Origin: Sneathiella chungangensis
GTDB taxonomy: Bacteria > Pseudomonadota > Alphaproteobacteria > Sneathiellales > Sneathiellaceae
NCBI RefSeq assembly: GCF_009882935.1
Contig: NZ_WTVA01000001.1
Coordinates: 248,001-312,000, forward strand
DNA: 64,000 nt
Direction of reading: 5' to 3'
Numbering within the stretch: the first letter of the stretch is position 1; every line of letters begins with the position of its first letter. The notes beneath the pieces are model-generated. The model had not been told where the DNA came from. It made no database searches and saw nothing but the letters and a program-made list of their open reading frames with translations. Both the position numbers and the translations under genes were made by a program. Positions 1 to 64,000 of this stretch are shown piece after piece.

Positions 1-566
1 ATCCAGGCATTGGTTGAGCTCCCCTCCGTTACCATGCCGTCATCATCGACCTGAAACGCCTCATAGGCGCCCCGGTCCTTGGCTTCCTGCTTGGCCAGCA
101 CATTCGGCAACAGGGATACCGACTTGATATCGCGGCGGGTCCAGCGGATATCGGGCACCGTGATGACGCTGACCCCCTGCTCCGCCGTCTTCGCCGCCTT
201 GGCCATCGACAAACGCTTTGCCGTCATGACAAGGGACGACGGCGTGTTTTTCGGGAACGGATGATCGCGCGGCGCAACCCCCCGGGTCACCTGCAGATAG
301 ATGATGCCGTCGCGGATGCCGTTCTGTCGAATGACCTCCCGCATGACCATTTTCAGGGGCGCGCGCTTCATCGGCGGCGCCATCCTGAGCTCATTCAGGC
401 TGCGCCAGAGCCGGTCGAGATGCCCCTCCTCGTCGATCATCCGGCCGCCGGTAACAGTAACAACCTCATAGACCCCGTCGGCGAACTGATACCCGCGATC
501 CTCGATATGAACGCTGGCGTCGCGATGCGGGACATACTGACCGTTTACATAAGCAATTCTGGACAT
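1..566 (-). CDS. dat: D-amino-acid (D-alanine) aminotransferase, 3' end cut by window edge
   Basis: Fold-type IV PLP aminotransferase, first 188 residues visible; the frame is open to the left edge. It starts MSRIAYVNGQYV at the ATG at 566. K148 in TRRDIKSVSLL aligns with the catalytic PLP lysine of D-amino-acid aminotransferases (motif DIKS.NLL), and EGSSTN near residue 181 is the PLP-phosphate loop. The family makes D-alanine or D-glutamate for peptidoglycan. Branched-chain aminotransferase or aminodeoxychorismate lyase are relatives, but the DIKS context favours the D-amino-acid enzyme. It lies 14 bases after trkH on the same strand and is probably co-transcribed with it. Confidence 0.85.
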   Translation of the reverse strand, partial: MSRIAYVNGQYVPHRDASVHIEDRGYQFADGVYEVVTVTGGRMIDEEGHLDRLWRSLNELRMAPPMKRAPLKMVMREVIRQNGIRDGIIYLQVTRGVAPRDHPFPKNTPSSLVMTAKRLSMAKAAKTAEQGVSVITVPDIRWTRRDIKSVSLLPNVLAKQEAKDRGAYEAFQVDDDGMVTEGSSTNAW

Positions 567-580
567 TTTTTCCTAACCTG

Positions 581-2068
581 TTAACGCCGCCATAGGGCCG
601 GATTGAGTAACGAAAGCACGGCAATGAATTCAAGCCGTCCAAGCAACATAGTGACACATAATACCCATTTCGAAAATTTCGGTAAGGCCTCGTAACTGAC
701 AAAATTCTCCTGCCCCACCACAACATCGGTAATAAGGGGCTGCGCCGCCGATCCCGCGTTCGCCAGATTGGTGACCGCCAGCGAGAGCGAGGATTGAAGA
801 TCGAGACCGTTGTACGCGAGAATCAGCGTAACAAACACAATCGCCACGCAATAGAGCACGAAAAATACCCAGGCCGAGAGAATCTGTTCCCGCAGGACCC
901 TCTGTCCGCCATAATTCATGACGTAAACGCTGCTCGGAAAACTGAGGCGATTTACTTCCGTATTGGCGACCTTCATCAGGATGCTGATGCGCATAAGCTT
1001 GATGCCGCCCGCCGTCGACCCCGTGGATCCGCCGATGGTAATCAACACAAGCACAAGGAATAGCGCGCCGAGCGGCCAGTAATATTCGCCCTGCCCGGAG
1101 ATGAGCGGCAGGTTATAACCGGTCGTCGTGATCGCGGAAACGGTATTGAACACCGCATAGCGGAGGGTGTCCGGTATCGACATATCCGTCTGCGTCATCA
1201 TCAGGAAGAAGACGAAAAAGCTGCCGAAGACGATCGTGACCAGAAGATAGCGGTATTCCGGATCCTTGAAATAGGATTGCCGGTCGCCGTTGAAGAACGA
1301 CCAGTGCAGCGAGAAATTCACCGCCCCGACAATCATGAAGACCATCAGCACCACCTCGATCGCCCGGCTCGCGAAGGCGGTCCCGGCGGAATTGGAGGTC
1401 ATGAAACCGCCCGTCGACAGGGTGCTGAACGCATAACAGATTGCATCGAAGGCGGACATTCCGGCAATCCAGAGGGCAACGATGCAGATGGCCGTCAGCA
1501 GGGCATAGATCTTGAGGAGCGAAAATACCGCGTAACCGACACGGCGAGAGACCCGGCGCCGGCTGTTCTTGGCGATCGCCCGCCTGAGCGGGTTATTGCC
1601 CGGAGAATTGAAGGCGCTGGCAAGGATCGACAGGAACACGATGATCGCGAACCCGCCGGTCCACTGGATCATGCTGCGCCAGAGCAATATGGCGCGGGCC
1701 TGAACATTGAGGTCATCAATCACCGTCGCGCCATTTGTCGTGAAGCCCGACAGCGCCTCGAAATAGGAATTGGTCGCCGAAGGAATGGCATCGCTCAGGT
1801 AAAAGGGAAGCCCGGCGAAGGCTGGCACCATGATCCAGATCAGCGTTGCCGCGAGAAAGGTTTCGCGCCGGCCAAGGATCGTGATTTCCCGCCGCATGGC
1901 CAGGATCAGCCCGCCACTGAAAAACAGCGTAACGATTGCCGAAATGAGAAAACTGAGGGCGAGTTCCGACTGCCCTTGCGCGAGCGCGAACAGGATCGGC
2001 ACCGCCATCAGGGCTGAAAGAAAGCCCAGCGCCCAGCCGACAAATGTAAAGACAGGGGCGAACAGCAT
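581..2068 (-). CDS. trkH: Trk-type potassium uptake channel subunit TrkH
   Basis: 495-residue polytopic inner-membrane protein of the TrkH/KtrB superfamily, the ion-conducting part of a K+ uptake system gated by TrkA. The four pore-loop repeats can be recognised: SGFTTNGATV near residue 108, STLSTGGFMT near 217, SAITTTGYNL near 314 and a more degenerate fourth loop after TNLANAGS near 437. The glycine in each forms the selectivity filter. Length is normal for TrkH (about 480-510). The start codon is 5 bases after the trkA stop, so the two are translated as a unit. It is the second-to-last visible gene of the ntr-trk cluster. Confidence 0.95.
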   Translation of the reverse strand: MLFAPVFTFVGWALGFLSALMAVPILFALAQGQSELALSFLISAIVTLFFSGGLILAMRREITILGRRETFLAATLIWIMVPAFAGLPFYLSDAIPSATNSYFEALSGFTTNGATVIDDLNVQARAILLWRSMIQWTGGFAIIVFLSILASAFNSPGNNPLRRAIAKNSRRRVSRRVGYAVFSLLKIYALLTAICIVALWIAGMSAFDAICYAFSTLSTGGFMTSNSAGTAFASRAIEVVLMVFMIVGAVNFSLHWSFFNGDRQSYFKDPEYRYLLVTIVFGSFFVFFLMMTQTDMSIPDTLRYAVFNTVSAITTTGYNLPLISGQGEYYWPLGALFLVLVLITIGGSTGSTAGGIKLMRISILMKVANTEVNRLSFPSSVYVMNYGGQRVLREQILSAWVFFVLYCVAIVFVTLILAYNGLDLQSSLSLAVTNLANAGSAAQPLITDVVVGQENFVSYEALPKFSKWVLCVTMLLGRLEFIAVLSLLNPALWRR

Positions 2069-2073
2069 GATGT

Positions 2074-3450
2074 CTAGAAGAACTCGAGGCCGACGGAGAA
2101 CATTTCCTCCACCTTCTGGATCGACTCCTGAAGGCCTAGGATCACCACTCTGTCATCGGCCTGGATGACCGAATCGCCGCGCGGGATCTCCACCTCGTTG
2201 CCCCGGATTACCGCACCGATGATCGTGCCGGGCGGCAGCTTGATATCGCGCAGCGGCTTGCCGACCAGAAGCGAGGTTTCAAGGGCATCCCCCTCGACCA
2301 CCTCGGCGGCGCCATCGCGGAAGGAATGCAGGCCGCGAATGCGTCCGCGGCGGATATGACGGAGAATTTCCGATACCGTCGTCGCGCGCGGATCGACGAC
2401 AACCTCGATCCCGAGCGAGGTCACCAAGTTGCCGAATACCGGATTGTTGATAAGCGTGACCGCCGTTTTGGTCCCCTGCCCCTTGGCAAGCAGCGATGAG
2501 AGGATATTCACCTGATCATCATTGGTGAGCGCGACGATCGTTTCGGCCCGCGACGCATTTGCCTCCTGCAGCAGGTCGGGGTCGAGCGCACTGCCATGAA
2601 GGACCACCGCCCGCTCCAGATCGTCCGTGATTTTCTCCGCGCGGGCCTTGTTATACTCGATCAGCTTGAGCGAGACATTTTTCATGTTCTTCTCGACGAA
2701 CTGGGCGAGATGAAGGCCGATATTGCCGCCGCCGACAATGACGATGCTGCGCGCCTCCTGCTCCTCGTGACCGAAAAGCGGCATCGCCCGCGCCACATGG
2801 TTGACGTCCGCAGCGAAGTAAACCTCGTCGCCGGGGAACATCTGGTCATTGCTGGCCGGGACAATCATCTTGCCGTCGCGGTAGATGGCGACAACGATGA
2901 CATTAAGGTCGGGAAATAGTTCGGTCAGCTGTTTGAGCGGGGTATTGACGATCGGGCAACTTTCATCAAGCCGTACGCCGATCACCTGCACCTTCCCGTC
3001 GGCGAACGACACGGTGTCGAAAGCACCGGGCACCTTCAGCCGCCGCTCGATCGCCTGGGCGACCTCGTTCTCCGGGGAGATAATCACATCGATGGGCAGG
3101 TTTTCCCGGCTGAACAGATGCGCCCAGAGCGGATTGGTATATTGAGACGCGCGGATACGGGCAATTTTCTTCGGGATATCGAAGATCGAATGCGCGATCT
3201 GGCAGGCGACCATATTGACCTCGTCGCTGTAGGTCACGGCGATAATCATGTCGGCATCATAGGCCCCTGCCCGCTCCAGGGCATCCGGATGGGACGCATG
3301 GCCGACCATGGCCCGGACGTCGAGCTCATCGCCGATCTTGCGGACCAGCTCCGCCGACTGGTCGATCAGCGTGACATCGTTGTTTTCCCGGGCGAGCTGC
3401 CGCGCGATATTCGAGCCCACCTGACCTGCGCCGCAAACGATAACCTTCAT
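2074..3450 (-). CDS. trkA: Trk system potassium regulator TrkA
   Basis: 458-residue cytoplasmic NAD(H)-binding gating protein for TrkH. Two tandem RCK units are visible. The first has a Rossmann motif at the extreme N terminus (VCGAGQVGSNIARQL), the second begins near residue 230 (IVGGGNIGLHLAQF). Each is followed by a TrkA-C ligand-binding domain; the last contains LGLQESIQKVEEMF. Size matches the canonical duplicated TrkA (about 458 residues), not the single-RCK KtrA. It lies 33 bases after ntrX and 5 bases before trkH, so potassium uptake seems to be transcriptionally linked to the NtrYX regulators. Confidence 0.96.
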   Translation of the reverse strand: MKVIVCGAGQVGSNIARQLARENNDVTLIDQSAELVRKIGDELDVRAMVGHASHPDALERAGAYDADMIIAVTYSDEVNMVACQIAHSIFDIPKKIARIRASQYTNPLWAHLFSRENLPIDVIISPENEVAQAIERRLKVPGAFDTVSFADGKVQVIGVRLDESCPIVNTPLKQLTELFPDLNVIVVAIYRDGKMIVPASNDQMFPGDEVYFAADVNHVARAMPLFGHEEQEARSIVIVGGGNIGLHLAQFVEKNMKNVSLKLIEYNKARAEKITDDLERAVVLHGSALDPDLLQEANASRAETIVALTNDDQVNILSSLLAKGQGTKTAVTLINNPVFGNLVTSLGIEVVVDPRATTVSEILRHIRRGRIRGLHSFRDGAAEVVEGDALETSLLVGKPLRDIKLPPGTIIGAVIRGNEVEIPRGDSVIQADDRVVILGLQESIQKVEEMFSVGLEFF

Positions 3451-3483
3451 CGCCTCAATATCCCCCTACGCCAATATCCGCAC

Positions 3484-4890
3484 TTACTCCGGAGAGCGTT
3501 TGCGCTCCCCGTTGCTCACACCGAGCGTCTTCAGCTTGCGATGCAACGCGGACCTTTCCATACCAACAAATGACGCGGTACGCGAAATATTTCCGCCAAA
3601 CCGATTGATTTGCGCCTCGAGATATTCCTTTTCGAACCGTTCGCGCGCCTCACGCAAGGGGAGCGCCATGATCTCCGTATTGTCATTCTGCCCGACCATG
3701 ATCGACTGGGCGGAGCCGGCATCCGCCGGGATCATATTCGCCGTGATCGGCGCTGTGCGGTCGCCGGTCGCAAGGATCATGATTTGCTCGATAACATTCT
3801 TGAGCTGACGCACGTTGCCGGGCCAGGCCGATGCCTGCAGGGTGGCGATCGCATCCTCGCCGATCTTGCGCATGGGCAGGCCGGCGCTTTTCGAGAATCG
3901 CTCGACAAAATACCGCGCGAGCGGGCCGATATCCTCCGGCCGTTCCTTGAGCGACGGGACCGAAACCGGCACCACGCCGAGACGGTGGTACAAATCCTCC
4001 CGCAGGCGGCCGTTGGCCATTTCCTCCTTCAGGTCGCGGCTGGAGGAGGAAATGATCCGGACGTCAACCTTGATCTTTTCCGTGCCGCCAACCCTCTGGA
4101 ACGACTGATCGACGAGCACGCGCAGGATCTTGCCCTGCGTCTCCATCGGCATGTCGGCGATTTCATCCAGGAAAAGCGTGCCGCCATGGGCCTGCTCCAG
4201 CAGCCCCCGGCGCGCGCCCTTGACCGAGCTCATGCGGCCATCCTCGACACCGAACAGCTGTATTTCGAGGCGGTCCGGCGCGAGCGTCGCCGCATTCAGC
4301 ACAATGAACGGCCCCTCCTTGCGATGGGAGCGGTTGTGAATAAGTCGGGCGACGACTTCCTTGCCGGCGCCGGAGGGCCCGGTAATGAGCACGCGGCTGT
4401 TCGTCGGCGCGACCTTTTCGATAGATTGCTGCAACTGGATCATGACATTCGAGCGGCAGATCAGTTCTGTCATCACTTCCCCGCCGCGGGTCTTCAGATC
4501 CGCAACCTCCCGCCGAAGCCGCACCGCTTCGAGAACCCGGTCGACAAGCTGGATCAGGCGTTCGGCCTTGAACGGCTTCTCGATAAAGTCATAGGCGCCC
4601 ATTTTGATCGTCTGGACCGCCGTTTCGATATTGCCATGGCCGGAAAACATCAGGATCGGCAGATCCGCATGGTCTTTTTTAACGGCCTGGAGAATCTCTA
4701 TGCCATCCAGCTTGCTGCCGCGCAGCCAGATATCGAGAATAACCAGGCTCGGCCGACGATGGGCGATTTCCGCAAGGCATTGGTCACTGTTCGCCGCCAT
4801 GCGGGTTTCATAGCCTTCGTCTTCCAGTATTCCCGCGACAAGCTCCCGGATATCGGATTCATCATCAACAATCAGAATGTCTGCAGACAT
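3484..4890 (-). CDS. ntrX: Nitrogen-assimilation response regulator NtrX
   Basis: 468-residue response regulator: receiver domain (phosphoacceptor D53 in LVILDIWL), AAA+ ATPase domain (Walker A GPSGAGKE, Walker [14 protein letters not shown]) and a Fis-type C-terminal HTH (NISRTASFVGMERSALHRKL). The GAFTGA loop needed for sigma-54 contact is absent; the equivalent stretch reads DGRMSSVKGARRGLLEQ. As known for the NtrX family, it is therefore unlikely to activate sigma-54 promoters in the NtrC manner. It is partnered with NtrY, whose stop codon is 2 bases upstream. In alphaproteobacteria this pair is linked to nitrogen, redox and envelope control. Confidence 0.95.
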   Translation of the reverse strand: MSADILIVDDESDIRELVAGILEDEGYETRMAANSDQCLAEIAHRRPSLVILDIWLRGSKLDGIEILQAVKKDHADLPILMFSGHGNIETAVQTIKMGAYDFIEKPFKAERLIQLVDRVLEAVRLRREVADLKTRGGEVMTELICRSNVMIQLQQSIEKVAPTNSRVLITGPSGAGKEVVARLIHNRSHRKEGPFIVLNAATLAPDRLEIQLFGVEDGRMSSVKGARRGLLEQAHGGTLFLDEIADMPMETQGKILRVLVDQSFQRVGGTEKIKVDVRIISSSSRDLKEEMANGRLREDLYHRLGVVPVSVPSLKERPEDIGPLARYFVERFSKSAGLPMRKIGEDAIATLQASAWPGNVRQLKNVIEQIMILATGDRTAPITANMIPADAGSAQSIMVGQNDNTEIMALPLREARERFEKEYLEAQINRFGGNISRTASFVGMERSALHRKLKTLGVSNGERKRSPE

Positions 4891-4892
4891 TG

Positions 4893-7106
4893 TTAGTCAT
4901 TCCCTGTTTTCAAGTTCGCTTCACTGACCGGAAAGGCAATCCTGACACAAGCGCCCGTCCCGTTCTCTCCATCCGTCATGGCGAGGCTGCCGCCATGCTC
5001 CTCCATAATCTTGTTGACAATCGCCAGACCAAGGCCGGTTCCCTTCTCGCGGTGGGTCACGTACGGCTCTGTCAGGCGGCTGCGGTTTTCCTTCGGCAGT
5101 CCACGCCCGTTGTCCCGGATTTCAACAAAAATCTCATCGGCAACCATTCGGATATCGACGGCGATCTTTCCCCTCGGCAGCGATTCCCCGGTGTCATCCC
5201 GCCCTTCGATGGCATCAGCGCTGTTCTGCAGGAGATTGGTGAGCACCCGGTTGACCTGCGGTGCGTCGCAGGCGCAGATCATCGGCGATTTCGGTGTCTC
5301 ATACTCATAGTCGATTTCCGGATGCCCGATTTTCTGGAGGAAAATCGCCTGCCCGACCAATTCGCCCAGATCCTCGGGCTTGAACACCGGCGTCGGCATC
5401 CGCGCAAAGGAGGAGAATTCATCGACCATCTGCCCAATATCCCCGACCTGACGGATAATCGTATCGGTGCACTGGTTGAAAATGTCCACATCCTCCTGGA
5501 TCTGGCGGCCGTATTTCCTTTTGATCCGCTCCGCCGAGAGCTGGATGGGCGTGAGCGGGTTCTTGATCTCATGGGCGATGCGCCGCGCGATATCACCCCA
5601 GGCCGCCATCCGCTGCGCCGAGACAAGGTCGGTGATATCGTCAAATGTCACGACGAACCCCTGAATGCTTCCCATGGATATTTCAGCGGCCGCGCGAACC
5701 AGCAGGTGACGATGCAGGTTCCCGGCCTGAAGCTGGATCTGCCGCTCTGCCACGCGGTAGGGTTTGTCGCGGATTTCATCTAGCAGCCCCGCCATCTGCG
5801 GCTGTATCTCCCGGATCGCCTTGCCGATCATCTCCTCCTCCGTCAGACCGAGGAGTTCCGTCGCCTTGCGGTTCGGCAGATGGATGAAACCCTGCTTGTC
5901 GAGGCCGATAACGCCGGACGACACGCCGGAAAGCACGGCCTCGGTAAACCGACGACGCTCGTCGAGCTTCTCGTTGGTTTCTTCCAGCTCCTGTCGCTGC
6001 GTCGACAACTGCTCGGTCATCCGGTTGAAGGCGCGGCTCAGCATCGCCATTTCATCATAGGCACGGCTTTCATCCACCTTGGCCGAAAGATCGCCGGAAC
6101 GCACTCTCTCCGCCGCCTTCACAAGGCTTTCGATCGGCCCGACCAGACGGGAGGCGATCACGAGCCCGAACCAGACGGCCGCCAGCACCACCATCAGCGA
6201 AATAATAAAGAAAATGACGGCAAACTGGATCTGAATGCCAAAGCCCTCTTCCTTCAATTCCTCATATTCCGCGGCGGCGGCACGGGTCCGCTCCATATGG
6301 GCGAGCACGCGCGGCTCGATAAACCGGCCGACATAGAGAAAGCCGTCAAGCAGCCGGTCAAGCCGGATCAGGGCGCGAACCTGGTCATCGCCCTCATTCG
6401 TGGTAATGACCACTTCGCGCTCCCTCGCCTCATTGAAGAACTCGGGCTTGATCTTGTCGAATTCGAGCGCGAAGCTGAGATCCGACTGGGCGATAATATT
6501 CTGGTTGCCGTCGACAACCACTGCCTCGCTCAGGTTGCGCGCGATGACCTGGTCGCTGAGATAGGAATCGAACAGGGCCCGGTTTTCCAGAACGCGCGTC
6601 GGTGCCCGATTTATCTGGGCCGCCATCGCCAGAACATCAGACTGGATATTCTGGATATGCTCCTTGATATAGGCATCGGCAACAACAATCGATTCCGAGA
6701 CGGCCATATTGACCGGATCGGAGAAATGCCGCTGGAAATAGATATTGAAGAAGAGCGCCGAGAAGAGCGCAACCATGAGCGCCGGCGCGACGGCAATCAG
6801 AGAGAAGAGGCGCAGGATGCGCCGGTGCATCATGCTGCCCGACCCGCCCAACTGTCCCTTGCGCCAGGTTCTGATCACGCGGTGCGTGATGATGGCGGCG
6901 AGAATGACGACGATTACCACATCGGCGATCAGCAGCGCCCGGGTATAGGCCGGATTATCGATCGTCAGGGATTCATAGGTCGCGATCCCGCTGGCGATGG
7001 CCAGCATGGCCACGAAGAAAGAGGTTTTGGGCCCTAGTCCGATCTTCTTCGTCCAGCGAACGAAGGAAAACGGCTGCTTCACATTATTGTGCTGCGATTC
7101 TGCCAC
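4893..7106 (-). CDS. ntrY: Membrane sensor histidine kinase NtrY
   Basis: 737 residues. The N-terminal half has transmembrane segments (about 30-46, 57-74, 98-122) and a long extracytoplasmic loop closed by another segment (about 292-318). Then come HAMP (about 318-370), PAS (about 385-490), HisKA with H512 in RRIAHEIKNPLTP, and HATPase_c with the N box and GTGLGLAIV. It phosphorylates NtrX, encoded 2 bases downstream. The start is a GTG (7106-7104) with GGGGGACA upstream; no nearby ATG fits. The start codon lies inside one arm of an 11-bp inverted repeat (see 7101-7200). A 102-base gap separates it from ntrC, so a separate promoter or post-transcriptional control is possible. Confidence 0.94.
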   Translation of the reverse strand: MAESQHNNVKQPFSFVRWTKKIGLGPKTSFFVAMLAIASGIATYESLTIDNPAYTRALLIADVVIVVILAAIITHRVIRTWRKGQLGGSGSMMHRRILRLFSLIAVAPALMVALFSALFFNIYFQRHFSDPVNMAVSESIVVADAYIKEHIQNIQSDVLAMAAQINRAPTRVLENRALFDSYLSDQVIARNLSEAVVVDGNQNIIAQSDLSFALEFDKIKPEFFNEAREREVVITTNEGDDQVRALIRLDRLLDGFLYVGRFIEPRVLAHMERTRAAAAEYEELKEEGFGIQIQFAVIFFIISLMVVLAAVWFGLVIASRLVGPIESLVKAAERVRSGDLSAKVDESRAYDEMAMLSRAFNRMTEQLSTQRQELEETNEKLDERRRFTEAVLSGVSSGVIGLDKQGFIHLPNRKATELLGLTEEEMIGKAIREIQPQMAGLLDEIRDKPYRVAERQIQLQAGNLHRHLLVRAAAEISMGSIQGFVVTFDDITDLVSAQRMAAWGDIARRIAHEIKNPLTPIQLSAERIKRKYGRQIQEDVDIFNQCTDTIIRQVGDIGQMVDEFSSFARMPTPVFKPEDLGELVGQAIFLQKIGHPEIDYEYETPKSPMICACDAPQVNRVLTNLLQNSADAIEGRDDTGESLPRGKIAVDIRMVADEIFVEIRDNGRGLPKENRSRLTEPYVTHREKGTGLGLAIVNKIMEEHGGSLAMTDGENGTGACVRIAFPVSEANLKTGND

Positions 7107-7200
7107 AATGTCCCCCGACCGACCCTGTCATGATGCGGTCCGGGCGGACCAGAGAATCTGGCCTCCTCCGGCTTTTCGATCAAAATACCACATTGTGGCA
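7101..7200. repeat. 11-bp perfect inverted repeat spanning ntrC-ntrY gap and ntrY start codon
   Basis: TGCCACAATGT at 7101-7111 and ACATTGTGGCA at 7190-7200 are exact inverted copies separated by 78 bases. In the ntrY mRNA (minus strand) the second arm contains the GUG start codon. The first arm itself contains the smaller palindrome CCACA-T-TGTGG (7188-7198). Pairing of the arms would put the ntrY initiation region in a stem with the GGGGGACA ribosome site beside it. It could equally be a DNA operator pair. The repeat is seen directly; any function is inference. Confidence 0.5.
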
Positions 7201-7208
7201 TTTAAGCA

Positions 7209-8651
7209 TCACTTGAGCCCGCGCACAACCTGAATATCCAGATCCCGGATTTTTTTACGCAGCGTATTGCGGTTCACGCCGAGCAGATCGGCGGCCTTGA
7301 TCTGATTTCCGTTCGTCGCCTCAAGGGAGAGCGACAACAGCGGCCGTTCGACTTCGCGGATCACCCGCTCATACAGGCCGCTCGGCGGGAGCCCGCCGGC
7401 ATGGGCAGCGAAATATTTCGCGATATGCCGCTCAACCGCCATGCCGAGGCTTTCATCCTCATGCAGCCGCTCTTCGGAGGTGCCGATCTCCTGCGGCTGC
7501 AGTTCCTGTTCGATAACCGACAGGTTGATGACATCATCGGAATAGAGCGCCGCCAGACGGCGGACCATATTTTCAAGTTCCCGGACGTTGCCGGGCCATT
7601 TATGCTTCTTCAGCGCCTCGAGCGATTCCTTGTCGATGCTCTTGACCGGCAGGCCCTCATCCCTTGCCTGCGCAAGGAAATGCCGGACGAGATCGGGAAT
7701 ATCCTCCGCCCGCTCGCGCAGCGGCGGCAACCGCAATGGCACGACATTTAGCCGGTAATAGAGATCCTCGCGGAACAGCCCCTGCCGCACAAACTGCCGG
7801 AGATCGCGGTTGGTTGCCGCGACGATGCGCACATCCGTCTTGATGGCCGTCCGGCCGCCGACGGTGGTATATTCCCCCTGCTGCAGGACACGGAGCAGGC
7901 GCGTCTGCGCCTCGATCGGCATATCGCCGATTTCATCGAGGAAAAGCGTGCCGCCCTGGGCCTGCTCGAACCGGCCGATGGCGCGGGAATCGGCGCCCGT
8001 GAACGCCCCCTTTTCATGACCGAACAGCTCGGATTCGATCAGTTCCTTCGGGATCGCCGCCATATTGATCGGCACAAACGGTCCGTTTTTCCGCTTGCCA
8101 TATTCATGCAGCGCCCGGGCGACGAGCTCCTTGCCCGTGCCGCTCTCGCCGGAGACAAGAACCGTAAGATCCGTACCCATGAGGCGCGCGAGCACGCGAT
8201 AGATCTCCTGCATGGCGGGCGAGCGGCCGATGAGCGGCGTTTTCGTCTCCTCATCCTCCTGCGCGCCGAACCGGCTGGCCGCTTTCTTGGGTTTGGAAAG
8301 CGCCCGTTCGACGACCTGCAACAGCAATTTCAGATCGAAAGGCTTGGGCAGATAGTCATAGGCCCCCCGCTCCGTCGCCTTGATCGCGGTCAGCAGCGTA
8401 TTCTGCGCGCTCATCACCACGACCGGCAGTTCCGGGCGGATCTTCTTAATTCTGGGCAGCAGATCAAGACCATTCTCGTCAGGCATGACCACATCGGTCA
8501 GGATGATGTCGCCAATCCCTTCCAGCGCCCAGTTATAGAGGGTGGCCGCGTTGCCGGTGGAGCGGACGATATAATTCGCCCGCGAAAGCGCCTGTTCCAG
8601 CACGGTGCGAATACTCTGGTCGTCATCTGCGACTAATATGGTTCCGGGCAT
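7209..8651 (-). CDS. ntrC: Nitrogen regulation response regulator NtrC (sigma-54 activator)
   Basis: 480 residues: receiver domain with D53 ([13 protein letters not shown]), AAA+ domain with Walker A GESGTGKE, intact sigma-54 loop GAFTGA ([14 protein letters not shown]) and Walker [14 protein letters not shown], then a Fis HTH at the C terminus ([19 protein letters not shown]). It activates nitrogen-starvation genes with RpoN when phosphorylated by NtrB. ntrB ends 1 base upstream, so the pair is co-translated. Unlike NtrX in the same cluster, all sigma-54-contact residues are present. Confidence 0.97.
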
Positions 8652-8652
8652 T

Positions 8653-9774
8653 TTATTCCGTATCCGTTTTAATGAAATTATAGACAGGCAGCCGGATCAG
8701 TACCTTGCTGCCCTCTTCCGACGACTCGAACTCCGCAATCCCGCCGTGATCGCCGACGATCTTGGCGACGAGAGCGAGGCCCAGCCCGCTGCCGCCTGCC
8801 TTGGTCGTGACGAAGGGATCGAAAATATGCGGCAGGATCTCTTCCGGTATGCCGGGGCCGTTATCCTGCACCCCGACTTCGAGCGGCAATTGAACCTTTT
8901 CCTGCGCACCTGGCACCGCCAGGCGGATGCCGTGACGATAGGCAGTGCTGAGGGTGATCTCGCCGCCGTCTTCGGGCGCCGCCTCGACCGCGTTCTTCAC
9001 AAGATTGAGCAGCACCTGGATCAACTGGTCGCGATTGCCATAGACAAAGGGGAGCGAGGGATCGTAATTTTCACGAAAGGTAACATTCCGCCCGAAACCG
9101 GCTTCGGCGACGCGGCGGACATGTTCCAGCACTTCATGGATATTGACCGCGTCCCGATCAATCGGCCGGTCGTCGGAAAAGGCCTCCATGCGATCGACAA
9201 GCGCACAGATGCGGTCCGTCTCGTCGCAGATAAGGCGGGTGAGCGCCCGGTCGGCATCGGAGGCATTCATCTCGAGCAACTGCGCCGATCCACGAATGCC
9301 TGAAAGCGGGTTCTTCACTTCATGGGCTAGCATGATCGCCATGGCCGTCACCGAACGGGCGGCACCCCGATGGGTCAGCTGGCGGTCCATCTTCGCGGCG
9401 ATCGTCCGTTCCTCGATCTGGACAACGACATTGGACGTGCCATAGAGCAGGAACGCCTGGAGATTGACGTTCTTGATGCCGATTTTCGGCGTGCCGAGGT
9501 CGACGCCATATTCCGATACATAATCGCCCATCGCCCGGACCTGCTCGATCAGGCCGATGAGGGGGCTGTCGAAAGGCACGATTTCATTTACCGTCATGCG
9601 CAGCAGCTTCTTCGCCGAAAGCGCAAAAAACTCCTCCCCCGCCGGGTTGGTCATGCAGATATAGCCGTCGTCATCGACGACGATCAGCGGATCGGGAAGC
9701 GCATTTAGCACGGAGAGCGCATCGACATCCGTCTTCTTGCGCTTCGTGCTGCTAAAAGGATTAGAAAGGGCCAT
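8653..9774 (-). CDS. ntrB: Nitrogen sensor histidine kinase/phosphatase NtrB
   Basis: 373-residue soluble kinase without membrane segments. It has a PAS domain at about 20-125, HisKA with H151 in [13 protein letters not shown], an ATPase N box ([10 protein letters not shown]) and a G box (GSGLGLALV). In the family it is controlled by the PII protein GlnB and phosphorylates NtrC. The gene lies between dusB (1 base upstream) and ntrC (1 base downstream), the usual nifR3-ntrBC order in alphaproteobacteria. Confidence 0.97.
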
Positions 9775-9775
9775 G

Positions 9776-10762
9776 TTACGCGCTTTCCTTCATTTGCAGG
9801 GCCTCATAAAAACAATCGATTTCGCGGCGCACCTGGTGGCGGTCAGTGAGACGCACGACGGTCTGGCGGAAACTCTCCCCGCCGGGCAGCCGTTCCGTAT
9901 ACCAGCCGAGATGTTTCCGCGCGACGCGAACGCCGACGTCCTCGCCATAAAGCGCAAGCAGCGCGTCATAATGCTCGAGCAGGATATCCTTCTGTTCCGC
10001 ATAGTCCGGATCGGAAATACGCGCGCCGCTGTCAAGAAAGGCGGCAACCTGCGCGACGAACCAGGGGCGGCCATAGCAGCCGCGGCCGATCATCACGCCA
10101 TCGGCGCCGGACTGCTGCCGGGCAAGCGCCGCATCCTCCACCGTCTGAATATCGCCATTGACGATCACCGGAAGGGAAACGGCGCGCTTGACCTCGCCGA
10201 TAAACCGCCAGTCCGCCCATCCCTTGAAAAACTGGCAACGGGTCCGGCCATGCACGGTGAGCATCCGGATACCGCATTCCTCAGCGATGCGGGCAAGTTC
10301 CGGCGCATTGCGGCTCTCGTCATCCCAGCCGGTGCGCATTTTGAGCGTGACCGGAATATTCACCGCCTTGACCGTCGCATCCAGAATTCCCGCCGCATGG
10401 TCCAGATCGCGCATAAGCGAGGACCCGGCCATGCCGGAGGTAACTTTTTTCACCGGGCAGCCCATATTGATATCGATAATCCGCGCGCCCATATCCTCGT
10501 TGAGCTTCGCCGCCTCCGCCATGATCTCGGGATCGCAGCCGGCGAGCTGGACTGCCATCGGCTGATCATCCTTCTCTGAGCGGACGATACGCAGCGAGCG
10601 GCGGGTTTCCGCGACCATCGCCTTGCTGGCCACCATTTCGGAAAATACCAGCCCCGCCCCGTAGCGGGAGACCAGGCGGCGGAACGGCAGGTCCGTAATG
10701 CCCGCCATCGGCGCCAGCAAAACCGGAGGATCTATGGTGATGGAACCAATATGAATGACCAT
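9776..10762 (-). CDS. dusB: tRNA-dihydrouridine synthase DusB (NifR3)
   Basis: 328-residue FMN-dependent TIM-barrel enzyme that reduces uridine to dihydrouridine in the tRNA D-loop. The N-terminal [15 protein letters not shown] and the catalytic cysteine C102 in [15 protein letters not shown] are diagnostic; the FMN-binding glycine-rich segment [13 protein letters not shown] lies near residue 215. It is the first gene of the ntrBC operon, as in Rhodobacter nifR3 clusters. The start ATG at 10762 faces the divergent ispDF across 128 bases. Confidence 0.95.
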
Positions 10763-10890
10763 TTTTTATGCAAAATTTATATTGACTAATAATTAGGCAC
10801 TATAGGCGGGTCTTTGCCGCACTGCAACAGATTCATTCGGATCCGGTCAATTTTATTGAACCTTTCAAATTCGCGAACTATTGTCGGCGC
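10763..10890. promoter_or_regulatory. Divergent dusB-ntr / ispDF promoter region
   Basis: 128-base AT-rich gap between two divergent starts. It holds a TTGACT followed by the small palindrome CTAAT-A-ATTAG and a TATAGG, but the -35/-10 spacing (13) is wrong for a standard promoter, so I do not assign hexamers. It must contain the promoter for the whole ntr-trk cluster on the minus strand and probably one for ispDF. Confidence 0.4.
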
Positions 10891-12042
10891 ATGACAACAA
10901 CCGCCCTTATCGTCGCTGCCGGAAAAGGCCGCCGCACCGGCCAGGAACTTCCGAAGCAATATATTGAAATTGCGGGAAAAACCATCCTCCGCCGAAGCAT
11001 TGACGCCTTTCTCGAGCATCCCGACATCGATAATGTCTGCGTGGTTATCAGCGATGCCGACCGGGCGCTCTATGAAGCCGCGGTCGACGGACTCTCCCTG
11101 CTTCCGCCGGTCACGGGCGGGAGTGAGCGGCAGGAATCGGTCCACAATGGGCTCGAAAGCCTGACAGGCGCACCGCCCGAATTTGTCCTGATTCATGACG
11201 CCGCGCGGCCTTTTGTATGCCATGACCTGATCAGCCGCTGTCTCGACAGGCTTAAAGGGGCAGACGCCGTTCTCCCGTCCCTTCCGGTCATCGACAGCCT
11301 CAAGACCTTCGCGGATGAACGCATTACCGGGGCCCTCAACCGTGATGAGATTGTCGCCGCGCAGACACCGCAGGGCTTCACTTATCCCACCATCCTCGCC
11401 GCGCACCGGACCTTTGCCGGTGAGGCGCTGACCGATGACACAGCGGTGGCGACGCGCGCCGGGATAGAGGTTGCGATGGTGGAGGGCGAGTCCGGCAATT
11501 TCAAGATCACCACGGCAGAAGACATTGAGAAGGCCCGCCGGATTATCCAGAGGGACCTCACGGACATCCGGACGGGGTTCGGGTTTGACGTTCACGCCTT
11601 CACCGCAGGTGATGGCGTCTGGCTCGGCGGCATTCACATCACCCATGACAAGAAACTGAAAGGTCATTCGGATGCGGACGTTGCGCTTCATGCGCTGACC
11701 GACGCCCTGCTGGGCAGCATCGGAGAGGGCGATATCGGCACCCATTTCCCACCCTCGGACGCCCGCTGGAAAAGCGCGCCGTCCGACCGATTCCTTGCCC
11801 ATGCGGCGTCCCTTGTCGCGGCCCGGGGCGGCATGATCAATCATGTCGATCTTACGGTCATTTGCGAAGCCCCGCGCATCGGCCCGCACCGCGCCGCCAT
11901 GCGGAGGCGAATTGCGGAAATCCTGAACATTTCCGAGGAGCGAGTGAGCGTCAAGGGCACGACGACGGAAAAGCTCGGCTTCACCGGGCGGGGCGAAGGC
12001 ATCGCCGCAGAGGCCGTCGCAACCGTGAGACTTCCCGAATGA
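10891..12042 (+). CDS. ispDF: Bifunctional IspD/IspF, MEP isoprenoid pathway
   Basis: 383-residue fusion. Residues 1 to about 225 are 2-C-methyl-D-erythritol 4-phosphate cytidylyltransferase (nucleotide loop LIVAAGKGRRTGQELPKQY; VLIHDAARPFV). From about 226 the protein is 2-C-methyl-D-erythritol 2,4-cyclodiphosphate synthase (GFGFDVHAF metal site, LKGHSDADVALHALTDALLG, and the C-terminal VKGTTTEKLGFTGRGEG). The fusion is typical of alphaproteobacteria. With dxr at 51.5 kb it shows that this organism uses the MEP route. Its stop overlaps the pgpA start (ATGA), indicating translational coupling. Confidence 0.97.
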   Translation: MTTTALIVAAGKGRRTGQELPKQYIEIAGKTILRRSIDAFLEHPDIDNVCVVISDADRALYEAAVDGLSLLPPVTGGSERQESVHNGLESLTGAPPEFVLIHDAARPFVCHDLISRCLDRLKGADAVLPSLPVIDSLKTFADERITGALNRDEIVAAQTPQGFTYPTILAAHRTFAGEALTDDTAVATRAGIEVAMVEGESGNFKITTAEDIEKARRIIQRDLTDIRTGFGFDVHAFTAGDGVWLGGIHITHDKKLKGHSDADVALHALTDALLGSIGEGDIGTHFPPSDARWKSAPSDRFLAHAASLVAARGGMINHVDLTVICEAPRIGPHRAAMRRRIAEILNISEERVSVKGTTTEKLGFTGRGEGIAAEAVATVRLPE

Positions 12043-12527
12043 GCAAGACGGCGCCCCTCTCCCTCTGGCATCCGGCCGTCATTCTCTCCACCTGGTTCTG
12101 GAGCGGGCTTTCCCCGAAAGCGCCGGGAACGGTCGGTTCCCTCGCCGCGCTTCCGTTCGGTATCCTGGTTTTATACTATTTCGGCGCCCCGGCGCTCGGG
12201 ATGGCGTCGCTGATTGCGCTTCTCATCGGCTGGTGGAGCACGAAAATCTATCTGGAACGGACGGGAAAATCCGATCCGGGTGAAGTCGTGATCGACGAGG
12301 TCGCGGGAATCTGGCTGACCCTCCATGCGGCGGATCTGAGCCCGCTCATGATCCTGCTTGCTTTCGTGATTTTCCGCGCCCTTGATATCCTGAAACCCTG
12401 GCCCATCGGCTGGCTCGACAGGAAGGTCAAAGGCGCCTTCGGCGTCATGATCGACGACTATGTGGCGGGATTGATCGGCTCGGTCCTGCTGGTGATCATA
12501 AAAAAGGTGTATTATGGGCATTTTTAG
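12039..12527 (+). CDS. pgpA: Phosphatidylglycerophosphatase A
   Basis: 162 residues counted from the ATG overlapping the ispDF stop codon; the frame is open further upstream, but that part lies inside ispDF. PgpA family hallmarks: GTVGSLAALPFG near residue 28, DPGEVVIDEVAGIW in the middle, and DDYVAGLIGSVLL near the C terminus, with several membrane segments. It removes phosphate from phosphatidylglycerophosphate to give phosphatidylglycerol in the inner membrane. It overlaps pncC by 14 bases. Confidence 0.93.
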   Translation: MSKTAPLSLWHPAVILSTWFWSGLSPKAPGTVGSLAALPFGILVLYYFGAPALGMASLIALLIGWWSTKIYLERTGKSDPGEVVIDEVAGIWLTLHAADLSPLMILLAFVIFRALDILKPWPIGWLDRKVKGAFGVMIDDYVAGLIGSVLLVIIKKVYYGHF

Positions 12528-13014
12528 CAATGAGATCGAAACGCTGGCAACAGACGTCCTTGAAAAATGCCGCCAGAGGAAATGGCAGCTGGCGACGGCG
12601 GAATCCTGCACGGGCGGCCTGATCGGCGGCGCGCTTACGGATATCGCCGGTTCCTCCGATGTGTTCGATCGCGGCTTTATCACCTACAGCAACAAGGCGA
12701 AGGCCCGCGTGATCGGCGTCAGCACCGAGATTTTGCGGGCCCATGGCGCGGTTTCGGAAGAGACAGCGCGGGAGATGGCGCTCGGCGCGTTAAAAACGGC
12801 GGGCGCTGATATCACTGTCGCGGTGACCGGCATTGCGGGCCCCGGCGGTGGCGGTCCCGACAAACCGGTCGGCCTCGTTCATTTTGCGGTCGCGACCGAA
12901 GAAGGCATCGCGGAGCATCGGAAGATGGAATATGGTGATATTGGCCGGTCGGAAGTCCGCCTCGCCACCGTCAAAACCGCGCTGGAAATGCTGCGCGACG
13001 CCCTCAGCCGTTAG
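12514..13014 (+). CDS. pncC: CinA C-terminal-domain protein, nicotinamide-nucleotide amidohydrolase
   Basis: 166 residues, only the CinA C-terminal domain (PF02464) with no N-terminal MoCF domain. Motifs: TAESCTGGLIGGALTDIAGSS and GIAGPGGGGPDKPVGLV. Stand-alone members deamidate nicotinamide mononucleotide in NAD recycling. Third gene of the ispDF-pgpA-pncC unit. Its last 11 bases overlap the 3' end of ratA, which is transcribed towards it. Confidence 0.9.
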   Translation: MGIFSNEIETLATDVLEKCRQRKWQLATAESCTGGLIGGALTDIAGSSDVFDRGFITYSNKAKARVIGVSTEILRAHGAVSEETAREMALGALKTAGADITVAVTGIAGPGGGGPDKPVGLVHFAVATEEGIAEHRKMEYGDIGRSEVRLATVKTALEMLRDALSR

Positions 13015-13471
13015 TCGGTCGCGGCGCCGGGGCAGCGGGAGCGCCATACAGATCCCGCGCCCGGCCCTCAAAAGCAGTGATCATGCGGGTCACCGCCTCG
13101 TTGAACAGCATGCCGATGGTCTTTTGCAGGATCATTGAGCGAAATTCGAAATCGACGAAAAAATCCACTTCACATCCATCGGGATGATCGTTGAACTGCC
13201 AGTGATTATTGAGGTAGCGGAAGGGCCCGTCCATATATTCCACGTCGATCCGCATATTCTCCTCGTCAAGCGTCACTTTCGAGGTGAATTTCTCCCGGAA
13301 CAGCTTGAACCCGATCACGAGGTCGGCAAGAACTACATTATCCCTGCGCTCCTTGATCCGCGAACCGATGCACCAGGGCAGGAATTCATTATATCTGTCA
13401 ATCGCCGCGACCAGATCGAACATTTCTTTGGGCTTATAGGGAAGTACCCGCTTTTCGGCATGTGTCGGCAT
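13004..13471 (-). CDS. ratA: RatA/COQ10-type START-domain protein
   Basis: 155 residues, START-like polyketide-cyclase family (Coq10/RatA). The N terminus (RVLPYKPKEMFDLVAAIDRYNEFLPWC) is characteristic. Homologues bind ubiquinone or a lipid and support respiration; the E. coli name RatA comes from a reported effect on ribosome association. The location directly after lipA at the end of the pdh operon favours a respiratory-lipid role, by inference. Convergent overlap of 11 bases with pncC. Confidence 0.85.
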   Translation of the reverse strand: MPTHAEKRVLPYKPKEMFDLVAAIDRYNEFLPWCIGSRIKERRDNVVLADLVIGFKLFREKFTSKVTLDEENMRIDVEYMDGPFRYLNNHWQFNDHPDGCEVDFFVDFEFRSMILQKTIGMLFNEAVTRMITAFEGRARDLYGAPAAPAPRPTNG

Positions 13472-13503
13472 ACTCTACTTTTTACCCATACACGGCATTG
13501 ACG

Positions 13504-14457
13504 TTACTTGGCAGCGTTCGCCCGCTCCCGCGCGGCTTTGAGTTTCGCAAAATCCTCACCCGCATGATGGCTGGAACGTGTGAGCGGAGACGCGGAGACC
13601 ATCAGGAAGCCCTTAGCATAGGCCTGTTTTTCAAGAACCGCAAATTCATCCGGCGTGACAAAACGGTGAATGGCGTGATGCTTGATCGTCGGTTGCAGAT
13701 ACTGGCCGATGGTAACGAAGTCAATGCCGGCAACACGCATGTCGTCCATCACCTGCCCGACCTCGTCCTTGTCTTCCCCAAGCCCGACCATCAGGCCGGA
13801 TTTGGTGAACATGTTCGGGTCCAGCTCCTTCACCCGCTCCAAAAGGCGGAGGGAATGGTAATAGCGCGCGCCAGGCCGGACAGAGGGATAGAGCTTCGGC
13901 ACCGTCTCCAGATTATGATTGAAGACATCAGGCTTGGCCGCAACAACGACCTCTAAAGCCCCGGGTTTCTTAAGAAAATCAGGTGTCAGAATTTCAATGG
14001 TGGTGTCCGGCGCCGCCTCGCGGATCGCCTGGATAACGTCGGCGAAATGCTGCGCGCCGCCATCCTTCAGATCGTCCCGGTCAACGGAGGTGATCACCAC
14101 ATGATTGAGCCCCATAGTCTTGACCGCCGTCGCCACATTTGTTGGCTCAAACGGATCAAGCGTATTCGGCTTGCCGGTGGCAACATTGCAAAAGGCGCAG
14201 GCCCGTGTGCAAATCTCCCCCATGATCATCATGGTCGCATGTTTCTTCGCCCAGCATTCGCCGATATTGGGGCAGGCCGCCTCCTCGCAGACCGTGGTGA
14301 GATTGAGGCCCCGCATCAACTCCCGCGTCTCATGATATGTTTTCGAGACAGGCGCCTTTACCCGTATCCAGGCGGGCTTGCGCTGGATCGGATTATCGGG
14401 CCGGTTCACCTTTTCCGGATGTCGCACCCGTTTCAATGGCGTAGTCTCGTTCATCAT
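13504..14457 (-). CDS. lipA: Lipoyl synthase
   Basis: 317-residue radical-SAM enzyme that inserts sulfur into octanoyl groups on lipoyl domains. The auxiliary cluster cysteines are C-x4-C-x5-C ([12 protein letters not shown]), the radical SAM cysteines CTRACAFC, and the auxiliary-cluster serine is in [12 protein letters not shown] near the C terminus. Two adjacent ATGs (14457, 14454) follow GAGGTGAT; the second has slightly better spacing. Placement after pdhC and lpd, whose products need lipoate, makes functional sense: the operon encodes both the complex and its cofactor enzyme. Confidence 0.97.
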
Positions 14458-14495
14458 ATCACCTCGCGAGGGAAAGACCTTGACGACCTTATAGC

Positions 14496-15899
<1,404 letters not shown>

Positions 15900-15911
15900 A
15901 ATCCGGTTCCT

Positions 15912-17243
15912 CTATAGCATCATGGTCAAGGGTTCCTGGATGTAGCCCTTGAAATGTTTCAACAATTCCGCGCCAAGCGCGCCATCGATCACCCGGTGAT
16001 CGCAGGAGAGCGTCACGCTCATCATATTCGCCATGGCGAGCGCGCCCTCTTTTACGACCGGGCGCATTTCACCGGCACCGATGGCGAGGATCGCCGCCTG
16101 CGGCGGATTGATCACGGCGGAAAATTCCTTGATCCCGAACATCCCGAGGTTGGAGATCGAGAAGCAGCCGCCCTGATATTCCTCCGGCATCAGCTTGCCT
16201 GCCTTCGCCTTGTTTGCCAGCTCTTTCATCTCGTTCGAGATGGCGGCGAGCCCCTTCTGGTCGGCATTGCGAACGACCGGCGTGATCAGGCCGCCCTCGA
16301 TCGCCACCGCGACGGAGATATCGACATCCTTATATTGCAGGATCTTGTCGCCACCCCAGCAGGCATTGGCCGTCGGCACTTTCCTGAGCGCAAGGGCGGA
16401 GGCGCGAATGATGAAGTCATTGACCGAAATCTTGTAGTCATCGGATCGGGCATTCAGCTCCTTGCGCATGGCCAGCAGGTTATCGAGTTCGCATTCGATG
16501 GTGAGATAGAAATGCGGGATCGTCTGCTTGGCCTCCGACAACCGCCGCGCGATGGTCTTGCGCATGCTGGTCAGCGGGATTTCCTCGTAATTTCCGGCAG
16601 GGGGCGGCGTCACCGCCTGAGCCGCGGGGGTCGGCGCGGCGGCGGCGGCAGCAGGTTGGGTCGCCGGAGCTTTCGCACCGCCCGAGGCAATGGATTTTTC
16701 GACATCCGCCTTGATAATCCGTCCATGCGGCCCGGTACCCGCGATCGCGCCGAGATCAAGCCCGGCATCCTTGGCGATGCGCCGCGCAAGCGGGCTCGCG
16801 AAGATGCGGTCCTCTGACTTCGCCGGCCCGGGCGCCGTATTTTTCGCGGGTTCGGACGCAGGGCTACTCGTTGGCGCCGCAGGCGCCGCTGGCGCGGAGG
16901 CAGGAGCCGCTTCGGCCTTTTCCTCGGTCGCCGGCTCCGGCGCATCCGCTGGTGCCGCACCGCCTCCCGCCTTATATCCGTCAAGAGCGGAGGCATCCTC
17001 CCCCTCTTCCAGGAGGATCGCTATCGGCGTATTGACGGCGACATTATCGGTTCCCGCCGGGATCAGGATCTTGCCGAGCGTTCCCTCATCGACCGCCTCG
17101 ACCTCCATGGTCGCCTTGTCGGTCTCGATTTCGGCCAGGACATCGCCCGACGATACGCTATCGCCTTCCTTGGCTTGCCAGGTAGCCAGCTTCCCCTCGG
17201 TCATGGTGGGCGAAAGGGCCGGCATTGTAATGGTAATTGGCAT
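15912..17243 (-). CDS. pdhC: Pyruvate dehydrogenase E2, dihydrolipoamide acetyltransferase
   Basis: 443 residues from the ATG at 17243, which follows AAAGGGGGCGAAG; an upstream TTG/GTG-type extension has no support because the family starts [12 protein letters not shown]. One lipoyl domain (about 1-75, lysine in [12 protein letters not shown]), an Ala/Pro-rich linker (about 85-135), a peripheral subunit-binding domain (about 140-175, [17 protein letters not shown]) and the acetyltransferase core with catalytic HRVIDG near the C terminus. Transfers acetyl groups to CoA at the core of the complex. Confidence 0.96.
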
Positions 17244-17254
17244 CTTCGCCCCCT

Positions 17255-18643
17255 TTAATCGCGATAACAAACAGATTTAGCGGCCGCCACGACCTCGTCG
17301 GCATGCGGCAGCGCCAGTTTTTCAAGATTGGCGGCATAGGGCATCGGAACGTCCTTGCCCGTGACCCGCAGCACCGGCGCATCGAGATAGTCGAAGGCAT
17401 GATGCATGATCTGCGCGGTGATTTCCGCGCCGACGCCGCTTTGCGGCCAGCCCTCTTCCACCGTCACGCAGCGATTGGTCTTGCGGACCGACGCCAGCAC
17501 CGTCTCCATATCCATCGGGCGGAGCGTGCGTAAATCGATAACCTCCGCATTGATCCCGTCGCTGCTGAGCGCCTCGGCGGCCTCCAGGGCGTAGCGCATG
17601 CCCATGCCGAAGGAGACGATGGTGACATCATCGCCCGCCCGCTCGATCTTCGCCTTGCCGATGGGCAGGACAAAATCATCCATCACCGGCACCTCGAAGC
17701 TCTGGCCGTACAGGATTTCATTTTCGAGGAAAATAACCGGATTGGGATTGCGGATGGCGGCCTTCAGGAGACCCTTTGCATCGGCCGCCGTATGCGGCGC
17801 AATGACCACCAGTCCCGGCACATGGGAGTACCAGGAGGCATAGCATTGCGAATGCTGCGCGGCAACACGCGACGCGGCGCCGTTCGGACCGCGGAAGACA
17901 ATCGGGCTTTCCATTTGCCCGCCCGACATATAGCGGGTCTTGGCCGCGGAGTTGACGATCTGGTCAATCGCCTGCATGGCGAAGTTGAAGGTCATGAATT
18001 CGACAATCGGGCGGAGACCGTGAAAGGCAGCGCCGACACCAATCCCGGCGAAGCCATGTTCGGTAATCGGGGTGTCGATCACGCGGCGGGCACCGAATTC
18101 ATCGAGCAGGCCCTGCGTCACCTTATAGGCGCCCTGATATTCGGCGACTTCCTCCCCCATGATGAAAACGCGGTCATCTTTGCGCATTTCCTCGGCCATG
18201 GCGTCGCGTAGCGCCTCGCGCACCGTCATCTTGACCATCTCGGTGCCCGCCGGGATCTCGCCGCTGGCGTCATAGGCGTCGTGCGTCTCCTGCGTACTGA
18301 CGCGCGGCGTCGGCGCGGGGGCCTCCTCTACGTCTTCCGCCTTCTCCGCCGGAGCGGGCGCGGCAGATGCTTTGAAATCGTCAAGATCACCGGCATCCTC
18401 CCCTTCTTCCAGAAGAACCGCAATCGGCGTATTGACAGCGACATTATCGGTATCGCCGGCAATCAGGATCTTGCCGATCTTGCCTTCATCCACCGCCTCG
18501 ACCTCCATGGTCGCCTTGTCGGTTTCAATCTCCGCAAGCACGTCGCCGGAGCTGACGGTATCGCCCTCCTTCACCATCCAGCGGGCCAGCTTGCCTTCGG
18601 TCATCGTCGGCGACAGCGCCGGCATCAAAATTTCTGTTGGCAT
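17255..18643 (-). CDS. pdhB: Pyruvate dehydrogenase E1 beta with N-terminal lipoyl domain
   Basis: 462 residues. The first 80 or so form a lipoyl domain almost identical to that of PdhC ([22 protein letters not shown], lysine in [12 protein letters not shown]). After an acidic Ala/Pro linker, residues from about 135 form the E1 beta transketolase-like subunit ([37 protein letters not shown]). A lipoyl-bearing E1 beta is an alphaproteobacterial trait. It lies between pdhA (30 bases upstream) and pdhC (11 bases downstream). Confidence 0.96.
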
Positions 18644-18673
18644 TTATCTTGTCCTTCTCAAGCTGATCGGCGC

Positions 18674-19717
18674 TCAGGCCACAACATCGGTATAAAGCTC
18701 TTCCGGTTGCGGCTCCGGACTGTTCTGGGCGAACTCGACCGCATCGGCGATGATCGCCTTGATCTTGCGGTCGACCTCCTTCAGTTCCTCCTCGGTGTTG
18801 ATCTTGTCATCGAGCATGGTCTGGCGAAGATGGTCGATCGGATCATGTTCGGCGCGCTTCTTGTTGACCTCCTCCTTGGAGCGGTACTTGGCCGGATCCG
18901 ACATCGAATGACCGCGATAACGGTAGGTTTTCATCTCGAGAATATAGGGCCCCTTGCCGGAACGGACCCAGTCGACGGCTTTCCGGCCCGCGGCGGCAAC
19001 GGCGAAAACATCCATGCCGTCAACCTGTTCGCCCGGAACGTTAAAGCTTTCCCCGCGCTTGTAGAGCTGCGTCTGGGCCGACGAACGCTTGACCGACGTG
19101 CCCATGGCATATTCGTTGTTCTCGATCACATAAACGACCGGCAGGCTCCAGAGTTCCGCCATGTTGAAGCTCTCATAGACCTGCCCCTGATTGGCCGTGC
19201 CATCGCCCATATAACAAAGGGTGATATCGTTGCTGTCCTGGTATTTCTGGCTGAAGGCGAGACCGGTGCCGAGCGGCACGCAGGCGCCGACGATCCCGTG
19301 GCCGCCATAGAAATTCTTTTCCTTGCTGAACATATGCATGGAGCCGCCCTTGCCCTTGGAATAGCCGCCCTCACGCCCGGTGAGTTCGGCCATCACTCCC
19401 TTGGGATCCATGCCGCAGGCCAGCATGTGACCGTGATCGCGATAGGAGGTAATCACGGCATCATCGTCGGTAATGGCCGATTTCATGCCGACAACCACGG
19501 CTTCCTGTCCGATATAAAGATGGCAGAAGCCGCCGATCAGGCCCATGCCGTAGATCTGGCCTGCCTTTTCTTCAAACCGCCGGATCAGCAGCATATCGTA
19601 ATAAAATTTCCGGATTTGCTCGGGCGTGAATTTCGGAGCGGATTTCTTACCGCCTCCCGCCGGTTTTTTTGCGGTGGATGCGGACGATTTTGCCCGGCTC
19701 GCAGCTTGACGTGCCAT
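18674..19717 (-). CDS. pdhA: Pyruvate dehydrogenase E1 alpha
   Basis: 347 residues from the ATG at 19717, preceded by GGGAGATATT; an in-frame TTG at 19729 lies within that ribosome site and is rejected. An unusual Lys/Ala/Ser-rich tail of about 30 residues precedes the catalytic core, which begins near FYYDMLLIRRFEEKAGQIY. The thiamine-diphosphate motif GDGTANQGQVYESFNMA is present and the phosphorylation-loop-like YRGHSMSDPAKYR follows. First gene of pdhA-pdhB-pdhC-lpdA-lipA-ratA. Confidence 0.96.
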   Translation of the reverse strand: MARQAASRAKSSASTAKKPAGGGKKSAPKFTPEQIRKFYYDMLLIRRFEEKAGQIYGMGLIGGFCHLYIGQEAVVVGMKSAITDDDAVITSYRDHGHMLACGMDPKGVMAELTGREGGYSKGKGGSMHMFSKEKNFYGGHGIVGACVPLGTGLAFSQKYQDSNDITLCYMGDGTANQGQVYESFNMAELWSLPVVYVIENNEYAMGTSVKRSSAQTQLYKRGESFNVPGEQVDGMDVFAVAAAGRKAVDWVRSGKGPYILEMKTYRYRGHSMSDPAKYRSKEEVNKKRAEHDPIDHLRQTMLDDKINTEEELKEVDRKIKAIIADAVEFAQNSPEPQPEELYTDVVA

Positions 19718-19826
19718 AATATCTCCCAATCATGTTTGGATCATGAAGCGTCCCTGCAGCTTCACGATGGATGCCAGATATGGGTTGAATGTGGATGACG
19801 CGACAGTATTAGACAAGCAGATTTTA

Positions 19827-19853
19827 AAATTTAACTTAAAATAGGTTAAATTT
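19827..19853. promoter_or_regulatory. Perfect 9-9-9 inverted repeat over pdhA promoter (operator candidate)
   Basis: AAATTTAAC (19827-19835), 9-base spacer, GTTAAATTT (19845-19853). The arms are exact inverted copies with half-sites 18 bp apart and overlap both hexamers of the predicted pdhA promoter. The geometry suits a dimeric repressor covering RNA polymerase. The regulator is unknown; it does not fit the CtrA TTAA-N7-TTAA spacing. Confidence 0.55.
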
Positions 19854-19857
19854 ACAA
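19829..19857 (-). promoter_or_regulatory. Predicted sigma-70 promoter of the pdh operon
   Basis: TTGTAA (19857-19852), 17-base spacer, TTAAAT (19834-19829), read on the minus strand; each hexamer matches consensus at 4 of 6. The predicted start is about 105 bases upstream of the pdhA ATG, leaving a long leader. The region 19718-20004 between pdhA and ftsB otherwise holds only this promoter, the overlapping inverted repeat, and the ftsB terminator; I see no ORF or RNA gene in it. Confidence 0.4.
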
Positions 19858-19978
19858 ATTTCGATTGATCATGCAAAAATTAACCGAAATATGAGTAATA
19901 AATTTCGGCAGCAAGAAACGGGACTTTGGGCATCGAACTCACGCAATAAACGAAAAGCAACAGAAAAAATAGGGACAT

Positions 19979-20004
19979 AAAAAATCTTCCGGGCGCGCGC
20001 CCGG
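19979..20004 (-). terminator. Intrinsic terminator after ftsB
   Basis: Directly after the ftsB stop, the 16-base palindrome CCGGGCGCGCGCCCGG (19989-20004) is followed on the minus strand by AAGA and then six T (19984-19979). GC-rich stem plus T-run, separated by 4 bases. It insulates the pdh promoter region from ftsB transcription. Confidence 0.65.
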
Positions 20005-20316
20005 CTATTTCCGGTAGATGACGATCTCGTCCGGATGGGCAAGCCCCAAAACATCGCGGCTGCGTTCTTCCAGCATATCAATATCGAGATTCTCGGGTCG
20101 CAGCAACGCCACGCGCTTTTCAAGCGCCTGCTTTTCATTTTCCGTCAGCTGGTAAACCGCTTCGGCCCGGTCGATTTCATGCTGGAGCTTGAGATAGGCG
20201 AACAGGCCTCGATCCCCTTCGATCAAATGGTAGCTGAAATAGGCGACGGCCAGAATCCCAAGGATGGGTCCGGCTCCGGCCTTCGCACGCTTTCTTATCT
20301 CAAGGCTGATAATCAT
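20005..20316 (-). CDS. ftsB: Septum formation initiator, FtsB/DivIC family
   Basis: 103 residues: short basic N terminus, one transmembrane helix at about 17-34 (PILGILAVAYFSYHLI), then a periplasmic coiled coil (about 40-75, ending LTENEKQALEKRVALLRPE) and a short tail. Length and layout match FtsB, the divisome scaffold that binds FtsL and FtsQ. The eno-ftsB-pdhA order is common in alphaproteobacteria. No clear Shine-Dalgarno precedes the ATG at 20316. A perfect DnaA box lies 50 bases upstream. Confidence 0.85.
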   Translation of the reverse strand: MIISLEIRKRAKAGAGPILGILAVAYFSYHLIEGDRGLFAYLKLQHEIDRAEAVYQLTENEKQALEKRVALLRPENLDIDMLEERSRDVLGLAHPDEIVIYRK

Positions 20317-20365
20317 TTAGGGAGTGAATCAAATCCATGAGTCGAGGTCAACAGTAAAGTTGCAT

Positions 20366-20374
20366 TGTGGATAA
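20366..20374 (-). promoter_or_regulatory. Perfect DnaA box upstream of ftsB
   Basis: TTATCCACA on the minus strand, identical to the E. coli consensus, ends 50 bases before the ftsB start codon and points in the direction of transcription. A second identical 9-mer precedes dnaE at 61442-61450. The match is seen directly; DnaA control is inference. Confidence 0.45.
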
Positions 20375-20404
20375 ATTAGTTGCAAATACCCGGCTAATCG
20401 TCCG

Positions 20405-20431
20405 AAATCCGTTGATTATTCGGATTTTTTT
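20405..20431 (+). terminator. Hairpin with T-run facing the lysozyme 3' end
   Basis: AAATCCG (20405-20411), 9-base loop, CGGATTT (20421-20427), then four more T (20428-20431), read on the plus strand. It overlaps the lysozyme stop codon by one base. On the minus strand the same stem follows the lysozyme stop but has only three T. It may end read-through from the ftsB upstream region or terminate a short plus-strand RNA; no plus-strand gene is visible. Confidence 0.4.
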
Positions 20432-20928
20432 CAGGAATAGGAACCGGTTTCGAACAGCCGCCCCTCTTTCTCCCGCCGCGACTTCAGGACGGGCGATACT
20501 TCCTTGCCGCTGCCAATATGAGCCCAGCGGACGAATGCGGCCAATATCCCGGTTTTCTCACCTGCATAGATCCATCGGTCCAGCTGATCGGGGACCGCTT
20601 TATAGTCACCGGCATTCAGGTCTTTCAGAAGGGTTGAGGATTTGAACGCCCCCTCGCCGACGTTATAGGCGAAGGAAACCAGCGCATCGAATTGATTTTG
20701 CTGGAGTTTCACTTTCACCGCATTATTCACCGTATCGACGGCCCATTTGACATCTTCGCAGAAATAACTGTCCGCCTCTGCCTGGGTGATGGTCTCCCCC
20801 GCCTTGACATCGCCCGTATGACCATAGCCGATGGTCATCACACCCGTTCCGTCGTTATAGGCCGTTAATCTCAGACCTTCGAACCGTTTGATAAACTCCG
20901 CCCCTTGTTTGGAAAGTTGATGCGCCAT
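20431..20928 (-). CDS. Phage-type lysozyme, glycoside hydrolase family 24
   Basis: 165-residue muramidase of the T4/P22 lysozyme family, cleaving peptidoglycan glycan strands. The catalytic triad has exact T4 spacing: E17 (RFEGL), D26 (AYNDGTG), T32 (VMTIGYGHT). There is no signal peptide or anchor, so export would need a holin or membrane route. Between the substrate-binding RW (about residue 123) and the final RREKEGRLFE there is an extra hydrophobic segment (TGILAAFVRWAHIGSG) absent from standard members. A good ribosome site (CAGGAGATTACCC) precedes the ATG. It sits alone between ftsB and a methyltransferase with no other phage gene, so it looks like a domesticated or transferred gene. 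Confidence 0.88.
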   Translation of the reverse strand: MAHQLSKQGAEFIKRFEGLRLTAYNDGTGVMTIGYGHTGDVKAGETITQAEADSYFCEDVKWAVDTVNNAVKVKLQQNQFDALVSFAYNVGEGAFKSSTLLKDLNAGDYKAVPDQLDRWIYAGEKTGILAAFVRWAHIGSGKEVSPVLKSRREKEGRLFETGSYS

Positions 20929-21051
20929 GGGTAATCTCCTGCCGATTGATACACTTCCATAAATATTACCGGCAGAAGTAATTTCAATTATTAATTGTTT
21001 TTCTATAAAAAAATACTCGTAAAAGAACTGTCGCCCTACAGAGCTTATGTT

Positions 21052-21687
21052 TCAGTGAGAGTGGTCCGGCGTCGCCTTTTTTTGCGCAAGCAGGATCGTA
21101 TGATGGCCGCAGTCGGGATCGTCCACCCGAAAATCGATGACAGTAACGTCATGGGACGCGAGAATGGCGGTATATTCGTCAATGGAGAGGCTGGCGTGAT
21201 AAACGGCGTCATCCCCGACCCGTCCGGTCTCTTCGCCATCGTCCGGCCCCACGGTTAGCATCAGCACGCCGGAGGGGACTAGATGCGCCGCGAGCTTCGG
21301 GATGACCGATCTCTGTTCCTCTCGCGTGAGGTGGAAGAAACTGTCCCAGCCGATAATGCCGTCAAACCGTTCGGGCAGTTCCAGGCTTCGCATATCCACC
21401 AGCCGCCAGTCGCCCTTGGGAAATTTTTCGCGCGCGAGGCGGAGCATGGCAGCGGAGGCGTCGGCACCGGTCAGCCTGTAGCCCTGCCCGATGATATAGC
21501 TGGCGATGGGATCGCCGGAACCGCAGCCAAGATCCAGCACGTGACCGCCGGTGGGAAGATGGGAGAGGAACTTATCTAACCAGTTCCTCTCAAACAGGAT
21601 TTTTGCCCGCTCCGCGTCGAACCGGGCGGCATTGCGCTCATAAACGTCCTGCGTTCTCTTCGCAAGTTCCGCCATCGAGAGCGCCAT
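21052..21687 (-). CDS. Class I SAM-dependent methyltransferase, substrate unknown
   Basis: 211 residues with a Rossmann methyltransferase core: motif I HVLDLGCGSGDPIASYI near residue 49, acidic residue of motif II in LTGADASAAML near 75, motif IV region GIIGWDSFFHLTRE near 111. The N terminus (DVYERNAARFDAERAKILFERNWLDKFL) is typical of small-molecule methyltransferases of the PF13649/PF08241 type. The start is 7 bases after the eno stop, so it may be co-transcribed with eno. The substrate cannot be read from sequence. Confidence 0.8.
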   Translation of the reverse strand: MALSMAELAKRTQDVYERNAARFDAERAKILFERNWLDKFLSHLPTGGHVLDLGCGSGDPIASYIIGQGYRLTGADASAAMLRLAREKFPKGDWRLVDMRSLELPERFDGIIGWDSFFHLTREEQRSVIPKLAAHLVPSGVLMLTVGPDDGEETGRVGDDAVYHASLSIDEYTAILASHDVTVIDFRVDDPDCGHHTILLAQKKATPDHSH

Positions 21688-21694
21688 GGACAGT

Positions 21695-22972
<1,278 letters not shown>

Positions 22973-22990
22973 TTAACTGATTCCTGCTAA

Positions 22991-23824
22991 TTAGAGATTT
23001 TTCGCGAGTTCATCGAATTTCTGCAAGGTGGTGAGCAGCGCCTCCATCTGATCGATGGGCACCATGTTCGGCCCGTCGGAAGGGGCGTTGTCCGGATCCT
23101 GATGGGTTTCCATAAAGACCATGGCGACGCCGACGGAAACGGCCGCACGGGCAAGAATGGGCACAAATTCACGCTGCCCGCCGGAGGACGTTCCCTGCCC
23201 GCCTGGCTGCTGCACGGAATGGGTGGCGTCAAAAACAATCGGCTGGCCGGTCTGCTCGGCCATGATGGCGAGGCTGCGCATATCGGAGACCAGCGTGTTA
23301 TAGCCGAAGCTGGCGCCGCGTTCGGTGAGCAGCACGCGATTATTACCGCTGTTGATCAGCTTGTCGGCAACATTCTTCATGTCCCAGGGGGCCAGAAACT
23401 GCCCCTTCTTCACATTGATCACCTTGCCCGTCTTGGCGGCGGCGATCAGAAGGTCCGTCTGGCGGCAGAGGAAGGCGGGTATCTGCAATACATCCACCGC
23501 ATCGCCCAGCTCCGCACAATGTTCCGGCAGATGCACATCGGTCAGCACCGGAATGCCGTATTCGCTCCGGATTCGCTGAAATACGGGGATCGCGCCGTCG
23601 AGGCCGAGGCCCCGCTCCGCGTTCAGCGACGTCCGGTTCGCCTTGTCGAATGACGTCTTGTAGACGAGCCCCATGCCGAGTTTCTTCGTCATCTCATGAA
23701 GTCGGCCCGCCATGTCCATTGCATGGATCATGCTTTCCATCTGACAGGGCCCGGCGATCAGCGCGAGCGGCAGGTCGTTGCCAACCGTGATATTACCGAT
23801 TTGGACGTGATGGTTTTCGCTCAT
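22991..23824 (-). CDS. kdsA: 3-deoxy-8-phosphooctulonate (KDO-8-P) synthase
   Basis: 277 residues; condenses PEP and arabinose 5-phosphate for the KDO sugar of lipopolysaccharide. Motifs: LIAGPCQMES near residue 23, VYKTSFDKANRTS, GLVYKTSFDKANR, and the C-terminal SDGPNMVPIDQMEALL. C27 in AGPCQMES sits where metal-dependent KdsA enzymes (Aquifex type) carry the metal-binding Cys and the E. coli enzyme has Asn, so this is predicted to be metal-dependent. It starts 2 bases after the pyrG stop. Confidence 0.95.
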   Translation of the reverse strand: MSENHHVQIGNITVGNDLPLALIAGPCQMESMIHAMDMAGRLHEMTKKLGMGLVYKTSFDKANRTSLNAERGLGLDGAIPVFQRIRSEYGIPVLTDVHLPEHCAELGDAVDVLQIPAFLCRQTDLLIAAAKTGKVINVKKGQFLAPWDMKNVADKLINSGNNRVLLTERGASFGYNTLVSDMRSLAIMAEQTGQPIVFDATHSVQQPGGQGTSSGGQREFVPILARAAVSVGVAMVFMETHQDPDNAPSDGPNMVPIDQMEALLTTLQKFDELAKNL

Positions 23825-23826
23825 GC

Positions 23827-25472
<1,646 letters not shown>

Positions 25473-25497
25473 ACCAATTCTGTAATCGACGGGAAGT

Positions 25498-25524
25498 AAA
25501 AGAGGCGGCAATTTCGCCGCCTCT
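25498..25524 (-). terminator. Intrinsic terminator after secG
   Basis: AGAGGCGGC (25501-25509) and GCCGCCTCT (25516-25524) form a perfect 9-bp stem with a 6-base loop. On the minus strand, the direction of secG, it is followed by TTT (TTTT with the last stem base). Textbook rho-independent terminator. Confidence 0.8.
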
Positions 25525-25547
25525 GGAATATTTTGTGAAAAGTCCGA

Positions 25548-25889
25548 TTATTCCGACAGGGGAGCCGAGGGCTCCGCCGGTTTTGCGGGGACAGCCGGCA
25601 CGGTCTGTTCCGGGCTATCCGTCGTCGTTGCGGGCGTATCCAGAATGGATGTCGGTTCGGAATGCGTGCCACTGACAATCGCTAGCAGAATGCTCGTCAG
25701 CATGAACGCCGTCGCAAGGCCGGCCGTCGTCCGCGTCAGCAAATTGGCCGCGCCACGACTTGTCATCGCGCCGCCGCCCCCGCCAATGCCGAGCGCCCCA
25801 CCCTCGGAGCGCTGGAGCAGAACAACCCCGATCAGAAAGACCGCAATCATAATATGAATGACCAGAAGGACAGTTTCCATTCTCTTCAA
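25548..25889 (-). CDS. secG: Preprotein translocase subunit SecG
   Basis: 113-residue small membrane protein of the SecYEG channel. Two transmembrane helices (about 4-22 and 55-75) flank the conserved RSEGGALGIGGGGGAM segment. A Pro/Thr/Glu-rich C-terminal tail follows. Next to tpiA and pyrG as in many alphaproteobacteria, but a PAP2 phosphatase gene intervenes between it and tpiA. Confidence 0.93.
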   Translation of the reverse strand: MKRMETVLLVIHIMIAVFLIGVVLLQRSEGGALGIGGGGGAMTSRGAANLLTRTTAGLATAFMLTSILLAIVSGTHSEPTSILDTPATTTDSPEQTVPAVPAKPAEPSAPLSE

Positions 25890-26007
25890 TCCTGATTACC
25901 GGGCGGCGTCATCCGCCCATTTTATCAACAGTTGGTGGGCTTCTACACCAAAGTCAATGAGAATGCTAGACACTAGTGCCGCTATTTTAACGCGGGAATG
26001 AGGAGCC

Positions 26008-26694
26008 CTAATCCTTAGCGCTGCGAATCTGCTGAACCGCTTCCTCAAAGGCCGGCTGCTGCAAGATGACATCGGCGAAGGCGTTGCCAAGAATCTGCCC
26101 GGAAAGGACGTCCTGCGGATAATGCAGGCCACCCGTGACGCGTCCATAGCCGATCTGCTTGCCGAATTCCGTCAGCTCCGATGCATGCGCGGGAAATAAA
26201 TCGGCCAGCAGTCTTGCATAGACCGTCGCGCGAATGGAATGCCCACTCGGATAGGAGGCGACAGTCCGCGCATCGCCCACGGGCTTGACCGCGTCATTGA
26301 CCTGGAAGGGACGCGGGTAATCATACCGTTCCTTGATCGCGTCATATTCCTCCCTGACCTCGTCAATGGCGTCATCCAGTATTTCCTCCAGAGCCTCCCG
26401 GTCGAAAGCATCCAGATCATTTCCGAGAATCGGAATGAAACGATCAAAATTGAGGGATTTTTCGACAAAGACGATGTCTTCCGGTGTCCGGATTCGCTGC
26501 ATCCAGAGGACAACGGTCATGGCTTCATTGAAGGCCGGGGATCCGAGCGGCGGTGGCGGCGGGATCAGCGCTTCCGCATCGACCGCGCCATCCGGGAAAT
26601 ACTTTTCGCCGCCCGAGTCATCGGCCACCACCCCCGCGAATATTGCAATCACGAGAATTGATGCAACGGCTGCAATACGGGTGAAAAACGTCAT
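26008..26694 (-). CDS. Periplasmic PAP2-superfamily (class A-like) acid phosphatase
   Basis: 228 residues with an N-terminal signal peptide (about 1-24, FTRIAAVASILVIAIFAGVVA). The three vanadium-haloperoxidase-type phosphatase motifs are intact: K-x6-RP (KERYDYPRP, about 123-131), PSGH (SYPSGHS, about 149-155) and R-x5-H-x3-D (GRVTGGLHYPQD, about 184-195). Soluble, without the membrane helices of PAP2 lipid phosphatases, so a class A non-specific acid phosphatase exported to the periplasm is most likely. Lies between tpiA (30 bases upstream) and secG. Its substrate is unknown. Confidence 0.88.
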   Translation of the reverse strand: MTFFTRIAAVASILVIAIFAGVVADDSGGEKYFPDGAVDAEALIPPPPPLGSPAFNEAMTVVLWMQRIRTPEDIVFVEKSLNFDRFIPILGNDLDAFDREALEEILDDAIDEVREEYDAIKERYDYPRPFQVNDAVKPVGDARTVASYPSGHSIRATVYARLLADLFPAHASELTEFGKQIGYGRVTGGLHYPQDVLSGQILGNAFADVILQQPAFEEAVQQIRSAKD

Positions 26695-26724
26695 CCCTCA
26701 CTCTCCGGCTTGATGGATCGAAAC

Positions 26725-27486
26725 TCAGATACAGGTCTCAACGATTGGCCAGAAATCCGCCGCCTTGAGGCTAGCACCACCGACGAGCGCGCCGTCAACA
26801 TTCGCCACCGCCATGAGCTCGGCCGCGTTGCTGCCCTTGACCGATCCCCCGTACAGGAGGCGCATCTTGTCCGAATCATTGATCAGGGAGCCCAGTTCCT
26901 TGCGAATATGGGCGTGAACCACAGCGACATCGTCCGGTGTCGGTGTTTTTCCTGTTCCGATCGCCCAGACAGGCTCATAGGCGATCACGGTGGTCGTCGC
27001 CGTTGCGCCTTCGGGAAGAGAATTTCTGACCTGGCTGCTGATTAAATCAAGCGTTTTATCCGCGTCGCGCTCCGCCAGCGTCTCGCCAACGCAGACAATT
27101 GCGACAAGGCCCGCGCGTAGCGCGGCTTCCGCTTTTGCCTTGACGACAGCACTCGACTCGCCATGATCAGCGCGCCGTTCGGAATGACCGACAATGCAAT
27201 AGTCCCCGCCTGCGTCTTTCAGCATTTCCGCCGATATGTCGCCAGTATGCGCGCCGCTTTCCTTTGCGTGACAGTCCTGACCGCCGAGGCTGACGGCGCT
27301 GCCCTTGGCAATCGTCGCCATTTCCCGCAGCAGCGTCGCCGGCGGGCAGATCAGGATATCGCAGTTCGGCCCGGCATGCTCATTCGACAGCCGCACAAGT
27401 TCCCCAAGTTCAGTTGCCGCCGGTTGCGACAGGCCGTTCATTTTCCAGTTTCCGGCAATCAGCGGTCGTCTTTGCTTTGACATCAA
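26725..27486 (-). CDS. tpiA: Triosephosphate isomerase
   Basis: 253-residue TIM barrel interconverting DHAP and glyceraldehyde 3-phosphate. Catalytic residues in GNWKMNG (Lys), CIVGHSERR (His) and [15 protein letters not shown] (Glu, then loop 6); C-terminal [15 protein letters not shown] binds phosphate. Ribosome site GGGGAAAATTG precedes the ATG. Divergent from ppiD. Confidence 0.98.
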
Positions 27487-27584
27487 TTTTCCCCGAAGCT
27501 TTTACAAAAAACAGAAGATATATTGCAATTTCAGGTTCATATGCCATTTTTTGGATTAGAAAGATACCGCTTTGCAAATTTCCA

Positions 27585-27614
27585 TGTTGCCCCGCCCCGC
27601 ATGGCACCTATAAT
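27585..27614 (+). promoter_or_regulatory. Promoter of ppiD-trpE
   Basis: TTGCCC (27585-27590), 18-base spacer, perfect TATAAT (27609-27614), then a GC-rich stretch with the small hairpin GGCGC-GCTT-GCGCC. It predicts a leader of about 70 bases before the ppiD ATG at 27692. The 205-base gap 27487-27691 holds this and the unassigned tpiA promoter; no trp leader peptide is evident. Confidence 0.6.
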
Positions 27615-27691
27615 CTGGCGCGCTTGCGCCGGGTGATCCGGCGGCGATACAGCGGCATTAAACACTAACAGGTTTTTGGTAGACGATAATC

Positions 27692-29578
27692 ATGCTTCAC
27701 GCGATGCGAAAAGGAGCCAGCGGATGGCTCGCAAAAGGTTTGTTGCTTCTTCTGGTTGCGAGTTTCGGCATCTGGGGCATCGGCAGCGACATGCTGACGA
27801 GTTCGGTTGGCAACAATGTGATCGAAGTGGGCGATACGACAGTCTCCCTGGGTGAGTTCCAGCGCGATTACCAGCGCAACCTCAATATCCTGTCATCGCG
27901 CCTGAATACCCAGCTGACGCAGGACCAGGCGCGGCAGTTCGGCCTCGCCCAGATGACCATCAACAATATTGCCTCACGCGCCCTTGTGGACGAAAAGACC
28001 CGCTCGCTTGGCCTCAGTGCCAATGACGATGCAGTGCGCACGGTGATCCAGAGCCAGCCGGCCTTCCTGAATCAGTCCGGGCAATTCGACCGTTTCCTGT
28101 TCGAACAGTTTCTTGCGCGCAATGGATACAGTGAAGGCGAATATATCAATATCGTGCGTAATGACATCACGGGCGATCAGCTGTTCGGAACGCTCCCGCT
28201 GGGCCTCACCGGCGCGCCGAAGCCGCTGACCGACACCATTTACGCCTATGCCGCCGAGAAAAGATCTGCGAAATATATCGATATCCTCGACAGCAGCATC
28301 GGCTTCGCTCCCGCACCGACCGATGAAGAACTGGAAGCCCTGATCGGGGAGAAGCCAGAGAATTACTCCGCGCCCGAATACCGCAAGATCAGCTATATCC
28401 TGCTGACGCCGGAAAGCGTCGCATCGGCGGTGGACATCGCCGAGGAGGACCTCAAGGCCGAGTATGACGCCCGCAAGAGCGAATTCGACACGCCCGAGAA
28501 ACGCGCGGTCCAGCAGATGATTTTCGAGACCGAGGAAAAAGCGGCCGCGGCGCGCAAAAAAATCGCCGAGGGCGCAGATTTTGCCGATGTCGCCATGTCC
28601 GATCTGCAACTGACGAAAACGGATATCGATCTCGGGCTTCTTTCGCCCGCCGACCTCCTCCCCGAACTGCAGGGCCCGATATTCGCGCTTGAAAAAGGCG
28701 GCGTCACGGAACCAGTAAAGACGATACTTGGTTGGCATGTCGCAACGATCTCCGATATTCAGCCCGGCGCGGCCAGCAATTTCGAAGACGTCAAGGACCA
28801 GCTTCGGAAGGATATCCTGCTCAATCGTGCGCAGGAGCTTCTGTATGCTCAGGCGACGAAGCTGGAGGATGAATTCGCGGGCGGTGCCAAGCTTGCCGAA
28901 GCCGGCCAGAGCCTCGGCCTGACCGTCCTTTCCACCGACTGGATCGACGCCGAGGGCAAGGATAAATCAGGGACCGCCGTCAGCAGCCTTCCCGATGCCA
29001 CCGGATTCTTGAGCGAGGCTTTCGCGCGCAGCACCGGCGATGACGCGGAAGTCAGCGAAACGGCGGGCGGTGGCTATTATGCCATTGCCGTCGATGAAAT
29101 CGAGCCCGCCGCCGTCCGGCCGCTCTCGGAAGTGCGGGATCAGGTCACGAAGGACTGGCAGGACAACTGGCGCCATGAGGAAACCAAAAAGAAGGCCGAT
29201 GCCCTGCTTGTCAGGCTGAACGGCGGCGAGACGCTCGAGAAGATCGCGGCGGAACTGGGTGTTCCGGTCCAGACCTCCACCCCTGCCCTTCGGAATGATG
29301 TCGCCAGCGACCTTTCTCCCATCGCGCTGGAAGGTCTGTTTGACCTGGAGCCGGGTGCCTATGGCGTCAACATCAATAAAAACAACAACGGCACGCTTGT
29401 TTACGGCATCGCCGAGATTGTTCCCGCAGACGCCGCCGCGGACACGGAAACTTACACGGAAATCGCCAACCGGATAACCGGCAGCGTCCGCACCGGCATT
29501 GTGGCGGAATATGAAAACTATCTTCAAAAGGATATTGGTATCTCCATCAAGGAAGAGCTGATCCGGGAATATTTCTAA
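27692..29578 (+). CDS. ppiD: Membrane-anchored peptidyl-prolyl isomerase PpiD/SurA-like
   Basis: 628 residues. N-terminal anchor (about 13-30, GWLAKGLLLLLVASFGIWGI), SurA_N-like chaperone domain (about 35-160), then a PPIC rotamase region near 250-360 (AVQQMIFETEEKAAAARKKI, ILGWHVATISDIQPG) and a long C-terminal chaperone-like part. Faces the periplasm and assists outer-membrane protein folding. trpE starts 4 bases after its stop, so tryptophan synthesis depends on this promoter. ppiD-trpE linkage is common in alphaproteobacteria. Confidence 0.92.
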   Translation: MLHAMRKGASGWLAKGLLLLLVASFGIWGIGSDMLTSSVGNNVIEVGDTTVSLGEFQRDYQRNLNILSSRLNTQLTQDQARQFGLAQMTINNIASRALVDEKTRSLGLSANDDAVRTVIQSQPAFLNQSGQFDRFLFEQFLARNGYSEGEYINIVRNDITGDQLFGTLPLGLTGAPKPLTDTIYAYAAEKRSAKYIDILDSSIGFAPAPTDEELEALIGEKPENYSAPEYRKISYILLTPESVASAVDIAEEDLKAEYDARKSEFDTPEKRAVQQMIFETEEKAAAARKKIAEGADFADVAMSDLQLTKTDIDLGLLSPADLLPELQGPIFALEKGGVTEPVKTILGWHVATISDIQPGAASNFEDVKDQLRKDILLNRAQELLYAQATKLEDEFAGGAKLAEAGQSLGLTVLSTDWIDAEGKDKSGTAVSSLPDATGFLSEAFARSTGDDAEVSETAGGGYYAIAVDEIEPAAVRPLSEVRDQVTKDWQDNWRHEETKKKADALLVRLNGGETLEKIAAELGVPVQTSTPALRNDVASDLSPIALEGLFDLEPGAYGVNINKNNNGTLVYGIAEIVPADAAADTETYTEIANRITGSVRTGIVAEYENYLQKDIGISIKEELIREYF

Positions 29579-29582
29579 CATC

Positions 29583-31100
29583 ATGTCCATTCAGCCCAGT
29601 TTCGCCGAATTCAAGGAAAAGCATGATGCCGGGCAGTCCCAGATTCTCTGGACGACGCTGGTAGCCGATCTTGAAACACCTGTTTCCGCGATGATGAAGC
29701 TCGCGGAGGGACAGCCGAACTCTTTCCTGCTCGAATCCGTGGAAGGCGGCGCCGTGCGCGGCCGTTATTCCATTATCGGGCTGAAGCCGGACCTGATCTG
29801 GCGATGCGACGGCAATGAAGCGCGGATCAACCGCATGGCGCGGTTCGACCCGGACGCCTTTATCGCCTGCGACGCGCCGGTTCTCGAGAGCCTGCAGGCG
29901 CTGATCGACGAGAGCCATATCGATCTGCCGCCGAACCTGCCGCCGATGGCGGCCGGGCTGGTCGGCTATATGTCCTACGACACGGTGCGGCTGATGGAAA
30001 AAATTCCGGACGGCAATCCGGACGATCTGAAGGTGCCGGAAGGGATGTTCATCCGTCCGACCGTTATGGCGATCTTCGATTCCATTCTCGATCTGGTCAC
30101 CATCGTGACGCCGATCTGGACCGGCGACGGCCGTTCGGCGCAGGACGCCTATAACCATGCGGCGGAGCGGATCGCCGATGCGGTCCATGATTTCGAGCGG
30201 AGCCTGCCGCATACGGCGTCTCTCGATGCCGGAAAACTCGACCTGCCGGAGCCGACGTCCAACACGACGAGAGCCGAATATCATGCGATGGTGGAGAAGG
30301 CGAAGGAATATATCCGCGCCGGCGATATCTTCCAGGTAGTCCCGTCCCAGCGGTTCGAGCTACCCTTCGAGCTCCCCTCGCTCGCGCTTTACCGCGCACT
30401 TCGGCGGACCAATCCCTCCCCCTTCATGTTCTATCTCAATTTCGGGGAGTTCTCGATTGTCGGCTCCAGCCCGGAAATTCTGGTCCGGCTTCGCGGCGGA
30501 AAAGTCACCATCCGTCCCATCGCCGGAACCCGCCCGCGCGGCGCCACCGCGGCGGAGGATACGGCGCTGGCGGAAGATCTTCTCTCCGATCCCAAGGAAC
30601 TGGCGGAGCATTTGATGCTGCTCGATCTCGGGCGCAATGACGTGGGCCGCGTCGCCAAGATCGGCACGGTGACCGTGACCGAGAAAATGGCGATCGAGAA
30701 TTATTCACATGTCATGCATATCGTCTCCAACGTGGAGGGCGACATCGCGGACGATCTGACGGCCATCGATGCGCTGAAGGCCGGTTTTCCGGCGGGCACC
30801 GTCTCCGGCGCGCCGAAAGTGCGGGCGATGGAGATCATTGACGAACTCGAGAAGAGCCGCCGCGGTGTTTACGGCGGCGCGGTCGGTTATTTTTCGGCCA
30901 ACGGGTCGATGGATACCTGCATCGCGCTTCGCACGGCGGTCGTGAAGAACAAGAAAATCTATATCCAGGCGGGCGGCGGTGTCGTTGCGGACAGCGATCC
31001 GGAAGCGGAATATCAGGAAACCGTCAACAAGGCGAAGGCCCTGGTCCGGGCCGCGCAGGAAGCTGTGCGCTACGCATCCGATACGGGACGCAACCGCTAG
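29583..31100 (+). CDS. trpE: Anthranilate synthase component I
   Basis: 505-residue chorismate-utilising enzyme, first step of tryptophan synthesis. Motifs: tryptophan feedback site LLESVEGG near residue 55, and in the catalytic half GDIFQVVPSQRF, PSPFMFYLNFGEF, PIAGTRPRG, LLDLGRNDVGRVA and GTVSGAPKVRAMEIIDELE. It partners with TrpG, encoded 1.3 kb away beyond a convergent yibQ-like gene. Ends 2 bases from the end of that gene. No attenuator is seen upstream. Confidence 0.97.
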   Translation: MSIQPSFAEFKEKHDAGQSQILWTTLVADLETPVSAMMKLAEGQPNSFLLESVEGGAVRGRYSIIGLKPDLIWRCDGNEARINRMARFDPDAFIACDAPVLESLQALIDESHIDLPPNLPPMAAGLVGYMSYDTVRLMEKIPDGNPDDLKVPEGMFIRPTVMAIFDSILDLVTIVTPIWTGDGRSAQDAYNHAAERIADAVHDFERSLPHTASLDAGKLDLPEPTSNTTRAEYHAMVEKAKEYIRAGDIFQVVPSQRFELPFELPSLALYRALRRTNPSPFMFYLNFGEFSIVGSSPEILVRLRGGKVTIRPIAGTRPRGATAAEDTALAEDLLSDPKELAEHLMLLDLGRNDVGRVAKIGTVTVTEKMAIENYSHVMHIVSNVEGDIADDLTAIDALKAGFPAGTVSGAPKVRAMEIIDELEKSRRGVYGGAVGYFSANGSMDTCIALRTAVVKNKKIYIQAGGGVVADSDPEAEYQETVNKAKALVRAAQEAVRYASDTGRNR

Positions 31101-31102
31101 AA

Positions 31103-32200
31103 TTATCCCTTGAAGGTGAGTGCCGTCACCGCGCTCACCGGCACGAAAAGAAAACCCTTCTTCTTTGCCTCCGGCAGCCATTTGCGGAGCGCGCCGATCG
31201 TCTCGTGATGCGGATGGCCGATCGCGATCACGACGCCGGTTCTCAGAGCCATTGCCTCGACCTTCGCGAGCTGTTTGAGGATCGCCGCCTCGTCGATCAC
31301 ATGGTCGATGAAGAAATCCCGCTTTACGGACGGCATGCCCCGTTCTACCGCGAACCGATAGCCGACAGAGGCGGACGTCGTCTTGGAATCGAGGAACAGC
31401 AACCCGCGTTTCGACATTTCGTCCATGACAATGGCCATCGCCCGGCTGTCAGCGGTAAACCGGCTGCCCATATGGTTGTTCACCCCGACGTAACCTTCGA
31501 AGCTATCGAGGTTACGGATCGTCCGTTCCAGAATTTCCGCATCGTCCAGCTCGGTCAGGAGCGCGTCGGGGCCCGGATCGGTATCCTCGTCCGTCGGTTC
31601 CATCGGCAGATGCAGCATCACCTCATTGCCGTTACGGCGCGCCATCTCCACCTTTCCCTGCAGGGATGGCGCATAGGGAAGAAACGCGAGCGTCAGGAGC
31701 GCCGGCAATTCATTTAGATCCTCAATACGCTGGGTGCTCAGCCCGACGTCGTCGATGACGATCGCGATCATCGGCTTGCCGCTGATATCGGGCGCGAGCG
31801 CCGCATAGCGTTTCCAGGCCGGCAATTCGGCATTGGCCGGTAATTCGGCAGTGGCCGGTTCGCGCGTCATATGCTCACGCGCCGCGATTTCCGCTTCCGG
31901 GGTCAGGCGCGGCTCTTCCGGTGCCGGATAATCGTTATAGGCAAAGGGACTCTCGGGGACAAAAGTCGTGGCTGAGGGGGCCGACGCAACCTCGGCGGCC
32001 GGGACCGCCAGCGCATGCACCGACTGGACTTCTTTCTTGCGCTCGAACGGATCGAAAATCTTGCCGATGAGAATGCCGCCACTGACGCTGATCATCAAGA
32101 CAGCCACGCAAAGAACGGCGATCCTGACCGGCGACGCCGTCACCCGGTCAACCCGCGATACGCTCGTCGCCTTGGTTTTCCCCTTATGCCGGGATGTCAT
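31103..32200 (-). CDS. Divergent polysaccharide deacetylase family protein (YibQ-like)
   Basis: 365 residues: basic cytoplasmic N terminus, one membrane anchor (about 28-47, IAVLCVAVLMISVSGGILIG), a low-complexity periplasmic linker (about 60-135), then a DUF610/YibQ-type deacetylase fold (MIAIVIDDVGLSTQR, LTLAFLPYAPSLQ, EVMLHLPMEP, GYVGVNNHMGSRFTAD, VIAIGHPH). Asp-Asp and His residues typical of the family are kept. Probably acts on an envelope glycan; substrate unknown. Inserted between trpE and trpG in the opposite orientation. The linker contains a tandem 18-base duplication (31817-31852). Confidence 0.85.
   Translation of the reverse strand: MTSRHKGKTKATSVSRVDRVTASPVRIAVLCVAVLMISVSGGILIGKIFDPFERKKEVQSVHALAVPAAEVASAPSATTFVPESPFAYNDYPAPEEPRLTPEAEIAAREHMTREPATAELPANAELPAWKRYAALAPDISGKPMIAIVIDDVGLSTQRIEDLNELPALLTLAFLPYAPSLQGKVEMARRNGNEVMLHLPMEPTDEDTDPGPDALLTELDDAEILERTIRNLDSFEGYVGVNNHMGSRFTADSRAMAIVMDEMSKRGLLFLDSKTTSASVGYRFAVERGMPSVKRDFFIDHVIDEAAILKQLAKVEAMALRTGVVIAIGHPHHETIGALRKWLPEAKKKGFLFVPVSAVTALTFKG
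31817..31852. repeat. Tandem 18-bp repeat in yibQ-like linker
   Basis: Two copies of GGCCGGYAATTCGGCAKT in direct tandem (31817-31834, 31835-31852), differing at two positions and followed by GGCCGG. They encode a repeated six-residue unit of the A-x-AELP type in the Pro/Ala-rich linker. Looks like replication slippage; no frame effect. Confidence 0.7.
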
Positions 32201-32407
32201 AAACAGGCCCCTCGTCTTCTACTCAACGCGTAAATTACTCATCGTTATGTATGTAAATCTATTTCAATATGGTAAACAAGGCATAAAAATGGCAAATGGG
32301 CGAAAATTGCGCTCTTGATTTTGACGCGAAAAAAGCCAAACTGCTTGTCGGAACCGGGGAGTCGGGAGATTTAGTCCAAGCAGTCCCGGCATGACTTTAA
32401 CAAAGCA

Positions 32408-32416
32408 TGATATAAT
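32408..32416 (+). promoter_or_regulatory. Extended -10 promoter of trpG, leaderless-type
   Basis: TGATATAAT: a perfect TGn extended -10 joined to a perfect TATAAT (32411-32416). It ends 6 bases before the trpG ATG at 32423, so transcription should start at the start codon. No -35 is needed for this class and none is seen; no Shine-Dalgarno is present either. The rest of the 222-base gap 32201-32422 holds an unassigned promoter region for the yibQ-like gene and an imperfect repeat CGGGA...TCCCG (32364-32388) that could be an operator. Confidence 0.6.
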
Positions 32417-32422
32417 ATTGAA

Positions 32423-33016
32423 ATGATTACGTTAATTGATAACTACGATAGCTTTACCTATAACCTCGTTCATTTTCTCGGTGAACTGGGGGCGGAGGTC
32501 AAGGTCTATCGCAACAATGTCGTGACGGTCGACGCCCTGTTTGAGGAAAATCCCGCCGGGATCGTTCTTTCGCCGGGCCCTTGCGATCCGGATCGGGCGG
32601 GAATCTGCCTTGAAACCGTAAAACGGGCGAGCGTCACGGGAACGCCGCTGCTCGGCGTCTGCCTCGGTCACCAGACCATCGGCCAGGTATTTGGCGGCAA
32701 GGTCGTGCGCGCCGATCAGCTCATGCATGGCAAGACGTCGGAAATCATTCATAACGGCACCGGCCTCTTCAAGGGCCTTCCGAATCGGTTCGTCGCGACG
32801 CGCTATCATTCTCTGACCATTGATCCGGCAACCGTGCCCAATACGCTCGAGGTTACCGCGACGACAGATGACGGGGTAATCATGGGGCTCAGCCACAAGA
32901 GCCTGCCGCTTCACGGCGTGCAGTTCCATCCCGAAAGCATCGCCTCCGAGCATGGCCATGATCTTCTTCGGAATTTCCTGAACCTAACCCGCCCGGATAC
33001 CAGGGCCGCGGCATGA
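32423..33016 (+). CDS. trpG: Anthranilate synthase component II (glutamine amidotransferase)
   Basis: 197-residue class I glutamine amidotransferase. Catalytic Cys C80 in GVCLGHQTIGQVFGG, His/Glu in HGVQFHPESIASEHG. The N terminus MITLIDNYDSFTYNLVHFLG is the family's own start. Supplies ammonia to TrpE; may also serve PabB. First gene of trpG-trpD-trpC-moaC-moeA. Overlaps trpD by 4 bases (ATGA). Confidence 0.96.
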   Translation: MITLIDNYDSFTYNLVHFLGELGAEVKVYRNNVVTVDALFEENPAGIVLSPGPCDPDRAGICLETVKRASVTGTPLLGVCLGHQTIGQVFGGKVVRADQLMHGKTSEIIHNGTGLFKGLPNRFVATRYHSLTIDPATVPNTLEVTATTDDGVIMGLSHKSLPLHGVQFHPESIASEHGHDLLRNFLNLTRPDTRAAA

Positions 33017-34053
33017 GCAATAGTCAGCCGGATTTCAAGGCGCTGATCGCGAAAATTGCGGCAGGCCAGACTTTAAGCGTGACGGACGCAAAAACCGCCT
33101 TCAATACCATTTTATCGGGGGACGCCACCCCGTCGCAGATGGGCGCCTTCCTGATGGGACTGCATTTGCGCGGCGAAACCGTCGATGAATTGATCGGCGG
33201 CGTCTCCGTACTTCGCGAAAAAGCAACCTATATCACCGCGCCGGATAATGCCGTCGATGTGGTCGGCACCGGCGGCGATGGCCATGGGACGCTCAATATT
33301 TCCACCGCTGCCGCCTTCGTCACCGCCGGCGCCGGCGTGCCCGTCGCCAAGCACGGCAACAAGGCCGCCTCCTCCCGCTCGGGCACGGCGGATGTGCAGG
33401 CGGTTCTCGGCATCAACACCGAATGCGACTTTTCACTCACCCAGCGCGCGGTTCACGAGGCCGGAATCGGCTTCATGGTCGCCTATCGCCATCATGGGGC
33501 CATGCGCCATGTCGGCCCGACACGGGTGGAACTCGGGATACGCACCATCTTCAACCTGCTCGGTGTCATGTCCAACCCGGCGGCCGTAAAGCGCCAGCTC
33601 ATTGGCGTTTACGACCCGAGCTGGATGCGGCCAATGGCAGAAACCCTGCGCGAGCTCGGCTCGACCCACATCTGGGTCATGCATGGGGCGGACGGGCTCG
33701 ATGAACTCTCCACGACGGGACCCTCCCAGGTGGTCGAGATGAAAAACGGCGAGATCCGGGAATTCGAAATCACACCGGAACAGTATGGCCTTGCAAAAGC
33801 CGAGCTTGCGGCGCTCAAAGGCGGAACGCCGGAGGAAAATGCCGAGGCATTGATGGCCCTCCTCCAGGGGGCGTCCGGCCCCTATCGCGATGTCACCTTG
33901 CTGAACGCCGGCGCCGCCATCATGATCGGCGGCAAATGCGCGACCGTCGAGGAAGGGATCAAGCTCGCGGCGCAATCCATTGACGACGGCGCTGCGCTCA
34001 CGGCGTTCGAGACTCTCAAGCGCATTTCCAATGAAAAGGTTCAGGAAGGATGA
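33013..34053 (+). CDS. trpD: Anthranilate phosphoribosyltransferase
   Basis: 346 residues. Transfers phosphoribose from PRPP to anthranilate. Motifs: [20 protein letters not shown] (PRPP site), [16 protein letters not shown], and [20 protein letters not shown]. Length is standard. Overlaps trpG and trpC by ATGA at both ends, so translation is coupled through trpGDC. Confidence 0.97.
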
Positions 34054-34841
34054 GCATCCTCGCAAAAATCTGCCATGACAAGCGCGAGCATGTCCGCCAT
34101 TGCAAGGACCGTGTCCGCCTTTCGGATATCGAGGCAGCGGCCCGTGCCGCGGAGGCCCCGCGCGGCTTCATCCGCGCCCTGAAGGCCCGTCGCGACAGGG
34201 GCGAATACGGCCTAATTGCCGAAATCAAGAAGGCCTCCCCCTCGAAGGGCCTGATCCGCGCCGATTTCGACCCGCCGTCCCTCGCCCGCGCCTATGAGGA
34301 AGGCGGCGCAACCTGCCTCTCCGTGCTTACGGACATTCCCTATTTCCAGGGGTCCGACGATTATCTGGTGGCGGCGCGAAACGCCGTCTCGCTTCCCGTT
34401 CTTCGCAAGGATTTCATGCTTGATCCCTATCAGGTGATCGAGGCCCGGGCGCTCGGTGCCGATTGCATTCTCCTTATCATGGCAGCGCTTGAGGACAATC
34501 AGGCGCAGGAGCTTGAAACCTGCGCCCATGACTGGGGCATGGATGTACTGGTCGAGGTGCACAACCGGGAGGAACTTGATCGGGCGGTGACCCTTAAAAG
34601 CCCGCTGATCGGCATCAATAACCGCAACCTCAAAACGCTAGAAGTGGATATCGCGACGACGGAGGCGCTCGCCGGCGCGCTCCCCGAAGGTTGCCTCGCC
34701 GTGAGCGAGAGTGGGCTTTATACCCCGGCCGACCTCGCGCGGATGGAAAAGGCGGGCTGCGGCTGCTTTCTCGTCGGCGAATCCCTGATGCGTCAGGACG
34801 ACGTCGCCGCCGCGGTGCGCGCGCTTCTCACACGGACATAA
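34050..34841 (+). CDS. trpC: Indole-3-glycerol phosphate synthase
   Basis: 263-residue TIM barrel, monofunctional (no TrpF domain). Motifs: [15 protein letters not shown] (catalytic Lys), [47 protein letters not shown]. Closes the indole ring. The next step's genes (trpF, trpB, trpA) are not in this window. moaC begins 11 bases downstream. Confidence 0.97.
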
Positions 34842-34852
34842 GGAACATATAG

Positions 34853-35326
34853 ATGAGCCGCCTCACCCATTTCGATAAAAAGGGCGCCGCCCACATGGTC
34901 GATGTGGGGGACAAGGACGTGACGGAACGGCAGGCAACTGCCGCCGCGACCGTCCGCATGGCGCCGGAGACCCTGAAACTCATCCAACAAGGCGACGCGA
35001 AGAAGGGCGATGTCCCCGGTGTCGCCCGGATTGCCGGAATCATGGCCGCCAAGAAGACGGCCGATCTGATCCCGCTTTGCCATCCGCTGGCGCTTAGCAA
35101 TGTTACCGTCGATTTCCTTATCCATGAGGCGGACAATGCCATCGAAGTCCGCGCATCCTGCAAACTCAAGGGCCGCACCGGCGTCGAGATGGAGGCGCTT
35201 ACCGCCGCCTCCATCGCCGCGCTTACCATCTATGACATGTGCAAGGCCGTCGATCGTTCAATGGTCATCGCGGACACCAGGCTGCTTGAAAAAAGCGGCG
35301 GAAAATCAGGAACTTATAAAGCATAA
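34853..35326 (+). CDS. moaC: Cyclic pyranopterin monophosphate synthase MoaC
   Basis: 157 residues, molybdenum cofactor step 1 together with MoaA. Motifs: [16 protein letters not shown] near the start, [17 protein letters not shown] (substrate site) and [23 protein letters not shown] with catalytic Lys/Asp. It ends one base into moeA (TAATG). Linkage to trpC is a conserved alphaproteobacterial arrangement. Confidence 0.97.
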
Positions 35327-36540
35327 TGATCTCGGTAGATGAAGCCCGTGAAAAGATCCTGAAAGAAATCCGCGCGGTCGGCACCGAGGTGATTTCCATC
35401 AGCGACGCCGCGGGCCGCGTGCTCGCCGAAGATGTCCGCTCCCGCCGGACCCAGCCCCCTGCGGCAATGTCGGCGATGGATGGCTTCGCCGTCCGCGCGG
35501 CCGATGTCGCGAACGTTCCCGCCAAACTTCGGATTATCGGCGAGAGTGCGGCGGGTGGCAGCTTCGATGGCGAGCTCAAGGCCGGAGAGGCGGTCAGGAT
35601 ATTCACCGGCGCTCCGCTTCCCCCTGGCGCCGACACCATCATCATTCAGGAAGATACGGAATTTGATGGCGGTACTGTCACCGTCAAGGAAGGCGCGGCG
35701 AAAGGCACCTATGTCCGCGCCGCCGGGCTCGATTTTCGCGATGGCGATATCGGCCTCAGGGCACCGAGGATCGTGACCCCGCGCGATATCGGCCTGCTTG
35801 CCGCGATGAATGTTCCATGGGTCACGGTCCGCCGCAAGCCGAGGGTTGCACTGCTCTCCACGGGCGACGAGCTTGTCCGTCCCGGCGAGCCGGTTGGCGA
35901 GAACCAGATCATCTCTTCCAACAGTCTGCTGGTCGCCGCGCTTGTCGACGCGGCGGGCGGGGTGCCCCTCGATCTCGGCATCGCCAGGGATACCGCCGCA
36001 TCCCTCCGCGAAAAGGTGCGGGACGCGGGCTCGGCCGATATGCTGATTACCCTCGGCGGCGCCTCTGTCGGGGATCACGACCTGATCCAGCCGGTGCTTG
36101 CGAAAGAAGGGCTTAGCGTCGATTTCTGGCGGATCGCCATGCGTCCCGGCAAGCCACTGATGTTTGGCAACTTCGCCGGGATCCCCATGCTCGGCATGCC
36201 CGGCAACCCGGTTTCCAGCATGATTTGCAGCTATCTTTTCTTGATCCCCGCGCTCGATGCGCTTCGCGGTCTCCCGCCCCGGCTTCCGCCGCGTCAAAAG
36301 GCACTGCTTGCCCATGATCTGAAACAGAATGACCAGCGCGAGGATTATATGCGCGCCACCATCGACGGGGAGGAAAAGGGTCTTCCCGTTGTCACGCTTT
36401 TTCCGAAGCAGGACAGCTCCATGCTCTCCCCGCTGTCCGCCGCCGACTGCCTTGTCGTCCGCGCGCCCTTTGCGAAAGCCCTGTCAAAGGGCGCGGAAAT
36501 AGAGATTATCCCGCTTCACCAGCCCTACCCCGCCGTTTAA
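35326..36540 (+). CDS. moeA: Molybdopterin molybdenumtransferase MoeA
   Basis: 404 residues; inserts molybdate into adenylylated molybdopterin. MoeA domains: N-terminal linker and domain II (VLAEDVRSRRTQPPAAMSAMDG), MoCF-fold domain III (ALLSTGDELV, LGGASVGDHD, MPGNPVSSMICSYLF) and C-terminal beta domain. Last gene of the trpGDC-moaC-moeA run; lexA follows 108 bases later with its own promoter. Confidence 0.96.
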   Translation: MISVDEAREKILKEIRAVGTEVISISDAAGRVLAEDVRSRRTQPPAAMSAMDGFAVRAADVANVPAKLRIIGESAAGGSFDGELKAGEAVRIFTGAPLPPGADTIIIQEDTEFDGGTVTVKEGAAKGTYVRAAGLDFRDGDIGLRAPRIVTPRDIGLLAAMNVPWVTVRRKPRVALLSTGDELVRPGEPVGENQIISSNSLLVAALVDAAGGVPLDLGIARDTAASLREKVRDAGSADMLITLGGASVGDHDLIQPVLAKEGLSVDFWRIAMRPGKPLMFGNFAGIPMLGMPGNPVSSMICSYLFLIPALDALRGLPPRLPPRQKALLAHDLKQNDQREDYMRATIDGEEKGLPVVTLFPKQDSSMLSPLSAADCLVVRAPFAKALSKGAEIEIIPLHQPYPAV

Positions 36541-36577
36541 CCGGGAACGGTAGTTCCTGATACCCGGAGATTTCCCC

Positions 36578-36606
36578 TTGACGGGTGGTGAGAACTTTTG
36601 TAGAAC
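36578..36606 (+). promoter_or_regulatory. lexA promoter
   Basis: TTGACG (36578-36583), 17-base spacer, TAGAAC (36601-36606). The -10 is inside the LexA box. The predicted start is about 35 bases upstream of the lexA ATG. Confidence 0.6.
36592..36606 (+). promoter_or_regulatory. LexA operator (SOS box) of lexA
   Basis: GAACTTTTGTAGAAC: perfect GAAC-N7-GAAC, the direct-repeat SOS box of alphaproteobacteria. It overlaps the -10 element, so LexA should repress its own gene. The same operator class occurs at 61631-61645. Confidence 0.85.
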
Positions 36607-36648
36607 ATTTGTGAATGTTTTTGATTTGTTCTTTACGGTGGTTCCCGC

Positions 36649-37374
36649 ATGCTGACAAAAAAACAGCACCAGCTTCTTCTCTATATCCATGAGTGCCTGG
36701 AGACGCGTGGCGTCTCCCCTTCCTTTGATGAGATGAAGGAAGCGCTTGATTTAAAATCAAAGTCCGGAATTCATCGACTGATTACGGGGCTGACGGAACG
36801 GGGATTTATCCGCCGCCTGCCGCATCGTGCACGGGCGCTCGAGGTATTGAAGCTGCCGGATGATCTCAAACGGCGGATCGAGGCCGAAGAAACCACGGCG
36901 GATACCGAAAATCTGGTTGAGGTGAATTTCTCCCGCAAGGGAGCGCGTGACGACCTGCCGTCCAAAGAAGTGGTTGAGGCGGACGATGACAGCCTTCTCA
37001 GCCTGCCGCTCTATGGGCGCATCGCCGCCGGTACGGCGATCGAAGCCCTCAGCGATCCCAGCAGCTTCGTTGATATACCGGCCGGGATGGTCGGGCTGGG
37101 CCGGCATTACTGCCTCGAGGTTGCGGGTGATTCGATGATCGACGCCGGTATCCATGATGGCGATACCGTGATCATCCGCGAGAGTGAAACGGCCGAGAAC
37201 GGCCGGATCGTCGTCGCGCTGATCGATGATCACGAGGTGACACTGAAACGCCTGCGGCGCAAGGGCGGCTCCATCGCGCTGGAAGCGGCAAACCCCGATT
37301 TTGAAACGCGTATTTTCGGCCCGGACCGCGTCAAGGTGCAGGGTCATCTTGTTGCGCTTTTCCGGAAATATTAG
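36649..37374 (+). CDS. lexA: SOS repressor LexA
   Basis: 241 residues: winged-HTH DNA-binding domain (about 1-65, [20 protein letters not shown]), acidic linker, and S24 self-cleavage domain. Cleavage site A127-G128 ([11 protein letters not shown]), catalytic Ser162 ([15 protein letters not shown]) and Lys200 (VTLKRLRRK) are all present. RecA-stimulated cleavage induces SOS genes. The larger size (241 rather than about 202) and linker are usual for alphaproteobacteria. Own promoter with an overlapping LexA box. Ends 12 bases from the end of convergent comEC. Confidence 0.98.
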
Positions 37375-37386
37375 GGCCCGGTCCGG

Positions 37387-39483
37387 CTATTTTCGCGTAG
37401 TTTCCGGCCTTGTCCGATAACGGATCGGGACCCATGGACGGTCACCCCTGAGACCATTCGCTGTCTCCACCGTTATCGATCCCGCCCTGTCGAGATAGAG
37501 ACTATGCGCCCCCTCCCGCCAAAGGTCGAATTTGTCGATCACCAAGTGCGCCTTGCGGCAATTCTCCGGTGCCGGAATACGGCTCACGATAATATCGGCG
37601 CGATCGCAATCCGTCTCCACCCCGCCCATGGTTTCGGGAAAGGCGATGATATCCCCTGCCGTTCGCAGGACGCAGCCATAGGGATCACAGAGAAATCCGT
37701 CGGGAGGTTGCCGCGCCACACGCTCTCCCATGACAAGCCGCCAGCGTTCGGCCTCAAACCGTTCCGCACGATCGGAGGAGAAATAGACCTGCCCTGCCCC
37801 CGTGTTTATGGCGTAAAGATTTCCGCTTGACGATATGAGGATATCCGGACTGCGCGTCAGCGCGAAGCTCAGGAGCAGAACCGCCAGTACCGGCAGGGCG
37901 GCCCAGCGCACCGGCTGGCGCCAGATAATAAACCACAACCCGATGAGGGTGATAGCGATAAGCTGCACAACCGGGAAACTGCCAAGATATTGCACGGCAG
38001 CCGGCCAGGATGCCGTCGCCTGGGCCGACCAGAGAATAAGATCGATCCCGCTGCCGACGATGATCAGGGGAAAGGAAAGGCCGAAGGGATAGCAGATGAA
38101 GGACAGGATGACCCCCGGCATTACCCGAAGACCCATGATCGGCACGGCGAGAAGATTGGCGATCAGGCTGTAGGCCGCCACCTGGCCGAAATGATAAAGC
38201 GCGAAGGGCGCCGTCGCGAGCCCCGCCACCAGGGTCGTAAGCGCGATCCCGATGACATAGGCGAGCGCGCGCCTAATAAAACCGCCGCTTCTCGCGAATT
38301 TCGAAAGCTTCGGCCCGATCTGTTCATACAGGGAAATCAGGGCAAAAACGGCCGCGAAGGACATCTGAAAACTTGCGCTGATAAGGCTTTCGGGAAACAG
38401 CAGGAGGATGATCACGGCGGCAAAAGCCACCATCCGCAGGGAAATCGCCGTCCGATCGAAGCAGATGGCCACGAACAGCGCCGCGATCATGATAAAGGCG
38501 CGAACGGCTGAGACGCTCATCCCGCTCACAAACAGGTAGCCCGCCAGCCCCGTCAGAGCGATCACCGCCGCGATTTTTTTGACTGGATAATATAGGGCGA
38601 TATAGGGCGACAGGACGAGCATCAGACGCACGGCAAAAAAGATGAGTCCGCCGATCATTCCCATATGCAGCCCGGAGATCGCCAGCAAATGCGCGAGGCC
38701 GGAATCGCGCATATCGTCGAGCTGGTCTTCCGGGATTGCCGACTTGTCCCCGGTCATGATGGCAATGATGAACCCCGCATTTTCGGGCGGCGCATGGCTA
38801 AGCACGAAGTCGGCGATACGGGCGCGGATTTCCGCAGACAGGCTCATCAAATGCGCGGCAAGGCCCGGGTTTTCACCGATAACCGTGAACGGGCTGATAC
38901 TGTAACCGACGGCGCCGATCGACTGATAGAAAGACTGGCGCTGAAAATCATAGGCGCCGGGATAGGCGGGATCCGGCGGGGGCAGAAGGACTGCCTTCAC
39001 GCGGACAATCTGCCCGGGATGAACCTCTTCGAAATTGCTTCGTGAGGTGAGGCGGATATGCTCAAGCGGCGGCAGCCGATCTCCGCGCTCGAACTGCAGC
39101 TCCCCGAGCAGGAAGCGGGCCGACTTATAGCCCGTCGATTTTTCAAGAACGCTTCCGCGAAGTTCCGTCACCGTCTTTTTCTGCAGCACGGGTGCCTCGA
39201 CGATAAAGGTCCGGAGCAGACAGGCACTAAACCCGAGGGAGACAAGCAGCAATATGGCGAGAACGACGAATGCGGGACCGCCTCCCCGGTTCCGCATGAT
39301 GAAAAAAATCGCGGCGGGCAGAACCGGCAGGATCATCCAGAGCGGAGACGGTTCGACGGGGAGCGTGAAATAGAGGGCGATGCCAAAACCAATCAGGGCG
39401 GGAAACCAGAGAAACCAGCGTGTCCGGTCCAAACGAAACTGATCCAGTAATTTTCTCCGGTTCATCCGGTCCAGGCGGATCAT
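37387..39483 (-). CDS. comEC: ComEC/Rec2 family competence membrane protein
   Basis: 698-residue polytopic protein. N-terminal DUF4131 region (about 30-190), competence channel domain (about 230-510, with SGLAHLLAISGLHMGMIGGLIF and VAGLATAPFALYHFG), and a C-terminal part in which the metallo-beta-lactamase zinc motif HxHxDH is not visible; only remnants such as YAINTGAGQVYFSS and CDPYGCVLR are seen. It should form the inner-membrane DNA channel but lack nuclease activity in cis. Divergent from gltX, convergent with lexA. Confidence 0.88.
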   Translation of the reverse strand: MIRLDRMNRRKLLDQFRLDRTRWFLWFPALIGFGIALYFTLPVEPSPLWMILPVLPAAIFFIMRNRGGGPAFVVLAILLLVSLGFSACLLRTFIVEAPVLQKKTVTELRGSVLEKSTGYKSARFLLGELQFERGDRLPPLEHIRLTSRSNFEEVHPGQIVRVKAVLLPPPDPAYPGAYDFQRQSFYQSIGAVGYSISPFTVIGENPGLAAHLMSLSAEIRARIADFVLSHAPPENAGFIIAIMTGDKSAIPEDQLDDMRDSGLAHLLAISGLHMGMIGGLIFFAVRLMLVLSPYIALYYPVKKIAAVIALTGLAGYLFVSGMSVSAVRAFIMIAALFVAICFDRTAISLRMVAFAAVIILLLFPESLISASFQMSFAAVFALISLYEQIGPKLSKFARSGGFIRRALAYVIGIALTTLVAGLATAPFALYHFGQVAAYSLIANLLAVPIMGLRVMPGVILSFICYPFGLSFPLIIVGSGIDLILWSAQATASWPAAVQYLGSFPVVQLIAITLIGLWFIIWRQPVRWAALPVLAVLLLSFALTRSPDILISSSGNLYAINTGAGQVYFSSDRAERFEAERWRLVMGERVARQPPDGFLCDPYGCVLRTAGDIIAFPETMGGVETDCDRADIIVSRIPAPENCRKAHLVIDKFDLWREGAHSLYLDRAGSITVETANGLRGDRPWVPIRYRTRPETTRK

Positions 39484-39597
39484 AAGGCGCTTTCCAACGG
39501 CGTGCTTGCCCTAAGCCAAGACAAAGGGTACAAAAGCCTTCATTTTAAATGATCATCCGACCGAATTTATAACCGAACGGAATGTAAGTAAATTCTA

Positions 39598-41007
39598 ATG
39601 ACTGTCGTAACACGTTTCGCTCCCTCACCCACCGGATTCCTGCATATAGGCGGCGCCCGGACCGCGCTTTTCAATTGGCTGTATGCGCGTCACAACAAGG
39701 GCAAATTTCTCCTTCGTATCGAAGATACGGACCGGGAAAGATCGACCGATGCCGCCATCGAGGCAATTTTCGAGGGACTGAAATGGCTCGGCCTGGATTG
39801 GGATGAGGAGCCGGTGTTCCAGTTCTCCCGGCGGGAGCGTCATGCGGAAGTCGCTCGCCAGTTGCTGGCGGAGGGCAAGGCCTATTATTGCTATGCATCG
39901 CGCGAGGAGCTGGCCGAGATGCGGGAAACCGCCCGCGCCGAAGGACGTCCCCCCGTCTATGACGGTCGCTGGCGGGACCGCGATCCATCGGAAGTCCCGG
40001 CCGGCGTCGATCCCGTCGTCCGGTTCAAGTCGCCGAACGAGGGCGTCACCATCGTCAATGACCTCGTCCAGGGCGATGTTACCTTCGCCAATGAACAGCT
40101 CGACGATATGATCCTTCTGCGTGCCGACGGCACCCCCACCTATATGCTCTCGGTGGTTGTCGATGACTATGATATGGGCATTACGGACATCATCCGCGGC
40201 GACGACCATCTGACGAATGCGGCACGCCAGCAGCAGTTGATCGAGGCGATTGGCTGGCCGGTGCCGCGGCGCGCGCATATACCGCTGATTCATGGCCCGG
40301 ATGGGGCAAAGCTCTCGAAACGTCATGGGGCGCTCGGCGTTGAGGCCTACCGCGATATGGGGTATCTCCCCGAAGCGCTGCGCAACTATCTTTTGCGTCT
40401 CGGCTGGTCCCATGGGGACGATGAAGTCATTTCCACGGAACAGGCAATCGACTGGTTCAACATTGAAAATATTGGAAAATCGGCCGCGCGGTTTGATTTC
40501 GCTAAGCTTGAGAACCTGAACGGCATCTATATCCGCAATGCCGATGACGCCTATCTGACAGCTCTGGTTGCGCCGATTCTCGCCCAGAAAACAGGGCAGG
40601 AAATTGATCCTAATCGCCTGAAACTAATAGAAAAAGCCATGAACGGCTTGAAAGAACGCGCAAAATCTGTAAACTCTCTCGCGGATAGTTCCCTGTTCCT
40701 GATCGCCGAGCGTCCGCTTGCGCTTGATGAGAAAGCCGAAAGCCTGATAACCGAAGAGGCGAGCGCAGTTTTGAAGCAGCTGGCGGACCGGTTGGAGACG
40801 CTCGAAATCTGGGACAAGGATACAGTTGAAGAAGCCGTTCGGGCAACGGCGGAGGTCGCTGGCCTCAAGCTGGGGAAGATCGCGCAGCCGTTACGGGCGG
40901 CGCTGACTGGAACCACGGTATCGCCCGGAATTTTTGACGTTCTTGAAGTCCTTGGTCGGGAACAGTCAATCGGACGTATTCGCGATGCGGTCTCGAACAG
41001 AAAATAA
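39598..41007 (+). CDS. gltX: Glutamyl-tRNA synthetase
   Basis: 469-residue class I synthetase. HIGH-like motif [19 protein letters not shown] (HIGG at 16-19), KMSKS-like [14 protein letters not shown] near residue 238, and a C-terminal anticodon-binding domain. A TATAAC -10 candidate (39568-39573) lies 24 bases upstream of the ATG. Alphaproteobacteria often carry two GltX paralogues, one charging tRNA-Gln; which this is cannot be told here. Confidence 0.96.
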
Positions 41008-41060
41008 CCGCATCGACGGAGCGAGCCTCTAAACGGCGACGTCTTCAGAAATAAGAAGAA

Positions 41061-41082
41061 AAAAATTCCACCCGGAATTTTT
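41061..41082 (+). terminator. Possible terminator between gltX and gltA
   Basis: AAAAATTCC (41061-41069), ACCC loop, GGAATTTTT (41074-41082): perfect 9-bp stem whose 3' arm ends in five T. AT-rich and so weak. Could end gltX transcription or act bidirectionally. The 125-base gap holds no other clear element; a TTGACT at 41081 lacks a matching -10. Confidence 0.4.
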
Positions 41083-41132
41083 GACTATGAACGGGCGCAA
41101 GACCGCCTGCAAAACGAAAAGGAAGTGGATGA

Positions 41133-42440
<1,308 letters not shown>

Positions 42441-42445
42441 CGGGC

Positions 42446-42649
42446 ATGAACGGGGCGCCTCATAAGGACAAGAGACTGGCACCTTCGGTACCCGCCGAAG
42501 GCGCCAGAGCTTCGAGGCGGCTCTATCTGAAGGCCGCCAATGACAACCGGGCGCCCCTCTTCTATCGCATCAAAAAGCTGTCGATGGTGCTGCTGCCACT
42601 GCTGATGATCGCGTTTTTCGCCGCCGCCTGGTATTTCGGCAGTACCTGA
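42446..42649 (+). CDS. Small single-pass membrane protein of unknown function
   Basis: 67 residues from the ATG 5 bases after the gltA stop; the frame is open upstream into gltA, but those codons are out of frame with it and rejected. Basic, Arg/Lys-rich N-terminal half with KAANDNRAPLFYRIKK, then one transmembrane helix (about 46-64, MVLLPLLMIAFFAAAWYFG) and a very short periplasmic tail. The AANDNRAP motif is familiar from short alphaproteobacterial proteins, but I assign no function. Probably co-transcribed with gltA. Its 3' end is 4 bases from convergent gloA. Confidence 0.6.
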   Translation: MNGAPHKDKRLAPSVPAEGARASRRLYLKAANDNRAPLFYRIKKLSMVLLPLLMIAFFAAAWYFGST

Positions 42650-42653
42650 CGCA

Positions 42654-43064
42654 CTATTTTCTCTCGATCAACTCGACTTTATAGCCGTCCGGATCCTCGA
42701 TGAAGGCGATCACGGAGGTGCCGTGTTTCATGGGTCCCGGCGGGCGCGGAATATTGACCCCCTGGGCCGCCAGCTTGTCGCAAACCCCGTAGATATCCTG
42801 AACCCCGAGCGCGAGATGCCCGAAACCGTTGCCAATATCATAGGGTTCCTCCTGATCCCAGTTATGGGTAAGCTCGATCACCGTTGAATCCTTCTCATCA
42901 CCGTAACCGACGAAGGCAAGCGTGAATTTTCCACCCGGGAAATCGGTCTTGCGCAGGAGTTTCATGCCCAGAATATCGCAATAGAAATTCAGGGATTTGT
43001 CGAGATCCTTCACCCGGATCATGGTATGCAGCAATCTGAAATTGCTGTTGGTTTCGCCGCTCAT
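42654..43064 (-). CDS. gloA: Lactoylglutathione lyase (glyoxalase I)
   Basis: 136-residue vicinal-oxygen-chelate metalloenzyme that isomerises the methylglyoxal-glutathione adduct. Metal ligands lie in LLHTMIRVKDLDKSLNFY (His), STVIELTHNW (Glu), GFGHLALGV (His) and DPDGYKVELIER (Glu). Standard bacterial Ni/Zn GloA length. Overlaps lpxB by 4 bases at the end of the lipid A run; the linkage is probably incidental. Confidence 0.94.
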   Translation of the reverse strand: MSGETNSNFRLLHTMIRVKDLDKSLNFYCDILGMKLLRKTDFPGGKFTLAFVGYGDEKDSTVIELTHNWDQEEPYDIGNGFGHLALGVQDIYGVCDKLAAQGVNIPRPPGPMKHGTSVIAFIEDPDGYKVELIERK

Positions 43065-44230
43065 GTTCGTTTATTCCTCGCAATCAATGTCAAGATGATA
43101 TCTGCCGCCCGCGCCCCGGGGGCGGCGGCGCCCTCGCCCAACAGTAACATGGCCTCGCCGTAGGATACAATCTGCTGCGCCCGCTTTTCCTCTGAGCGGA
43201 AAAGGTCGGCAAGCGCGCCTGTCAAATTCGGCGCCGTACATTTTTCAAGGACAAATTCGGGCACGGCTTCCCGGTCAAGCAGGATGTTCACCAGGTTGAC
43301 ATACTCAAGCCTTACGACACGGCGGGCGATGAAGCTGGTGATCGCGTTCATCCGGTAGGCAATGACCGTCGGCAAGCGCGCCAGTGCAAGTTCCAGCGCG
43401 ACGGTGCCGGATGCGGCGAGCGCGACATTTGATGCCGCCATCGCATCATATTTCTCCGCCTCTCCGTCAACGATATGGGCGGTAATATCCCATTTGGCGA
43501 CTTCATCACGGACAATCTCTCCGGCGCGGCCAATGACCGGCACTGCCAACTGGAAATCGCCGATATCCGCCCGCAGCCGGGCAACTGTCTCCGCGAATAC
43601 GGGCAGAAGCCGGGTTACCTCCCCGCGGCGGCTACCGGGCAGCAGCATAAGGAGATTTTCCTCTGCGCCGATGTTATACCGTGCACGAAAGGCAGGGCCG
43701 TTGCCCTTGTCGGCCCCTGTCTCGATGACCGAATGCCCGACGAACGAGGCGGGCAGGCCGACTTCCTCGAAATAGGGTGGCTCGAACGGCAGCAGGGTCA
43801 GGAGATGATCGTACAGCGCTGCAATCTTCCTGGCGCGCCCCGGCCGCCAGGCCCAGACCGACGGCGCCACATAATGGACTTTCGGGAAGGCCGCATCCTT
43901 GAGCTTCCGGGCAACGCGAAAGCTGAAGTCCGGCGCATCCACGGTGATGAAAATATCCGGCGAAAGCCGCCGCGCTTCAGAGGCTGTTTGTTCTATCCGT
44001 TTCAGGAGCGACGGCAGCCGCGGCAGAACCTCGAAAAGTCCCATCACGCTGAGTTCCTCCATCGGGAAGAGGCTGGTAAGTCCCTCCGCTGTCATCAGGG
44101 GGCCGCCGACGCCAAAAAACGCGATACCCGGCGCTTTCTCCGTCAATCCCTGCATCAGCCGCGCCGCCAGCGCGTCCCCCGAGGGTTCGCCCGCCAGAAT
44201 GAACACCCGGTAGTTTTGATGATCTTCCAT
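43061..44230 (-). CDS. lpxB: Lipid-A-disaccharide synthase
   Basis: 389-residue GT19 glycosyltransferase that joins UDP-2,3-diacylglucosamine and lipid X. Motifs: FILAGEPSGDALAARLM at the N terminus, APSVWAWRPGRARKIA, LLPGSRRGEVTRLLP, and AASGTVALELALARLPTVIAYR near the end. The start overlaps the lpxI stop (TAATG). Confidence 0.96.
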   Translation of the reverse strand: MEDHQNYRVFILAGEPSGDALAARLMQGLTEKAPGIAFFGVGGPLMTAEGLTSLFPMEELSVMGLFEVLPRLPSLLKRIEQTASEARRLSPDIFITVDAPDFSFRVARKLKDAAFPKVHYVAPSVWAWRPGRARKIAALYDHLLTLLPFEPPYFEEVGLPASFVGHSVIETGADKGNGPAFRARYNIGAEENLLMLLPGSRRGEVTRLLPVFAETVARLRADIGDFQLAVPVIGRAGEIVRDEVAKWDITAHIVDGEAEKYDAMAASNVALAASGTVALELALARLPTVIAYRMNAITSFIARRVVRLEYVNLVNILLDREAVPEFVLEKCTAPNLTGALADLFRSEEKRAQQIVSYGEAMLLLGEGAAAPGARAADIILTLIARNKRT

Positions 44231-45054
44231 TATAACGGACTGGCGGGATCAATCCCGATGATGAAAATTCCCGCCGCATCGGCGCGCCGAATAGCCTCCT
44301 TGAGATCAAGGATCAGGGTATGTCCCGCCTCAACCGCAATGCCCCGCAAATTTGCGGCGGCGGCCAGCGTCACCGTATCGGGTCCAATGGTCGGCATATC
44401 GGCCTTGAGTTCCTGACCCGGCTTGGAGAGTTTCACGAAAACGCCTGCCCGAACGTCCCAGGCGAAATCGGCGGACCGTTTAAGAAGCCCGTCGGTTCCC
44501 TCCGCCGCCTCGACGGCGAGGACATAGCCATCGCGGATGATCGCGCCCTGCCCGATATCAAGCGCACCGACCGCCTTTACGATACGGATGCCTTCATTAA
44601 CGTCCGTTTTGTCGCGTTCCGTCGGGGTCACCTTGCCCAATTGACCGGGCGGCACGACCAGATCGCCGGCGAGTTCATGCGCCCCCGTCACCGTAAATCC
44701 CTTTTCCTTCAGATATCCAGTGATGGCCCGCATCAGCCCGTCATCGCCCTTGCGCGCCGCGCCGGTGATCCGGCCAAGCAGTTTCATGCCCTCCATATCC
44801 GGCACCAGGTTTTTAAGATCCGGGCGCTTCACCGGGCCCGCCAGGGTAATATGGGTGCAGTTCTCGCGCGCCAGGGTCTTGAGAAACCGCCCGACCTTGG
44901 TGATGCGGATAACCTCGTGAGGAAATTCCTTGAAATCGGCCGGATCAGCCTCATTCTCGACGAGTAGCACAAAGGGCGTTTGCCCCCGTGCCGTCAACGT
45001 CGAGGCCAGGGCAAGCGGAAGGCTGCCGCTCCCGGCGATAATACCTACTCGCAT
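44230..45054 (-). CDS. lpxI: UDP-2,3-diacylglucosamine pyrophosphatase LpxI
   Basis: 274 residues from the ATG at 45054, preceded by GGGAAAGGTG; a longer open frame upstream enters lpxA and is rejected. LpxI family (DUF1009): VGIIAGSGSLPLALA at the N terminus, TLAGPVKRPDLKNL, and the C-terminal MPTIGPDTVTLAAAANLRGI. It replaces LpxH in alphaproteobacteria, giving lipid X. Lies between lpxA and lpxB, matching pathway order. Confidence 0.95.
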   Translation of the reverse strand: MRVGIIAGSGSLPLALASTLTARGQTPFVLLVENEADPADFKEFPHEVIRITKVGRFLKTLARENCTHITLAGPVKRPDLKNLVPDMEGMKLLGRITGAARKGDDGLMRAITGYLKEKGFTVTGAHELAGDLVVPPGQLGKVTPTERDKTDVNEGIRIVKAVGALDIGQGAIIRDGYVLAVEAAEGTDGLLKRSADFAWDVRAGVFVKLSKPGQELKADMPTIGPDTVTLAAAANLRGIAVEAGHTLILDLKEAIRRADAAGIFIIGIDPASPL

Positions 45055-45064
45055 CACCTTTCCC

Positions 45065-45850
45065 TCACTCGGGCTGGCAGAATCCACGCTTTGTTTCGTC
45101 ATTGATAAATTTCAGAACCGTTTGAACGGACGGGAATTTGGCGATATCCGCCGACAGCGTCTTGCACCGTTCCGCGAAGGTGCCATCCCCGGTAAAAAGA
45201 TATTTATAGGCGCTGCGCAGGGCATGAATATCGTCGCGCGAAAAATTGCGCCGCTTCATGCCGGTAAGGTTAAGCCCCGCGAGCGTCGCCCGATTGCCCG
45301 TTGCCGATCCGAAGGGAATCACGTCTGTCTCCACACCGGAAGCCCCGCCGATCATCGCATGTTCGCCAATACGGACGAACTGATGCACTGCGGAAAGCCC
45401 GCCAATAATGACGAAATCGCCAAGTACGACATGACCGCCCAGAGTCGCATTATTCACAAGGATGACATGATTTCCGATGACGCAGTCATGGGCGACATGG
45501 GCGCCGATCATCAGCAGGCAGTTATCCCCGATCCGGGTTTTCATGCCTCCGCCTTCGGTCCCCGGATTGATGGTCACATGCTCTCGGATCGTGCAGTTCT
45601 CGCCGATGACAAGTTCGGATTTCTCGCCGTGGTATTTCAAATCCTGCGGCACATGCCCGATCGAGGCAAAGGGAAAGATTGTCGTACCGCCGCCAATCCG
45701 GGTCCGCCCATCAACCGCCACATGGGATTTGAGCGTGACGCCCGCCGCAAGCGTCACATCCTTGCCCACCACGCAAAAAGGCCCAACCACGGCCTCCGGA
45801 TGGACGGTGGCGCCGTCTTCAATAATCGCGGTCTGATGAATATTACCCAT
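45065..45850 (-). CDS. lpxA: UDP-N-acetylglucosamine acyltransferase
   Basis: 261 residues when started at the ATG at 45850 (MGNIHQTAII, matching the family's N terminus); another ATG 24 bases upstream (45874) is possible but has no ribosome site. Left-handed beta-helix of hexapeptide repeats through about residue 190, with catalytic His in IGAHVAHDCVIGNHV, then a helical C terminus. First lipid A step. The 83-107 bases before it, up to fabZ, contain a possible promoter but no clear hexamers. Confidence 0.95.
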   Translation of the reverse strand: MGNIHQTAIIEDGATVHPEAVVGPFCVVGKDVTLAAGVTLKSHVAVDGRTRIGGGTTIFPFASIGHVPQDLKYHGEKSELVIGENCTIREHVTINPGTEGGGMKTRIGDNCLLMIGAHVAHDCVIGNHVILVNNATLGGHVVLGDFVIIGGLSAVHQFVRIGEHAMIGGASGVETDVIPFGSATGNRATLAGLNLTGMKRRNFSRDDIHALRSAYKYLFTGDGTFAERCKTLSADIAKFPSVQTVLKFINDETKRGFCQPE

Positions 45851-45957
45851 TCGGTATCCAGTTATTCTACTCATATATATGAAAATATTGCGCTATAGCT
45901 AACGCGGAACAGGCCTGACCACAAATCAAGCTGTGTTACAACCGGTTACCCGATATT

Positions 45958-46422
45958 TCAATCAACGATCATGGCCGAGAAATCCGCCTCGGCAACTTTT
46001 TTGCCATCGACCTTGACCACGCCGCCAAAGCGCCAGACGGCGCCGCGGTTTTGCTTCACCTCTACATGCACATGCATCGTGTCGCCAGGCGTGACCGGCT
46101 TGCGGAACCGGGCGTTATCAATAGACATGAAGAGGACATGCTTGCCCTGCGATTCCGCGCCAAGCGTCTTTATCACGAGAACGCCGGCGGTTTGCGCCAT
46201 CGATTCCACGATCATCACACCGGGCATGATCGGACGGCCGGGAAAATGTCCCTGGAACTGCGGTTCGTTCATCGTGACATTTTTGATGCCCGTCGCCGAA
46301 ACACCCGGAACAATGTCGACGAGCCGGTCAACCAGCAGCAACGGATAGCGGTGCGGTATCATGTCCAGAATATTCAGGATATCGAGGGCTTCGGCGGTAT
46401 CTGTGGAACGGTTTTCAGTCAT
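45958..46422 (-). CDS. fabZ: 3-hydroxyacyl-ACP dehydratase FabZ
   Basis: 154-residue hot-dog fold enzyme. Catalytic His in MIPHRYPLLLVDRLVDIVPG and Glu in PGVMIVESMAQTAGVL; substrate-tunnel motif FPGRPIMPG. Fatty-acid elongation, competing with lipid A synthesis for 3-hydroxyacyl-ACP. Its start overlaps the lpxD stop by 4 bases. Confidence 0.97.
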   Translation of the reverse strand: MTENRSTDTAEALDILNILDMIPHRYPLLLVDRLVDIVPGVSATGIKNVTMNEPQFQGHFPGRPIMPGVMIVESMAQTAGVLVIKTLGAESQGKHVLFMSIDNARFRKPVTPGDTMHVHVEVKQNRGAVWRFGGVVKVDGKKVAEADFSAMIVD

Positions 46423-47447
46423 TTTACGGAACCCTTGCTTTTGGATAACTTTCCCAAGACCGCCATTTGGCGGAAAAACTGCTTACGCGGGCGCGCCGGG
46501 AACCCGGCATAGATTTCACCTGCCGGCACGTCCGATATAACCCCGGACTTTGCCGAAATCTGGGCGCCGGTCCCAATCCGGATATGCCCGGCAAGACCAA
46601 CCTGCCCACCGATCACCACGTAATCCTCAACAACCGTGCTGCCGGAGATACCGGTCTGGGCGGCAATAATCACGCCTTTTCCGATGGTGACGTTGTGGGC
46701 GACCTGAACCATATTATCAAGCCAGGTATTATCGCCAATCGTTGTATCCGGCCCGGAACCGCGGTCAATTGTCGTATTCGCCCCGAACTCGCAATTGGAT
46801 CCGATAATAACCCGGCCGAGCTGGGGAATCTTTACATGCGCCACGGGATCGGGCGCGAAACCAAATCCGTCCTGCCCGATTTTCACGCCGTTATGGATAA
46901 GCACATTATCGCCAATCTGGCAGTAGCTTAGCACCACACCCGCGCCAATCCGGCAATTCCGGCCAAGACTGATTCCTTTTGAGAGCAGGGAATGCGCGCC
47001 GATTATTGAATTTTCGCCAATGACGACATCCTCTTCTATGACGACATATGGCCCGATCGACGCATTATCGCCCACCGTTGCCTTGGGCGAAATAAGGGCC
47101 GTCGGATGAATATCGCCGTTGCCGAGGACAGGCGGATAGAATTTATTGGCGATCCGCGCATAGGCTTTGTAGGGGTCCGCCGATACGAGAATGGAAAGCC
47201 CCTCCGGAAACTTGTCCAATGCCTTGCGCGCCGCAATGCAGGCGGTGGCGTTGGTTTTCAGGAACTCTCCAACATATTTGGGATTGCTGAGGAAAGTAAG
47301 GTCCCCCTCACCCGCCTGATCCAGCGGTCTCACATCGGAAATCAACACATCCGGGTCGACCCCTGGCGCCAGTTCGACATCCGGCAGTTCGGCAAGTTCG
47401 GCGAGCGAGAACGGGCCGGCGACTTGGTAAAAATGGGGATCAGGCAT
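46419..47447 (-). CDS. lpxD: UDP-3-O-acylglucosamine N-acyltransferase
   Basis: 342 residues: N-terminal uridine-binding domain (about 1-100), left-handed beta-helix of hexapeptide repeats (GENSIIGAHSLLSKG, HNGVKIGQDGFGFAPD, catalytic His in NMVQVAHNVTIGKG), and a C-terminal helix. Third lipid A step. Overlaps skp by one base and fabZ by four. Confidence 0.97.
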   Translation of the reverse strand: MPDPHFYQVAGPFSLAELAELPDVELAPGVDPDVLISDVRPLDQAGEGDLTFLSNPKYVGEFLKTNATACIAARKALDKFPEGLSILVSADPYKAYARIANKFYPPVLGNGDIHPTALISPKATVGDNASIGPYVVIEEDVVIGENSIIGAHSLLSKGISLGRNCRIGAGVVLSYCQIGDNVLIHNGVKIGQDGFGFAPDPVAHVKIPQLGRVIIGSNCEFGANTTIDRGSGPDTTIGDNTWLDNMVQVAHNVTIGKGVIIAAQTGISGSTVVEDYVVIGGQVGLAGHIRIGTGAQISAKSGVISDVPAGEIYAGFPARPRKQFFRQMAVLGKLSKSKGSVK

Positions 47448-48013
47448 CAGCTTTTCTTCAGTGGGACAAGATCGACCTTGATCTTCTTCAAATCCTTGTT
47501 GAGGCGTTCAATTACCGGTTCGGTCAGGTTCAACGGCTTCTCTGCAAATAAGATCTCACTGACATCCAGAACGACAGTCGCCCCATATTCATCCATGACC
47601 TTGCGCATGACCGGCAAAATCTGTTCCCTGATCTTGCTGAGGGCATTAATGCGGCTGCGCTGCAATTGCGCCGTCTTGTCCTTTACCTCAACGCGAAATG
47701 TCGCGACTTTACGGTTGAATGCGGCCTGTTTCTCGGCGAAGGCCTCAGGCGTAACCAGCGTCTTCTGACGCTCGATCTGGGACTTTTCTTCTTTCAGTTT
47801 TTCTTCCATCGCGGAGAGATCGGCATTCGTCTTTTCCTCCAACGCCTTGATCTGCGAATTGATGTCCTTGACCACGGCAAGCTCACTCATGATTTTCTGC
47901 ATGTCGACAACGCCGATGCTGGCCTTGACCATCGGTTCCGCGAACCCCGGTTGCACGACGAACGCCAGCATAAAAAACAGCAGAGATACGATTTTCATCA
48001 TTCTGGTGAGCAT
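47447..48013 (-). CDS. skp: Periplasmic chaperone OmpH/Skp
   Basis: 188 residues with a signal peptide (about 1-25, cleavage after GFA). The mature part is a long alpha-helical, charged coiled coil (about 50-120), as in the Skp jellyfish tentacles, which hold unfolded outer-membrane proteins for BamA. Encoded 9 bases after bamA. Confidence 0.9.
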   Translation of the reverse strand: MLTRMMKIVSLLFFMLAFVVQPGFAEPMVKASIGVVDMQKIMSELAVVKDINSQIKALEEKTNADLSAMEEKLKEEKSQIERQKTLVTPEAFAEKQAAFNRKVATFRVEVKDKTAQLQRSRINALSKIREQILPVMRKVMDEYGATVVLDVSEILFAEKPLNLTEPVIERLNKDLKKIKVDLVPLKKS

Positions 48014-48022
48014 TTCCCTTTC

Positions 48023-50305
48023 CTAGAACCGCGTACCGAAATCAAGCTGGAAGACCTCTTCCTTGTCGAAATCTTCCTTCACGACAGGAACCGCCACATT
48101 AATCTGGATCGGGCCAAATGGCGATACCCAGTTAAGGCCGACGCCGATCGAAGCCCGCGGGCTTGCCTTGTCAACAATCCCGGGATCATCATCATCGATC
48201 CCCGTAAGCGTGCCGACGTCAATGAATGTCCGCCCCAAGACGCCATATTCATCGGGTAGACCGACCGGGAAACGCAACTCGGCCGTGCCGATCACATAGG
48301 CATTACCGCCAAGCGCGTCTCCTGACGCGATATCCCTGGGGCCGATACCCCGGCTTTCAAAGCCCCGGAAATTTCTTCCGCCGACATTATAGCGCTGGGT
48401 AAGGATCACGTCTTCACCCAAACCGAAAATATATCCGCCGTTGACTCCGAGGCTTAGAACCACGTCATTCTCATAGACAGGGAAGAAACGAACATAGCTT
48501 GCGTTTGTCGCGAGAGAACGCACATCACCACCGAGGCCGGAAACCGTCTGGCCAAAGGTGTATTTGCTGCCGGTGGTCGGGAACAATGTATCATCAAGGT
48601 CACTGATTGTAATGGTGTATCCGACGGAGGAAATCAGATAATCGCCGGCGGCTTTTTGAATACCAACCGGCGCACTTGCGGTCAGGTTATCGATCTTTTC
48701 ATTCACCAGGCTGTAGAAGACATCGCCGCGGACAAATTCCTTGATCGGGAAACCTGAGCGCAGGACAAATCCGGTACGTTCCAGGTCGTAGCCACTTTCA
48801 TCCTGATAGTCGCGGACAGTCCGGAACAAGTCAAAGCCGGCGCTGAGATCACGGTCAAGGAAATAAGGCTCCGTAAATCCGATATCGATCGTCTGGGCAT
48901 CGGCGCCTACGGATACGCCAAAACGCAGGTCCTGACCGCGCCCGAGAAGATTGCGTTCCCGGATTTGGAGATCGGCGGATACGGAGTCCGTCGTCGAGAA
49001 ACCGGCGCCAACGCTGAGCTCACCCGTTGATTTTTCCTGAACATCGACATTGATGACCGTCTTGTCCGCCGCCGTTCCTTCTTCCTGAGTCACTTCAACC
49101 TTTTCGAAGAAATCAAGGCCGCGAATACGGGAGCGCGACAGGCGGAGGAGCGCGGTATTGAAGGCATCGCCTTCCGCCAGTTTCATTTCGCGGCGGATGA
49201 CATAATCCAGCGTCCGCACGTTACCAGTGATATTGATACGCTCGACATAGACGCGGGGTCCCTTATTAATCTCGTAGGTGACCGAGATCGTCAGGTTCTC
49301 GCGATCCCGCTCGATGCGGGGACGCACGTTGACAAAGGCGTAGCCAAGCTTTCCGGCCTCGAACGTCAGTTTCTGGATCGAATCTTCGATCTTGTCCGCA
49401 TTGTAGGTTTCCCCTTCAATTGTCGTGACCTGATCCAACAAGGTGTCCGCCGGCAGATCCTTGATCTCGCTTTTCACATCGATGGCGCCGAAGGTGTATT
49501 TCGCGCCCTCCTCCACGGCGAAGGTAATGAAGAAGCCGTCGCGGTCAGGTGTCAGTTCGGCAATGGCGGAGACCACACGAAAATCCGCATATCCCTTGGA
49601 AAGATAAAACTTCCGCAGCAGTTCCCGATCGAACGTCAGCCGGTCCGGATCATAGGTGTCGGTATCGGAAAGGAAGTTGTACCAGCGGGTCTCTTCCGTC
49701 GAAATCTCGCTCAACAATTGCCGGTCGCTGAAATGCTTGTTGCCATAAAAGCGGATTTTCTTGATCCCGGTCTGCTCGCCTTCGTTAATCTCAAAGACAA
49801 GATCGACGCGGTTTTCCGGGAGCAGGATAACCTTCGGTTCCACCGTCGCCGCAAATCGGCCGCTGCGGCGGTAGACGGTGATGATCCGCTGAACATCATT
49901 CTGCACACGCGCACGTGTATAGACGATACGTGGACGCAGCTGAATTTCCGCAAGCAACGTATCGTCATCGATGCGCCGGTTTCCTTCGAACGCGAGCCGG
50001 TTGATGATCGGGTTTTCAACCACATTGACGATCAGAACCGTGCCTTCCTGGCGAATGGTGACGTCGGCGAAAAGACCGGTATTGAAAAGCGCCTTGAGAG
50101 ACCGGTCAACGCGGGAGCGATCATAAGGCGCCCCGGCCGTGATCAGGAGATAGGATTTGACCGTATCATCCTCGATCCGCTGGTTTCCCTCGACACGAAT
50201 ATCTGAAAGTATGACTGAAGACTGCGCATAGACCGACTGGCTGACCGGCAGCATCGCCGCGAGCGTTGCAAATGCGAACACTGCAAGTAGTACGAATACG
50301 CGCAA
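48023..50305 (-). CDS. bamA: Outer-membrane assembly factor BamA
   Basis: 760 residues. Signal peptide 1-27 (cleavage after VYA), five POTRA repeats (about 30-420, first beginning IRVEGNQRIEDDTVKSYL) and the C-terminal 16-strand barrel (about 430-760) ending in the BAM-signal phenylalanine (FQLDFGTRF). The conserved lid-loop RGF is in GRNFRGFESRGIGPRD. Starts with a TTG at 50305 after CAGGGGGGTGGGAT; no in-frame ATG is nearer than codon 18, which would destroy the signal peptide. Confidence 0.97.
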   Translation of the reverse strand: MRVFVLLAVFAFATLAAMLPVSQSVYAQSSVILSDIRVEGNQRIEDDTVKSYLLITAGAPYDRSRVDRSLKALFNTGLFADVTIRQEGTVLIVNVVENPIINRLAFEGNRRIDDDTLLAEIQLRPRIVYTRARVQNDVQRIITVYRRSGRFAATVEPKVILLPENRVDLVFEINEGEQTGIKKIRFYGNKHFSDRQLLSEISTEETRWYNFLSDTDTYDPDRLTFDRELLRKFYLSKGYADFRVVSAIAELTPDRDGFFITFAVEEGAKYTFGAIDVKSEIKDLPADTLLDQVTTIEGETYNADKIEDSIQKLTFEAGKLGYAFVNVRPRIERDRENLTISVTYEINKGPRVYVERINITGNVRTLDYVIRREMKLAEGDAFNTALLRLSRSRIRGLDFFEKVEVTQEEGTAADKTVINVDVQEKSTGELSVGAGFSTTDSVSADLQIRERNLLGRGQDLRFGVSVGADAQTIDIGFTEPYFLDRDLSAGFDLFRTVRDYQDESGYDLERTGFVLRSGFPIKEFVRGDVFYSLVNEKIDNLTASAPVGIQKAAGDYLISSVGYTITISDLDDTLFPTTGSKYTFGQTVSGLGGDVRSLATNASYVRFFPVYENDVVLSLGVNGGYIFGLGEDVILTQRYNVGGRNFRGFESRGIGPRDIASGDALGGNAYVIGTAELRFPVGLPDEYGVLGRTFIDVGTLTGIDDDDPGIVDKASPRASIGVGLNWVSPFGPIQINVAVPVVKEDFDKEEVFQLDFGTRF

Positions 50306-50368
50306 AATCCCACCCCCCTGAGCGGAAACCCTCAGTTATCGTCGAACAGTTCTATCAGACCTTGCTTG

Positions 50369-51520
50369 TCAGGAAAACAAGCCCGTGAAAAAATCTTTTA
50401 CCCATGGTTTGTTAATGTCATTCCACGTCGCAAATACCATTAGCATCAGAACGAGAGATAGTCCAATTCGGAAACTGAATTCCATTGCTTTTGCCGAGGG
50501 TGGTTTGCCCCGGACCGCTTCATAGGCATAAAAGGCCAAATGACCCCCGTCCAGCATCGGCACCGGAAAAAGGTTGATCAGACCAAGGCTGATGGATACG
50601 AAGATCATGAAATTGAACAGGGAAAGCGCATTGTCCAGCAGGTCGTCACCACGTTTCGCGGCATCACCAGACATTTTGAGAATGCCGAGCGGGCCGCTCA
50701 ATTCTTTTGTATCCCGCGCGCCCACTATCATCTGACCGACGCCTTTCAGCGTTGCTGTCGTAATGAACCATGTCTGGTCGACGGCGCTCGATAAGGCGCT
50801 GATCGGGCCATGTTTGACAAACTCCCGCCCGGTCGAGACGATCCCGAGGCGGCCGATCCGCTGGACATTGCCATCCGCATCCACTTCCTCGACGATTTTC
50901 GGCGTTACCGAAAGATCGATAATACTGCCGCCCCGGTCCACCTTCATCTTCAACGGTTCATCCAGCCCGACAAGAACGGTCCGGCGCAGCTCTTCAAAGC
51001 TGCTTATCGCACTTCCATTCACCGAGAGGACACGATCGCCGGGTTCTATGCCCGCCTCGGCCGCCGCGCTGTCCGGCTGCACTTCACCGGCAACCGGCGG
51101 TGTCTGCGCCTGACCGAGCGCCATGTAAAGGATCGCCATCGCGACAATCGCAAAAATGAAGTTGGCCGCCGGCCCCGCGACAACAACCGCGGCGCGCTGG
51201 AGAAGCGATTTATGATGAAAGCTTACTTTTTTCTCGTCGTCAGACATCTCGTCGATGTCCTCGGCCGCATCACTGGCAACGCCGGCGTCGCCATAAAATT
51301 TCACATATCCCCCAAACGGCACGGCGCAGACTTTCCAGCGGCATCCATGTCGGTCATACCGCCCCCAGATTTCCGGTCCGAAGCCGATAGCAAAGGCGTC
51401 GACTTTCACGCCGCACAACCGCGCCACCTTGTAATGTCCATATTCATGGACAAAAACCAGCACCGTGATCACAATCAGGAAGGCGGGAATATATATCCAG
51501 TTTTCGACTAAAAAATCCAT
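50369..51520 (-). CDS. rseP: Site-2 zinc metalloprotease RseP
   Basis: 383-residue intramembrane protease. HEYGH (25-29) in VFVHEYGHYKVARL within the first membrane helix, a single PDZ-like region (about 125-205, EAGIEPGDRVLSVNGSAISSFEEL), and the C-terminal LDG motif in NLFPVPMLDGGHLAFY. Cleaves anti-sigma factors in envelope stress and clears signal peptides. One PDZ rather than the two of E. coli. Between dxr and bamA, the standard order. Confidence 0.96.
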   Translation of the reverse strand: MDFLVENWIYIPAFLIVITVLVFVHEYGHYKVARLCGVKVDAFAIGFGPEIWGRYDRHGCRWKVCAVPFGGYVKFYGDAGVASDAAEDIDEMSDDEKKVSFHHKSLLQRAAVVVAGPAANFIFAIVAMAILYMALGQAQTPPVAGEVQPDSAAAEAGIEPGDRVLSVNGSAISSFEELRRTVLVGLDEPLKMKVDRGGSIIDLSVTPKIVEEVDADGNVQRIGRLGIVSTGREFVKHGPISALSSAVDQTWFITTATLKGVGQMIVGARDTKELSGPLGILKMSGDAAKRGDDLLDNALSLFNFMIFVSISLGLINLFPVPMLDGGHLAFYAYEAVRGKPPSAKAMEFSFRIGLSLVLMLMVFATWNDINKPWVKDFFTGLFS

Positions 51521-51534
51521 GTAACTATACCATT

Positions 51535-52749
51535 TCAGAGACGGGCCTGATACGACGCCATAATAATTTGCGCCTGCTCCCGGCTTTGCCTATCGCATTC
51601 AAAAATATCCTCAATCGAGGTGAGCTCAGTAATCGGCGCGCGGGCCAGCGACTCCTCAACGACCGCGGCGATATCAAGAAAGCCGATCCGGTCTTCGAGA
51701 AAACCGTGGACCGCCACCTCATTCGAGGCATTTAGGACGGTTGGCGCCGATTTTCCAGTACTCAGCGCCTCACGGGCGAGCCTGATGGCCGGAAATTTCA
51801 CCAAATCGGGCGCCTGGAAGGTCAGCGATCCAATCTTTGCGAGATCCAGCCGTTCCGCCGCAAAGCCGTGCCGTTCCGGCCAGCCAAGGGTATAGGAAAT
51901 CGGTGTTCTCATATCGGGCGCGCCCATCTGCGCAAGCACCGATCCATCGGAATATTCGACCATGCTGTGAATTACCGACTGCGGATGCACCAGGATGTCG
52001 ATCTGCTCCGCTGGCACCGGAAACAGGCGTACCGCCTCGATAAATTCGAGTCCCTTGTTCATCATCGTGGCGCTGTCGATGGAGATTTTCGCGCCCATGT
52101 CCCAATTGGGATGCGCAAGCGCCTGATCCCGCGTGACTGTCTTCATCTCGTCAATGGAAAAGTCGAGGAACGGGCCGCCGGATGCCGTCAGCACCAAACG
52201 GGAAACATTTTCAATCTGGTCGAAATCAAGAACCTGGAAAATTGCGTTATGCTCGCTGTCGACCGGTAGCAGCGTCGCGCCATATTTCTTCACTTCCGCA
52301 AGCACCAGATCACCGCCGCAGACAAGGGCTTCCTTGTTGGCGATTGCGATAATTGCACCGGCACGCGCCGCGGCAAGCGTCGGCGCCAGTCCGGCCGCGC
52401 CAACAATCCCGAGCATCACCCAATCGACGTTGCGCGAGGCCGCCTCCGACAGCGCTGTTTCACCCGCGGCGACTTCGATACCGCTTCCCGACAGCAGTGA
52501 TTTAAGTTCCCGGTATTTGGCTTCGTTGCCGATCACCGCGAGGTTTGCACCGAATTTCAACGCCTGTTCCGCGAGCAGCGCGGCATTTTCGTTCGCCGTC
52601 AAGACCTCCACCTGGAAGCGGTCCGGCGCGCCGGCGATCAGATCGAGCGTATTGACACCGATCGAACCGGTTGAGCCGAAAATACTGACACGCCGGACGT
52701 CGGGCCGCGGATTAATCGAAATTTCAGTTGCCGCGGGGCTTAAACTCAT
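51535..52749 (-). CDS. dxr: 1-deoxy-D-xylulose 5-phosphate reductoisomerase
   Basis: 404 residues from the ATG at 52749, which overlaps the cdsA stop (TGATG); a GTG one codon earlier is also possible. NADPH motif VSIFGSTGSIGVNTLDLI, metal/substrate residues in PVDSEHNAIFQVL, and ASGGPFLD. Second step of the MEP pathway, feeding IspDF (10.9 kb) and hence UppS upstream in this run. Confidence 0.97.
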   Translation of the reverse strand: MSLSPAATEISINPRPDVRRVSIFGSTGSIGVNTLDLIAGAPDRFQVEVLTANENAALLAEQALKFGANLAVIGNEAKYRELKSLLSGSGIEVAAGETALSEAASRNVDWVMLGIVGAAGLAPTLAAARAGAIIAIANKEALVCGGDLVLAEVKKYGATLLPVDSEHNAIFQVLDFDQIENVSRLVLTASGGPFLDFSIDEMKTVTRDQALAHPNWDMGAKISIDSATMMNKGLEFIEAVRLFPVPAEQIDILVHPQSVIHSMVEYSDGSVLAQMGAPDMRTPISYTLGWPERHGFAAERLDLAKIGSLTFQAPDLVKFPAIRLAREALSTGKSAPTVLNASNEVAVHGFLEDRIGFLDIAAVVEESLARAPITELTSIEDIFECDRQSREQAQIIMASYQARL

Positions 52750-53564
52750 CACTGCATTCCATTTTTTAGCATCACAAGCACCATCAGCAAGGGCGCCGTC
52801 AGAAAAATCCCATCCAGCCGGTCCATCACGCCGCCATGACCGGGAATGAGATTGCTGGCATCCTTGATCCCGAAATGGCGTTTCCAGGCGGATTCGGCGA
52901 AATCACCGACCTGCGCCAGAATAGCACATATCGCGCCCAATCCCAGCACGGCGATTGGCGCAATCTGTCCGCCAATGAGGAAATGATTTACCGCCCATGC
53001 AACAATCATTGCCGAAATCATGCCGCCGATGAGGCCCGCCCAGGTCTTGTTTGGGCTGATTGACGGCGCGATCTTGGGACCGCCGATCGTTTTTCCGCTG
53101 AAATAGGCGCCAATATCTGTCGCCCAGATGACCAGAAACAAACCAAACGTCAGCGCAAAGCCCGTCTCCGGGATTGATCTCAGCGTCATCAGCGCAATGA
53201 CAGGTGCACCAATACAGATGGGGCCGAAAAACGCCCAGACAAGCGCTTTGGTCTTTTTCCGGAAATAGGCTACGATTGTTATTAAGATCGCACCTGAGAT
53301 AATAATTCCAACGACCTCAGTTATTTGAATTTTTCCGATCATTGAAAGCGCGACTATTAATGTAAGCCCGGTCAGGACGGTTATCACGCCGGGAGAGCTT
53401 TCGAGCGATGCCCGGCACCATTCATAGGCCATGATGGCCGCGGCCCCGATCAGAAAGAGAAGAAAGAAGAAACCGCCCAGGTAAAGCGCGCCAATCGCGA
53501 CCGGCGCGAGGACAAGCGCCGAAATAACCCGCTGCTGCGGCGACGTCAGGGAAGACAAAAGCAC
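52749..53564 (-). CDS. cdsA: Phosphatidate cytidylyltransferase
   Basis: 271 residues from a GTG at 53564, two bases after the uppS stop, with GGAG in the last codons of uppS as ribosome site; a TTG at 53558 is the alternative. The frame is open further upstream but only inside uppS, with no hydrophobic or conserved content. Polytopic; CDP-alcohol signature near the C terminus (KRHFGIKDASNLIPGHGGVMDRLDG). Makes CDP-diacylglycerol, the precursor for the PgpA pathway. Confidence 0.92.
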   Translation of the reverse strand: MLLSSLTSPQQRVISALVLAPVAIGALYLGGFFFLLFLIGAAAIMAYEWCRASLESSPGVITVLTGLTLIVALSMIGKIQITEVVGIIISGAILITIVAYFRKKTKALVWAFFGPICIGAPVIALMTLRSIPETGFALTFGLFLVIWATDIGAYFSGKTIGGPKIAPSISPNKTWAGLIGGMISAMIVAWAVNHFLIGGQIAPIAVLGLGAICAILAQVGDFAESAWKRHFGIKDASNLIPGHGGVMDRLDGIFLTAPLLMVLVMLKNGMQ

Positions 53565-53565
53565 C

Positions 53566-54297
53566 CTAAAGCGCTCCGTACCGGCGTTGTCGGCTACCGA
53601 ATTCCCGCACCGCCGCCTGCAAATCCTCTTTTCGAAAGTCAGGCCAGAGCACATCGAGAAAGACGAATTCCGTATAGGCGCATTGCCAGAGGAGAAAATT
53701 GCTCAGCCTTTTCTCACCGCTTGTGCGGATCAGGAGGTCCGGATCGGGAAGATCCGCCGTTTCTAGATGCCGAGAAATCAGAGTCTCATCAATATCTTCG
53801 GGCGACAGCTCGCCAGACTTGATTTTCGCGCCAAGGACGCGCATCGCACCGGCAATTTCGGACTGGCTGCCGTAGCTCAGCGCAATCGTCAGGATGAGCT
53901 TGCTATTATCCTTCGTCAGGTCCTTTATTTCTTCAATAAGTCCCTGAACATCTTCCGGTAATTTACTGATATTACCAATAAATTTAACCTTGATGCCGGC
54001 GTCACAAAGGGCCTTGATCTCTTTTCTGAAGAAAAAGCGGAAGAGGCCCATCAGGTGATTGACTTCCTCGACCGGGCGGCTCCAGTTTTCGGAGGAAAAG
54101 GCAAAGAGCGTCAGATAGCGAATGCCGAGCTCGTCGCATCCTTTCAATGCCTCCCGCACCGCTTCGGCCCCCTGCTCATGCCCGCGCAGGCGTTGCAAGG
54201 ACCGTTTCGCCGCCCAGCGGCCGTTGCCATCCATGATGATCGCAACATGCGCTGGGACGGCCTGCTCGCCGGAATTCAGGGAGGGCACGACTTCCAT
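53566..54297 (-). CDS. uppS: Undecaprenyl diphosphate synthase
   Basis: 243-residue cis-prenyltransferase. Motifs: HVAIIMDGNGRWAAKR (catalytic Asp near 22), TLFAFSSENWSRP, and C-terminal DLLIRTSGEKRLSNFLLWQCAYTEFVF. Makes the lipid carrier for cell-wall synthesis. Three bases after frr. Confidence 0.97.
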   Translation of the reverse strand: MEVVPSLNSGEQAVPAHVAIIMDGNGRWAAKRSLQRLRGHEQGAEAVREALKGCDELGIRYLTLFAFSSENWSRPVEEVNHLMGLFRFFFRKEIKALCDAGIKVKFIGNISKLPEDVQGLIEEIKDLTKDNSKLILTIALSYGSQSEIAGAMRVLGAKIKSGELSPEDIDETLISRHLETADLPDPDLLIRTSGEKRLSNFLLWQCAYTEFVFLDVLWPDFRKEDLQAAVREFGSRQRRYGAL

Positions 54298-54300
54298 GCG

Positions 54301-54858
54301 TCAGACCTGCATGATTTCCTGCTGCTTCTCCGACAGCATCTCATCCACCTTATGGACGTAATTGTCCGTAAGCTTCTGAATATCATCTTCCGCCTTTTTC
54401 CGCTCGTCTTCGGAAAGATCCCCGTCTTTTTCCGCCGTCTTGGCGTCATCCATGCCATGTCGGCGGACGTTGCGGATGGCGATCTTGGCATTCTCGCCAT
54501 AGGTTGCCGCCACCTTGGCAAGCTCCGCGCGCCGTTCCTCCGTCAGTTCGGGGATCGGAACCCGGACCATCGTCCCGTCAACAACCGGATTGAGCCCAAG
54601 CCCTGCGTTCCGGATGCCCTTCTCGACGGCCTTCACATTATTCTTGTCCCACACCTGGACACTCAGCATCCGCGGCTCCGGCGTGCTCACGGTGCCGACC
54701 TGATTGATCGGCATGGACGCGCCGTAGCTTTCCACCATGACAGTATCCAGAAGGCTGATATGCGCCCGGCCCGTGCGCAGTCCCGCAAATTCGTGCTTAA
54801 GCGCCTCAAGCGCACCTTTCATGCGTTTTTCGAGATCTTTCATGTTTGGCGCCGCCAT
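54301..54858 (-). CDS. frr: Ribosome recycling factor
   Basis: 185 residues, standard length. Motifs: [12 protein letters not shown] (the conserved RTGRA), [24 protein letters not shown], and [13 protein letters not shown]. Separates ribosomal subunits after termination. Between pyrH (72 bases upstream) and uppS, the conserved proteobacterial order. Confidence 0.98.
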
Positions 54859-54930
54859 CTTAATTATCCTCCATCGCCGGGATGGTCATCCCAGCGTCTT
54901 CTCACTGTTAAACCGGGCAATATTACACTG

Positions 54931-55647
54931 CTATACGACTTCTGTGAAACAACCTTCTTTTTTAAGGACACGGGCGAAGGCCCCTTCTTCCTGAATGGAA
55001 AAAACAAGAATGGGAATCTTGTTCTCCCGCGCCAGGGAAATTGCCGCCGCGTCCATTACCTTGAGATCTTTCGCCAGCACATCAAGATGCGACAGGGTGT
55101 CGTAGCGTTCCGCGTCCGCATGCAGGCGCGGGTCCTTGTCATAGACCCCGTCGACATTCGTGCCCTTGAGAAGCGCGTTGCATTTCATTTCCGCCGCGCG
55201 AAGCGCCGCCGCCGTGTCCGTCGTAAAATAGGGATTGCCCGTGCCGGCCGCAAATATGACGATACGGCCTTTTTCCAGATGCCGCTCCGCCCGGCGGCGG
55301 ATATAGGGCTCGCACACTGCCGACATCGGGATCGCCGACAGAACGCGGCTGTGCATGCCGAGCGCCTCGATCGCATTTTGCAGGGCAAGTGCGTTCATCA
55401 CGGTCGCAAGCATGCCCATATAGTCGGCACTGGAGCGGTCCATGCCCTTGGCTGTCCCGGAAATGCCGCGAAATATATTGCCGCCGCCGACAACGACGCA
55501 AACCTCCACCCCCATGGCATGGGCGGCGCTGATATCCTTGGCAATGCGGGAAACTGTCTCTACATCAATACCATATTGCTGGTTTCCCAGAAGCGCTTCG
55601 CCAGAACATTTCAAGAGAACCCTTTGGTATTGAGGCGTTTTCGACAT
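54931..55647 (-). CDS. pyrH: UMP kinase
   Basis: 238-residue amino-acid-kinase-fold enzyme. Motifs: [31 protein letters not shown], and [16 protein letters not shown]. Hexameric, GTP-activated, UTP-inhibited in the family. Own transcription is likely because a strong terminator separates it from tsf; TTTTCA-16-TATGCT (about 55692-55719) is a weak promoter candidate. Confidence 0.97.
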
Positions 55648-55736
55648 ATTTTTCCCCGAAACTGAATACTATGGTTAATGGCGTCGGCATGACAGCATAC
55701 AGAAAAAGTATGATTTGAAAAGCAGCGATGCCGCAC

Positions 55737-55773
55737 AAAAAAATATGGCGGCCCCAACCGGAGACCGCCATAT
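55737..55773 (-). terminator. Intrinsic terminator after tsf
   Basis: ATATGGCGG (55743-55751) and CCGCCATAT (55765-55773) form a perfect 9-bp stem with a 13-base loop. On the minus strand it is followed by six T. Strong rho-independent terminator ending the rpsB-tsf operon. Confidence 0.85.
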
Positions 55774-55792
55774 GTTTTCCTTCCGTCCGCGA

Positions 55793-56716
55793 CTATCGAG
55801 CGGCGGCGGCGACTTCCGCTGCGAAGTCGCTTTCTTCCTTTTCGATCCCCTCGCCGACGGCGAAGCGGACCATGCCGACAACGGTGATCGGCTTGCCAAT
55901 CTGCTTGGCGACGGCGTCAATTGCCGCTTTAACCGAATTTTCGCCGTCAACGACGAAAGTCTGTTCAAGCAGAACAACGTCCTTGTAGAACTTGCTCAGC
56001 CGACCTTCGACCATCTTGCCGATAATTTCTTCCGGCTTGCCGGATTCGCGGGCCTGCTGCGACAGAACGGCGCGTTCGCGGTCAACCGCGGCGGGATCAA
56101 GATCGGCAACGCTGATCGACTGCGGGCTCGTCGCGGCGACATGCATGGCAATCTGCTTGCCAAGGGTCGCGAGCGCTTCGGTGTCGCCCTCGCTCTCAAG
56201 TCCGACGAGAATGCCGATTTTGCCAAGTCCTTCCGCAACCGCGTTGTGGACGTAGGACGCGACGACACCCTTGTCGACGGTGATCGTCGCCGCGCGGCGA
56301 AGCGCCATATTCTCACCGATGGTAGCGATGGCGTCGGTCAGCTTTTCCTCAACCGTTACAGACGCGCCCGGAAAGGGGCTTGCCTTGATAACGTCGACAT
56401 CGGCGCCCTTTTCGGCGGCAACGGTGGCAATGCCGCTTACCAGTTTCTGGAAATCCTCGTTACGGCCGACGAAATCGGTCTCGGCATTGACCTCAACAAC
56501 GGCGCCGGACGTCCCGCTTGCCGTTACGGCAACCAGACCTTCGGCGGCAACGCGACCGGATTTCTTGGCGGCCGTGGCCAGACCCTTGGTCCGAAGCCAG
56601 TCAATCGCCGCATCCATATCGCCGTTCGTTTCCGTCAGAGCTTTCTTGCAATCCATCATTCCCGCACCGGACCGGGTGCGAAGTTCTTTAACCAGTCCCG
56701 CTGTAATAGCAGTCAT
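55793..56716 (-). CDS. tsf: Elongation factor Ts
   Basis: 307 residues. Nucleotide exchange factor for EF-Tu. N-terminal UBA-like domain with [22 protein letters not shown], core motif [15 protein letters not shown], and TDFV contact residues. Typical rpsB-tsf pair, with GAGGACAAGTT before the ATG. Confidence 0.98.
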
Positions 56717-56794
56717 AACTTGTCCTCACATTTCTTTTCTTAAATGGGATAGCGCCCCGGCTTTGGCCATTATATGGGGGCGCCACTCACAGAT

Positions 56795-57676
56795 TTAAGA
56801 CGCTTTCGCGCTTTCGTCCTCGCCTTCGGCTACAGGGGCTTCAGCTTCAGCTACAGCTTCAGGTTCCGCCACGGCCTCTTCCGGCGCGGCTTCCGCCTTT
56901 TCCTCAGCGGCCGGCGCTTCCTCAGCCGGAAGTTCCTCGGTCATCGCCGGAGTCTCCGCCGCCCCAAGATCGGTGCCCTGGCTTGCCATTTCCATGGAGA
57001 TACCGTCGATAACCGCCTGCTTGAAGAGATCGCAATAGAGGCTGATGGCGCGAAGGGCATCATCATTGCCCGGCACCGGATAGGTGATGCCATCGGGATC
57101 GGAATTGCTGTCGAGGATCGCGACCACCGGAATACCGAGTTTGTTCGCTTCCTGAACCGCCAGTTCTTCCTTGTTGGTGTCAATCACCACGATGATGTTC
57201 GGCAGGCCGCCCATTTCCTTGATGCCGCCAAGAGCGCGTTCGAGTTTATCGCGCTGGCGGGTCATTTTCAGAACTTCCTTCTTGGTCAGCCCCGTATGTT
57301 CCTCGGACAGCTGCTCTTCAAGCTTGCGAAGCTGCTTGATTGATTCCGAAACCGTCTTCCAGTTGGTCAGCATACCGCCGAGCCAGCGATGGTTGACATA
57401 GAACTGCGCGCATTGCTTCGCGCTTTCGGCGATCACATCGGAGGCCTGACGCTTGGTGCCGACGAACAGAACACGTCCGCCGCCCGCAACCGTATCACGC
57501 ACGACCTTGAGCGCCTGATAAAGCATCGGCACGGTCTGCTGCAGATCGAGAATATGGATTTTGTTACGGGCGCCGAAAATATAGGGACCCATTTTCGGGT
57601 TCCAGCGGCGGGATTGGTGACCAAAGTGAACACCAGCTTCCAGAAGCTGACGCATAGTAAAAGTAGGCAGAGCCAT
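56795..57676 (-). CDS. rpsB: 30S ribosomal protein S2
   Basis: 293 residues: the S2 core (about 1-240; [46 protein letters not shown]) followed by a 45-50 residue Ala/Glu/Pro tail built of repeated EAPAAEE/EAVAE-type units, absent from the 241-residue E. coli protein but usual in alphaproteobacteria. Strong ribosome site (AAAAGGAGATTGCAG). Confidence 0.98.
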
Positions 57677-57705
57677 TCTGCAATCTCCTTTTCCGGTTGA
57701 ACCTC

Positions 57706-57781
57706 CGTGAGCCGTGGTCCTGCGGATTATCCCGAGAACACCGGAAGGGAAAGACCAACACAGCCCTGCCCAAAGCTCACG
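57706..57781 (-). promoter_or_regulatory. Structured 5' leader of rpsB
   Basis: In the leader RNA, CGUGAGC (57781-57775) can pair with GCUCACG (57712-57706), and within that UGGUC (57757-57753) with GACCA (57719-57715), giving nested stems that end about 30 bases before the start codon. This might be an S2 autoregulatory element or a mere coincidence. The rest of the 193-base gap to dnaE contains no gene and no convincing promoter. Confidence 0.3.
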
Positions 57782-57869
57782 TGTGAATTTAACAGTGCGC
57801 TAATTAGGCCGGTACGCCGCAATATGCAAGGGAAAAATACCGGATTACACCGATTTACACCGTTGAACG

Positions 57870-60800
57870 TCAAATATCATGCACATCGATGACCCCGGGC
57901 GCGGATTTGAGCGCCTGCCGCACTTCTGGCGTGATATTCACCTGATCCGACAGATCGAATTCTATTTCCTTCGCTTCATCCTCCAGGTTGAGGACAAACG
58001 CGACGCGCCCCCGGCCCCGGCCGCCCTGACGGAGGATCGCGGCGACGTCCGCAAGCGGCCTGTCGTCATTGGCGAAAATACGCACACCGTCCGCTATGTT
58101 CGCCGCGAGGGATTCGAGCCGTTGCAGGCTTTGCACCGTGAGCCGCGGCTGATCGCTGTCAAGATTGCCTGTGACGCGCAGTACCAACGATTGCCCCACC
58201 ACCAGAAGGTCGCGGTACTTATCGAGTGTTTCGGCGAACATCGTCACTTCAAAGGCGCCGGTGGCGTCCGAAAGCTGGACGAAGGCGAGTGGCTTGCCCT
58301 TTCGCGTCCGAAGCTCACGCTTTCCCATCACCGTCCCGGCGAGGGTCGCCGCACTTTCAGAGGCGCCAAGGCTGGCGAGATACCCCGCCGCATCGCGCAC
58401 ACCCGCTTTGTCGAGGGTCTTGTCCCAAGCATCCAGCGGATGGCCCGAAAGATAGAAGCCGATCGCATCGAACTCCTGCTTCAACTGCTCCATCGCCGTC
58501 CAGCGGGACGGCTGCGGAAGCGGTGGGCGGGCCGCCAATGTCTCGGCGCCGCCGCCAAAGAGATTGACCTGGCCGGATCCCCTCTCCTCCTCTGACTGCT
58601 GGGCCTGACGCAACAGAATTTCAATTGAGGCGAACACCTGTGCGCGATGATCGAGAAGATCGTCAAAGGCGCCGGCGCGGACAAGATTCTCCGCCTGGCG
58701 CTTGTTCATATATTTCGGATTGAGCCGCTCCGCGAAGTCGAACAGATCCCGATAGGGGCCGTTTTCCTCTCGCTCGCGCACTATTCCCGCCATGGCTTCG
58801 CGCCCGACGTTCTTGACCGCCGCAAGGGCATAGCGCACCGCCCCCTGTTCCCCGTCGAATTCCACCGTGAATTCTACTTCCGACTTGTTCAGGCAGGGCG
58901 GATAAACCGGGATCTTCATCCGCTCCAGATCCTGGCGGAAGATATTGAGCTTGTCCGTATTGTTCATATCGAGGCTCATGGAGGCCGCCATGAACTCGAC
59001 CGGGTAATTCGCCTTCAGCCAGGCCGTATGATAGGAGACGAGCGCATAGGCGGCGGCATGGGATTTGTTGAAGCCATAGTTGGCGAATTTCGCCACCAGA
59101 TCAAAGATATGCGTTGCGTCCTTCTGGGTAATCCCCTTCTCATGCGCGCCTTTGGCAAAAATCGCGCGCTGCTGGTCCATTTCGGACTGGATTTTCTTGC
59201 CCATCGCCCGGCGCAGGAGATCGGCATCGCCAAGGCTGTAGCCCGCGAGCGTCTTGGCGATCTCCATCACCTGCTCCTGATAGATGATGACGCCGTATGT
59301 CTCCTCGAGCACCGGTTTCAGTTCCGGATGGAGATAATCCGGCTCCTCCTCCCCATGCTTGCGGCGGATATAGGTCGGGATGTTTTCCATGGGCCCCGGC
59401 CGGTAGAGCGCGACGATGGCGATGATATCCTCGAAGGCGTCGGGGCGCATCTTTCTGAGCATGTCCCGCATGCCGGAACTTTCCAGCTGGAAGATGCCGA
59501 TGGTGTTGCCGGTGGAGAGAAGCTCGAACACCGCCGGATCATCGAGCGGCACCTTCGCATAATCGACCTCGATCCCGCGACGGGCCAGAAGCGCCTTCGC
59601 GCGATCCAGCACGGTCAGGGTCTTCAGGCCGAGAAAGTCGAACTTCACCAGACCCGCCGTCTCGGCATATTTCATGGAGAACTGCGTCACGGGCATGTCC
59701 GAGCGCGGATCGCGGTAGAGGGGGACCAGCTCGTCGAGCGGGCGGTCGCCAATCACGACGCCGGCCGCGTGGGTCGAGGCATGGCGGTACAATCCCTCGA
59801 GCTGCAGCGCGATCTCGAGAAGCTTCGCCACCTCCGGGTCCGTCGCTCGTTCCTCGCGCAAGCGCGGCTCCGTATCCAGTGCCTGCTGGAGGCTCACCGG
59901 ATTGGCCGGGTTGGCCGGGATCATCTTGCTGATCCGGTCCACCTGCCCATAGGGCATCTGCAGCACGCGCCCGACATCGCGCACCGCCGCCTTCGCCTGC
60001 AACTTACCGAAGGTGATGATCTGCGCGACCTGGTCGTGACCGTATTTTTCCTGCACATAGCGGATGACCTGCTCACGCTTGTCCTGGCAGAAGTCGATAT
60101 CGAAGTCCGGCATCGACACGCGCTCGGGGTTGAGGAAGCGTTCGAACAGCAGACCGAAACGAAGCGGATCGAGATCGGTGATGGTAAGCGCCCAGGCAAC
60201 CACCGACCCTGCCCCCGAGCCGCGACCGGGCCCGACCGGCACGTCATGCTCCTTCGACCATTGGATGAAATCGGAAACGATCAGGAAATAGCCGGGGAAT
60301 CCCATTTCATTGATCACCCCGATCTCATACTCGAGACGGTCGAAATATTCCTTCGATACAGTTTCCCGCTCCGCCTCCGTCATGCTCTCCGTAAAGACCT
60401 CATTTTCAAGACGGCGTTTGAGGCCTTTCGTTGCCATGGCCGCAAGCTCTCCGGCCTCATCACGCCCCTCCGCCGAGGAAAAGGCCGGCAGGATCGGGTC
60501 ACGCTTCGGCGAGGCCACGGCGCAGCGCATCGCAATCACCAATGTATTGTCGATGGCTTCGGGCAGGTCGGAGAAAAGCTCGATCATTTCCGACTGGGAT
60601 TTGAAATAATGCTCGGGCGTACGCTTGATGCGATCCTGATCGCCTACATATTTGCCGGCGGCAATACAGAGCAGCGCGTCATGCGCCTCATACATGCCCC
60701 GGTCCGCGAAGAAAACTTCGTTGGTGGCCACGAGCGGGATATCAAGATCATAGGCGATCTTTAAAAATCCGGGCTCGGTTTTCTTCTCGAGCGGAAGGCC

Positions 60801-61385
60801 GTGCCGCTGAAGCTCCATATAAAGGCGGCCATCAAAAACTTCTTTGAGCTTGCGGGCATACATTTCCGCCGCGTCAATCTGATCCGCGGCGATACGCCGG
60901 CCGAGCGGCCCTTCCGCCCCCCCGGTAAGACAGATCAGGCCCGTCGCATTTTCCGACAGCATCTCAAACGGAACCTGCGCGGTCTCTCCCGCCTCCGTCT
61001 TGAGGAAGGCATGGGACGTCAGTTTGAGAAGGTTGTTATAGCCGGCCTCGTCCTGCGCCAGCAACACAACGGGATCCGGTTCGGGCCGCCGTCCGCTCCT
61101 GTCGACGCCGTCCTCGCGCGTGATCGCAATCTGGCACCCGATGATCGGCTGCACGCCGCCGCCCATCATGGCCAGCGAAAATTCGAGGGCGCCGAACATG
61201 TTGTTGGTATCCGTGATGGCCACCGCCGGCATCTGGCAATTGCGGCAGAGTTTCAGGATATCCTTGACCGGCACCGCCCCCTCCGAGAGGGAATAGGCGG
61301 AATGGACACGCAAATGGACAAAACGGGGGCCCGCTTTCGCTACTGGCAACGGCACGTCTCCAATCTGTGATTTAAGCCGCCCCAC
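57870..61385 (-). CDS. dnaE: DNA polymerase III alpha subunit
   Basis: 1171 residues, DnaE1 type. PHP domain (about 20-290, FVHLRVHSAYSLSEG), polymerase palm with catalytic aspartates in MPDFDIDFCQDKRE (about 415), fingers, helix-hairpin-helix (about 870-920) and OB-fold (about 1000-1080) domains, and a C-terminal tail. Begins with GTG at 61385 after GAGGACATGCGATA; a GTG at codon 11 is an alternative. A perfect DnaA box lies 57 bases upstream and an SOS-type promoter 240 bases upstream on the same strand. It is the replicative enzyme, not the DnaE2 mutagenesis paralogue, given the intact PHP region and the neighbours. Confidence 0.97.
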   Translation of the reverse strand: MGRLKSQIGDVPLPVAKAGPRFVHLRVHSAYSLSEGAVPVKDILKLCRNCQMPAVAITDTNNMFGALEFSLAMMGGGVQPIIGCQIAITREDGVDRSGRRPEPDPVVLLAQDEAGYNNLLKLTSHAFLKTEAGETAQVPFEMLSENATGLICLTGGAEGPLGRRIAADQIDAAEMYARKLKEVFDGRLYMELQRHGLPLEKKTEPGFLKIAYDLDIPLVATNEVFFADRGMYEAHDALLCIAAGKYVGDQDRIKRTPEHYFKSQSEMIELFSDLPEAIDNTLVIAMRCAVASPKRDPILPAFSSAEGRDEAGELAAMATKGLKRRLENEVFTESMTEAERETVSKEYFDRLEYEIGVINEMGFPGYFLIVSDFIQWSKEHDVPVGPGRGSGAGSVVAWALTITDLDPLRFGLLFERFLNPERVSMPDFDIDFCQDKREQVIRYVQEKYGHDQVAQIITFGKLQAKAAVRDVGRVLQMPYGQVDRISKMIPANPANPVSLQQALDTEPRLREERATDPEVAKLLEIALQLEGLYRHASTHAAGVVIGDRPLDELVPLYRDPRSDMPVTQFSMKYAETAGLVKFDFLGLKTLTVLDRAKALLARRGIEVDYAKVPLDDPAVFELLSTGNTIGIFQLESSGMRDMLRKMRPDAFEDIIAIVALYRPGPMENIPTYIRRKHGEEEPDYLHPELKPVLEETYGVIIYQEQVMEIAKTLAGYSLGDADLLRRAMGKKIQSEMDQQRAIFAKGAHEKGITQKDATHIFDLVAKFANYGFNKSHAAAYALVSYHTAWLKANYPVEFMAASMSLDMNNTDKLNIFRQDLERMKIPVYPPCLNKSEVEFTVEFDGEQGAVRYALAAVKNVGREAMAGIVREREENGPYRDLFDFAERLNPKYMNKRQAENLVRAGAFDDLLDHRAQVFASIEILLRQAQQSEEERGSGQVNLFGGGAETLAARPPLPQPSRWTAMEQLKQEFDAIGFYLSGHPLDAWDKTLDKAGVRDAAGYLASLGASESAATLAGTVMGKRELRTRKGKPLAFVQLSDATGAFEVTMFAETLDKYRDLLVVGQSLVLRVTGNLDSDQPRLTVQSLQRLESLAANIADGVRIFANDDRPLADVAAILRQGGRGRGRVAFVLNLEDEAKEIEFDLSDQVNITPEVRQALKSAPGVIDVHDI

Positions 61386-61441
61386 TATCGCATGTCCTCG
61401 TCAAAAGGTAAGGCCTTGACAGCCTCTCCTATGAAGTTTTC

Positions 61442-61450
61442 TGTGGATAA
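61442..61450 (-). promoter_or_regulatory. Perfect DnaA box upstream of dnaE
   Basis: TTATCCACA on the minus strand ends 57 bases before the dnaE start. Same orientation and nearly the same distance as the box before ftsB (20366-20374). It lies in the 102-base gap between the small SOS-type ORF and dnaE. Confidence 0.45.
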
Positions 61451-61487
61451 CTCCCTTCAGTTAGCCGCCCCCGCCGTCCTGCGACTG

Positions 61488-61595
61488 TCAACCCGTCAGC
61501 CCCGCAACGATATCCGCCCAGAAGACCATCAGCCCCAGCGCACTCGCGAAGGCCGCACATTCAAATCCACTTTTTATTATCTGGTCGAGATCCAT
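61488..61595 (-). CDS. 35-residue hydrophobic peptide under a LexA-box promoter
   Basis: 36 codons including stop. Starts ATG at 61595 with a near-ideal ribosome site (AAGGAG, 7-base spacing). The peptide begins MDLDQIIKSGFECAAF and continues with a hydrophobic stretch (about residues 11-33, ALGLMVFWADIVAGL) with one Asp at 28, fitting a single inner-membrane helix with a short cytoplasmic N terminus. Upstream is a complete promoter with a LexA operator in its spacer. I do not recognise a homologue. Size, membrane nature and SOS control resemble Caulobacter SidA, a 29-residue SOS division inhibitor, but similarity of function is inference. No terminator is seen before dnaE on the same strand. 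Confidence 0.65.
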   Translation of the reverse strand: MDLDQIIKSGFECAAFASALGLMVFWADIVAGLTG

Positions 61596-61625
61596 GATGC
61601 TGCTCCTTTTTGTCTGTTGAAAGGC

Positions 61626-61654
61626 ATAATGTTCTTGTTTTGTTCTTTTGTCAA
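61626..61654 (-). promoter_or_regulatory. Sigma-70 promoter of the small SOS ORF
   Basis: TTGACA (61654-61649, perfect), 17-base spacer, CATTAT (61631-61626, 4 of 6). The predicted start lies about 25 bases before the ORF's ATG. The gap 61386-61722 (337 bases) contains this promoter, the 35-codon ORF and the DnaA box; between the promoter and lolD (61655-61722) I see nothing further. Confidence 0.75.
61631..61645 (-). promoter_or_regulatory. LexA operator inside the promoter spacer
   Basis: GTTCTTGTTTTGTTC on the plus strand (GAAC-N7-GAAC on the minus strand): perfect GTTC-N7-GTTC alphaproteobacterial SOS box, lying between the -35 and -10 hexamers. LexA binding here would block RNA polymerase. 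Confidence 0.85.
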
Positions 61655-61722
61655 TGAGTTATTTCAACGCCAGTTTTTCACATTAAATCAGGATATTAAT
61701 GGATAGAGCGGAAAACTGCCCG

Positions 61723-62403
61723 CTATGCCGTCACAAGATGATGATCGCGGACATGGAGGACGCGGTCCATGCGGCGGGCGAGTTCGATATTGTGCGTGGC
61801 GACCAGCGCGGCGACTTTACGGTCGCGGGTCGCATCGAGGAAATAATTAAACACCATTTCGGCGGTCTGCTCATCAAGGTTGCCGGTCGGTTCGTCGGCA
61901 AGCAAGACAAGCGGGTCATTGGCGAGCGCCCGGGCGATGGCAACGCGCTGCTGCTCCCCGCCCGAGAGTTTCGCCGGACGATGCGACAGCCGCTCCGCGA
62001 GCCCCATGCGCGTCAGGAGCTCCGTCGCATGCGCCCTCGCCGCCGACTTGGCGACGCCGGCGATCAGGTTCGGCATCATGACATTCTCAAGCGCCGAGAA
62101 TTCCGGCAGCAGATGATGAAACTGGTAAACGAAGCCGATCTTATCGCGGCGCACCTCGGTCCGTTTGTTATCGCGCGCCTTGCTGCAATCGATCCCGTCG
62201 ATAACAACGGTGCCGCTCGTCGGCGGCTCAAGAAGTCCGGCAATCTGCAGAAGCGTCGACTTGCCGGAGCCCGACGGGCCGAGCAACGCGACAATCTCGC
62301 CGGGGCGCAGCTCCAGCTCCACATTTTCGAGCACCAGCAGCTTTTCCTGCCCCTGCGCGAAGGTGCGACCGATATTTTCAAGCTTCAGGACCGGCTCACT
62401 CAT
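61723..62403 (-). CDS. lolD: Lipoprotein-releasing ABC transporter ATPase LolD
   Basis: 226-residue ABC ATPase. Walker [10 protein letters not shown], LolD-type Q-loop region [18 protein letters not shown], signature [15 protein letters not shown], Walker [13 protein letters not shown]. Powers release of lipoproteins from the inner membrane to LolA. Overlaps lolC by 8 bases. Confidence 0.96.
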
Positions 62404-63640
62404 ATCGCAGCGCCTCCACCGGATCGAGACGCGCCGCCCGCCAGGAAGGATAAATTGTCGCCAGCAGCGAAATGACGAGTGCCATGATAACTACCGTCGT
62501 CACCTCAACCGGATCGATCTTGGCGGGCAGATGGGAGAGGAAATAAATCTCGGCAGAGAAAAGCTCCGCCCCCGTCATACCTTCAATCAGGCCCTTGATA
62601 CGGTCGATATTGGCGCAAAAACCGAGCCCGAGCGCAAAGCCGAAGGCCGTGCCGATCACGCCGATGCTGGCACCCGAAATAAAGAAGACGCGCATGATCA
62701 TGCCGCGCGTCGCCCCCATGGTGCGAAGAATGGCGATATCCCGCCCCTTGTCCTTCACCAGCATGATCAGGCTTGAAATGATGTTGAAGGCCGCGACGAG
62801 AATGATCAGAGTCAGGATCAGGAACATGACGTTCCGCTCGACCTCCAAGGCATTGAAGAAACTCGCGCGGGACTGCTGCCAGTCATAGATGAAGGCGCGG
62901 ATATTCACCGCCTGGATAATCTCGCGGCGGATCTCGAGCGCCTTCTCGGGGTCCGACGCATAAACCTCGAGCGCGGTAACGCCGTCGCCGAGACGGAAAT
63001 AACTCTGCGCCGCCGTCAGCGACATATAGATATAGCCGCTGTCATACTCATACATCCCGGTATCGAAGAGCGCCGCAACGTCATAGGTTTTCACCCGCGG
63101 CATGGTGCCGAAGGCCGTCGGCGTGCCATTGGCGGAAATGAGTTTCACCTTGTCCCCCGCCGCAACACCAAGGGTGCGCGCGAGCCGGTAGCCCAGGACG
63201 ATCGAATTGTCATCGCCGAAGGTCTCGAGAGAGCCGTCGACGATATTCGTCGAAATGACATCGAGCGAGGCCAGCTGGTTCGGCGAAATTCCGCGCACAA
63301 GCGCGCCGCTCGCCTCCTTGCCGGAGGCCATCACCTGCCCCTCGACGATCGGCGTGACACGCCTGACATCGGGAATTGCGGAAAGACGCGCCACCACGCC
63401 GCCATAATCCACAAGCGATTCCTCCGCCGGGGCCCGCACTTCGTAATGACCGTTAAGGCCAAGAATGCGGTCAAGCAGCTCGGCGCGGAAGCCGTTCATG
63501 ACGGACATAACAATGATCAGGGTCGCGACGCCCAAACCGATCCCGAGAAAGGAGAAGGTGGCGATGACGGAAATAAAGCCTTCCTGCCGCCGGGCGCGCA
63601 GATAGCGAAGCGCCATCGTCCATTCGAAGCGGGAAAACAC
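62396..63640 (-). CDS. lolC: Lipoprotein-releasing ABC transporter permease LolC/E
   Basis: 414 residues; FtsX-like permease with an N-terminal helix (about 27-50, FLGIGLGVATLIIVMSVMNGF), a large periplasmic MacB-type domain (about 50-260) and three C-terminal helices. The N terminus FEWTMALRYLRARRQEGFIS is the family hallmark. Starts with GTG overlapping the proS stop (TAGTG). A single LolC/E-type gene next to lolD suggests a homodimeric transporter, as in other alphaproteobacteria; a second permease elsewhere cannot be excluded. Confidence 0.95.
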   Translation of the reverse strand: MFSRFEWTMALRYLRARRQEGFISVIATFSFLGIGLGVATLIIVMSVMNGFRAELLDRILGLNGHYEVRAPAEESLVDYGGVVARLSAIPDVRRVTPIVEGQVMASGKEASGALVRGISPNQLASLDVISTNIVDGSLETFGDDNSIVLGYRLARTLGVAAGDKVKLISANGTPTAFGTMPRVKTYDVAALFDTGMYEYDSGYIYMSLTAAQSYFRLGDGVTALEVYASDPEKALEIRREIIQAVNIRAFIYDWQQSRASFFNALEVERNVMFLILTLIILVAAFNIISSLIMLVKDKGRDIAILRTMGATRGMIMRVFFISGASIGVIGTAFGFALGLGFCANIDRIKGLIEGMTGAELFSAEIYFLSHLPAKIDPVEVTTVVIMALVISLLATIYPSWRAARLDPVEALRYE

Positions 63641-64000
63641 TAGCCCCGGCCCACCAGAAATTCGAGGGCGGCGTCAACGGACAGTTCCTGTTTTTCGCCG
63701 GTGCTGCGGTTCTTGACCTCGACCATCCCCGCTTTCACGCCGCGCGGGCCGATGGTCGCCTGCCAGGGAAGGCCGATCAGGTCCATTTTCGCGAACTTTT
63801 CGCCGGCTCGTCCCGCCGTATCGTCATACAGCACCTCGACAGTCGCGGTCTTCAGCTTGCCATAGAAATCCTCGCAGGCCGCATCACAGGCGTCATCGCC
63901 GCTTTTGAGATTGATCAGGCCGACCTTGAACGGCGCGACGCTTTCCGGCCAGATGATGCCATCGTCATCATGGCTTGCCTCGATAATGCCACCGACAAGG
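63640..64000 (-). CDS. proS: Prolyl-tRNA synthetase, C-terminal part (5' end beyond window)
   Basis: The last 120 codons are visible, open to the right edge. They contain the ProRS motif [20 protein letters not shown] and the anticodon-binding domain ending [30 protein letters not shown]. The short C terminus without a long tail fits the alphaproteobacterial ProS type that lacks the editing insertion, though the insertion region is not visible. Stop overlaps the lolC start. Confidence 0.9.

What the first reader, a model, noticed from the sequence alone, without database searches (positions are those of the whole stretch)
61488..61654. SOS-controlled 35-residue membrane peptide gene between lolD and dnaE
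Seen: a perfect GTTC-N7-GTTC LexA box lies exactly within the 17-bp spacer of TTGACA/CATTAT, followed by AAGGAG-7-ATG and a 35-codon ORF ending TGA, whose product has one long hydrophobic stretch. Known: the Caulobacter SOS response makes SidA, a 29-residue membrane peptide that blocks division, and it is found by its LexA box, not by homology. Inference: this is an SOS-induced small membrane inhibitor or checkpoint peptide, too short for usual gene calling and possibly undescribed in this lineage.
Basis: partly seen in the sequence, partly recalled or inferred. Interest (0 to 1): 0.8.

Follow-up and report, generated by a model that had tools for sequence, protein, structure and literature searches.

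The report
SOS peptide gene before dnaE, SidA-like
A 35-residue membrane peptide gene with a binding site for the DNA-damage repressor LexA lies just before the DNA polymerase gene dnaE, and it looks like a distant cousin of SidA, the tiny protein that stops Caulobacter cells dividing while their DNA is damaged.

Summary
The ORF is a real gene: 21 of 24 genomes of the genus (Sneathiella) have it. All 21 keep dnaE downstream and a LexA box 3 nt after a TTGAC -35; codon changes are mostly synonymous (pN/pS 0.125 in the close clade). lolD was found upstream in only 7 of 21, so dnaE is the fixed neighbour.

By position, 30 of 166 alphaproteobacterial dnaE upstream regions (14 of 86 families) have a LexA box followed by a 28-49 aa hydrophobic ORF. 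In Caulobacter-like genomes this ORF is SidA: two tested score 72 bits with NCBIfam NF033228 (cutoff 35). A profile built without this family ranks 18 of 20 Sneathiella peptides above all 347 decoys. The reverse test and the direct comparison with SidA are not significant, and NF033228 does not hit the Sneathiella peptide.

Best reading: a diverged, dnaE-linked relative of SidA that delays division when LexA is cleaved. Coding, promoter anatomy and linkage are well supported; kinship is probable; the action is inferred. Ten literature searches showed no such wider group. No terminator separates peptide and dnaE, so SOS read-through into dnaE stays open.

The parts
61649..61654 (-). -35 hexamer TTGACA
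   Evidence: TTGAC present in 21 of 21 homologous loci
61631..61645 (-). LexA box GAACAAAACAAGAAC (direct repeat GAAC-N7-GAAC)
   Evidence: same 15-mer before an ImuA-like gene and a PA0069-family gene of the same genome
61626..61631 (-). -10 hexamer CATTAT; shares its first base with the LexA box
61603..61608 (-). Shine-Dalgarno AAGGAG, 7 nt before ATG
   Evidence: purine-rich stretches stand before the start in the homologues printed, judged by eye
61488..61595 (-). 35-codon ORF MDLDQIIKSGFECAAFASALGLMVFWADIVAGLTG plus TGA: SOS-controlled single-span membrane peptide, SidA-like
61442..61450 (-). DnaA-box consensus TTATCCACA between the peptide and dnaE
   Evidence: present in 21 of 21 homologous loci; that this is the DnaA consensus is recalled
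57870..61385 (-). dnaE (DNA polymerase III alpha), the next gene downstream; no terminator-like site in between
   Evidence: dnaE N-terminus follows the peptide in 21 of 21 loci
61723..62403 (-). lolD, upstream neighbour in the window (seen in 7 of 21 homologous loci)
   Evidence: (TIGR02211 E 1.3e-80, below its cutoff)
36649..37371 (+). lexA of the same genome
   Evidence: TIGR00498 above cutoff
36592..36606 (+). LexA box GAACTTTTGTAGAAC, 42 nt before lexA (autoregulation expected)

Best explanation
A real, translated SOS gene. LexA bound between -35 and -10 keeps it off; DNA damage and LexA cleavage release a strong promoter with a short leader (about 25 nt by the usual -10 to start distance). 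The 35-residue product inserts as one helix in the inner membrane. It descends from the same dnaE-linked ancestor as Caulobacter SidA and, by analogy, binds the late septal machinery (FtsW/FtsN) in the membrane and delays division until repair. Supported by computation: gene, promoter anatomy, conservation, LexA box, place before dnaE, same place as SidA. Probable but not proven: common descent. Inferred: damage induction, membrane insertion, divisome target, division delay.
For: Homologue in 21 of 24 genomes of the genus, each followed by dnaE (21 of 21). Box 3 nt after TTGAC in 21 of 21. pN/pS 0.125 in the 9-member close clade and 0.308 over all 21, against 1.32 or more in the shifted sense frames. 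lexA with its own box. Same arrangement within 600 nt before dnaE in 30 of 166 regions, 14 of 86 families. Outside this family and f63, 31 boxes in 26 of 161 regions against a mean of 1.45 boxes for 11 permuted half-sites; 26 of the 31 boxes are followed by such an ORF against 3.2% of all positions and 0 of 16 control sites. In f63, 47 of 50 regions have it (36 exact boxes, 11 with one mismatch). Two f63 peptides of genus g325 score 72 bits with NF033228 SidA; 12 of 16 g325 regions show a divergent ORF with the motif DTDTAGDD, one confirmed as inosine-uridine nucleoside hydrolase, which is what CCNA_02005, next in number to sidA CCNA_02004, is called in print. A profile of the other families' peptides puts 18 of 20 Sneathiella peptides above all 347 decoys.
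Against: The window's own peptide scores only 5.3 in that test (2 decoys above), one other Sneathiella peptide 4.0 (11 above), and the sister-genus peptide 2.0 (41 above). In the reverse test (Sneathiella profile) none of the 22 other peptides, nor of the 6 SidA-type ones printed, beat the top two decoys. The direct Sneathiella-SidA profile comparison is not significant (E 0.031; 17% of column shuffles reach it), and Sneathiella against hand-picked bridging families is marginal (E 0.0043; 7%). Single-peptide shuffle tests against the Sneathiella profile gave p below 0.05 for 6 of 22. NF033228 does not hit it. 136 of 166 regions and 72 of 86 families show no such arrangement. One genome of the genus (G009, 65% complete) has dnaE with 1500 nt upstream, no exact box there and no peptide found in the genome. 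The span between E12 and D28 is only 15 residues. No expression or phenotype data.
Confidence: 0.7

Rival explanations
1. The LexA promoter mainly serves dnaE: SOS raises DNA polymerase III alpha by read-through, and the peptide is a leader cistron or a passenger.
For: Same strand, 102 nt from peptide stop to dnaE start, no terminator-like site between; dnaE is the constant neighbour while lolD is not (21 of 21 against 7 of 21); in most g325 loci the peptide stop is some 50-80 nt before the conserved dnaE codons.
Against: The peptide is under strong protein-level selection, and in Caulobacter SidA itself inhibits division (PMC4211646, passages). A DnaA box lies between in 21 of 21 Sneathiella loci, suggesting separate control of dnaE. 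The linkage is partly by construction: outside the genus only dnaE upstream regions were read. Both roles may hold at once.
Confidence: 0.13
2. A TisB/DinQ-like SOS toxin that depolarises the membrane and causes dormancy rather than a specific division block.
For: Size, single hydrophobic span and LexA control fit. Six homologous loci (L014, L015, L017, L019, L020, L021) carry a second, opposed box (L021) or near-box (the other five) over or beside the -35, as expected for a product that must stay off.
Against: A leader of about 25 nt with an open ribosome site leaves little room for the antisense control typical of those toxins (recalled); no Rfam match. An acidic residue at positions 12 and 28 and the invariant F25-W26 in A1 suggest a protein partner. 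Probable kinship with SidA points elsewhere.
Confidence: 0.12
3. A small subunit or regulator of another membrane complex (for example respiratory or Lol), unrelated to division.
For: Conserved aromatic and acidic residues could serve any membrane partner.
Against: No Pfam, NCBIfam, PHROG or credible PDB relative; the link is with dnaE and LexA, while lolD upstream is not constant (7 of 21 Sneathiella loci; 87 of 166 and 16 of 50 of the 0.9-kb regions).
Confidence: 0.05

Closest known systems
SidA of Caulobacter (NCBIfam NF033228; CCNA_02004)
   Same: LexA box, one short hydrophobic span, encoded before dnaE; pooled-profile kinship
   Different: 35 instead of 29 residues; not hit by NF033228; C-terminal FW-x-[DE] motif in place of FVWM; one box in the promoter spacer instead of the cluster of box-like repeats seen in L318, L319 and L323
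YneA / ChiZ / SosA (SOS-induced membrane division inhibitors of Gram-positives)
   Same: DNA-damage-induced small membrane proteins acting late in division (PMC13396833, passages)
   Different: YneA and ChiZ carry LysM domains and SosA an extended helix (same passages); no such domain here
TisB, DinQ (E. coli SOS membrane toxins)
   Same: Size, one span, LexA control (recalled; DinQ also from a search listing)
   Different: Little room for antisense control in the leader; conserved aromatic and acidic residues; dnaE linkage
DidA of Caulobacter
   Same: Small single-span division inhibitor
   Different: 71 aa and SOS-independent (PMC4211646, passages)

Membership tests
SidA (NCBIfam NF033228, equivalog) | Score above the curated cutoff of 35 bits | tested here: not met
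   No hit for any of 20 Sneathiella peptides at E up to 10, nor for the window peptide; two g325 peptides 72 bits, one g64 peptide 20.5 bits; 13 of 31 members of A2 hit it at all
SidA (wider, dnaE-linked group) | LexA box in the promoter | tested here: met
   21 of 21 homologues
SidA (wider, dnaE-linked group) | Next gene before dnaE, same strand | tested here: met
   Window; dnaE follows in 21 of 21 loci
SidA (wider, dnaE-linked group) | About 30 residues with one hydrophobic span | tested here: met
   35 aa in all 20 A1 members except one of 37; hydropathy 1.85 over 17 residues; topology not measured
SidA (wider, dnaE-linked group) | Sequence descent | tested here: inconclusive
   18 of 20 Sneathiella peptides above all 347 decoys with a profile lacking this family, window peptide third; reverse test not significant; direct profile comparison not significant
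SidA | Binds FtsW/FtsN and blocks division | not testable with these tools
SidA | Induced by DNA damage through RecA/LexA | not testable with these tools
   only sequence evidence (lexA, box); recA was not searched
TisB/DinQ type I toxins | Antisense RNA controlling translation | tested here: inconclusive
   no Rfam match in 61380-61760, short leader; an unknown antisense RNA cannot be excluded
YneA | LysM domain | tested here: not met
   no Pfam domain in the window peptide

The most novel reading that the evidence does not exclude
SidA is not a Caulobacter invention. It is one branch of an ancient, fast-evolving SOS leader gene of dnaE kept in scattered families across the Alphaproteobacteria, and the LexA promoter drives a two-gene unit, peptide then dnaE, so that the same signal stops division and raises the replicative polymerase.
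Probability: 0.3. Interest if true: 0.78.

Novelty: new member of a known kind. Interest (0 to 1): 0.62.

Why it matters
SOS-induced division inhibitors are described as unrelated from group to group (sulA, yneA, divS, chiZ, sidA: PMC4211646, passage) and are hard to find. Here one simple rule, a LexA box just before dnaE, uncovers candidate inhibitors in 14 of the 86 alphaproteobacterial families examined, ties them to SidA, and turns 'who stops division after DNA damage in these bacteria?' into a direct test. Variation across the group may show which residues of a 30-residue membrane inhibitor matter, and the linkage to dnaE raises the question whether the polymerase gene is part of the checkpoint.

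Tried and rejected
Antisense reading: the 104-aa plus-strand ORF over the same stretch breaks in relatives (for example L003). Of the antisense frames, one reaches pN/pS 0.29, read as the mirror of sense third positions; the other two are above 1. Phage origin: no match in 50,697 phage records; weak PHROG hits of unknown function, best E 0.046 in 2 of 20 members. Known families: Pfam YmiC 0.081 in one of 20 members and PDB hits on repetitive PPR proteins (best E 3.1e-6) plus one reductoisomerase, judged chance. Weak hits outside the genus were read as chance: 7 of the 14 such loci were checked for a box and none had one; the other 7 and the 2 were not checked.

Looked for published SidA letters and gene neighbours: the 2011 SidA paper is not held; a text search for four peptide fragments found no paper. 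An attempt to name one Caulobacter genome by a published box pattern was not decisive: 14 of 20 genomes had it, one twice. Two scripts failed on program options before the decoy test ran (result). A check of my draft showed that 'between lolD and dnaE' was not true across the genus (7 of 21 have lolD in the held flank), and the text was mended.

Choices that could bias: A1 holds 20 of 21 peptides (one duplicate dropped). The 22 peptides of other families, the 13 (A3) and 18 Caulobacteraceae-type peptides and the 9 bridging ones (A4) were picked by eye, with starts chosen at internal ATGs in several and two N-termini trimmed in A4. The second batch of 75 regions was chosen by hand for diverged dnaE and larger genomes. 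In one search one f63 genome (G086) is counted twice, and within f63 the permuted half-sites gave 8 sites of which 6 were followed by an ORF, so the f63 rate there is not a clean control. One search prints 48 of 50, but L317 is a chance one-mismatch hit elsewhere and was dropped by hand, giving 47. The Sneathiella-profile decoys may include overlooked true relatives (two score 18.1 and 15.5); not checked.

Full report
Place. The window is part of contig C12 (248001-312000) of a 3.81 Mb genome. Of 17 named loci with relatives of the peptide, 12 are Sneathiella records; the other five are labelled Sneathiellales, Alphaproteobacteria or Proteobacteria. So the host is a Sneathiella or close relative; its own name was not given. 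On the minus strand the order is lolC/E-type permease, lolD, peptide, dnaE.

Observation. The stated elements are present. The box at 61631-61645 shares its last base with the -10 hexamer. The bare GTTC-N7-GTTC pattern is barely enriched in this genome (91 against 72 for the reversed control), so a box alone proves little. The exact 15-mer occurs three times: here, before an ImuA-like gene and before a PA0069-family radical SAM gene. The genome has lexA (window 36649-37371, TIGR00498 above cutoff) with a box 42 nt before it.

A real gene. Homologues were found in 21 of 24 genomes of the genus, by single sequence and by profile. Of the three misses, the contigs of G006 and G012 end 34 and 157 nt before the conserved dnaE codons. 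G009 (65% complete) has 1500 nt upstream with no exact box and no peptide found in the held genome; in the 500 nt read it keeps a DnaA box, and further up lies a RecQ-type helicase gene that was not seen in any of the 21 peptide loci by motif, so loss went with a different neighbourhood. In 21 of 21 loci dnaE follows the peptide; lolD was found in the held flank (about 1.5 kb or less) of 7. In 21 of 21 the box begins 3 nt after TTGAC and the start lies 30-41 nt after the box. The product keeps 35 residues in 19 of 20 A1 members (one has 37), with invariant M1, K8, F11, E12, F16, F25, W26 and V30. pN/pS is 0.125 in a close clade of 9, 0.239 in a second set of 10 and 0.308 over all 21, against 1.32 or more in the shifted sense frames. 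Six loci (L014, L015, L017, L019, L020, L021) carry a second, opposed box or near-box by the -35, which fits tight repression.

Beyond the genus. The profile found no credible relative in 385 class genomes or in the sister genus G024, and Pfam, NCBIfam, PHROGs and PDB gave none. I therefore looked by position. A dnaE N-terminus was found in 377 of 387 class genomes and in 79 of 79 chosen handles; 166 upstream regions from 86 families were read. Thirty regions in 14 families, the window and G024 included, have an exact LexA box followed by a 28-49 aa hydrophobic ORF on the dnaE strand, within 600 nt of the conserved dnaE codons; 136 regions and 72 families do not. Outside this family and f63, boxes occur 31 times, in 26 of 161 regions, against a mean of 1.45 for 11 permuted half-sites; 26 of the 31 are followed by such an ORF against 3.2% of all positions and 0 of 16 control sites. 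The sister genus G024 has the arrangement with a diverged 36-residue peptide.

SidA. In one family (f63, Caulobacteraceae by inference) 47 of 50 regions have a box (36 exact, 11 with one mismatch) and a short hydrophobic ORF before dnaE, mostly readable as 29 residues, in some with a longer reading from an earlier start. Two of these, from genus g325 (L318, L319), score 72 bits with the curated SidA model (cutoff 35), full length; a third, from genus g64, scores 20.5, below cutoff. Divergent from the peptide, 12 of 16 g325 regions show an ORF with DTDTAGDD (read by eye); the one tested is an inosine-uridine nucleoside hydrolase (PF01156). CCNA_02005 is named so in print (PMC3667746, passage), sidA is CCNA_02004 (PMC11034885, passage) and replicative dnaE is CC1926 in the other strain's numbering (PMC1839093, passages). 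I recall sidA as CC1927 but did not see it in a text. [quoted passage not shown] The curated model passes its cutoff in 1 of 387 class genomes (an f63 member) and in one of 14 control genomes, Caulobacter vibrioides; three more genomes, one of them f63, score below cutoff at E 0.01 or less, and the other two were not looked into. Of 31 peptides of A2, 13 hit the model at E up to 10.

Is the Sneathiella peptide a SidA? By position, promoter, size and form, it corresponds. By sequence the link is indirect. Caulobacteraceae-type peptides match hand-picked bridging families strongly (E 4.4e-8, 0 of 150 column shuffles); Sneathiella against the bridge is marginal (E 0.0043, 7% of shuffles); Sneathiella against the Caulobacteraceae type is not significant (E 0.031, 17%). 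A pooled profile without Sneathiella or its sister genus ranks 18 of 20 Sneathiella peptides above all 347 decoy hydrophobic ORFs; the window's own is third (5.3 bits, top decoy 8.1), one other has 11 decoys above it, and the sister-genus peptide 41. With one family left out at a time, 17 of 21 peptides of the other families beat all decoys; three of f5 and the one of f116 do not. The reverse test with the Sneathiella profile is negative: the top two decoys (18.1, 15.5) outscore each of the 22 other peptides, the best of which, f116 and G024, come next (12.7, 12.0). In single-peptide shuffle tests 6 of 22 reach p below 0.05 against the Sneathiella profile and 10 of 22 against the Caulobacteraceae-type profile. 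I therefore do not file it under NF033228, whose cutoff it fails, but as a probable member of a wider dnaE-linked SOS peptide group that contains SidA.

How it probably works. LexA sits between -35 and -10; damage removes it; a short leader with a good ribosome site gives fast translation; the peptide enters the inner membrane. E12, an acidic residue at 28 and F25-W26 offer a face for a membrane partner, most likely the FtsW/FtsI/FtsN complex by analogy with SidA. All steps after the promoter anatomy are inference. A 2026 study reports low-confidence models in which several such inhibitors, SidA included, bind FtsW TM7, SidA on the opposite side (PMC13396833, passages).

The dnaE question. No terminator-like site lies between peptide and dnaE, and the gap is 102 nt here. 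TTATCCACA, the DnaA-box consensus (recalled), lies within 200 nt after the peptide stop in 21 of 21 Sneathiella loci; it occurs within 350 nt before dnaE in 13 of 164 other regions, against a mean of 0.13 for 60 shuffled 9-mers, and in 1 of 50 f63 regions. So dnaE may have its own control, SOS read-through, or both. Outside the genus I looked only before dnaE, so peptides of this kind elsewhere would have been missed.

Novelty. Ten literature searches in an open-licence library listed no paper on SidA relatives outside Caulobacter or on a dnaE-linked SOS peptide, judged from titles, abstracts and the passages cited. The 2011 SidA paper is not held; the 2008 Caulobacter regulon paper was not looked up.

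Noticed in passing
window 61442-61450 and the matching place in 21 Sneathiella loci: A perfect DnaA box TTATCCACA lies between the peptide and dnaE in 21 of 21 loci, and within 350 nt before dnaE in 13 of 164 other alphaproteobacterial regions (0.13 expected; 1 of 50 in f63); dnaE may be under DnaA control.
   Followed up: partly
L050 (G000:C15:49150-49164): A LexA-like box GTTCTATTTTTGTTC lies about 280 nt before mraZ, usually the first gene of the division and cell-wall cluster (recalled).
   Followed up: no
L033, L046 (G000:C11:219657, G000:C13:398521): The identical 15-base LexA box as at the peptide precedes a PA0069-family radical SAM gene and an ImuA-like gene; the radical SAM gene is a likely SOS member of unclear function.
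   Followed up: partly
L027 (G000:C10:79372-79386): A LexA-like box precedes a small glyoxalase-superfamily gene.
   Followed up: no
L044 (G000:C12:743500-743514): A LexA-like box lies before a C-5 cytosine DNA methylase gene.
   Followed up: no
f63 loci L318, L319, L323: The Caulobacter-like sidA promoter holds a cluster of box-like GAAC repeats rather than one box.
   Followed up: no
L108 (G009): A MAG of the genus whose dnaE has a RecQ-type helicase gene further upstream, a DnaA box, and no peptide or exact LexA box: loss in a different neighbourhood.
   Followed up: partly
L001-L021: The gene upstream of the peptide differs within the genus: lolD in 7 of 21 held flanks, something else or out of reach in the rest.
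   Followed up: no
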